DNA of 32,517 nucleotides from a virus. The notes beneath the pieces are model-generated. The model ran no database searches and was not told where the DNA came from. It saw only the letters and a program-made list of their open reading frames with translations. The stretch spans positions 1 through 32,517 of the IMG/VR virus record IMGVR_UViG_3300009285_002433. One strand, 5' to 3'. Every line of letters starts with the position of its first letter. The first letter of the stretch is position 1. Positions 1-32,517 of this stretch are shown piece after piece. A program made the translations under genes and the position numbers.

Positions 1-1063
1 CGCCCCCAGGGTCAGCAGCCCTGTGCCCGCCTGCGTCGCCGCCGGCCGATCCACCGCCGCCCGAGCCCCCCGCGCCGCCGAAGAACATTCGTATCGCGGC
101 GTTCGAGACCGTGGCGCCGGCCATCACTGCTATCGGGTTCATGGCCGCGCTGGTGTTCGGAGGGGATGCGGTGACAGCGCCGGCCGCATTGGCACCTCCG
201 TTACCCGCGCCCCCCGCGCCGCCCGCGCCACCGAATGGCGACGTCACTGTGGCATGCGGATTCCCGGCGCCAGTGCCACCGTTGCCGCCGCCCGAGCGCA
301 CGCCGTAGACGGCACCCGACGCCGTCGTCGCGCCCGTCGCGCCGCTGGCGTTCTTGCTGGCCCCTCCTCCACCCCACGTCCCGAGAATGGTCACATCGCC
401 CGTCGCCGGGATCGAGTAGCCCGACTGGTAGAGCGTCGCCCCGGCGGCGATGGAGATCGTCGTGTAGCTCGCGCGCGCCGAGATCGTCGTGGAGCCGCTC
501 GCCACGGTGAGCGCGCCGTCGGTCCCGGCGCCGTAGATCGAGGGGATCCCGAGCGCCCACACGTCGTCGATGCGCGCGGCATCGCCGGTCGCGGTCGGCG
601 CGGCCATGCCGGTCACCTTGTCGGACGTGAGCACGACGCCACCACCGCACTGGCACTGGTCCGTGGCGATCACGTCATCCCCCGCCGTGACGTCGCCGGA
701 GAAGGTGCCGGTCTGAGCGAACACCGTCGAGAACTGCTTCCCCGCCTCCCCCAGCGACGAGCCGAGGTCGGAGGAGGGGCTGATGGAGGTGCCCGACACC
801 GTCAGCTCATCCGTCCCGTTCACCGTGCAGGAGAGCGCGTCCTCCCCGATGTTGATCCCCGTGTCGTGATCGGTGTCCGCCGAGGACGACAGGGCCGGTG
901 CCGCTGCGGTCCCGGCAGGCAGGTAGATCGGGACCGAGGACTGGAAGTAGGTCGAGGCCAGGTAGAGCCCGAGCACTCCGGCCACGGTCCAGGAGGCGTA
1001 GGAGCCGAAGCGCTGGGCGCTCGAGGGCTGGTTGCTGGGGATGCTGGTTCCGCCGGTGGGCAT
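1..1063 (-). CDS. Glycine-rich tail fibre / receptor-binding protein (3' end beyond the window)
   Basis: The frame stays open from an ATG at 1063 to the window edge, giving at least 354 residues and no stop, so the C-terminus is missing. The start has a good ribosome site (AGGAG, six bases before ATG). The N-terminus carries one moderately hydrophobic stretch (about residues 20-45). Residues ~150-235 contain a short CQCGGG motif followed by a 'DGALTV..G.TTI...YT.I.I.AGATLY..GY.I...G' pattern, which is typical of a widespread family of phage fibre/adhesin domains. From ~235 onward the protein becomes polyglycine-rich (GGGG, GGAGGAGGAG, GGGGS), as in glycine-rich adhesin tips. It is the last structural gene seen in the late operon, as expected for a receptor-binding protein. 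The fibre role is inferred from composition and position. Confidence 0.8.
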   Translation of the reverse strand, partial: MPTGGTSIPSNQPSSAQRFGSYASWTVAGVLGLYLASTYFQSSVPIYLPAGTAAAPALSSSADTDHDTGINIGEDALSCTVNGTDELTVSGTSISPSSDLGSSLGEAGKQFSTVFAQTGTFSGDVTAGDDVIATDQCQCGGGVVLTSDKVTGMAAPTATGDAARIDDVWALGIPSIYGAGTDGALTVASGSTTISARASYTTISIAAGATLYQSGYSIPATGDVTILGTWGGGGASKNASGATGATTASGAVYGVRSGGGNGGTGAGNPHATVTSPFGGAGGAGGAGNGGANAAGAVTASPPNTSAAMNPIAVMAGATVSNAAIRMFFGGAGGSGGGGSAGGDAGGHRAADPGG

Positions 1064-1084
1064 GGTGATCTCCTGGCGCTAGGA

Positions 1085-1399
1085 CTAGCCGCGACGCTGA
1101 ACGTGGACCGTGACCTCGACGGAGCCGGCGCGCTTGGCCGCGATGTAGCCTCCGTCGGGGAGCCAGAAGTACTCGCCTTCGCCGTCGGCGGCCCACGTCA
1201 CCACGTCGCCCTCGTCCGTGCCGATGGCCGCGATCACGGCGGGGTCGGCCTTGAGCCACGTCGCATCGCCGCGGACCTTGCATTGCCACCAGCCCTTCGC
1301 CAGGGCCGGCGTGCAGTGAACCGAGGCATCGTCCAGCGTGAGGGTGCGATGGGTGCTACAGGACCCGGCGAGCCAGGTCCGAGGGCGCTCGTTGCTCAT
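1085..1399 (-). CDS. Small protein of unknown function in the tail-fibre region
   Basis: This 104-residue protein starts at an ATG at 1399. It has several Trp/Tyr residues (WWQCKV, YFWLPDGGYIAAK), two Cys near the N-terminus and one in the middle, and no signal peptide or membrane segment. It does not resemble a family I can name. It lies between two fibre-like genes, so it may be a small virion or fibre-assembly protein, but that is inference from position. Its leader is unusual: a 5-bp hairpin touches the start codon and a 20-base element shared with the tail-chaperone gene lies just upstream. There is no obvious ribosome site of the strong kind used by its neighbours. Confidence 0.7.
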   Translation of the reverse strand: MSNERPRTWLAGSCSTHRTLTLDDASVHCTPALAKGWWQCKVRGDATWLKADPAVIAAIGTDEGDVVTWAADGEGEYFWLPDGGYIAAKRAGSVEVTVHVQRRG

Positions 1400-1438
1400 G
1401 ACCCGTATCGTGGGTCCGAGGCTCAGACAGGGACAAGA
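1400..1438 (-). promoter_or_regulatory. Leader element A: 20-base repeat plus start-codon hairpin
   Basis: On the minus strand, TCTTGTCCCTGTCTGAGCCT (1438-1419) is followed by 19 bases and then the ATG at 1399. The same 20 bases occur at 11869-11850, also 19 bases before an ATG. Within the 19-base spacer GACCC (1416-1412) and GGGTC (1404-1400) form a 5-bp stem with a 7-base loop whose base touches the start codon. A role in translation control or transcription is inference. I see no convincing -35/-10 pair. Confidence 0.55.
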
Positions 1439-1439
1439 G

Positions 1440-1467
1440 AGGCCGGGAGGCCGAGAGGCCGGGAGGT
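1440..1467 (-). repeat. Short tandem repeat between two fibre genes
   Basis: The intergenic gap after the stop of the upstream fibre gene holds about three and a half copies of an 8-base unit, CCTCCCGG/CCTCTCGG on the minus strand. It is non-coding in the operon direction. It could be a remnant of slippage or an unstructured spacer, and I see no terminator-like T tract. Confidence 0.5.
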
Positions 1468-2097
1468 CTACGGCGCGCCGATCTGGACGCCGACGGCGAG
1501 GAGCTGCTGGCCGGCGTTGGTGTTGCTGTTTCCGAGGAACTGGACGTGGTACGAGAACCCAGCGGCCACCGTCTCGGTGAGCGCCCCGGAGTCGAGGGTC
1601 TCGTAGGCCGTGTCCGCCGCCGACGTGTCCGCGGCGCCGAGCGTCGTCACCGCCCCGGTGCCGAGATTCTGCTTCACGGCCTGCATCGTCCACGTCCCCT
1701 GCCCGTCCTTGACGTACCCGTAGATGCGCGTGATCTGCTCGCCCACGGAGACGTGGATCGGGACCAAGACGTTGGCGAGGCCGCCGACACCGCTGCTCGC
1801 GATGATGTACGCGACCGGCGGGGTCCCGGAGAAGGTCATCTCGGCCTTCGTGGCGTCGGCGATGAACGCGTTGACCGCCGGGATGACCTCCAGCCGCGCC
1901 CTCGTCGCCAGCCACAGGATCCACGTGTAGATCGTGTAGAACAGCCAGTTGAGCCAGTTGCGAGGGACCTTCATGCGGTAGGCGAACCCGCCACCCGTCT
2001 TGAGCGCGTCCGGGGGCTCGAGCACGTTCGCCTGCCCGCTGATCGCGTCCGTCCCTGCGCCGCTCGCCCACTCGGGATATTTCGTCGGAGCTGCCAT
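1468..2097 (-). CDS. Tail fibre / baseplate-attached structural protein
   Basis: This 209-residue protein has a strong ribosome site (AGGAGA) before the ATG at 2097. The N-terminus reads 'KYPEWAS' then 'EPPDALKTGG' and 'PRNWLNWLFYTIYTWI', a pattern I know from the N-terminal segment of many phage tail fibre proteins (K-Y-P-x-[WF]...EP...LK.G...PRN..NWL). The rest is Gly/Ala/Thr-rich and predicted to be beta-structured, with no enzyme motif. It follows the baseplate wedge genes and precedes two further fibre-region genes, so a fibre or fibre-adaptor role fits. Length is short for a complete receptor-binding fibre. Confidence 0.72.
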   Translation of the reverse strand: MAAPTKYPEWASGAGTDAISGQANVLEPPDALKTGGGFAYRMKVPRNWLNWLFYTIYTWILWLATRARLEVIPAVNAFIADATKAEMTFSGTPPVAYIIASSGVGGLANVLVPIHVSVGEQITRIYGYVKDGQGTWTMQAVKQNLGTGAVTTLGAADTSAADTAYETLDSGALTETVAAGFSYHVQFLGNSNTNAGQQLLAVGVQIGAP

Positions 2098-2106
2098 GGT
2101 CGTCTC

Positions 2107-3516
2107 CTAGCTTGCCCACTCGTCAAGCGCCTCGCCGTGGGGCGTCGCCGTCCCGCCAACGAGGATGATGATCTGCCCGTCCGCGGTCGCGTCGGGCACC
2201 GCGGCCGTGACCACGATCAGGGTGTTGTTGACCGCATCGGTGCTCGACTCGACGGTGTAGGTCCCGTCGTTGCCGGTCGAGCCCAGGACCTGGATCTTGG
2301 CCGCCGCCGGGATGTCGCTCGCCACTTCGCCGGCGACCGTGAAGCGTCGGAGGCTCGTCGAGACCGCGGAGATCGACCATGCGTCGCTCATCCCGTAGCC
2401 GCCCGGGTCGGCCACGCCCGCCGAGACGTTCTCGAGGATCTGCGGCGTCGCCGTCGGGTCGAGCGCCGCGGTGCTCTTCGTGAGCGTCACGAGCGTGTTG
2501 GCTCCCGACGGCACCGCGGAGACGACCGTCGCCGACAGCAGTTCCGCGTCCCCGAGGAAGTCCCAGGCGCGCACCGTGTCGCCGGCGGCGAAGGCCGCGG
2601 TCGCGTCGCCGATCACGGTCACGGTGACGCCCGACACCATGCCGATCTTCCACCAGCCGGCCTCTGGGCCGAAGACGAGCGGGCGCGCGCTGCCGCACGA
2701 CACGAGGGCCAGATCGATCGCCTCGCCAGGCATCTCGAGCAGGAGCCGCCGAAGCGCCGCGGTCGCCGCTGTCCCGTGCAGGTACAGGACGACGGTCGCC
2801 GGGAATGCCTCGATGAGCTGGACGTCGTCCACGCCGTCGAGCGCCGCCGCCGCGGTCAGGAACTCCTCGATCGTCCCTGTGCTCGCGTTCACCGCCGCCT
2901 TCAGGTAGAGCACGGCCCGGTAGTCGGCGTCCGTGGCGCCGTCCCTTGTGAGCCCCAGGATGGCACCCTCGAGGTCTAGGACGTCTCCGAAGGCGGTGGC
3001 GAGGCGCCGCATGGTCGCCAGCTTGTGGCCCTCGCCCTCGATTTCCTGCGCCGCCGAGGGGGCGCCTGCGAGCTCGGTCGCGGTCCACAGAACGATCTGC
3101 TCGTCCGTGAGGTCCTCTGGGATCTCGCGCAGGTCGTGGGCGCGCAGCATGTCCCACGTGTCCTCGTTGTCCGCGTCGGCGGTCACGACGGTGTCCTCGT
3201 ACAGGTAGAGCGCCACGTCGCCGAGCTCGTCGCTTCCGGTCGCCCGCAGGACCGTGGCACCCGTGCGGATGGTGAGCGCGCCGGCGTTGCCGAAGACGGT
3301 CTCGAGCTGGCCGTCTGGGCACAGAAAGCTCGGCAGCGTGGCGGGCGAGCACATCTCGGAGCGGATGGCGTAGATCGCCGCGTCGTCGGCCCACGCCCCG
3401 CGCACTCCGAGCAGGCCTCGCATGAGCGCGGTCCAGTTGGTCCGGGTGTGCGCCGCCGGCAGCAGGACTACCGAGCGCCCCGCGTGGTCCAGGATTCTGG
3501 TGATCTCGTCGCTCAT
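2107..3516 (-). CDS. Baseplate wedge protein, DUF2612-like, with C-terminal NDG-YTV domain
   Basis: This 469-residue protein lies directly downstream of baseplate J (1-base gap). Residues ~176-250 contain 'GDVLDLEGAILGL.RDGATDADYRAVLYLKAAVNASTGTIEEFL...' and a following 'AFPATVVLYLHG', the pattern of DUF2612/tail-protein-I-like wedge proteins that partner baseplate J in contractile tails. The N-terminal ~170 residues are not recognised. After residue ~290 there are two beta-rich segments. The last (about 389-452) is a domain with the signature GSTGNDGTYTV that also occurs in the sheath and baseplate J of this phage. No catalytic motif is present. The wedge role is inferred from family pattern and gene order. 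Confidence 0.7.
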   Translation of the reverse strand: MSDEITRILDHAGRSVVLLPAAHTRTNWTALMRGLLGVRGAWADDAAIYAIRSEMCSPATLPSFLCPDGQLETVFGNAGALTIRTGATVLRATGSDELGDVALYLYEDTVVTADADNEDTWDMLRAHDLREIPEDLTDEQIVLWTATELAGAPSAAQEIEGEGHKLATMRRLATAFGDVLDLEGAILGLTRDGATDADYRAVLYLKAAVNASTGTIEEFLTAAAALDGVDDVQLIEAFPATVVLYLHGTAATAALRRLLLEMPGEAIDLALVSCGSARPLVFGPEAGWWKIGMVSGVTVTVIGDATAAFAAGDTVRAWDFLGDAELLSATVVSAVPSGANTLVTLTKSTAALDPTATPQILENVSAGVADPGGYGMSDAWSISAVSTSLRRFTVAGEVASDIPAAAKIQVLGSTGNDGTYTVESSTDAVNNTLIVVTAAVPDATADGQIIILVGGTATPHGEALDEWAS

Positions 3517-3517
3517 C

Positions 3518-5194
3518 CTAGACCCCCGAAACCGTGATGCGGTCGGCGTCGAAGCGCGCCACCTCGCTGTCCGCGATCGTGATCGTCGTCCCGACGGTCG
3601 GCGTCACGGTCTTCGAGATGAGAACGGTGATCGACTCGAGCCCGGGCACGGCCATCATGATCGCCCCTGCGATGCGCTGGGAGATGACGTCCTTGCCGCC
3701 CACGAAGCCAGCCCCGTAGGCCACGATCGCGTCGGCGATGGCGTCTGACGGCGCCGTCGGGAGGTCCTCCTCGGAGTACGTCGAGTTGACGGTCACGCCC
3801 ACGTAGATGTCCACGTCGGTCGCCCGCGAGAACTCGATGATGTGCTCGTGGCCCTGGCTGTCCGTGATGCGCTCGAAGCTGTTGCCGTAGGTCTCGATGC
3901 CGGCCGGCTTGTAGTCGTAGATCATCTGGGCGATGGCATGAGGGTCACCGCCGGTCACGAGACACTCGATCGAGTGGCCCGGTCGACCGTCGGAGTCGGT
4001 GGTCCCGGTGTCGTTCTCGTGGACCACGACATCGTCCACGCCCGACAGACCGGCCAGCCGCGTCTCCATGCGCATCGCCGCCAGGGACTTCGTGCGCCGC
4101 TGGCGAGCGTCCACGTCGGGTTCGATCAGGTTGCCCACGTCGGCGCCGATCACGTTCTCGGTGCTCGTCCAGCCTGACGCCCCGGTGGCGATGACGGTCA
4201 GCGTCCCGACGAGCGCCTCGGTCGGCCCGTTCTCGACCGCCTCGACCAGGTGCGGCACGGAGACCGTGTCGATCGTGAGCGTGCCCGTCCCCGTCACCGC
4301 GACGGTGAGCGAGAAGCCGAAGTCCTCGGCGTCGCTGGCGCCGTCTGGCAGGTCGTAGCCCACCAGCGTGAGCACGGCGCTCACCGAGGACGCCTCGGCG
4401 AAGCCGCGCAGGTCCTCCACCGGAGGACTCGAGATGGCCGCGGGGATCGCCTCGAGCACCGTGATCACGGTGTCGCCGCTGGTCAGGTCGACGTCGAAGA
4501 CGGTGTAGATCCCGTCGTTGTCCGACCCTCCGGTGATGCGGCATCGCTTCCCGATCGCGAAGTGGTCTCGGTGATCGCCGTCCACTGTGAACGTGCGTTC
4601 GGTCTGGTCCACGTCGATGACGGCGAGCGACGGGTCGATGTCGAGGACGAGTGCCGCCGCCACGTCCGCCGCCGTGTTGCCCGCCGTGGCGGTGTGGCTC
4701 TGCGCGCGGCCGTTGATCGTCACAGTGAAGATGTCGTTGGTCGCCGGGCTCGCCACCGTGATCTCGGCACCGAGCACGAGGTCGGCCGACAGGGTCACGT
4801 CGTCGGTCGTGGCGAACCGGGCACCCGTCGCCTCGTGCTCCACGACGCTGCCAGATGGCACCACAGAGGCGAGGTCGCCGGTGAGGATCTGCCATGCGGT
4901 CGAAGGCGTTGCGGCCAGCCTGCGCAGGTTGGCGAGCTCCAGGACGTTGTCCAGCGCCGCCCCGCTGGCGGTGCTCGGGTACTGGCTGGCATAGACGGCC
5001 TGGAGGAGCTCCCACAGCTCGGCGAGGGGCTTGGCTACGACGCCCGCCAGGATCCCGAAGCCGGTCTCGTCCCCGGTCACCACGGTCACGCCGTCGGCGC
5101 CGTAGGCGTCGCGGATGCTCGTCTTCAGCTCCTCGAGGATGTCGGCGAGGCGCTTGATCGCGAAGCCGAGCGACGTCAGCCCGTAGGTCGTCAT
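3518..5194 (-). CDS. Baseplate J-like wedge protein
   Basis: This 558-residue protein has its ATG at 5194 overlapping the stop of the gp25-like gene (ATGA). The N-terminus (AIKRLADILEELKTSIRDAYG...TGFGILAGVVAKPLAELWELLQAVYASQYPSTASGAALDNV) is the classic start of the baseplate J family (Mu gp47/P2 gpJ/T4 gp6 type). The C-terminal part, 'VDARQRRTKSLAA...RLAGLSGVDDVVVHEN', continues that match. The family forms the inner ring of the contractile baseplate with gp25. It is longer than many relatives because residues ~150-260 hold two inserted beta-rich domains, the second with the GSDNDGIYTV signature shared with the sheath and the DUF2612-like protein. Confidence 0.9.
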   Translation of the reverse strand: MTTYGLTSLGFAIKRLADILEELKTSIRDAYGADGVTVVTGDETGFGILAGVVAKPLAELWELLQAVYASQYPSTASGAALDNVLELANLRRLAATPSTAWQILTGDLASVVPSGSVVEHEATGARFATTDDVTLSADLVLGAEITVASPATNDIFTVTINGRAQSHTATAGNTAADVAAALVLDIDPSLAVIDVDQTERTFTVDGDHRDHFAIGKRCRITGGSDNDGIYTVFDVDLTSGDTVITVLEAIPAAISSPPVEDLRGFAEASSVSAVLTLVGYDLPDGASDAEDFGFSLTVAVTGTGTLTIDTVSVPHLVEAVENGPTEALVGTLTVIATGASGWTSTENVIGADVGNLIEPDVDARQRRTKSLAAMRMETRLAGLSGVDDVVVHENDTGTTDSDGRPGHSIECLVTGGDPHAIAQMIYDYKPAGIETYGNSFERITDSQGHEHIIEFSRATDVDIYVGVTVNSTYSEEDLPTAPSDAIADAIVAYGAGFVGGKDVISQRIAGAIMMAVPGLESITVLISKTVTPTVGTTITIADSEVARFDADRITVSGV

Positions 5195-6126
5195 AGCATC
5201 TCCACTCGGCTCGTGATGGTGCCGAAGTCCGTCTCGGCCGTGAACTCGATCGCCAGCTTGCGCGTGGCCGGCTCATAGGCCGCTGCGAAGCGCGAGAGCC
5301 CGGTCACGTACTCGTTCGCCAGGATGGCGTCGCGGATGGCGGTCTCGCGTCCGGAGCCCTTCGGGAAGACGTCGCCCAGGTAGTCCACGCCGCTGTCGAT
5401 GTCGAGGTACCACTCGCCGGCCACGCGCAGCAGCGCGATCCGGAGCATCTGCACAACCACGTCGGCGTCGTAGATCAGGACCAGGTCACCGTCCTCGATC
5501 GCGATGTCCAGGTCGGCGGTCAGCTTCAGGTCGCAGATGGTCGCGCCCGATGCGGTGGCCGAGGTCGTCCACGCCGAGGTCGTGGTCGTGGCGGTGGTCG
5601 TCGTGGCGACCGGCGAGGTGGTGACGGTGCCCTCGGGCCCGTTGTCGAAGGTGAGGTAGCGCGGCGAGGCGCTTGCCCCGCAGTCGATCTTCCCGATGAG
5701 GCGGGTGGTCGTCTCCAGGGTGAGCTTGAAGAGCCCGCCGCCGACGGCCGTGATGGCCGGGGCCGGGTAGGTGTCGGTCGAGCCGACGACGCGCAGGACG
5801 GACGAGAGGAACGCCGGTGAGGCCCCGGCGAGCGGGACTCGGCTCGAGTCGTAGACCGCGAAGACGGTCGTCGTGCCGTCCTGGGTGACCGCCTGGTAGC
5901 GCCAGTCGGTGTGCGCCGTCGGGCCGAAGTCCACGATCCCAACGCACCCCTCCTCGATCTCGTACTCGTAGGTGCCGTCGCCCATGTCCGACGGAGCCGG
6001 CACGGGCGAGACGTCGAGCGTGGTCGAGGCGCGCTTGTAGACCGTGAGCGTGCCGTAGCCGGCGGCGACCAGGCCGGCGAGGGGGGCGCCGGTCGAGTCG
6101 TAGGCGGAGAGGGCGACGCGGGTCAT
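5191..6126 (-). CDS. Fusion of tandem fibre-type repeats with a gp25-like baseplate wedge
   Basis: This 311-residue protein has an ATG at 6126 overlapping the upstream stop (ATGA). Residues ~4-75 and ~88-160 are two copies of one domain, each starting 'YDS...PLAG' and ending in a beta-rich Gly segment. A Thr-rich linker follows (about 165-195). Residues ~199-311 (DLKLTADLDIAIEDGDLVLIYDADVVVQMLRIALL...GEWYLD...GVDYLGDVFPKG) match the gp25/gpW-like wedge lysozyme-fold family, which normally is a stand-alone protein of about 110-150 residues. Position immediately before baseplate J is the expected place for gp25. The N-terminal repeats probably hang outside the wedge and may bind glycans or attach fibres, which is inference. 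Confidence 0.82.
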   Translation of the reverse strand: MTRVALSAYDSTGAPLAGLVAAGYGTLTVYKRASTTLDVSPVPAPSDMGDGTYEYEIEEGCVGIVDFGPTAHTDWRYQAVTQDGTTTVFAVYDSSRVPLAGASPAFLSSVLRVVGSTDTYPAPAITAVGGGLFKLTLETTTRLIGKIDCGASASPRYLTFDNGPEGTVTTSPVATTTTATTTTSAWTTSATASGATICDLKLTADLDIAIEDGDLVLIYDADVVVQMLRIALLRVAGEWYLDIDSGVDYLGDVFPKGSGRETAIRDAILANEYVTGLSRFAAAYEPATRKLAIEFTAETDFGTITSRVEML

Positions 6127-6926
6127 GCGGCGACCTCGGCCGAGTCGGCCGGCATGCCGAGCGACCACAGGGTGCGGAAATAGGCCGCGTCACGCGCCAC
6201 GTCGCACACCCGGAAGTCCTCGACGAGGCCGACGAACGGCTCGTTCGTGCTGGCGCTGCCCCATCCTCCGACGGCCCACGGCCCGGCAGGCGCGTCGTGC
6301 TCAAAAGCCAGCGTCTCGGAGGCGATCAGCGCACCGTCGAGGTAGGCGCAGACCTCCAGCGTGGACTCGACGTATGTCAGCGCGCCGTGATGCCAGCATC
6401 CTGGGCCGATGAACCCGAGATTGCCCCAGCCGCCGAGCATCGAGACGGCGGTGGCCGTCTTGCGAATGAAACCACCGTCGAGCTTGCAGTCAGATGTGAT
6501 CGCAAGCTTGGGAGCGCCGTAGGGTGACCCGACGCCTCCCACCGCCGACCAGTTCTTCTGGAAGAGCTGCATCCAGCCGCCGGTCGTGTAGCACTCGAGC
6601 TTGAACCAGATGTGCGCCGAGAAGTCCCCTGTCGGCAGCGCGACCGCGGGCGTGAGCGTCGACGAGAACCGCTGGTAGCTGCGGCAGAGCCGCGCGCAGT
6701 AGCCGAAGCGACCCGGCACCTGGCGGATCGGAAGATCGGCGCCCGACCCGCTATCGCACGGGATCCCGTCACACGCCGCCCCGCTGCCGACGTTGGGCTC
6801 GTTGCCGGACGCCTGGTCGAACCGCCACACGAGGATGTCGTGGGCATCCTGCGCGACGCGAGTCGGGCGCGGCGACTCCCCCGGCGTTGCCGTCGCGATC
6901 GGTCCAGGCTGGATCACGAGTCCCAT
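6123..6926 (-). CDS. LamG/concanavalin-A-like lectin domain protein at the baseplate
   Basis: This 267-residue protein starts at an ATG at 6926 with GAGG five bases upstream. Most of the chain looks like a LamG-type jelly roll: 'GDFSAHIWFKLE', 'WHHGALTYV...LEVCAYLDGALIASE' and 'FVGLVEDFRVCDVARDAAYFRTLW', which closely follow the beta-strand pattern of Laminin_G_3 domains. Such domains bind carbohydrates or act as structural decoration. Several Cys pairs are visible in the first half (CDGIPCDSG, CARLCRS). The gene sits between the central spike and the gp25-like wedge, so it is probably a virion component that contacts the host surface; that role is inference. Confidence 0.75.
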   Translation of the reverse strand: MGLVIQPGPIATATPGESPRPTRVAQDAHDILVWRFDQASGNEPNVGSGAACDGIPCDSGSGADLPIRQVPGRFGYCARLCRSYQRFSSTLTPAVALPTGDFSAHIWFKLECYTTGGWMQLFQKNWSAVGGVGSPYGAPKLAITSDCKLDGGFIRKTATAVSMLGGWGNLGFIGPGCWHHGALTYVESTLEVCAYLDGALIASETLAFEHDAPAGPWAVGGWGSASTNEPFVGLVEDFRVCDVARDAAYFRTLWSLGMPADSAEVAA

Positions 6927-6933
6927 GGCTGCC

Positions 6934-7605
6934 TCACTTCCCCTTGAGCACAGACGTCCCCGCGGGCGTCGTCGTCGTACCCTTGGCGACGCCACCGCCG
7001 CCGCCCACCACGGGCAGCCCGGTGTTGAGCAGGTAGTTGACAAGCGCCTGGAGATCGGCCTTCGTCGCCAGCGCCACCGCCTCGGACGCCGTCCCCGTGT
7101 GCGCGAGCACCGTACCCGCTGCCGTCAGGTCGAGCTGCACGCCGTCGTACTCGAGCACCATGCGATCGGCGTCGACCGGTCGATCGGCCGGCGAGGTCGT
7201 GGCGATCGGGATGGCGACCGCATCCGTGATGTCGTGGAAGCGCCGCTCCGCCGGGCTCTTCTCCCTGGGCGACGTCGCCTCGGGCAGCAGGAGCGACAGG
7301 GCCCACTCGTCGGAGGCGCGGTCGAGGAAGATCAGGAGGACGGTGTCGCCCTTCGCCAGGGGGAAGCGCACCCTCGAGGTCGCCGTCCCGGGGTAGAGCA
7401 CCGGCACGCCCGCCAGTGCCGGGTCCGCGCGCTCGCCGCCGTCCGGCAGCGGGTGACGGATGAGCGGCTGCGCCGAGCAGGTCGCCTTCGCCGCGTCGAA
7501 CGAGACGACGACCGCGGGGATCGCGACGCGCGCCTGCTCGAGCGCCGCGGCAGCCGTGCGCCGCAGGAGCGTGCTCATCGTGGGCTGTGCGTCGGTGGCT
7601 CTCAT
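6934..7605 (-). CDS. Baseplate central spike protein, Gp138/gpV-like
   Basis: This 223-residue protein has its ATG at 7605 overlapping the stop of the hub gene (ATGA). Residues ~25-120 (PAVVVSFDAAKATCSAQPLIRH...VLYPGTATSRVRFPLAKGDTVLLIFLDRASDEWAL) match the N-terminal OB-fold of Gp138-type baseplate spikes, including the 'G.V...P...GD.VL..F..R..D.W' core. The C-terminal third is Gly/Thr-rich and probably forms the narrow beta-helical tip. In the particle it would plug the end of the tube and pierce the outer envelope. No metal-binding HxH tip motif is apparent. Assignment rests on motif and order (hub, spike, wedge). Confidence 0.8.
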   Translation of the reverse strand: MRATDAQPTMSTLLRRTAAAALEQARVAIPAVVVSFDAAKATCSAQPLIRHPLPDGGERADPALAGVPVLYPGTATSRVRFPLAKGDTVLLIFLDRASDEWALSLLLPEATSPREKSPAERRFHDITDAVAIPIATTSPADRPVDADRMVLEYDGVQLDLTAAGTVLAHTGTASEAVALATKADLQALVNYLLNTGLPVVGGGGGVAKGTTTTPAGTSVLKGK

Positions 7606-8540
7606 GCGCTGCGCGCCTCCACGTCGGCGTACCAGGACGCACCGCGGGTGTCGCCGTCGAGGCGCACCGTCTCCGTTCGGTACGTGCCCAGCAAGCGCTC
7701 GCTCACAAGCTCGATGGTCGCGCCCGGGCGCAGTTGCGGAAGGATGAGCGTCTGCAACTTGACACCCGTGAGCGTCTGGACCGGGGTGTTGATCAGCCCC
7801 GATTCGGCCGAGACGACGAGGGCTACCCCGGCGGTGGACGCCCCGTAGGCGATCACCTGGATGGCACCGTCCTGCACCGACCAGTCGAAGCGCCACATCA
7901 CGGCCATGCGGTCCATGACATCGCGGGCGTTCCCCGACACCGACATCGGGCGCCGCAGGACGGTCGCGAACCCCTGGTCCTTGAGCGACCGCTCGAGCAC
8001 GGCGAGGTCTCGGTCGAGGGTGGCGATGGACAGACGCGACGGCTTCTGTGCAGGCAGCGGCTTGCCGAAGACCACCGGGTTGCGGGCGGGGTCCGGGATG
8101 TTCTCGAGGAACTGCCTGGCCACGGCCTCGACGACCTTCTTGACCGAGGCGCCCGCCGGGAACGTGCGCTTGATCTCCTGCGCCTTGAAGGTCTCGACGC
8201 CGTCACCGCACTCGACGGTCGTGATCATGTCGGCCCCCGAGCGCTCGGTCTGCACACGGGTAACGTCGCCCTCGTAGGCGAGCTCCACGCCCGCGCCGTA
8301 GCCGACCGACAGGCGCAGCACGCCGCCGGCCTCGATGCGGGCCTGGCTGTCCCGCTCGAGGTTGTAGAGCTTGACCACGGCGCGGTTGGCGTCGCTCTGG
8401 ATCGTCTTCTGGACGTCGAAGGCGATCTGCATGCCCTCGCTCCACGCCTCGCCCGATGGGCCGAGCGAGTCGATGTGCAGACCCTCGCCGCCGCCTGGTC
8501 CGACGTCCACGATCGCGCGGCGGTGGAACAGCTCGGTCAA
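7602..8540 (-). CDS. Baseplate hub protein (gp27/gpD-like)
   Basis: This 312-residue protein has the pattern of phage hub proteins: 'MQIAFDVQKTIQSDANRAVVKLYNLERDSQARIEAGGVLRLSVGYGAGVELAYEGDVTRVQTE..GADMITTVECGDG', typical of the gp44/gpD-like hub that forms the trimeric ring between tube and spike. The frame opens at a TTG (8540) that overlaps the upstream stop (TTGA). A GAGGAG site lies five bases upstream and no ATG is available near, so I accept the TTG start. It sits between the plug gene and the Gp138-like spike, as in other simple contractile phages. Confidence 0.82.
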   Translation of the reverse strand: MTELFHRRAIVDVGPGGGEGLHIDSLGPSGEAWSEGMQIAFDVQKTIQSDANRAVVKLYNLERDSQARIEAGGVLRLSVGYGAGVELAYEGDVTRVQTERSGADMITTVECGDGVETFKAQEIKRTFPAGASVKKVVEAVARQFLENIPDPARNPVVFGKPLPAQKPSRLSIATLDRDLAVLERSLKDQGFATVLRRPMSVSGNARDVMDRMAVMWRFDWSVQDGAIQVIAYGASTAGVALVVSAESGLINTPVQTLTGVKLQTLILPQLRPGATIELVSERLLGTYRTETVRLDGDTRGASWYADVEARSA

Positions 8541-8863
8541 GCAAGCTCCTCGGCGCCGACGAAGATCAGGGCGTCCTTGCCCTCGGCCAGGCTGTCACGC
8601 CCGGGCTCCGTGCGCGTGCCGTGGACGTCCACGAGCAGGAGCACGCCGTCAGGCAGACCATCGACGACGTACTGACCCAGGGCCGACTGCTCGGTGCGGA
8701 TGCGCTGGCCGACGATCAGGGGGTCGCCGGCAGCGTTGGACACGGACAGATACCAGGCATCATCCCGGCTGTTGTAGGTGAAGCGCAGCCGGTAGACGGT
8801 GTCGCCGAGCGTCGTGTCCTGCTCGTAGTCCGAGTAGTCCGAGGTCGTGGGCAGGGTGATCAC
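8537..8863 (-). CDS. Baseplate plug protein, Pam3 gp18-like
   Basis: This 108-residue protein starts at a GTG (8863) that overlaps the stop of the Dit-like gene (GTGA). The sequence 'VYRLRFTYNSRDDAWYLSVSNAAGDPLIVGQRIR...' and the later 'LPDGVLLLVDVHG...GRDSL..G..ALIFV' match the small plug proteins known from cyanophage Pam3-type baseplates, which fill the hub lumen. Location between Dit-like and hub genes agrees. No other domain is seen. Confidence 0.78.
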   Translation of the reverse strand: MITLPTTSDYSDYEQDTTLGDTVYRLRFTYNSRDDAWYLSVSNAAGDPLIVGQRIRTEQSALGQYVVDGLPDGVLLLVDVHGTRTEPGRDSLAEGKDALIFVGAEELA

Positions 8864-9525
8864 GGTGTGCCTCCTGCGATCGCGCCGGTCACGCTCTTGA
8901 GTGCTATGCCCGCCCTCTCGGACGCCGAGCGGATCGATGTGATGGCTCCCTCTGCCACGGCCTTCTTCTTCTGCCGCCCGCGCTGCACCTTGCCTGCTGC
9001 CAAGTCCTTCGCCGGCGCCGCCAGCTTCTCGATCGTCGTCGTGACCACGGCGACCTTGTGGATCTCGCGCAGGCTCATCGAGAACGAGAGGGCCTCGCCC
9101 TCCTCGTTGCTCTCCGTCCAGTCGAGCCGCTCGATCACCATGTCGTCGTAGACGCGCAGGCGGGTCACGACGCGGAGGAGCGTCTTCTCCTGCCAGAGGC
9201 GCTCGAGGATGGACGCCGCCGCCTCACTCCTGGGCCGCGCCGACTCGTAGGCGGACTGCTGGGCCGACTGATCGATCGGATAGTCCGAGACCATTCCCTC
9301 GATGGTCAGCGTCCTCGGTGCGTGGATGATGTGGTCGTTGATGGTCGAGCCGTCCTCCACCGTCGAGGACGTGACATCGCTGGAGAATCCGTGCGTGCGC
9401 GAGATGACGCAGTCGAACTTCACCGACTCCGTGAGGCTGATCAGTTCAGTGCGACCCTTCACCGAGCGACTCGGGCTCTGCGCTCCGCCGGATGACGCCA
9501 GGATGTCGGTGACCGCAGTCGCCAT
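8860..9525 (-). CDS. Dit-like baseplate hub / distal tail protein
   Basis: This 221-residue protein starts at an ATG at 9525, three bases after the tape measure stop codon. Residues ~30-130 (FDCVISRTHGFSSDVTSSTVEDGSTINDHIIHAPRTLTIEGMVSDYP...LLRVVTRLRVYDDMVIERLDW) follow the N-terminal domain of Dit-like proteins, which form the ring at the tip of the tail tube. The C-terminal ~60 residues are Lys/Arg/Ala-rich and probably helical. It lies between the tape measure and the plug/hub genes, as expected. Confidence 0.75.
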   Translation of the reverse strand: MATAVTDILASSGGAQSPSRSVKGRTELISLTESVKFDCVISRTHGFSSDVTSSTVEDGSTINDHIIHAPRTLTIEGMVSDYPIDQSAQQSAYESARPRSEAAASILERLWQEKTLLRVVTRLRVYDDMVIERLDWTESNEEGEALSFSMSLREIHKVAVVTTTIEKLAAPAKDLAAGKVQRGRQKKKAVAEGAITSIRSASERAGIALKSVTGAIAGGTP

Positions 9526-9528
9526 CGT

Positions 9529-11157
9529 CTACCCCATGTCGGCGAGCGCCGACCTCGTCATGTAGTCGATCTCGTGACGCACCGCGCGCCGCACCTCGGC
9601 CCCCACGTCGGCCGCGCTGGCGTTCGAGCCTGCCGGCATGTTGACCGTGATCCCGCCGACGTTGAGCACCGCCGAGCGCCCGCCGCCCATGGTCGCCGCG
9701 AGGGCGGGGTTGTACCGCAGGCCCGTCGAGAATCGGTCGGCGCGAAGGTTGGACTCTGGCGAGCCAGGGCGGCCAGGGGAGTGCGAGATCATGCCGGTCA
9801 GCAGCCCTCCGACGCCGCGATTCCGGCCGCGCAGCTTGTCGCCAACCCACTCGGCGGCGCCGACGGCCTTGCCGATCGGATCGGTCACGTAGGTGCGGAA
9901 CCAGTCGGCCACGCCCTGCCACGCGGCCTTGAAGGCGTCGGTGGTCGCGGTCCACGCCGCGGTCATCTGCGCCGACATCCACCCGAGCGCGCGCACGATC
10001 GGCGACCAAACGTTGGACATGAGCCAGCCGGCCGCGGCCTTGTAGGCGTCGCGGATCGCCCACCACGTCGCGAGGGCCGCATACCGCCAGTCGTCCCAGT
10101 TCACGATGACCGAGGCGATGATCGCGGAGATCGCCAGGATGGCAACCATGATCGGGTTGGCGGCCATCGCGAGCCACAGCGCCTTCATGGACAGCGCCAG
10201 GCCCTTGATGGCGAGCGAGAACTGCTTGACCTTCTGGACGACGAGCATCGCCATGAAGGCGGCCAGCGCCCCCTTGGCCGCCACGATGGCTGGCTCGCTC
10301 CCGATGAACCAGGAGACCATGTCCTTCATGGCCAGGACGAAGGCCGACGTCGCGTCCCAGGCCACGCGCACCGCCGTCGTCAAGCCCTCGATGAACGCCT
10401 TGACCTTGGTCGCGATCAACTCGCGATTCTTCTCCGCCCACTCGGTGAATCGGTTGGCGATGTCCGACACGACCGGCATGAGCTCCGTGCCGACCTGAAG
10501 CGCGAGCCCGGCGACGACCGCCTTCGCCCGGCCCATCGACTTTTCCATCGCATCGGCAGCCGCGATCGCCGCCGGCCCCGGCACCATGCCGAACCTGCGC
10601 GCCTCGTCGCCCAGCTTGGCTAGGCCCTCGGCGCCCTCCATGATCGTCGGCAGCATGCGCCGCCCGCCGCGACCGAGCAGATCGAAGGCGAGCGCCACGC
10701 GCTTGGATCGGTCGGTCGTCTTCGCCATGCCGTCGGCGACCTTCATGAAGAGCGCCTCGGCGGGCATCGTCTTCAGGTCGTCAGCGGAGATGCCGAGATC
10801 GGCGAAGGACTTGGCGGCCTCCGCGCTGCCCTCTCTGGCTTCGACGATCTTCCGGTTGAAGACCGCCATCGCCGTTCCGACGTCCTCGACGCTCGCTCCG
10901 CCCAGCTTCGCCGCGGCCGAGAGCTCGGCGAAGAACTGCGCGTTGACGCCCGCCGACTGCGCCATCTCGTCGATCGTGTCGATGTACCGCCGGGCGCCCT
11001 CGGCCAGACCGAAGAGGCCAGCGGCGGAGCTGATCGCGACGGCGCCGACGGCGGCCACCGACCGCTTGACGTCGGAGATGGACCGCTCGAGCGCCTCCAG
11101 GGGGCGCTTGTCGATAGAAAATCCCCATTTTGTCAATAATTCTCGCACGGTAGGCAT
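9529..11157 (-). CDS. Tail tape measure protein
   Basis: This 542-residue protein has its ATG at 11157 overlapping the TAA of the frameshifted tail chaperone by one base (TAATG). The first half is Ala-rich and helical (KRPLEALERSISDVKRSVAAVGAVAISSAAGLFGLAEGARRYIDTIDEMAQSAG), typical of tape measure proteins. Hydrophobic helices lie at ~36-55 and ~305-360. A Trp-rich helical part follows, then a C-terminus with 'GGRSAVLNVGGITVNMPAG' typical of the tape measure end. At the usual ~1.5 angstrom per residue the tail would be about 80 nm long. No peptidoglycan hydrolase domain is visible. Confidence 0.9.
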   Translation of the reverse strand: MPTVRELLTKWGFSIDKRPLEALERSISDVKRSVAAVGAVAISSAAGLFGLAEGARRYIDTIDEMAQSAGVNAQFFAELSAAAKLGGASVEDVGTAMAVFNRKIVEAREGSAEAAKSFADLGISADDLKTMPAEALFMKVADGMAKTTDRSKRVALAFDLLGRGGRRMLPTIMEGAEGLAKLGDEARRFGMVPGPAAIAAADAMEKSMGRAKAVVAGLALQVGTELMPVVSDIANRFTEWAEKNRELIATKVKAFIEGLTTAVRVAWDATSAFVLAMKDMVSWFIGSEPAIVAAKGALAAFMAMLVVQKVKQFSLAIKGLALSMKALWLAMAANPIMVAILAISAIIASVIVNWDDWRYAALATWWAIRDAYKAAAGWLMSNVWSPIVRALGWMSAQMTAAWTATTDAFKAAWQGVADWFRTYVTDPIGKAVGAAEWVGDKLRGRNRGVGGLLTGMISHSPGRPGSPESNLRADRFSTGLRYNPALAATMGGGRSAVLNVGGITVNMPAGSNASAADVGAEVRRAVRHEIDYMTRSALADMG

Positions 11158-11830
11158 TACTTAGCGCCCCTTCCGGCGGGCCTGTGCTTCTCGTCCCACC
11201 GCCGTTGTGCCGCATCCGCCCGCTCCTGGAAGTCGAGCACGAGATGGGCCTCCACAAGCTCCAGGAGCGACCATGCTTTGACCTCGCGCAAGGACCCCAT
11301 CCCGGCCTGTACGGGCCGCCAGAACCACGACTGAGCGTCTACGTGCCTGCCACACTCGTCCCCGAGGAGCCCGGCAGCCGAGAGATCGGGGCCAGGCGCG
11401 CGCTCGCGCTTCGCCGCGCTGCGCCGATCCAGGAGGAAAAAGGGAGCTTGAGGTTGCTCTCGAGGACGAACGCCGCGACCTCGAGCATCGTGTCGAGCTC
11501 GCCGGCGAAGACCTCGTCGAAGTTGGCGGGCGTCACGAGGATGCTGTCGCAGTGGACGCTGCCCTCGGAACCGTCCACCTTGCGGGCGATCATGCGCTTG
11601 ATGGTCGTGCGCAGCTCAGGGTCCGAGATGGAGCGGCCGAGGCTCGAGATCGCGTGGCCCAGCGCGGGCATCACATCGGTGTCGAGGTTCGTGAGCGCCC
11701 CGATGCCCTCGCCGAGCGCCGGGAGTGAGACCCTGCCGACGATGCCGGCGATCTCCATGGCGGCAGTGGCGGGCAGGAGCGTGGCGGTCCAGACCTTGCC
11801 GCCGATGGACTTCTCGTGGACGGAGGGCAT
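11157..11830 (-). CDS. Tail assembly chaperone, -1 frameshifted long form (G-T type)
   Basis: The ATG-initiated frame from 11830 is read to the TTT codon at 11440-11438. A -1 slip on C-CCT-TTT then enters a frame that is open for 93 codons to a TAA at 11159-11157. The product would be 131 + 93 = 224 residues. The extension contains 'QSWFWRPVQAGMGSLREVKAWSLLELVEAHLVLDFQERADAAQRRWDEK', an amphipathic helical segment of the kind found in the T part of tail assembly chaperones. The TAA touches the tape measure ATG. Without the slip, 181 bases before the tape measure would hold no gene. Slippage frequency cannot be read from sequence. Confidence 0.8.
11339..11830 (-). CDS. Tail assembly chaperone, unshifted short form
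   Basis: This is the 163-residue zero-frame product from the ATG at 11830 to TAG at 11339. It sits between the tube and tape measure genes, the conserved place of tail assembly chaperones that coat the tape measure during tube polymerisation. The middle is helical (FDEVFAGELDTMLEVAAFVLESNLKLPFSSW), as in these chaperones. The last ~30 residues after the slip site are low-complexity (Ala/Ser/Arg/Gly). Its leader carries the 20-base element and a perfect 7-bp hairpin directly against the ATG. Confidence 0.8.
   Translation of the reverse strand: MPSVHEKSIGGKVWTATLLPATAAMEIAGIVGRVSLPALGEGIGALTNLDTDVMPALGHAISSLGRSISDPELRTTIKRMIARKVDGSEGSVHCDSILVTPANFDEVFAGELDTMLEVAAFVLESNLKLPFSSWIGAARRSASARLAPISRLPGSSGTSVAGT
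11438..11444 (-). other. Programmed -1 ribosomal frameshift slippery heptamer
   Basis: The minus strand reads C CCT TTT in the zero frame (CTC CCT TTT TCC), an exact X-XXY-YYZ heptamer of the CCCTTTT kind. A simultaneous -1 slip re-pairs as CCC TTT. A very GC-rich stretch with GCGC/GCGC self-complementarity begins about 15 bases downstream and could stimulate slipping, but the fold is not calculated. The genetic context (chaperone before tape measure) is the classical place for such a site. Confidence 0.82.
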
Positions 11831-11869
11831 AGCCTGGATGATGGGGCCCAGGCTCAGACAGGGACAAGA
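11831..11869 (-). promoter_or_regulatory. Leader element B: 20-base repeat plus start-codon hairpin
   Basis: The 20 bases at 11869-11850 are identical to those at 1438-1419 and also end 19 bases before an ATG. Here AGCCTGG (11854-11848) and CCAGGCT (11837-11831) form a perfect 7-bp stem with a 10-base loop, and the stem ends right at the ATG (11830). The stem sequence differs from the one at element A, yet the position is the same. Regulation of translation or a transcription start nearby is inference. Confidence 0.6.
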
Positions 11870-11872
11870 TGG

Positions 11873-12283
11873 CTAGGGATTGCCACCGTGCGTGAGGCTC
11901 GACGTGGCGAGGCGGATCGTCCACTCGGTGTCGGAGACGTCCTCGCCGCGCTCGAAGGCCGCCGGCTTCTGGATCCACGCCTCGCTCGAGAAGACGATGC
12001 TCCCGCCCTCCTTGACGAGCACCGGGAAGACCACGCCGGACTTCGCGAGGCCCGACATGGTGACGTTGGAGAGCGAGGTCGCCATGAGGGTGACCTTCAT
12101 GGTCGCCGTGCGGCCCGGGCGCTTCGCCCTCGCCACCTCGCCGTCACAGCCCACCTTGGCGGTGAAGGAGTCGTCGTCCTGGTCGATGGAGACGAACGTC
12201 CCCGAGGCGTACCCCGAGAGCGGCGCCCCGCCGACGGTGATCTGGCACTTGCTGGGATCGAACGTGCGGACTGGCTCTGCCAT
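11873..12283 (-). CDS. Tail tube protein (DUF3277-like)
   Basis: This 136-residue protein has a strong ribosome site (AGGAG) before the ATG at 12283. The sequence 'RTFDPSKCQITVGGAPLSGYASGTFVSIDQDDDSFTAKVGCDGEVARAKRPGRTATMKVTLMATSLSN' follows the DUF3277/tube family closely: a short 'v..gG..l.Gy..Gtfv.v..ddd.ft..vG.dGe..r' start and then beta strands. These proteins stack as hexameric rings into the rigid inner tube. It follows the sheath gene directly, the standard order sheath-tube-chaperone-tape measure. Confidence 0.87.
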   Translation of the reverse strand: MAEPVRTFDPSKCQITVGGAPLSGYASGTFVSIDQDDDSFTAKVGCDGEVARAKRPGRTATMKVTLMATSLSNVTMSGLAKSGVVFPVLVKEGGSIVFSSEAWIQKPAAFERGEDVSDTEWTIRLATSSLTHGGNP

Positions 12284-12293
12284 TGGTCGTCTC

Positions 12294-13901
12294 CTAGACG
12301 GTCACGGAGCCCGTGATCGTGACAGCGTGGACCGCCCCGGTGACGGTGGCGGTGAACGAGACCCCCGTGAGCGAGCGGTTGCCCTTGTCGGCGTCGGACA
12401 CGTCGTCCTCGTCGGGGGTCGTGACGGTGTACGACGACAGGCCGCGCGAGGGCCCGGTGTACTGCTCGAGCGCGGTCCGGATCGCTCCCTCGATGGCCGC
12501 GATCCCGGCGTTGGTGAACGGCGTCTTGAAGAGCGGCGACACCGGAGACACGATGACGTCGGCCACCTCGGTGAGCACCGCGTCGTAGATCGCGTCCACG
12601 AGGCGGATCACGTCGATGAACTCGCCGTCCGCCACCGTGCCGTCGTCGGTGATGCTCTTCGCCGCGGTGAAGGGCACGTAGACGTTGGCGTACTTCGCCA
12701 GGGCGTTCGTGCGCTGCGTCGTCGTGAGCACGTCGGCGGTGACCCCGGTGAGGCTGGCGAACTTCCAGGTCTCCGTCCCGGGGTCGGTCGGCAGGCGGGA
12801 TCCCATCCACGCCACATCGGCGTAGGGGTCGGGGCTCGTCGAGACCGCGCCATCGTCGGCCTCGGGGGAGTAGAGCACCCAGGTCCTGGCGTAGCCCGCG
12901 TCCTGGAGACGCCGCGCAATCGAGCCCGTGGTGACGTTGTCGGCGGCCCGCGTCGTGTCCACGATGTTGGCGTCGGGCGACGCGATGCCGAAAATCTTGC
13001 GACGCGTCTCGATGGCGGTCGCCAGCTCCTCCTCGACGGTCGCCTGCACGTCGTCGGCGGCCGGGCTCGCGGTGGTCTCCCACTGGTGAGCGAGGCAGAC
13101 CGCGTACCAGCCCGTCGAGTCCTCGGCCTCGATGTCGGTCAGGTTCGTCGTGATCGAGCCCAGGAGATCGAACTCCAGGTGCATGTTCTCGCCGACCCAC
13201 ATCTGGACGAAGGCGGCAGGGGTCACCGGGGAGATCGAGAGACCGGCATCGCCAGCGATCGTGTTCGTCGCGGTGACCGGGGTCAGGCTCTTGATCGCAC
13301 CGTCGGCGACGGCGGAGGCCACCGTCTCCGAGACCTCGACGACCGTGGCGCCCGCGACGAGGGCCACGCCCGCCACCGTGTAGGTGCCGTCGTTGCCCGT
13401 GGACCCGCTCACCCGGAACTGCGCGCCCACCGGGAACGACGCCCTGTGGTTGCTCGCGATCGTGAACTTCTTGGTGGACGTGGCGGCCGTCGTGATCGCG
13501 TACCCGTCGTTGACCACGGTCGTCAGCGCGGCCTCGATCTCGATGGTCGTCGGCGTGCTGTCGGCCGACGCATCGAAGCCGACGCCATCGAGCCAGATGG
13601 TGTAGCGCGCGGCCGCCTCGACCGTGTCGATCACCACGGTCACGCCGTCGTCGGTCGCCAGCCGACCGATCCCGAGCGTCTGGGGCTTCGGCTCCTGCGA
13701 GAAGTAGGCGACGGCCGCCAGGTAGCACGGGTCCGTCTCCGAGAAGCCGTCGTCCAGGAGATCGTCGGGCTGGGTGTAGTACTTGATCCGGTCGTCCCAC
13801 GCCCTGTGCATCGCCAGGAAGAGGAGCGTCCCGAAGCCCGCGCGCTCGACCGGGCGCGACTCGCGCGTGATGGTCAGGGTGACAACGTCTTCGATCGCCA
13901 T
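12294..13901 (-). CDS. Tail sheath protein (DUF3383-like) with inserted beta domains
   Basis: This 535-residue protein starts at an ATG at 13901 with AGGAG upstream. The N-terminus (EDVVTLTITRESRPVERAGFGTLLFLA) and the C-terminal half (IVDTTRAADNVTTGSIARRLQDAGYARTWVLYSP ... YADVAWMGSRLPTDPGTETWKFASLTGVTAD) match DUF3383-type contractile sheath proteins. The C-terminal domain (PFTNAGIAAIEGAIRTALEQ... and following strands) would supply the mesh-forming arms. Residues ~95-204 contain two inserted domains: the first ends in KKFTI, and the second carries the GSTGNDGTYTV signature seen in baseplate J and the wedge protein. The sheath drives tube ejection by contraction. Confidence 0.88.
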   Translation of the reverse strand: MAIEDVVTLTITRESRPVERAGFGTLLFLAMHRAWDDRIKYYTQPDDLLDDGFSETDPCYLAAVAYFSQEPKPQTLGIGRLATDDGVTVVIDTVEAAARYTIWLDGVGFDASADSTPTTIEIEAALTTVVNDGYAITTAATSTKKFTIASNHRASFPVGAQFRVSGSTGNDGTYTVAGVALVAGATVVEVSETVASAVADGAIKSLTPVTATNTIAGDAGLSISPVTPAAFVQMWVGENMHLEFDLLGSITTNLTDIEAEDSTGWYAVCLAHQWETTASPAADDVQATVEEELATAIETRRKIFGIASPDANIVDTTRAADNVTTGSIARRLQDAGYARTWVLYSPEADDGAVSTSPDPYADVAWMGSRLPTDPGTETWKFASLTGVTADVLTTTQRTNALAKYANVYVPFTAAKSITDDGTVADGEFIDVIRLVDAIYDAVLTEVADVIVSPVSPLFKTPFTNAGIAAIEGAIRTALEQYTGPSRGLSSYTVTTPDEDDVSDADKGNRSLTGVSFTATVTGAVHAVTITGSVTV

Positions 13902-13910
13902 GTCTCTCTC

Positions 13911-14471
13911 CTAAGCCGGCGACTCCGGAACCCAGAACAGGTCGTCCTCGAGATCCGTGCCGTCCGGTGCCTCAAGTGTCCCCTCGACCTCGACGTGCTC
14001 GATCCACCCGATCGTCTCGGTCTGCTCGGAGCAGAAGGACACGCGAGCCACGAAGACCGCGCGCTCCTCCATGCTCGTGTCCATCTCCAGCGTCGCGTCC
14101 TGCACCGCGTCGGCTCCCAGGTACGCCACGCCCTCCAGCCGGAACAGTCGATGCGCGGCCTGCGTCCAGGCGAACGAGCGCACCGTCTCGGCGAGCCCCA
14201 TGGCGCCGTCGCCCATGATCTGCACCGTTACCATGACAAGCCTCGTCCCGGTGACGTGTCGAGCCCCTGCGTCGCCCTCGAAGGCGCCGACCTCGTCGTG
14301 GCCCTCGGCCTGCACCGAGTCGATCGAGACGTCGGCGTAGGGGCGCACCATGCGAAGCTGTCCCTGCCGACCGATGACGACGTGATCTTCGGCCGCGGTG
14401 TCCACGAGCGCGAGCGAGACCCACGCGAACAGGGCGCGCTTCACGCGGGCGATGTCGGCGGTACCGCTCAT
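13911..14471 (-). CDS. Neck / tail terminator-like protein (LIC_12616-like)
   Basis: This 186-residue protein has its ATG at 14471 overlapping the preceding stop (ATGA). The order head completion, this gene, sheath, tube is where tail terminator proteins lie. The sequence 'VKRALFAWVSLALVDTAAEDHVVIGRQGQLRMVRPYADVSIDSVQAEGHDE' and the later 'WTQAAHRLFRLEGVAYLGADAVQDATLEMDTSMEERAVFVARVSF' follow the gp12-like neck terminator (LIC_12616) pattern. It would cap the tube and sheath and join them to the head. The family call is from memory of the pattern. Confidence 0.65.
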   Translation of the reverse strand: MSGTADIARVKRALFAWVSLALVDTAAEDHVVIGRQGQLRMVRPYADVSIDSVQAEGHDEVGAFEGDAGARHVTGTRLVMVTVQIMGDGAMGLAETVRSFAWTQAAHRLFRLEGVAYLGADAVQDATLEMDTSMEERAVFVARVSFCSEQTETIGWIEHVEVEGTLEAPDGTDLEDDLFWVPESPA

Positions 14472-14854
14472 GCCGGCGACCCCGCGGGATCGACGCCCGC
14501 CCGATCGACTCGCACCGCAACCGCCTCGACGTGGGGCATCTGCGCGTGCGTGTAGCCACCCGCGGAAACCACCTCGTACTCCTCGCCCTGGTAGACGATC
14601 CGGTCGGCCGCCAGGCCGCTCGACTCGTTCGCCGAGCGCAGCGAATCGGCCGTGAAAATCTTGACGCTGTCCCGGGTGCGCAGGCCCTCGGGCAGGCGCA
14701 TGAGCTCCCGCGGTCCGGTGGGCTGCACGCTCGCCGTGATCGTCGTCTCGTAGGACGCGCCGTCGGTCCAAACGCCCGAGATGTACGCGCCTTCCAGCCG
14801 TCGGATCCTGGTGACCGACGAGAAGAAGCACGCGGGCGTGCGGATGGTGCTCAT
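14468..14854 (-). CDS. Head-closure / neck protein, uncertain family
   Basis: This 128-residue protein starts at an ATG at 14854 that overlaps the stop of the HK97 gp10-like gene (ATGA). It has a beta-rich middle ('YETTITASVQPTGPRELMRLPEGLRTRDSVKIFTADSLRSA...AADRIVYQGEEYEVVSAGGY'), which recalls small head-closure proteins such as Mu-like/SPP1 gp16-like OB-fold adaptors ('..D.I.y.G..Y.V'). Position between gp10-like and terminator-like genes fits a stopper or adaptor. I cannot assign a family with certainty. Confidence 0.65.
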   Translation of the reverse strand: MSTIRTPACFFSSVTRIRRLEGAYISGVWTDGASYETTITASVQPTGPRELMRLPEGLRTRDSVKIFTADSLRSANESSGLAADRIVYQGEEYEVVSAGGYTHAQMPHVEAVAVRVDRAGVDPAGSPA

Positions 14855-15327
14855 CCCTTCGACCTCTTGCCGTTCACGAAGACCCTCCACAGCACCTGCG
14901 ACCGCATCATCCCCGTGTCGATGAGCGGCTGGCTCGAGCCCTTGCGTGCGATCGTCTCGGGCGCCAGCGCCTTGAACGGCCCCTTGGTGATGTGCGTCTT
15001 GACGTCGGCCTCGACGCGCGCCCCGAAGATGGCGAGCGCACCCTCGACCGTGATCTCGTTGCCGCAGACCATCGTCCACAGCTTCAGGAGGAGGTCCTTG
15101 TACTTCTGCCGATTCGTGTCCACGACCGGCGCCAGCATGGCCCTCTTGGGCACGCCGGCTCCGTACTCGTGCGCGGCCGCGATGGTAGCCGTCGCGACCA
15201 TGCCACCGCCGTCCTTGTGCTCGGCGTCCTTGTGCCACCCGACGGTGACGTCGGACCCCGACGCCTTCTTGAGCGTCGCCACGATCCGCCTGAAGCCGCG
15301 GTCCGTGTCCTTGGTGCTAGCCGGCAT
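14851..15327 (-). CDS. Tail completion / HK97 gp10-like neck protein
   Basis: This 158-residue protein starts at an ATG at 15327 and overlaps the stop of the head-tail connector by 11 bases. It contains 'VTVGWHKDAEHKDGGGMVATATIAAAHEYGAGVPKRAMLAPVVD', the typical motif of this family ('v.VG......G...a.iAa.nEfG...iP.RpFl'), and ends with 'PLIDTGMMRSQVLWRVFVNG' ('pLidTG.l..si..rv'). These proteins complete the head-tail or tail-tip junction. Gene order between connector and terminator-like proteins agrees. Confidence 0.8.
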   Translation of the reverse strand: MPASTKDTDRGFRRIVATLKKASGSDVTVGWHKDAEHKDGGGMVATATIAAAHEYGAGVPKRAMLAPVVDTNRQKYKDLLLKLWTMVCGNEITVEGALAIFGARVEADVKTHITKGPFKALAPETIARKGSSQPLIDTGMMRSQVLWRVFVNGKRSKG

Positions 15328-15712
15328 CGTCCTCGCTCGTCAGCCCGTCGTCCACCTCGATGTCGTGGAGATCGACGCTGAAGTACGGGCCCGGCAGATC
15401 CGCGCTGTCGACGCCGCCGATGTAGATCCCCGCCTTCTTCCCTACGGTCGCCGCGCCGCCGAGATCGATCGCGCGCTGCCGGTAGAGCGCAGCACGCGCC
15501 GAGTAGGTCACGCTCATCGACCCCGTGCTCTGATCCACCGCTCGCATCGTGAGCACGTTCGCGGCCGTCTGGGCGGCCTCGGGCGCGGTCGCCCTGGCGT
15601 CGTCGGCGTACTCGCTCAAGAGCCAGTCCACCTGCGCGTCGGTGAGCGCGTAGTCGGTAGCGTCCACGTCACCAATGAGGAGCCTGACCTGCTCGCGGGT
15701 CGTGAGCGTCAT
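15317..15712 (-). CDS. Head-tail connector (gp6-like adaptor)
   Basis: This 131-residue protein starts at an ATG at 15712. 'LTTREQVRLLIGDVDATDYALTDAQVDWLLSEYADDARATAPEAAQTAANVLTMRAVDQSTGSMSVTYSARAALYRQRAIDLG' matches the alpha-helical gp6-type connector that forms a ring below the portal. The 'R..iGD.D..d..ltDaqi..ll' start and 'vD.s.G.msv.ys.Ra..yr..a..L' middle are characteristic. It lies two genes after the major capsid protein, as in many tailed phages. Confidence 0.78.
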   Translation of the reverse strand: MTLTTREQVRLLIGDVDATDYALTDAQVDWLLSEYADDARATAPEAAQTAANVLTMRAVDQSTGSMSVTYSARAALYRQRAIDLGGAATVGKKAGIYIGGVDSADLPGPYFSVDLHDIEVDDGLTSEDDAG

Positions 15713-15733
15713 GGCGCTGCGGCGGCCGCCCGC

Positions 15734-16003
15734 CTACCTCCGCTTGGTGCGCGTGCCACGAGGCGCGCGCGTGATGGTCTCGGTGATGGGCTCGAGCACG
15801 CCCACGCTCTCGAGATGAGAGGCGGTGTCCTCGGCCTCGGCCTGACGGCGAGCGGTCGTGGTCGTGCGGGTCGGCTTGGAGATGATGCCGCCGCGCTGCA
15901 TGGCGCGCAGGTCCACCCACCGGCAGGCCCGGGCGGGCAGAACATCACCCGGCCCGTAGACCTGCCGCTGGTAGCGGAACTGCTTGAGGGCGATCAGCAC
16001 CAT
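15734..16003 (-). CDS. Small head-region protein of unknown function
   Basis: This 89-residue frame begins at an ATG (16003) two bases after the capsid gene's stop. The N-terminal part ('LIALKQFRYQRQVYGPGDVLPARACRWVDLRAMQRGGIIS') resembles short head-region proteins with a 'kf.y.g..y.pGD.l........l...g.i' pattern found downstream of capsid genes. The C-terminal half is Thr/Arg-rich and basic (TRTTTTARRQAEAE, RAPRGTRTKRR) and is probably disordered or DNA-contacting. The function is unknown. Confidence 0.72.
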   Translation of the reverse strand: MVLIALKQFRYQRQVYGPGDVLPARACRWVDLRAMQRGGIISKPTRTTTTARRQAEAEDTASHLESVGVLEPITETITRAPRGTRTKRR

Positions 16004-16005
16004 GG

Positions 16006-17001
16006 CTAGCCGACGCAGGACGCGAAGTACTGGCCCAGGTCCAGCCCGACGACCTTCTGGTCGTAGGCGAGCTCGCCCTCGACGCGGTCGCTCTCGAGAT
16101 GCTCCATGCGGAACTTCTTGATGCGGCCGCCCGTCGCGCCGGCGCCCATGAAGCCGGTCCACGCGAAGGTGTAGCCCGCCGTCGGGACCTGGAGGCCCGG
16201 GGACGGCGCGGCGTAGCACAGGAGCGAGCCGGTGCCCACGATCGGGGCCACGGTCTGCGTGGCGTTGCCTTCCTTCGAGGAGTTCTGCACGGCCTTCGCC
16301 ACGTAGAGCTGCTCGAGATCGAGCACCGCCGCGATCATCTGCGGGGTGACCTTCGCCGGGTTGCTCGACGGGAAGTTGTACTTGATCCGGTCGAGCATGT
16401 CGGCGTGGTTCTTCAGGGCGAGGTACGTCCCGTAGCCGACGACGAGGACGTTCGGCAGGAAGCCGGTGGTCTCGAGCATCTCGAGCGCGCGGCCCGTGAT
16501 GACGCCGATCGGATCGGAGCCGTCGCGGTCCCACTGCTCGAACTCGTTGGTCGAGGGCGAGTCGCTCGCCACGCCGGTCTGGTCGGTGGGCGTCCAGACG
16601 GAGGCCGCGATGTACTTCGCGACGAAGTCGATCTCGCGCTTGAGCATGAGTTGCTGGGTGACCCACACCGTCGCGTCGCGCTCGGCGTTGAGCGGATCGT
16701 CGGTGTTCGCCCGGGTCTGGTCGTCCACGTCCTTGTGGACCGCGATCGGGATGCACGCGTAGCTCCCGTAGGAGTGCGTGTACCCGCCGCCAGCGCTCTC
16801 GCTGCCCGGCCCGCGGACCTTCGCCACGCTCCGAAGGAAGTCGTCCTTGGAGTAGGTGAAGTAGTAGTCGCTCTGCTTGGCGACGCCCACGGTCGGGAAG
16901 ACCTTGTCCGCCACGAAGGCCTCGGCCGTCTGCATGTAGGCGGTCGAGATGTTCGTGAGCGGTCGGTCGATGTGGACCTGGCTCTTGTACGGCTGCGGCA
17001 T
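16006..17001 (-). CDS. Major capsid protein (HK97-fold type)
   Basis: This 331-residue protein starts at an ATG at 17001 with a purine-rich site upstream (GGAAGGGAGA). Motifs typical of phage major capsid proteins of this length include 'MQTAEAFVADKVFPTVGVAKQSDYYFTYSKDDFLR', 'SAGGGYTHSYGSYACIPIAVHKDVDDQTRANTDDPLNAERDATVWVTQQLMLKREIDFVAKY' (the E-loop/spine-helix region), and a C-terminal 'FAWTGFMGAGATGGRIKKFRMEHLESDRVEGELAYDQKVVG'. It would form the icosahedral shell. It follows a scaffold-like and a decoration-like gene. I see no maturation cleavage site that I can place with certainty. Confidence 0.9.
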   Translation of the reverse strand: MPQPYKSQVHIDRPLTNISTAYMQTAEAFVADKVFPTVGVAKQSDYYFTYSKDDFLRSVAKVRGPGSESAGGGYTHSYGSYACIPIAVHKDVDDQTRANTDDPLNAERDATVWVTQQLMLKREIDFVAKYIAASVWTPTDQTGVASDSPSTNEFEQWDRDGSDPIGVITGRALEMLETTGFLPNVLVVGYGTYLALKNHADMLDRIKYNFPSSNPAKVTPQMIAAVLDLEQLYVAKAVQNSSKEGNATQTVAPIVGTGSLLCYAAPSPGLQVPTAGYTFAWTGFMGAGATGGRIKKFRMEHLESDRVEGELAYDQKVVGLDLGQYFASCVG

Positions 17002-17022
17002 CTGCGTCTCCCTTCCAGCCGG

Positions 17023-17409
17023 CTATGCCGGCGAGCTGAGCTGGAACTCGCCAGCGTAGTGGAGCCAGAGGGTGAAGATGTCACCGGAGGCCCCGGCGGC
17101 ATCGAGCGCGACGCCGCACACCTGGTCGGCGTCGGTCGCCTTGATGAAGTGGCCCGAGGCGTTGACGCTGACCGCGTCGCCGGCGGCGATGACGCCACCC
17201 GCCACGGCCTTCGTGACGCCCATGACCATGACCTGGCAGGCCGCGTCGGCGGCGGGCGCGTCCTGGAGGACGCCCACGCTCCGCTGACCAGCCTGCGCCA
17301 GCGCCCACTGGCTCGACGAGTTCACGTAGACGCCGTGGTACTGGTACGCGGTGCTCGCCGCTGCCGCGGTGAGGAACCCGATCGTGAATCCAGGCAGCTC
17401 GATCGCCAT
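17023..17409 (-). CDS. Capsid decoration protein (DUF2190-like)
   Basis: This 128-residue protein starts at an ATG at 17409 with GGAG upstream. The Ala/Gly/Val-rich beta pattern ('GFTIGFLTAAAASTAYQYHGVYVNSSSQWALAQAGQRSVGVLQDAPAADAACQVMVMGVTKAVAGGVIAAGDAVSVNASGHFIKATDADQVCGVALDAAGASGDIFTLWLHYAG') is the DUF2190/head-decoration pattern: 'vGV.l..a.aG..v.v...G.....aGgaiaaGd.v.......a'. It would stud the capsid surface. It sits directly before the capsid gene. Confidence 0.8.
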   Translation of the reverse strand: MAIELPGFTIGFLTAAAASTAYQYHGVYVNSSSQWALAQAGQRSVGVLQDAPAADAACQVMVMGVTKAVAGGVIAAGDAVSVNASGHFIKATDADQVCGVALDAAGASGDIFTLWLHYAGEFQLSSPA

Positions 17410-17430
17410 GTTCGTGTCTCCCTCTGACGG

Positions 17431-18396
17431 CTACTGCGCCGCCTGGTAGTCGCGGTGGAGGGCGCGGCCCTCCGGGGTGTCGAGGAAGCGCCCGATGGCC
17501 TGCGCCTTCGTGAGCTTCTCGCCGCTCTTCGCCACCATGGCGAGCGCGCCTGCCTCGATCTTGTCCCAGGCATCCCCGCCGGCCTCGCCGTGGGTGCCGA
17601 TCTCCTTGAGCGCGAGGCCCTGCTGGGCGAGCGCGTCGGCCTGCTTGAGGACCGCCTCGAGCTTCTCGACGTACTCCTTTCCCATCGACTCGGCCTTGAC
17701 GATCAGGAAGGCGACGTCCGCCGCCTTCATCGTCGGGAACTCGCCCGCGGCCTTGGCGACGGCGTCGCGGGTCTTGCGCTCGGCGACCTCGGCCGCCAGC
17801 TTGGCGACCGCCTCCTCGTGGGCCTTGACCAGGTCGGCGTGCGCCTTCTGGATCTCGGCCAGCGCCGACTTGGCCTCGCCGGCCTCCTTGGCGAGCGTCG
17901 CGAGCTCGGCCTTGTCGGCCGGCTCGACCGACGCCACCTTTAGGGCCTTGCCGCAGGCCTTGCAGGTTCCCTTCTCGGCCTCGCCCTCGCCAAGCGTGGC
18001 CCCGCAGTTCGGGCACTTGTCCATGTCGTCTCCTTGGCCCGGCGCGTCGGCCGCGGCCTTCTCGAGGTTGTCGATCGCCTTCGCCACGAGGGCGTCCACG
18101 TCGTCCTTGATGATCGCGAGCGGATCGCCGCCGGCGGCCTTCACTGCCGCCAACGCCCGCCGCGCGATGCGCGCCGCGCCCTGCGATTCCTTCGCGAGCC
18201 CGGCCACCGCAGCGTCCTCGCCGTCCGCGGCCACCGCCGCCGACTGGAACGCCGACACCATGTCCTCGGGCACCGTGATCGTCGGGTTGGCGGCCATCTC
18301 GTCGGCGCTCCTGAGCAGAAGCAACGGCCGCTTGTTGGCCGGTCGGTCCACTAACGAGACCTCCACGACCTTCAGCTCTTTGAGGCGCGTTGCCAT
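17431..18396 (-). CDS. Scaffold-like capsid assembly protein with zinc ribbon
   Basis: This 321-residue protein starts at an ATG at 18396. The N-terminus 'LKELKVVEVSLVDRPANKRPLLLLRS' is the short motif seen next to XkdF-type or prohead protease domains. The rest is Ala/Lys/Glu-rich and mostly helical, with a coiled-coil stretch at ~158-215, as expected for an internal scaffold. A zinc ribbon, C-x2-C (128/131) and C-x2-C (145/148), sits in the middle. The gene lies just before the decoration and capsid genes, the standard scaffold place. The matching protease domain is encoded separately at 24972-25388, on the other side of the accessory block. Confidence 0.72.
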   Translation of the reverse strand: MATRLKELKVVEVSLVDRPANKRPLLLLRSADEMAANPTITVPEDMVSAFQSAAVAADGEDAAVAGLAKESQGAARIARRALAAVKAAGGDPLAIIKDDVDALVAKAIDNLEKAAADAPGQGDDMDKCPNCGATLGEGEAEKGTCKACGKALKVASVEPADKAELATLAKEAGEAKSALAEIQKAHADLVKAHEEAVAKLAAEVAERKTRDAVAKAAGEFPTMKAADVAFLIVKAESMGKEYVEKLEAVLKQADALAQQGLALKEIGTHGEAGGDAWDKIEAGALAMVAKSGEKLTKAQAIGRFLDTPEGRALHRDYQAAQ

Positions 18397-18432
18397 GTAG
18401 GCCTAAGGAAAGCCCACCTGGCAGACACGGGT

Positions 18433-18972
18433 CTACTTGCTACGACGGGTAGCAGGAGCGACGGTCGAGACCGTCTCCGCGATGACCTGATCTCGCCAGA
18501 TGCAGACGGGTCGCCAGCGCCTGCCGACAGATCCCTCGGTGATCGCGTCCATGGGCAGGTGGTTCTGCCACCCGTTCGCAAGGCGCGCCGGCATCGAGGA
18601 CACGATCTCGATCGGCGCGTAGGAGAACAGCACGCGATCCGCGACCTCGCAGGCCCAGCGCAGCACGGGCTGCGGTCTCTCGAGATGCTCGAGCAGGCCG
18701 GCGATCACTGCGACGTCGAACGCCCACACGATCGGCGGCACGAACGGATCCGCGTCCAGGTCGGCGAGGATGGTCCTTCGCGCGTCGCTCGGCTCGACGC
18801 AGTCGATCGCCAGGTAGGTGCAGCCCGACGGCAAGAGGAATCGCAACTCCTGGCTGCCGGCGCCGATGTCTAGGACGGACTCGCCGGGCCTGATGCACCT
18901 CGCCATGATCTGAAGGCGCTCGAGCCACGGCGTCGTCTCGTTGACCTCGCGAGCCCGGCGGACGACGTCCAT
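18433..18972 (-). CDS. Class I SAM-dependent methyltransferase (small)
   Basis: This 179-residue protein has its ATG at 18972 overlapping the GT4 stop by one base (TGATG). Residues ~33-45 (SVLDIGAGSQELR) form the glycine-rich SAM-binding motif I. Residues ~85-97 (FDVAVIAGLLEHLERP) form the post-motif of Methyltransf_11-like enzymes. The sequence lacks any DNA- or protein-methylase specificity motif, so the acceptor is unknown. The sugar-modifying neighbours suggest a carbohydrate or lipid-linked acceptor (inference). It is the last gene of the cassette, followed by a 36-base gap before the scaffold gene. Confidence 0.77.
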   Translation of the reverse strand: MDVVRRAREVNETTPWLERLQIMARCIRPGESVLDIGAGSQELRFLLPSGCTYLAIDCVEPSDARRTILADLDADPFVPPIVWAFDVAVIAGLLEHLERPQPVLRWACEVADRVLFSYAPIEIVSSMPARLANGWQNHLPMDAITEGSVGRRWRPVCIWRDQVIAETVSTVAPATRRSK

Positions 18973-19877
18973 CACGCCACCTCCAGTAGCTCCGTCATCC
19001 GGCGCTCGAACGCGTCCGTCTCGGTCACGAAGTAGTCGCGCGCAGCCCTCTGGTAGTGGCCGATCGCCGCGTTGTCCAGCGCCATGCACTTCGCCACCGC
19101 GTCCTTGACAGAGTCGGCAGGCACGCGGCACGTGTCGCTCATGCGGAAGCGGGCGCCACGCACCGACTCACAGCGCAGCGCAGCCGGGCACCCGTCCCAC
19201 TCGCTCATCGGCGGGCGATCGGGCACGGAGACGAGCGCGCCGCACGAGAGAGCCTCCCAGATCGCATGGCCGAAACCTTCCGTCCACGACGGTTGCAGCG
19301 CGAACAGGCAGCGATTCTGCTCGTGCCTCAGAAGCTCGTCGGAGACGTGCCCGAGGAAGCGCACGCCATCGACGGGGGCGTGGTCCTTGAAGAGATCGCC
19401 GATCATCGTGAGCGGCGGCGGGTCGTGCATCTGCGTCCATGCCTCGATCGCTCGGTCGCCGCCCTTGGCGATCGACGGGCCGACGACGCAGAGGAACGCG
19501 CGCTCCTGCGGCACCCACGGCTCCCGCCGGTCGCGCGACCGAAAGCCCACGAACTCGGCGCGGCCTCCGATGCGCGCGAAGATCGCCTGCGCGTGGTGAG
19601 TCTTGCAGAGGACGCGATCGAAGACCCGCAGGTGCTTGACGTCCTGCGGCGCCAGCCACTCGGGGTTGGGGATCAGCCAGTTGCGCGGCGCCAGCCCGAA
19701 TGCCCACTCGGGCACGACCTCCAGGAAGATGGACAGGTCGGCGCGTCCTCCGGTCGCCGGCCGGTCTCGATGCACGCGCCTCGACTCGTGGCCGGCCCCG
19801 GCGATCAACGCCTCGACGATCTCGGCATCGCGCTCCAGGCCGCGGCCGTTAAAGTGCGTCACGACGTTGACGATCAT
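18972..19877 (-). CDS. Glycosyltransferase, GT4-like (GT-B fold)
   Basis: This 301-residue protein has its ATG at 19877 overlapping the pyruvyl transferase stop (ATGA). The C-terminal domain has the GT4 signature 'LQPSWTEGFGHAIWEALSCGALVSVPD' (Glu200 and Glu208, the E-x7-E of the donor site), preceded by 'FLCVVGPSIAKGGDRAIEAW' and 'GVRFLGHVSDELL'. These retaining enzymes move a nucleotide-activated sugar to a glycan or other acceptor. The N-terminal Rossmann half is shorter than in many relatives (usual length 350-400 residues). Donor and acceptor cannot be read from the sequence. Confidence 0.85.
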   Translation of the reverse strand: MIVNVVTHFNGRGLERDAEIVEALIAGAGHESRRVHRDRPATGGRADLSIFLEVVPEWAFGLAPRNWLIPNPEWLAPQDVKHLRVFDRVLCKTHHAQAIFARIGGRAEFVGFRSRDRREPWVPQERAFLCVVGPSIAKGGDRAIEAWTQMHDPPPLTMIGDLFKDHAPVDGVRFLGHVSDELLRHEQNRCLFALQPSWTEGFGHAIWEALSCGALVSVPDRPPMSEWDGCPAALRCESVRGARFRMSDTCRVPADSVKDAVAKCMALDNAAIGHYQRAARDYFVTETDAFERRMTELLEVA

Positions 19878-20671
19878 CTCGCATCCCCCTCTCCCATGCC
19901 CTCGAGCGCAACCACGAGCCGCACCTTCATGCCCGCCAGCATCGGCCGCTTGTACTCCCACGCCCGCGCCGCGATGTCGGACGGCCGAGCGCCGCGGTGG
20001 AAGCTGACCGCCATCGGATCGCGGATGCCGTGCGCCGAGTAGTAGTCGCGGAACTTGAAGCCGGCGCCCTGCACGCGGTCCGAGAGGACGACCCATGCGT
20101 TCGGGATGCCGAGCGAGTCGGCGAAGACGAGCCCGTGCAGCGAGGACGAGATGATGAAAGCGCAGCGCGACATCTGCTCGAGGACGTCGCGCGGTCGCCC
20201 GCAGATGTCGATCGTCGTGGCGTCGTCGGGGAAGGCGCGCGCCCAGAGCGCGACCTCCTCGAGGTCGGCGTCGGCGTAGTGCGGGATCAGCCCGACGGCG
20301 TAGCGCGGCTCCGTCCTGGCGACCCCGTAGACGTCGGCGGCAAGGATGCCCGGATCGCCGAATGCGACCTTGCCCAGGCCCTCCCAGCGCCTCGCGGTGA
20401 GCTGCCCGCGCACGGCTAGCACGCGGGCGCCGGGGGCGTAGACGCGGGCGTGCTCGAACATGAGCCCGGTGCCCCACACCGCGCCGGAGTAGGACGCCGG
20501 CAGGTTCTGGGCGATCGACCCCGCCGCCACCAGTGTCGGCGAGTCTCTGGCGTCGCAGACGGTGACCACCCGCTGCGTGTAGTGGCGCACGATGTCGCGC
20601 GCGCACTCGTCCCCGGCGTTCCCGCAGCGCCATCCGCACCGAGCGTGGTAGAGGCGGATCGGCTCGCTCAT
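19874..20671 (-). CDS. Polysaccharide pyruvyl transferase family protein
   Basis: This 265-residue protein has its ATG at 20671 overlapping the stop of the exostosin fusion (ATGA). Family marks are the N-terminal 'GNAGDECARDIVRHY' (17-31), 'GTGLM' near 67, 'GDPGILA' (105-111), 'GLIPHYAD' (127-134) and the C-terminal 'FIISSSLHGLVFADSLGIP' (172-190), the conserved 'SxHG' segment. The family adds pyruvate ketals from phosphoenolpyruvate to sugars in surface polysaccharides. The protein is a little shorter than usual (about 300-400 residues). It is uncommon in phages as far as I know. Confidence 0.85.
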   Translation of the reverse strand: MSEPIRLYHARCGWRCGNAGDECARDIVRHYTQRVVTVCDARDSPTLVAAGSIAQNLPASYSGAVWGTGLMFEHARVYAPGARVLAVRGQLTARRWEGLGKVAFGDPGILAADVYGVARTEPRYAVGLIPHYADADLEEVALWARAFPDDATTIDICGRPRDVLEQMSRCAFIISSSLHGLVFADSLGIPNAWVVLSDRVQGAGFKFRDYYSAHGIRDPMAVSFHRGARPSDIAARAWEYKRPMLAGMKVRLVVALEGMGEGDAR

Positions 20672-22446
20672 CGTCCGCTCCCCGGAAGCGGTGCGCCGCT
20701 GGGTCGCGCTCCGTCGTAGGCGAAGACCATCGGCAGCTTGGGCTCGTACTCCCTGGCGTTCGTGTGGATCGAGCGCAGCATCCCCTGCGGCCCGTCGTCA
20801 CATCGAGGCAGGTTGGGCGCGTAGACCCACACGCCCCACGTCTCGATCGTCGCCTCGCCGCTGGCGATCTGCACGGCCATGACCTGGTAGAGCACGTCCT
20901 CGATCATCGTCTTGGCGTCACGACCGAAGATCGCGTTGACGATGTGCGTGTACCACCGCGTCCTCGCCAGGTGCGGGCGATGCCACCAGGCCGATGTCCG
21001 CATCACCGGGACGCCGTCGATCTCCTGGACGGGGCCGAACAGGTGCGCATGGCACGGGAGCACCGACTCGTGGCCGTGGAGGCGGATCGCGTTGAAGCCG
21101 GGCTGGCCGAGCAGTCGGATCATGCCGGCCCAGTCGATGACCCCCGCCGGGTGGATGTCGTGCTCGCAGTACATCACGAGAGGCGTGCGCACGAGGTCGA
21201 GCGCCGCGCGCGCCATGTTGGCCTGGTGGGTGTGCTCCTCGAAGACGAGCGGCAGGCACCCCCTGAACTCGGGGTCCCATGCGCACAGGTCGATCACCCG
21301 TCGCTTGTACTCCTCGTAGGCGGCGCGTCGGTCGGCGTGGACGTCGGGCAGGCCGTCGATCTGGATGATGAGCTCAGCGTCCCGCAACTCGGCGTAGGAG
21401 CGGATGCGGCGGATCGTGTTCTCGAGGTAGGCGGTGCTCGGGTTACTGATCACGCTCGACGTGGGCACGAGCACGGTGACCGGCGGGATCGACGACGCCT
21501 GACCCGTGAGCGCGGCCAGGTCCTGCTCGAGCGCGACGGCGACCGAACGCTTGTAGCCAATCCACCACGCCCCACACCGGCTGGCGAGACGCTGGAGCTC
21601 CACAGGGTCGGCGAGCAGGCGGTCGATCGTCTCGCCCAGATTCGTCCAGTCGTCGAGCACCGGGAAGGGCGGCTGGCACCCGAGGACATGCTGCCAGTAG
21701 TCGCCGCGGTCGCCGGCAGGCCAGAGAGGCGCGTCCCGGCTACAGATCGGCACGCAGCCGGCCTCGAGCGCCTCGTAGAGCCTGAACGTCTCGGGCGTCA
21801 TCCACCCGCCCGGGCATGGAGCGATGGCGCACGACGCCATGTCCCGCAGGAACGTCGGCCGATGGCCCTGGGTGAAGCCGCCGGTGGGCTGGAGGAGCCC
21901 ATCCTTGCGCTTCTCGAGGGCGGCCACGGTGTCGAGGCGCGCCTTGTGGTTGACCTGGCCCGAGAAGAACCAGCGATGCCGGCGCTCGGCCAGCGGCAGG
22001 CGCGGCAGGTCGGCGAGGATCTCCCGCGTTCCAGGAGGCCACCCGAGCAGGACACGCCGATCGGCGGGGCGCCCGGGTCTCGATGACATCAGCCAGTGGC
22101 GCAGTCGCGCGCGCTGGGTCGGCGGCGGGAGCGCCACCTGCTCGTCCGACGTCTGCACGAACAGGCACCACGGCAGGGCGTCGGTCGCCGCCTTGATCTC
22201 GGCGCAGTAGCCCTTCGTGTGCGCCTTGTCGAGGCGCTCTCTCTCCACGAAGCCGCCCCATGCGCCGATCAGCACGGCTCCGTTCTGCGCGTCGGGAGCG
22301 CACCGCGTCGGGTCGGCGTGGACGATGTCCACGCACGGGCGCACCACGCCGGGCCACAGGCTCCCATCGAGCGCCGACTCCATGAGCGCGTGGTCCCACA
22401 GCCCGCGCAGCCCGTAGGCCCAGATCACATCACACGAAGTCGGCAT
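20668..22446 (-). CDS. Two-domain glycosyltransferase: exostosin-like N-half, GT2-like C-half
   Basis: This is a 592-residue protein. I use the ATG at 22446, because AAGGAG lies seven bases upstream; an ATG four bases earlier is out of frame. The N-half (to ~320) has exostosin/GT47-like elements: 'RWFFSGQVNHKAR' (158-170), 'ASCAIAPCPGGWMTPETFRLYEALEAGCVPIC' (204-235) and a C-terminal 'DW..L.....RLL'. The C-half (322-592) begins 'PVTVLVPTSSVISNPSTAYLENTIRRIRSY...LIIQIDGL' and has 'TPLVMYCEHDIHP' (421-433), with a possible metal-binding E-H-D in place of DxD. Two transferases in one chain suggest two successive sugar additions, which is inference. Confidence 0.82.
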   Translation of the reverse strand: MPTSCDVIWAYGLRGLWDHALMESALDGSLWPGVVRPCVDIVHADPTRCAPDAQNGAVLIGAWGGFVERERLDKAHTKGYCAEIKAATDALPWCLFVQTSDEQVALPPPTQRARLRHWLMSSRPGRPADRRVLLGWPPGTREILADLPRLPLAERRHRWFFSGQVNHKARLDTVAALEKRKDGLLQPTGGFTQGHRPTFLRDMASCAIAPCPGGWMTPETFRLYEALEAGCVPICSRDAPLWPAGDRGDYWQHVLGCQPPFPVLDDWTNLGETIDRLLADPVELQRLASRCGAWWIGYKRSVAVALEQDLAALTGQASSIPPVTVLVPTSSVISNPSTAYLENTIRRIRSYAELRDAELIIQIDGLPDVHADRRAAYEEYKRRVIDLCAWDPEFRGCLPLVFEEHTHQANMARAALDLVRTPLVMYCEHDIHPAGVIDWAGMIRLLGQPGFNAIRLHGHESVLPCHAHLFGPVQEIDGVPVMRTSAWWHRPHLARTRWYTHIVNAIFGRDAKTMIEDVLYQVMAVQIASGEATIETWGVWVYAPNLPRCDDGPQGMLRSIHTNAREYEPKLPMVFAYDGARPSGAPLPGSGR

Positions 22447-22488
22447 GCATCGGCTCCTTGTCGGCAAGGACGACCATCACCCAGTCCA

Positions 22489-23217
22489 TCACGGCGCGAA
22501 CCTCCAGTGCGCCTCATGGTCGGCGCCGAGGAATCGGCCGCGGTAGCCGATCTCGTCGAAGAACCGGAACAGGTGCTCCTGGTGACATCCGTAGCGGTCG
22601 GAGTAGTAGAGCCACGGGTGGATCGACAGGAAGACCACCGGGCGGTGGGTGAGGATCGTCTCGCGCGCGCCCGTGACCACCAGGCCCTCGGCACCCTCGG
22701 TGTCCACCAGGATCACGGTCGGCTTCGCGCCCGTCCTCGCGCAGTAGCCGTCGATCATGATCGCGGGGACGTGCTTGTGCTCGAGGTAGGCCCCGAAGTG
22801 CTGATCGATCAGGATGTCGCCATCGGCCGCGTCCGGCCACGTGTTGCCCGGCCTCGGGAAACCCTGGCTGTCGTCGCGGGCGATGTCTCGCACGGCGTCG
22901 GCCACGAAGCCCTGCCAGCATCCGGCCGGTGGGCCGTCGAGGTTGGCCTGCCACGTCGCCCGCATCCCGGGCCAGTTCTTCCAGACCGGCTCGAGCAGAT
23001 GCACCTGCGCGCCGCCGAGCGCCGCCAGGACGGAGAACTCGCCGATCTCGGCGCCCACATCGAGCAAGACCGAGCCCGGCCCGCACTCACGCTTGAGCGC
23101 CGGAAGCATGCACGCCTCCCACCTCTCGAATCCGTGCGCCGCCTGGCGGTGTGGCAGGACCTTCACCACGTCCCCGGTCGGGAACGTGACCGGCACCATC
23201 TCGATCACAGGCCCCAT
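22489..23217 (-). CDS. FkbM-family methyltransferase
   Basis: This 242-residue protein starts at an ATG at 23217, overlapping the previous gene by 13 bases; an internal ATG at 23199 is an alternative. SAM motif I is 'SVLLDVGAEIGEFSVLAALGG' (49-69), followed by an acidic residue after 'VHLLEP'. The FkbM mark 'VILVDTEGAEGLVVTGARETI' (168-188, usually '..iDvEG.E..vl.G....l') is present, and 'VFLSIHPW' closes the core. FkbM enzymes methylate hydroxyl groups in small molecules and sugars, so the cassette context suggests O-methylation of a glycan. Confidence 0.85.
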   Translation of the reverse strand: MGPVIEMVPVTFPTGDVVKVLPHRQAAHGFERWEACMLPALKRECGPGSVLLDVGAEIGEFSVLAALGGAQVHLLEPVWKNWPGMRATWQANLDGPPAGCWQGFVADAVRDIARDDSQGFPRPGNTWPDAADGDILIDQHFGAYLEHKHVPAIMIDGYCARTGAKPTVILVDTEGAEGLVVTGARETILTHRPVVFLSIHPWLYYSDRYGCHQEHLFRFFDEIGYRGRFLGADHEAHWRFAP

Positions 23218-23684
23218 GTCCTCGCGTCCTCTCCGGGCTTGAGCGCCCGCATCCACGCCTTGACGTTCTTGCCCACCGGCTCCTTGCGCTCGATCGTCCA
23301 GCGCCGTGGCGTGTAAAGCCTGCCGTTCTCGCGGCCGAGGTGGGTCGCGTCGTCGAAGAAGTCGAACGAGTCCATCGAGAAGCCACGGACGTGGGTCGGG
23401 TCGGTCACGTGGTTGTAGGTGCCATGCAGCGGCACCTGGATCACCGCCAGCCCGCCTGGCACGAGGACGCGGTGGATCTCGTTCATCGCGCCCACGAAGT
23501 CCTGGAGATGCTCGAGCACATCGATCGCGATCACCTCGTCGACGACGCAGGACGGCAGCGGGATCCCGTGCGCCAGGTCGACAAGGATCTCGACGTGCGG
23601 ACCCTCGACGCGGTCGAGGTGGACGACGCGCGCGCCCTCGCGCACGGTCGGGCACCAGCCGCTGCCCAACTCGAGGACGGTCAC
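23205..23684 (-). CDS. Class I SAM-dependent methyltransferase (Methyltransf_11-like)
   Basis: This 159-residue protein starts at a GTG (23684) that overlaps the stop of the glycosyltransferase gene (GTGA), with AAGGGG seven bases before it. Motifs are 'LELGSGWCPT' (motif I, 4-13), 'VVHLDRV' (acidic residue of motif II), 'DEVIAIDVLEHLQDFVGAMNEIHRVLVPGGLAVIQVPLHG' (49-88), which is the Methyltransf_11 core, and the end 'RWTIERK'. It is shorter than most relatives because the N-terminal cap is missing. The acceptor is unknown; the cassette suggests a sugar or lipid-linked intermediate. Confidence 0.82.
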   Translation of the reverse strand: MTVLELGSGWCPTVREGARVVHLDRVEGPHVEILVDLAHGIPLPSCVVDEVIAIDVLEHLQDFVGAMNEIHRVLVPGGLAVIQVPLHGTYNHVTDPTHVRGFSMDSFDFFDDATHLGRENGRLYTPRRWTIERKEPVGKNVKAWMRALKPGEDARTWGL

Positions 23685-24625
23685 TTGATCACCCCTTCCG
23701 CGATGAGCGCGTTGAGCATCTGCCTCATGCGCTGGTGGTAGGTGTGGTGCGTCTTCGTGTGCTCGTGGCCCTCGAGGCGGATGCGCTCCCGCTCCTCGTC
23801 GTGCTCCAGGTAGTAGTCGATCGTGCGCTTGAGGCAGTCGAAGTCGCCGAACGGGAACGTCACCAGGTGCCGGCCCGGCTCGTAGTGCTCGGCGAGGCCG
23901 TCGATGTGCGGGTGGACGAGGAATCCGCCGCGTCCGAGGGTCTCGGGGATGCGGTCGCTCCAGTAGCGCGGGTGCTTGTACCCGAGGCACAGCGAGTCGC
24001 CCACCACGACCTTCGTGCTGGCGTACAGGACGTTGAGCGGAGCCTCGCGGATGCACTCGACCTCGGCTCCTCGGCCGAATCGGGTGAAGCGCGCGGCGTA
24101 GGTCTTGGCGAGCCACTCCACGAGCTCGCCGCGCCAGGGCCACTCGTCGTGGTAGCCCGGCCCGGACCCCACGAAGATCACGTCGTACCGGCGATCGCCG
24201 GGCTCGGCGAGGTAGCAGCCTGCACGGAAGACGCCCGGCGGCATCCAGTGATGCTTGATCCCGTGCTCGAGCCAGAAGGCCTCGCTCCCGCCGTCGGCCG
24301 AGAAGACGTGATCACATCTCCACCACGGGTGCTCGTCGATGTCGCGCGAGCGCTTCAGGCCAGCGTACAGGTCGAGGTGGTAGGCGACCGTCGGGCACGG
24401 GATCTTGCGGAGCATCTCGGCTGTGTCACCGCGCAGCCAGCCCATGGTGCGCTGCCAGATGAAGAGCTGCGCGCCCACCGCGCGCACCCGGTCGGGCACC
24501 TCCGCAGCCGTGATGCGATTCTCCTGGAGGCGCACGACGACCTCGCCCATGTCCTCCAGGGTGTTCGCCAGGTGCGACTCGGTACACCACGACAGGCCGA
24601 AGTTGCCCAGGTACGCGATGATCAT
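23681..24625 (-). CDS. Glycosyltransferase, CgeB-like (GT-B fold)
   Basis: This 314-residue protein has its ATG at 24625 overlapping the stop of the HTH gene (ATGA). The first half holds 'WWRCDHVFSADGGSEAFWLEHGIKHHWMPPGVF', the D-x-x-F-x-x-D pattern of CgeB-type proteins, and 'YDVIFVGSGPGYHDEWPWRGELVEWL'. The second half (195-314) has 'PLNVLYASTKVVVGDSL...YWSDRIPETLGRGGFLVHPHIDGLAEHYEPGRHLVTF', the Glyco_trans_1_2 donor-site pattern. It probably transfers an activated sugar, with donor and acceptor unknown. It is the first enzyme of the cassette. Confidence 0.85.
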   Translation of the reverse strand: MIIAYLGNFGLSWCTESHLANTLEDMGEVVVRLQENRITAAEVPDRVRAVGAQLFIWQRTMGWLRGDTAEMLRKIPCPTVAYHLDLYAGLKRSRDIDEHPWWRCDHVFSADGGSEAFWLEHGIKHHWMPPGVFRAGCYLAEPGDRRYDVIFVGSGPGYHDEWPWRGELVEWLAKTYAARFTRFGRGAEVECIREAPLNVLYASTKVVVGDSLCLGYKHPRYWSDRIPETLGRGGFLVHPHIDGLAEHYEPGRHLVTFPFGDFDCLKRTIDYYLEHDEERERIRLEGHEHTKTHHTYHQRMRQMLNALIAEGVIK

Positions 24626-24975
24626 CCGACCTCCAGGACCGCGAACGAGCGCCCGAGGGCGCGCCTGATCTGGGCGACGGTCGTCCCCGGATTGATGGCC
24701 TGGATCTGCCCGCCGTCGCCGCCGATCGCCACAAGCCCGCCCTCCAGCATGGCGAGGCGGATGACCGGGACCGGCTGCTTGCCGATGCACGCCAGCGCGC
24801 GGCGCATCGCGATCATGGACGAGATCAGCCGCACGTCGTCCTCGCTCCACTGCGCCGGCGAGCCCTGCTTGCGCGAGGGTCGCACGCTCGGCACCGCCAG
24901 CCCATCGCGGACGAGTCGGCTCAGGTAGGCGACGGAGACGCCGGTGCGGTCGGCTAGCTCGCGCGACGAGATCAC
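24622..24975 (-). CDS. MerR-like helix-turn-helix DNA-binding protein
   Basis: This 117-residue protein starts at a GTG (24975) overlapping the protease stop (GTGA), with GAGG seven bases upstream; an upstream GTG at 24999 is possible but less likely. Residues 1-55 (ISSRELADRTGVSVAYLSRLVRDGLAVPSVRPSRKQGSPAQWSEDDVRLISSMIAMRRAL) form a winged-HTH of the MerR/excisionase type. The C-terminal half has no Cys/metal-binding or coiled-coil effector domain, so it is not a typical full MerR. It opens the accessory block and could regulate it, or it could be an unrelated morphogenesis-region gene; I cannot tell which. Confidence 0.7.
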   Translation of the reverse strand: MISSRELADRTGVSVAYLSRLVRDGLAVPSVRPSRKQGSPAQWSEDDVRLISSMIAMRRALACIGKQPVPVIRLAMLEGGLVAIGGDGGQIQAINPGTTVAQIRRALGRSFAVLEVG

Positions 24976-25388
24976 TCCTGGGCCTCGCGCACAGCCCACC
25001 CGCCGATGCTAACGCCTTGGAAGTCGCCCGCCTTGACGCGCGTCCAGAGGGCGTCGTCCTCGATGCGGAGCACCACGATCCACGAGCCCTCCTTGACGCC
25101 CTGGCCGCCGATCGTCAGGTCACGCTGGGCGATGTACGACTCGACGATCTTGGCGGGCGCTTCCTCGCGATGCTGGACGCCGACCATCCGTGAGTCCATG
25201 AACCCGTGCGCGGCGGTCTCGATGTCCTCGCGCGTCGTGAACTCGCCGTGCGTGTCCACCTCGTCGGGCTCCATCGCCAGTCCGTAGACGAGGCGCTTCT
25301 CGTCGTCGGCGCAGATGATGGGGGCCACGATCTCGGCGTGGCGACGCGTCTTGTCCTCGGTGATGAACTCGATCGTGATGTCGCTCAT
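24972..25388 (-). CDS. XkdF-type putative capsid maturation serine protease
   Basis: This 138-residue protein starts at an ATG at 25388 overlapping the head protein stop (ATGA). It has the XkdF (Peptidase U35_2) pattern: 'RLVYGLAMEPDEVDTHGEFTTREDIETAAHGFMDSRMVGVQHREEAPAKIVESYIAQRD..' and 'GSWIVVLRIEDDALWTRVKAGDFQGVSIGGWA'. His73 and Ser127 sit where the catalytic residues of this protease family lie. It would trim scaffold or capsid during prohead maturation. The short N-terminal motif seen near such domains is instead on the scaffold-like protein 6.6 kb downstream. Confidence 0.82.
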   Translation of the reverse strand: MSDITIEFITEDKTRRHAEIVAPIICADDEKRLVYGLAMEPDEVDTHGEFTTREDIETAAHGFMDSRMVGVQHREEAPAKIVESYIAQRDLTIGGQGVKEGSWIVVLRIEDDALWTRVKAGDFQGVSIGGWAVREAQE

Positions 25389-26293
25389 AGGTCCACCGTG
25401 ATCAGCAGGGCGCACCGGCAGTTCGGGTGCGCGTCGGGCGGGACTCCGTAGCCGCCGGGGAACTCACCATCGAGCCCCGTCGTGGTTCCGTCGAGCCCCT
25501 CGCAGATTTCACAGAGGCGCTCGTCGCGCGCGCTCTGCCACTCCTTGACGACCTTCGAGCCCGGCACCGCGCCCTCGCTCGCCATCTCTCGCCAGAGATC
25601 CACGCGCCCCTCGTTGAGCGCCTTGAACGACTCCGTGCGGGCGATGGTCTCGGCGCGCTGCTTGGCCAGCGAGAGCGCGTAGCGGCCGACGGCCTTCTCG
25701 GCCCGGGCGTCATCCATGCCATCGGCGAACAGTCGGTTGCGGTAGTTCACCACCGCGGCCGCTCGCCGCTCGTCCAGGGGCACGATGTCGCGCAGCAGCT
25801 TCGCTGTGCCATCGACATGGAGCCCGGAGCGGATGCTCCTGGCGATGGCGTTCCGCATCGCCTCGCGCGCACCGTTGCTCACGCCCACCACGAGGTCGGC
25901 CGATCGCTTCTCGGCCCAGCGCGCGGCCCGCTCGGTCACGTCGAGTCGCGCCCCAATCGCCCCTGCGGGCTGCGACAGCCGAGGGGGCACCTGTCCGGCG
26001 GCGACCTTCCTTCCGGCCCGCAGGGAGCCCAGGATCGCCCAGGACGACGCCCTGCCGACCGTGCGCTCTGCCTCCTCTTCGAGGCTGGGCGCCTTGCCTG
26101 CCTTCTCGACGCGCGCGCCCACGCCCGACTGCCTGGCGTAGCGGGCCAGATCCTCGAGCGAGACGGACGCTTGGAGGTCGCGGAGGGCGGCGATCAGCAC
26201 GGGCGCCACGACGCGGGCGCGGTCGCGCACGAGCGCCTCGATCTCGTGGCGCACGGTGATCGCGCTCGCCTCGCGCAGGGGAAGCGCCCGCAC
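25385..26293 (-). CDS. Minor head protein, SPP1 gp7 / Mu F-like
   Basis: This 302-residue protein starts at a GTG at 26293, one base after the portal stop codon, with GAGGAG seven bases upstream. The C-terminal 100 residues carry the family hallmark: 'AKQRAETIARTESFKALNEGRVDLWREM' followed by 'KEWQSARDERLCEICEGLDG...EFPGGYGVPPDAHPNCRCALLI' (Cys-x2-Cys ... HPNCRC). The N-terminal half is helical. These proteins bind the portal inside the head and are injected with or act on the DNA. The order portal - F-like - protease is conserved. Confidence 0.9.
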   Translation of the reverse strand: MRALPLREASAITVRHEIEALVRDRARVVAPVLIAALRDLQASVSLEDLARYARQSGVGARVEKAGKAPSLEEEAERTVGRASSWAILGSLRAGRKVAAGQVPPRLSQPAGAIGARLDVTERAARWAEKRSADLVVGVSNGAREAMRNAIARSIRSGLHVDGTAKLLRDIVPLDERRAAAVVNYRNRLFADGMDDARAEKAVGRYALSLAKQRAETIARTESFKALNEGRVDLWREMASEGAVPGSKVVKEWQSARDERLCEICEGLDGTTTGLDGEFPGGYGVPPDAHPNCRCALLITVDL

Positions 26294-26294
26294 G

Positions 26295-27584
26295 CTAGCG
26301 CTCCTCGTTGTCGTCCGTGGGCAACCCGGCGATACGCTTCAGGTGCGCGTCCATCTCGGGCCCGATGAGCGGCACTCCAGCGCCGGCCAGCGAGGACACG
26401 TAGGCGCCCAGCTCGGCGAGGTCCGGCTTCTCGACATCGCCGTGGACGAACGTCGGCAGGGCCTGCACGCGGAACTCGGGGTTGAGCGCGAAGAGGCGCG
26501 GGACTGCCTGGCGGTTGAGCGCCTCCTGGATCGAGTCGAGCCACGCGCCGATGGCAAGCGCGAAGGCCGCGGTCTTCGAGTCGGCGAGCGCGAAACTACC
26601 GGTCTTCTCGTGGCCGATCAGGATGAAGTCGGCGAGCACCGTCATGGCGATGCGCTGGTCGTACCGCTGGATGATCGCGTTGGTGTCGAACATCCTGCGC
26701 GAGGACGACGAGAGCAGGCCGATCTCGAAAATCTTGTTGCCGCGGTCGTCGTACTCGAGCGGATAGACGAGGCCGGCCTGCTCGTTGTTGCGGATCTGCG
26801 TCACCAGCTTCTTGAAGGTGGCATAGACCGCCTTGTCGGTCGCGCTGGCATTGGACTGCATCATGTGGGCGGGGATGCCGGCCGTCGGGATGCCGGCCAG
26901 GTCACGCTCGATACCGATGCCCTCGAAGTTCTCGACGCGCTTCTTGAAGTACCAGGGACGGTAGGCCGTGCGCAGGATGGATCGACCTTCCGGATTCCCC
27001 TTGTGCGAGTAGGGCCGCAGCAGGAGCAGGCGCTCCGCCGGGATGAACACGCGGCGCCACGAGGGCGCGGCCTGCTGCCACAGGCCGGTGATGTCTCGGC
27101 CGTCGGGGTCGTGCTGCCACTCGGCGATCGTCGCCTGGACACGCACCGGCAGTCGCTTCCATCCGATGCGCCCATCGGCGAAGCGCGAGGGCGACTCGCC
27201 CACCGGTCCGTTGCGGCGCTTGTAGACGAGCTCATGGGCCGAGAAGCCCTGCTCGAGCATCGACAGCGCCTCGTCGATGAACTCGGCCCACGAGTGCGTC
27301 ATGTCCTGTTGGCACTGGCGCAGGAACTCGGCGGCCTGCTCGTCCTCGGGCGCGCTCGAGGCGGGGCGGATCGACCAGTCCGCCTGCCGAATGAGCATCC
27401 GGATCGCGAAGAGCATGGCGCCGATGAGCGGATCATTGAGGGCCATCTCGCGGTAGGTGCGGATCGCCTTGCCGCCCGACAGCTCGGCGAGCGGCTCCTC
27501 ATGGACGTACCCGCCGTAGATTTCGAGGCCGGGATAGCCGATCTCACCGTCGCCCGCGCCCGCCGTCACGTCGTCTTGTGCCAT
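26295..27584 (-). CDS. Phage portal protein, Mu gp29-like (DUF935)
   Basis: This is a 429-residue protein. I choose the ATG at 27584; the frame opens upstream at a TTG (27623) that has no ribosome site. Motifs include 'YREMALNDPLIGAMLFAIRMLIRQADWSIRPA', 'MLEQGFSAHELVYKRRNG', 'PAERLLLLRPYSHKGNPEGRSILRTAYRPWYFKKRVENF' and 'ALADSKTAAFALAIGAWLDSIQEALNRQAVPRLFALN', which follow the DUF935/portal family throughout. The protein forms the dodecameric DNA gate at one capsid vertex. A Lys/Arg-rich segment in the centre fits the wing region. Confidence 0.9.
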   Translation of the reverse strand: MAQDDVTAGAGDGEIGYPGLEIYGGYVHEEPLAELSGGKAIRTYREMALNDPLIGAMLFAIRMLIRQADWSIRPASSAPEDEQAAEFLRQCQQDMTHSWAEFIDEALSMLEQGFSAHELVYKRRNGPVGESPSRFADGRIGWKRLPVRVQATIAEWQHDPDGRDITGLWQQAAPSWRRVFIPAERLLLLRPYSHKGNPEGRSILRTAYRPWYFKKRVENFEGIGIERDLAGIPTAGIPAHMMQSNASATDKAVYATFKKLVTQIRNNEQAGLVYPLEYDDRGNKIFEIGLLSSSSRRMFDTNAIIQRYDQRIAMTVLADFILIGHEKTGSFALADSKTAAFALAIGAWLDSIQEALNRQAVPRLFALNPEFRVQALPTFVHGDVEKPDLAELGAYVSSLAGAGVPLIGPEMDAHLKRIAGLPTDDNEER

Positions 27585-27616
27585 GGTTGCTACACCGTGG
27601 CGCAAGTCGTCAGACA

Positions 27617-27638
27617 GCGGCAAGAGCGCGGCAAGAGC
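27617..27638 (-). repeat. Tandem 11-base repeat between terminase and portal genes
   Basis: GCTCTTGCCGC on the minus strand occurs twice head to tail in the gap before the portal gene, 33 bases upstream of the start I chose. A longer upstream extension of the portal frame (TTG start) would make part of this coding. It may be a slippage product or a protein-binding site; nothing else supports either. Confidence 0.5.
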
Positions 27639-27646
27639 GCGCGCTG

Positions 27647-27671
27647 CCAGGTCCAGGCTACCAGGTCCAGG
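27647..27671 (-). repeat. 11-base direct repeat flanking the terminase stop codon
   Basis: CCTGGACCTGG occurs on both sides of the large terminase TAG (27660-27658). The first copy encodes the last residues and the second lies in the gap. The sequence looks like a local duplication that has no effect on the coding region. No function is evident. Confidence 0.5.
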
Positions 27672-29064
27672 ACGGCTGCGTGATCGAGATGTCGGGGGCG
27701 GCTACGGAGCGAGTCGTGTGCGAGGCGTTCCACGCGTGCGCGAGCCCGTCCACCTGATCGTCCTGCGCATCGGACACGCCCGTGAATCGCTGGACCTCGG
27801 CAAGGAACGGCTTGAGCCACGCAGCCGAGGTGGGCACAAGCAGTCGCCCGCCGTTCCACGCTGCCGCCGCGGGTTGGGCGCGCGTGAACTTGTCGCCGCC
27901 CATCTTGACCTCCACGAGGCGCAAGCTGGGGTCGATGCGACGAAGGGACTGCGGGATCGCCTTGAAGCCGCCCACCGCCTCGATGGCAAGCGGGGCATCC
28001 CACCAGCGCCTCGACAGGGCACGCATGGCGTCCACGTACTCGGGCACCTCGACCTGCCCTCGCCACACGTCGAGGACGTAGCCGACGGCGTCGGCGCCGT
28101 GCCCCTTGACGGCGAGGACGACGCCGACGCTGTGATCGGCGTGCGTGCTCTTTGACGCCGCAGGGTCGCCGCCGATCATGATGCGGGCGCCGGCGGGGTC
28201 GAAGGTCGACGGGTCGTAGTAGTGCGCGGGCCCGAAGACGCTCGAGCCGCGCGGGCGAGGCTGGCCCTGGTAGAGAGCGGCGAAGGACCACTCGCCCAGG
28301 ATCTTGCGGATGCCGTCGAGCTCCGCGACCGAGAACCTCTCGGGCCATAGAGCCTCGCCGGGTGCGCGTCCGAGCGAGTCGGCCGTCTCGGCGATCGCCG
28401 GCAGGTTGATCGTCTCCCACCCGCGCTCGGCTAGCCTTCCGATCAGGTCGTCCTCGCTCCACCTCGTGTGGACGACGATGATCGACCCTCCCTCGAGCCT
28501 GGTGTAGGCGACCTCCGTGAACCACTCCCAGACCCTCTCGCGCACGATCTCGGAGTCGGCCTCCACGCGGTCCTGGTAGGGGTCGTCCACGATCAACAGG
28601 CCGGGGATACCCTGTCCCGTGAGGCCTTTGGTTCCGACGGCCACCAGCCCACCGCCCTCGCGCGTCCTCCACTCGGCCATGCTCTGCGTGTCCTCGCGGA
28701 GCGCGACGCCGGCGGCCATCGCCCAGGCGCGCGCCTTGCGCGACTCGCTCCATGCCTTGTGGTCGTTGTAGGTGGCGTAGGCGCAGAGGTCTGCGGGCGT
28801 GTGCGTGAGCCACCAGACGATCGCCCGCAGGAGGGTCACCGTCTTGGCGTGGCGCGGCGGCCACGAGATGCAGGCGCGCACCCTTCCGCGACGCGCGCGC
28901 TCGAAGACGCTGAGCAGCGGCGCCAGGTGGGCCGGCGGCGGCTGCTGTGGGAAGCGCTTGGCGATGAACTCGGAGAGCGTCGGGCCGCCGTACTGCGCCT
29001 CGAGCAGCGAGAGGAGCTCGATCTCCTCTTCTGGCGACAGGCTACGTGGTCCCGTTGGACCCAT
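27658..29064 (-). CDS. terL: Terminase large subunit
   Basis: This is a 468-residue protein. I use the ATG at 29064, which overlaps the small terminase end by 23 bases; the longer upstream extension would be Arg/Thr-rich and is a shadow of the NG repeats of the other frame. The ATPase has 'CISWPPRHAKTVTLL' (Walker A-like, 65-79) and 'GLLIVDDPYQD' (Walker B, 155-165), then 'HTRWSEDDLIGRL' (199-211) and 'ALYQGQPRPRGS' (263-274). The nuclease domain starts with 'IMIGGDPAASKS' (Asp300). It cuts and pumps the DNA into the head. The PPRHAKT variant is typical of the phage terminases of this branch. Confidence 0.93.
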   Translation of the reverse strand: MGPTGPRSLSPEEEIELLSLLEAQYGGPTLSEFIAKRFPQQPPPAHLAPLLSVFERARRGRVRACISWPPRHAKTVTLLRAIVWWLTHTPADLCAYATYNDHKAWSESRKARAWAMAAGVALREDTQSMAEWRTREGGGLVAVGTKGLTGQGIPGLLIVDDPYQDRVEADSEIVRERVWEWFTEVAYTRLEGGSIIVVHTRWSEDDLIGRLAERGWETINLPAIAETADSLGRAPGEALWPERFSVAELDGIRKILGEWSFAALYQGQPRPRGSSVFGPAHYYDPSTFDPAGARIMIGGDPAASKSTHADHSVGVVLAVKGHGADAVGYVLDVWRGQVEVPEYVDAMRALSRRWWDAPLAIEAVGGFKAIPQSLRRIDPSLRLVEVKMGGDKFTRAQPAAAAWNGGRLLVPTSAAWLKPFLAEVQRFTGVSDAQDDQVDGLAHAWNASHTTRSVAAPDISITQPSWTW

Positions 29065-29596
29065 GACCGTTCGCGCCGTTCGCGCCGTTCGACCCGTTCG
29101 CGCCGTTGTGCGCGGCGCCGTTGGCCTTGCCGTCTGCGATCTCGATGAGCGAGTCATCCGAGCGCATGAGGCCGGCCGACTGCACGAGGCGCTTCATGCG
29201 ATCGCGTCTCTCCGACGAGGTCAGCGTGCGAACGTCAACGCCCAAATCGCCCGACACCCGCATCTCGGATCGCTCGACCAGTAGCCCTCGCAACCGCGCC
29301 AGGCCCATGGCAGCACTGACTCCAGGGCCGAGCGCCCGCGGATCGCCTTTCGAGGCGATCGCGACGGCCCTTTCGAGCAGCGACTGCAGCGCGCAGTCGA
29401 GCCTCAGAGCGTCCACTGGTGCGCTGGCTCCGCGCTGCTCCTGGAGCATCTTCCACGCTCGTCCGACTACGCGCCACGCCTGGCGCTTCGAAATTCCCTC
29501 CTTCTCCTCGAGCATGCGCACGACCACTCCGTCACGAAGTCCCTGCTCGAGGAGCTTCGTCGCTGCTTCGAGGTGGCGGACTGTCCGGTGTTGCAT
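29042..29596 (-). CDS. terS: Terminase small subunit-like DNA-binding protein
   Basis: This 184-residue protein starts at an ATG at 29596 with AAGGGG seven bases upstream; a GTG at 29635 overlapping the methyltransferase stop is an alternative start. The N-terminal part has a predicted helix-turn-helix ('LLEQGLRDGVVVRMLEEKEGISKRQAWRVVGRAW'), and the middle is helical, as in small terminases, which recognise the packaging site. Its place directly before the large subunit supports the role. The C-terminus is an unusual low-complexity tail of Asn-Gly-Ala/Ser repeats. The call depends on context, as the sequence is divergent. Confidence 0.7.
   Translation of the reverse strand: MQHRTVRHLEAATKLLEQGLRDGVVVRMLEEKEGISKRQAWRVVGRAWKMLQEQRGASAPVDALRLDCALQSLLERAVAIASKGDPRALGPGVSAAMGLARLRGLLVERSEMRVSGDLGVDVRTLTSSERRDRMKRLVQSAGLMRSDDSLIEIADGKANGAAHNGANGSNGANGANGHGSNGTT
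29068..29107 (-). repeat. Imperfect 9-base tandem repeat in the small terminase tail
   Basis: Four to five imperfect copies of a 9-base unit (about GCGCGAACG on the minus strand) encode the Asn-Gly-Ala/Ser-rich C-terminal tail of the small terminase. The repeat block ends next to the large terminase start codon, which lies within the same overlap zone. Variation in copy number is possible. Confidence 0.6.
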
Positions 29597-29627
29597 CGTC
29601 GTGCCCCTTGCTGCCACTTCGCCCGGG

Positions 29628-30893
29628 CTACTCACGCCTTGCCTTCTTCCCGGTGAAGTTCTGCCAGCGCTCGACGATGACGTCGGCGTACTTCGGATCG
29701 AGCTCGATGGCGGCGCAGCGGCGCCCGAGTTGCTGACATGCGATCATGGTCGCCCCGGACCCGCAGAATGGTTCCAGGACAACGTCTCCGCGCTTGCTTG
29801 ATGCCTGAAGCGCTCGGGCGACAAGCGCCACCGGCTTCATGGTCGGATGGATGTCCGATCGTCTCGGGCGATCGAACTCCCACACGTCGGACAGCTTGCG
29901 ATCTTCGACCGCCTTGCGGCGTGGAGCACCGTCTCGCCAGCCGTACCAGAACGGTTCGAAGCGAGGGTGGAAGTCCTTCCTGGACAGGACGAGGGCATCC
30001 TTGACCCAGATGATCGTAGAGGACCAGTGAAACCCTGCTCTGCGAAGGAGATCGTCGACCAGCGGCCACTCCCGAGAACTCATCGCGATGTAGACCGGGG
30101 TGCCAGGCTCGCACGAGGCTGCGAACGACCGTACGAACTCGGCTGCGAACTTGGCGAAGTCGGCCCCGAGGTCGTCGTTCAGGATGGTCTTCTGAGGCTT
30201 GGCTCGCTTGCCTGCTCGGACCAACGAGTCGCCAGTCGACTTGCCGCCGTTGATCGCGACGTTCCACGGAGGATCGGTGAACAGCATCGCCGGCGAGCCC
30301 CCCCCCATGGCTGCCGCGACAGACGCCTCGCTGGTCATGTCGCCGACGTGCAGCCGATGCTCGCCGAGGACCCACGTCTCGCCAAGCCGTGACGTGGGTT
30401 GCGCCGGCAATTCCGGAACATCGTCCTCCAAAACGGTTCCACCTCCGGGATCGGCCAGAATCTTCTGAACCTCTCCATCGGTGAAGACGCCGTCGAGGCA
30501 GAGGCCAACATCAATGTCGGACCGGATCACGCCCGGGTCCCACTCCAGATCGACCTCCGCCACTCTGTTGTCGAAGTAGGCGTACCGTCGCGCCGGGTTC
30601 TTCGCGTCCGCGAGATCCCAGTCCGTGCGCTTCACGACGACGGGCGTCTTGCCGTCGACCTCGATCACCAGCGCCTTGGTAAGCCCGGCGCTGATCAAGG
30701 CCTCGCGCGTCTTGTTGCCGGCCGGGATCAAGCCGTTGGCGTCGGCCACGATCGACCGCGCTGCGCCGAGTTCCTGCACAGAACGCACGAGCATCGAGTG
30801 CCCGCGCGCGGTGCCCTTGTTGGCGTTGCGCGGGTCCTCCTTGAAGTCGGTCTCCAGATCGGCCTCATAGATTTTCGGCTTCTGTGCGGTCAT
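29628..30893 (-). CDS. ParB-like N-terminus fused to a beta-class DNA (adenine/cytosine-N) methyltransferase
   Basis: This is a 421-residue protein. I prefer the ATG at 30893 (GGAG six bases upstream); an upstream ATG at 30950 overlaps the GT2 stop. Residues 1-~140 look like a ParB/Srx-like domain ('DPRNANKGTARGHSMLVRSVQELGAARSIVADANGLIPAGNKTREAL'). Residues ~165-421 form an N6/N4 methylase with motif IV 'FTDPPW' (205-210) before motif I 'LEPFCGSGAT' (373-382), which makes it a beta-class order, plus 'IHPTMKP' (348-354). It would methylate an exocyclic amino group of DNA, perhaps to avoid restriction. The ParB-like part is probably a nuclease-like or regulatory unit, not a partition protein. 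Confidence 0.87.
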   Translation of the reverse strand: MTAQKPKIYEADLETDFKEDPRNANKGTARGHSMLVRSVQELGAARSIVADANGLIPAGNKTREALISAGLTKALVIEVDGKTPVVVKRTDWDLADAKNPARRYAYFDNRVAEVDLEWDPGVIRSDIDVGLCLDGVFTDGEVQKILADPGGGTVLEDDVPELPAQPTSRLGETWVLGEHRLHVGDMTSEASVAAAMGGGSPAMLFTDPPWNVAINGGKSTGDSLVRAGKRAKPQKTILNDDLGADFAKFAAEFVRSFAASCEPGTPVYIAMSSREWPLVDDLLRRAGFHWSSTIIWVKDALVLSRKDFHPRFEPFWYGWRDGAPRRKAVEDRKLSDVWEFDRPRRSDIHPTMKPVALVARALQASSKRGDVVLEPFCGSGATMIACQQLGRRCAAIELDPKYADVIVERWQNFTGKKARRE

Positions 30894-30946
30894 TGCCATC
30901 TCCAATGGCTTGCTTTTCTTTCCGTTCAACCATGCGCCCGTTCTAG

Positions 30947-31651
30947 TCATCCGGCTACCGACGCCTCGTAGTCGTCCAGATCCGCCCCCATGATCGCACG
31001 CGCCGCCACCGCGCTCGGAGCGTACCTCGGCGGCTCCGGTCGCCATCGCGTGCGGCCGCTGTGCTGCCCGTGGACCATGGCGACGTAGTGCGTGACGTCC
31101 TCGATGTGCGTGACATCCTCGATCACCGCGACCTTGACGCGCTCGCACAGCCGCCAGGCGAAGTAGGTGTCCTCGGCTCGCGGTCGGTCGAGGAACGGCT
31201 GGCGCTCCCACTCCTCGCGGGCGTAGCACATCGACCCTCCCACGAGGTATGGCTTCGGGCGCCCCCACGAGTAGAGCCAGGTCGTATCCGCGCGCAGGTC
31301 GTGGAAGAGCATCTTGGTCGAGCCTGCCACGCGGGCCCCGGTGGTCTCAAGGGCGCCGGCGAGCACGGCGAGGCGGTCGGGCGCGTGCCAGTCGTCGTCG
31401 TCCCATGTCGCCAGGTAGTCGCCTCGCGCCAGGGCGTTGGCCGCGTTCCGCTTGGCGCCGAGCCGGAGTTCGCCGGGAAGGTGGACGTGGCGGATCCGGG
31501 GGTCGTCCGGGATCAGGTCGGCGACCGTGCCGGGCCCGTCCGAGACGACGAGCAGCTCGCGGTCGGGGTAGGTCTGCCGCTGGAAGCAGCGGATCGCGAG
31601 AGGCAGGCACCAGCGGCGGCGGGCGGTGGTGACGCAGATGCAGGAGATCAT
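30947..31651 (-). CDS. Glycosyltransferase family 2 (GT-A fold)
   Basis: This 234-residue protein starts at an ATG at 31651; a GTG two codons earlier overlaps the upstream stop. It begins 'ISCICVTTARRRWCLPLAIRCFQRQTYPDRELLVVSDG', a typical GT2 start, then has 'LGAKRNAANALARGDYLATWDDDDWHAPDRL' with the metal/nucleotide-sugar DxD centre (about 84-87), and 'AEDTYFAWRLCERV' near the C-terminus. The C-terminal part holds a near-exact tandem six-residue duplication (EDVTHI-EDVTHY). It lies outside the main glycan cassette but probably works with it. Donor and acceptor are unknown. Confidence 0.85.
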   Translation of the reverse strand: MISCICVTTARRRWCLPLAIRCFQRQTYPDRELLVVSDGPGTVADLIPDDPRIRHVHLPGELRLGAKRNAANALARGDYLATWDDDDWHAPDRLAVLAGALETTGARVAGSTKMLFHDLRADTTWLYSWGRPKPYLVGGSMCYAREEWERQPFLDRPRAEDTYFAWRLCERVKVAVIEDVTHIEDVTHYVAMVHGQHSGRTRWRPEPPRYAPSAVAARAIMGADLDDYEASVAG

Positions 31652-31653
31652 CG

Positions 31654-31935
31654 TCACAGTCCCCGGATCTTCAGCAGCGCCATGATCTCGATCTGCCTGA
31701 CCCATTCCTTCGTGATCTCCAGCATCGGCGCCACCTCGTCGAGCGTGTGCTCCCCGTCGTCGGCGACGTCGAGGGAGCACGTTTCCCCCATCTCCCAGAC
31801 CTCGACGCCGCGGTGGTTCTGCACCACGCGCTGCCCGACTACCTCTAGCGCCAGGTGGTGCCGACAGCCCACCCACGGGCACGGGCGCGGGCTGTCGATG
31901 CACTCGGCGCGCGTCCTCGGGCGCCTGACCTTCAT
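31654..31935 (-). CDS. Sigma-70 region 4-like DNA-binding protein
   Basis: This 93-residue protein has its ATG at 31935 overlapping the stop of the upstream gene (ATGA). The last 35 residues ('GEHTLDEVAPMLEITKEWVRQIEIMALLKIRG') match the region-4 helix-turn-helix of sigma-70 factors ('LTLEEVGe.lgvTrErVRQIE.kAL.kLR'). The N-terminus has 'PRPCPWVGCRHHLALEV', a short Cys/His motif. There is no region 2, so it cannot be a complete sigma factor. It could direct or modulate late transcription with the host polymerase (inference). Similar small proteins occur in other phages. Confidence 0.85.
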   Translation of the reverse strand: MKVRRPRTRAECIDSPRPCPWVGCRHHLALEVVGQRVVQNHRGVEVWEMGETCSLDVADDGEHTLDEVAPMLEITKEWVRQIEIMALLKIRGL

Positions 31936-32264
31936 CTGAACTTGCGCCCCCTGACGGCCTTGTAGAGCCTGCGGATCTGATGCTGGCAGCACGCGATCCC
32001 GTGCACGTCGTACTGGTGCGCGTAGAGTCTCGCCGCCCGCACGAGCCGCCCGCACGCGAGGCACCTCCAGCGCCCGTGCGTTGACCAGAGCAGTCCGCGT
32101 CGGTTGCAGATCCGCGCGTGCCCCCCGATCGCCCCGCCGAGCGATCGCCCGCCGTGCCCTTCGCATCGCCGGACCACGTACCCGCAGCCGTTCGCGCATC
32201 TGCACTCCCTCACCTCGCCAGTGCAGGTCTCGTCGTGCAGATCGCAGACGCCGGGGGCGCTCAT
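31932..32264 (-). CDS. Small zinc-binding protein of unknown function
   Basis: This 110-residue protein starts at an ATG at 32264 (ATGA with the upstream stop) and its own stop overlaps the next start in the same way. It is unusually rich in Cys and His: 'CDLHDETC', 'CRCANGCGYVVRRCEGH' in the first 40 residues, and 'RWRCLACGRLVRAARLYAHQYDVHGIACC' near the C-terminus. This suggests two or three zinc sites, the last resembling a C-x2-C...H-x4-H finger. The end is basic, so DNA or RNA binding is possible. I do not recognise the family. Confidence 0.7.
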   Translation of the reverse strand: MSAPGVCDLHDETCTGEVRECRCANGCGYVVRRCEGHGGRSLGGAIGGHARICNRRGLLWSTHGRWRCLACGRLVRAARLYAHQYDVHGIACCQHQIRRLYKAVRGRKFR

Positions 32265-32517
32265 GCCGTGTCGTCCTCCACGCCGTAGCGGACCGCCTTG
32301 AACGACTCCGCGATCTGCTCATCCGACGGGTCCGCGACCTCATGCCGCACCTCGAGGTGGGTCCACCTGTCCGAGAAGTGCACGAGCGCCCCGCACTCGC
32401 GACACCGGCAGTCGTACCGCGGGGTGTCGGTGTAGCCGCCGGCCGTGCGAGGCCTAGCCAGGCGGACGGCCTCGGGGGCGCGCCGGTCGCGGCGGCCAGA
32501 GCTGTCCTGGTCGCGGC
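32261..32517 (-). CDS. Zinc-finger-like protein, 5' end beyond the window
   Basis: The frame is open from the right window edge to a TGA at 32263-32261, giving 84 visible C-terminal residues. They contain 'YDCRCRECGALVHFSDRWTHLEVRH' split as C-x-C-x2-C followed by H-x4-H, a zinc-finger-like arrangement, and an acidic end (VEDDTA). The N-terminal visible part is Arg-rich. The start codon is not in the window. The stop overlaps the next gene's ATG (ATGA), which supports that the frame is coding. The function is unknown, perhaps nucleic acid binding. Confidence 0.7.
   Translation of the reverse strand, partial: RDQDSSGRRDRRAPEAVRLARPRTAGGYTDTPRYDCRCRECGALVHFSDRWTHLEVRHEVADPSDEQIAESFKAVRYGVEDDTA

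Follow-up and report, generated by a model that had tools for sequence, protein, structure and literature searches.

A short element present in four copies (A–D), each tightly placed ahead of a gene start, was identified in a 32,517-bp viral metagenome sequence (69% GC); the window analyzed here is the entire record. Judged from its sequence features, the TTGTCCCTGTCTG box together with a -10-like hexamer most likely constitutes a lineage-specific promoter, and this is more probable than an RNA hairpin. The sequence of the element was previously unseen; the kind of system is already known.

Every gene that could be named is carried by the minus strand, and the element is therefore to be read on that strand. 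The named genes encode the large terminase, Mu-type portal, head protease, major head protein, tail sheath, tube, chaperone, tape measure and baseplate, by which the phage is classified as contractile-tailed. A cluster of glycosyltransferase and methyltransferase genes (18440-24850, minus strand), located between the head protease gene and the gene at 17431-18396, appears as a large insertion that splits the head genes. A 17-base repeat, CGGAGTCGTTCAAGGCG, is common to two coding regions (25619-25635 and 32294-32310, minus strand). The host was not settled by a methyltransferase scan. The genes referred to below are:

1085-1399, minus strand: gene after copy A, 104 aa, no family match; no Shine-Dalgarno, coding-like GC3 of 0.90
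11339-11830, minus strand: gene after copy B, tail assembly chaperone (phrog_1613, PF21822)
17431-18396, minus strand: gene after copy D, head gene, with a match confined to the N-terminus of phrog_3017
24972-25415, minus strand: head protease, XkdF-type
26295-27584, minus strand: gene after copy C, Mu-type portal protein (PF06074)

The original prediction described an identical 20-mer at two places, in both cases exactly 19 nt before an ATG. This was confirmed for TCTTGTCCCTGTCTGAGCCT on the minus strand (1438-1419 in copy A and 11869-11850 in copy B). With the start-side leader, the element runs 5'->3' from 1438 to 1400 in A and from 11869 to 11831 in B, and the two copies have 34 of 42 nt in common. 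A search of the rest of the genome, which had been proposed at the same time, upheld the two 20-mers and showed that two diverged members had been missed. Copy C, found by a relaxed search with the 39-nt leader, lies before the portal gene and begins TCTTGCCGCTGTCTG, while copy D, found by listing the gaps between genes, precedes the gene at 17431-18396 and begins GTAGACCCGTGTCTG. No further match to the 20-mer with up to 3 mismatches was present in the whole record, and shuffles predict none. The parts of the four copies are:

1419-1438, minus strand: copy A 20-mer, with the proposed -35-like TTGTCC at 1431-1436 and the TGTCTG core at 1424-1429
1407-1412, minus strand: proposed -10-like CACGAT of copy A, 7 nt before the ATG (predicted from sequence)
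1400-1416, minus strand: inverted repeat GACCC/GGGTC of copy A, abutting the ATG; folding no better than shuffles
11850-11869, minus strand: copy B 20-mer, with TTGTCC at 11862-11867 and TGTCTG at 11855-11860
11838-11843, minus strand: proposed -10-like CATCAT of copy B, 7 nt before the ATG
11831-11854, minus strand: inverted repeat AGCCTGGG/TCCAGGCT of copy B, abutting the ATG
18397-18436, minus strand: copy D, diverged, GTAGACCCG-TGTCTG, with the core at 18422-18427
18405-18410, minus strand: proposed -10 TTCCTT of copy D, 8 nt to the ATG
within 18397-18436, minus strand: stem GTGGGCTT/AGGCCTAC of copy D, abutting the ATG
27585-27625, minus strand: copy C, diverged, TCTTGCCGC-TGTCTG, with the core at 27611-27616
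27594-27599, minus strand: proposed -10 CACGGT of copy C, 9 nt to the ATG

Common to all copies is the core TGTCTG, which is found at only these four places when either strand of the 32.5-kb record is considered, compared with 13.6 occurrences expected from dinucleotide shuffles of the record. The core lies 30, 30, 32 and 31 nt from the ATG in A, B, C and D, respectively, and each copy is oriented toward the gene within an intergenic gap of 42-73 nt that holds no other gene. Together the gaps account for 0.35% of the sequence counted over the two strands, so that the probability of all four cores falling in them by chance is ~1e-10. The core is absent from coding DNA on both strands, where about 4.4 occurrences are expected from codon shuffles (p about 0.005), a mild avoidance of the kind expected of a DNA signal. 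The search of the record did not reveal a multitude of copies without a fixed distance to starts, and there is good support for a regulatory element at a fixed position relative to the start codon, as in the original prediction. Short tandem duplications (GAGGCCGG; GCGGCAAGAGC; GCTACCAGGTCCAG) are located directly upstream of copies A and C (1439-1466 and 27617-27671), and in copy C the TCTTGCCG box is itself duplicated.

None of the four starts is preceded by a Shine-Dalgarno sequence, which is present at twelve neighbors; pairing with the anti-Shine-Dalgarno (16S tail) amounts to -2.4 to -3.2 kcal/mol at the former and to -5.8 kcal/mol or stronger at the latter. The starts at 6168, 8206, 25722 and 29157, whose position is uncertain, are likewise weak and lack a Shine-Dalgarno sequence. 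The starts of the chaperone gene and of the gene after D are backed by homology almost to the residue, and that of the portal gene within 13 residues. The 104-aa gene after A has a codon-position GC typical of genes, and a search for its relatives found none. The family matched by the gene after D (phrog_3017) is that of head maturation proteases, to which the protease at 24972-25415 also belongs; the gene product is probably scaffold-like. A small frame (11161-11355, minus strand) overlaps the tail chaperone gene at its end and is possibly the usual programmed frameshift product.

When the copies are aligned on the core, TTGTCC (A and B), TTGCCG (C) and TAGACC (D) are found 5' of TGTCTG, matching TTGACA at four, three and four of six positions, respectively. 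At 11 nt past the core lie the hexamers CACGAT, CATCAT, CACGGT and TTCCTT (A, B, C and D), separated from the -35-like box by 18-19 nt and from the ATG by 7, 7, 9 and 8 nt. The T at 17 nt past the core, i.e., the last place of the hexamer, is invariant in all four copies, and three of them have an A where a -10 hexamer has its second base. With this spacing of 7-9 nt, transcription would start on the ATG or 1-3 nt before it. In our view the element is slightly more likely than not to be a phage-specific promoter with four occurrences in the structural-gene region; transcripts from it would begin on the ATG or 1-3 nt upstream and give leaderless or near-leaderless mRNA.

Such a promoter would consist of (i) a recognition box on the -35 side, composed of TTGTCC, TTGCCG or TAGACC plus TGTCTG and presumably read by a phage factor, (ii) a CANNAT-like -10 hexamer located 18-19 nt beyond the -35-like box, and (iii) a transcript 5' end that, from the -10 spacing, would coincide with the ATG. 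Within a long array of co-directional genes, the four promoters would supply the portal, scaffold-like, tail-chaperone and 104-aa genes with additional transcripts whose timing would be separate. The promoter is favored because it accounts for the constant spacing, the intergenic location, the missing Shine-Dalgarno sequences and the promoter-like sequences seen in relatives. The case is built on four sites, two of them diverged; a strict sigma-70 scan called none of the four, and agreement of the -10 hexamers with TATAAT is poor (2-4 of six positions). Given the poor -10 matches and the failure to find a close relative, our confidence is moderate.

No close relative of the phage was found in the collections searched. 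The exact 20-mer was present in no other contig of IMG/VR. The pattern TTGTCCCTGTCTG-N22-26-ATG occurred there at 58 loci, and at none of them did the element precede a credible gene start. The open frames were almost all very short, many matches lay within long frames and several represented one recurring sequence. Single-protein scans for relatives with the sheath, the chaperone and the 104-aa protein found none, and neither did a capsid search of genome contigs. A capsid scan yielded 52 distant relatives (at most 52% identical), several with the same gene order. A DNA similarity search with the leaders against phages and plasmids gave chance matches only, and a k-mer search of the relatives' gaps revealed no common element.

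Sigma-70-like promoter sequences, picked by eye in about ten loci of these relatives, precede the homologue of gene D in L021 (TTGACA-N17-TACTAT), L025 (TTGACA-N18-CACCGT) and L016 (TTGCAA-N17-CAGAAT), and the portal gene in L022 (TTGACA-N17-CTATGG). The gene D homologue of L022 (8750-8812) is preceded by TTGACA and has a start without a Shine-Dalgarno sequence and a 7-bp hairpin that takes in the ATG. Two of the four element positions (gene D and portal) thus appear promoter-like in distant syntenic relatives. The box of the present phage was not seen at these positions, a scan of L021 for promoter-like sites gave no excess over shuffles, and in other relatives the same genes are tightly packed and have ordinary ribosome-binding sites.

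The original prediction reasoned that a stem which differs in sequence yet remains paired, at a conserved position, suggests selection for an RNA structure at the start codon. In its present form, this explanation holds that the box and a start-codon hairpin bind a phage protein, or themselves set translation, at four genes whose starts have no Shine-Dalgarno sequence. The predicted stem GACCC/GGGTC is indeed present in A, and the different stem of B does abut the ATG. The abutting stems comprise 5 bp in A, 8 bp with one G-U in B, 8 bp with two G-U in D and only 3 bp in C, and such stems have background rates over all window positions of 5.8% (A), <0.75% (B) and 0.75% (D); combining the four ourselves gives ~0.001 without correction for the choice of test. 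However, base -1 has its pairing partner at -17, -24, -21 and -12 in A, B, D and C, respectively, and every one of these registers is complete in its own copy and fails in the others, so that no compensatory change is seen and the argument from a differing but paired stem is not supported. Folding energies compared with shuffles (z of +0.5, -0.85, -1.3 and -3.5 in A, B, C and D) are clear in D only, where the AUG lies within an 18-bp helix; the AUG is unpaired at 0.85 in A and 0.77 in B. Occlusion of the AUG at the four starts overlaps that of control genes and is not greater, and an AUG hidden by a hairpin was rejected as their common property. An Rfam covariance-model search with the element gave no match up to E 1. 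Given the differing registers, the unremarkable folding of A and B and the control-like access to the AUG, selection on a shared stem is not accepted. An RNA element is unlikely, even with the hairpin at the homologous start in L022 in its favor, and the hairpin reading of the element is weak; abutting stems in three of the four copies are mildly unusual and may have an RNA role, and RNA structure may matter in D specifically.

Both signals could also be combined, with a promoter lying inside a hairpin at the start codon, read-through RNA being silent and only promoter-started RNA being translated. The principle is known from T4 genes e, soc, 49 and I-TevI, which have start-codon hairpins with internal late promoters; in gene e the start is hidden in long transcripts and not in late-promoter transcripts (PMC3014915). 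Similarly, a possible hairpin covers the start here, in every copy the predicted transcription start lies downstream of the 5' arm of the stem, and the AUG is buried in D, C and the L022 homologue. The hairpin is, however, convincing in D alone, the AUG is open in A and B, there is no Shine-Dalgarno sequence to hide, and the joint signal is modest once the choice of test is allowed for, which leaves the combination quite unlikely. The stoperators of cluster A mycobacteriophages are asymmetric, share one orientation and are intergenic, and the present site, likewise asymmetric, in one orientation and solely intergenic, could be an operator or stoperator-like site at which a bound protein blocks or ends transcription between genes; the fixed 30-32 nt to the ATG and the missing Shine-Dalgarno sequences are not predicted by such a role, and we regard it as decidedly improbable. 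The extensive identity of A and B and the small tandem duplications adjoining A and C would fit a recent, functionless duplication of a short intergenic segment, but four members, two of them diverged save for core and distance and all at starts without a Shine-Dalgarno sequence, make this extremely unlikely.

The proposed promoter was compared with several known systems. In T4 middle promoters, the MotA box, (a/t)(a/t)(a/t)TGCTTtA, is centred at -30, 12+/-1 bp from an excellent -10 (PMC2988021). The present sites resemble them in having a conserved phage box ~30 bp before the start and, after a short gap (here 11 nt from TGTCTG), a -10-like hexamer, and differ in the box, which is unrelated in sequence, in the poor -10 and in a start that would sit at the ATG. 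Neither MotA nor AsiA was identified in the fragment; the box sequence, the poor -10 and the absence of a MotA homologue among the proteins scanned led us to reject the T4-type middle promoter class. With mycobacterial leaderless starts (PMC4633059) the four starts share the lack of a Shine-Dalgarno sequence before ATG/GTG, and with a -10-like hexamer ~7 nt ahead of the ATG the transcript would begin at the start codon; they differ in that the genes are phage structural genes, in the additional long conserved box upstream, and in that the 5' ends are predicted. In cluster K mycobacteriophages, the SAS (GGGATAGGAGCCC) adjoins the start and is capable of partial pairing with 16S rRNA, and the ESAS adds inverted repeats conserved in sequence (PMC3203893, in which the cluster A stoperators are mentioned). 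These are also short, repeated, asymmetric elements with a fixed place before selected starts, whereas here the box is 30 nt away, there is no Shine-Dalgarno sequence and the stems are not conserved in sequence. An assignment to SAS/ESAS was rejected, as GGGATAGGAGCCC, by comparison with PMC3203893, is not directly before any of the four starts.

For the factor that would read the box, one candidate is encoded by the phage:

31654-31935, minus strand: candidate trans-acting factor, 93 aa, with a C-terminal sigma-70 region 4-like helix-turn-helix; putative role

In sigma factors, region 4 is responsible for recognition of the -35 box. The PF04545 match (E 2.6e-6) was found in a longer frame of 229 aa (31654-32343), whose first ~136 residues resemble an out-of-frame reading, and the true gene is therefore probably 31654-31935. 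Its product, which also has a CPWVGCRHHL motif, is a possible phage late regulator, and that it reads the box is our conjecture. The full combination, in which a private leaderless late promoter class would serve key head and tail genes, hairpins would silence read-through RNA and a miniature protein consisting of sigma region 4 only would act as the reader, is very unlikely.

If the promoter reading is true, the signal for transcription would have been identified in a phage lineage for which metagenomes are the only source, together with four testable leaderless structural genes and a candidate small sigma-like reader. It would also mean that what looks, from the RNA side, like a repeated leader with a hairpin can in fact be a promoter.
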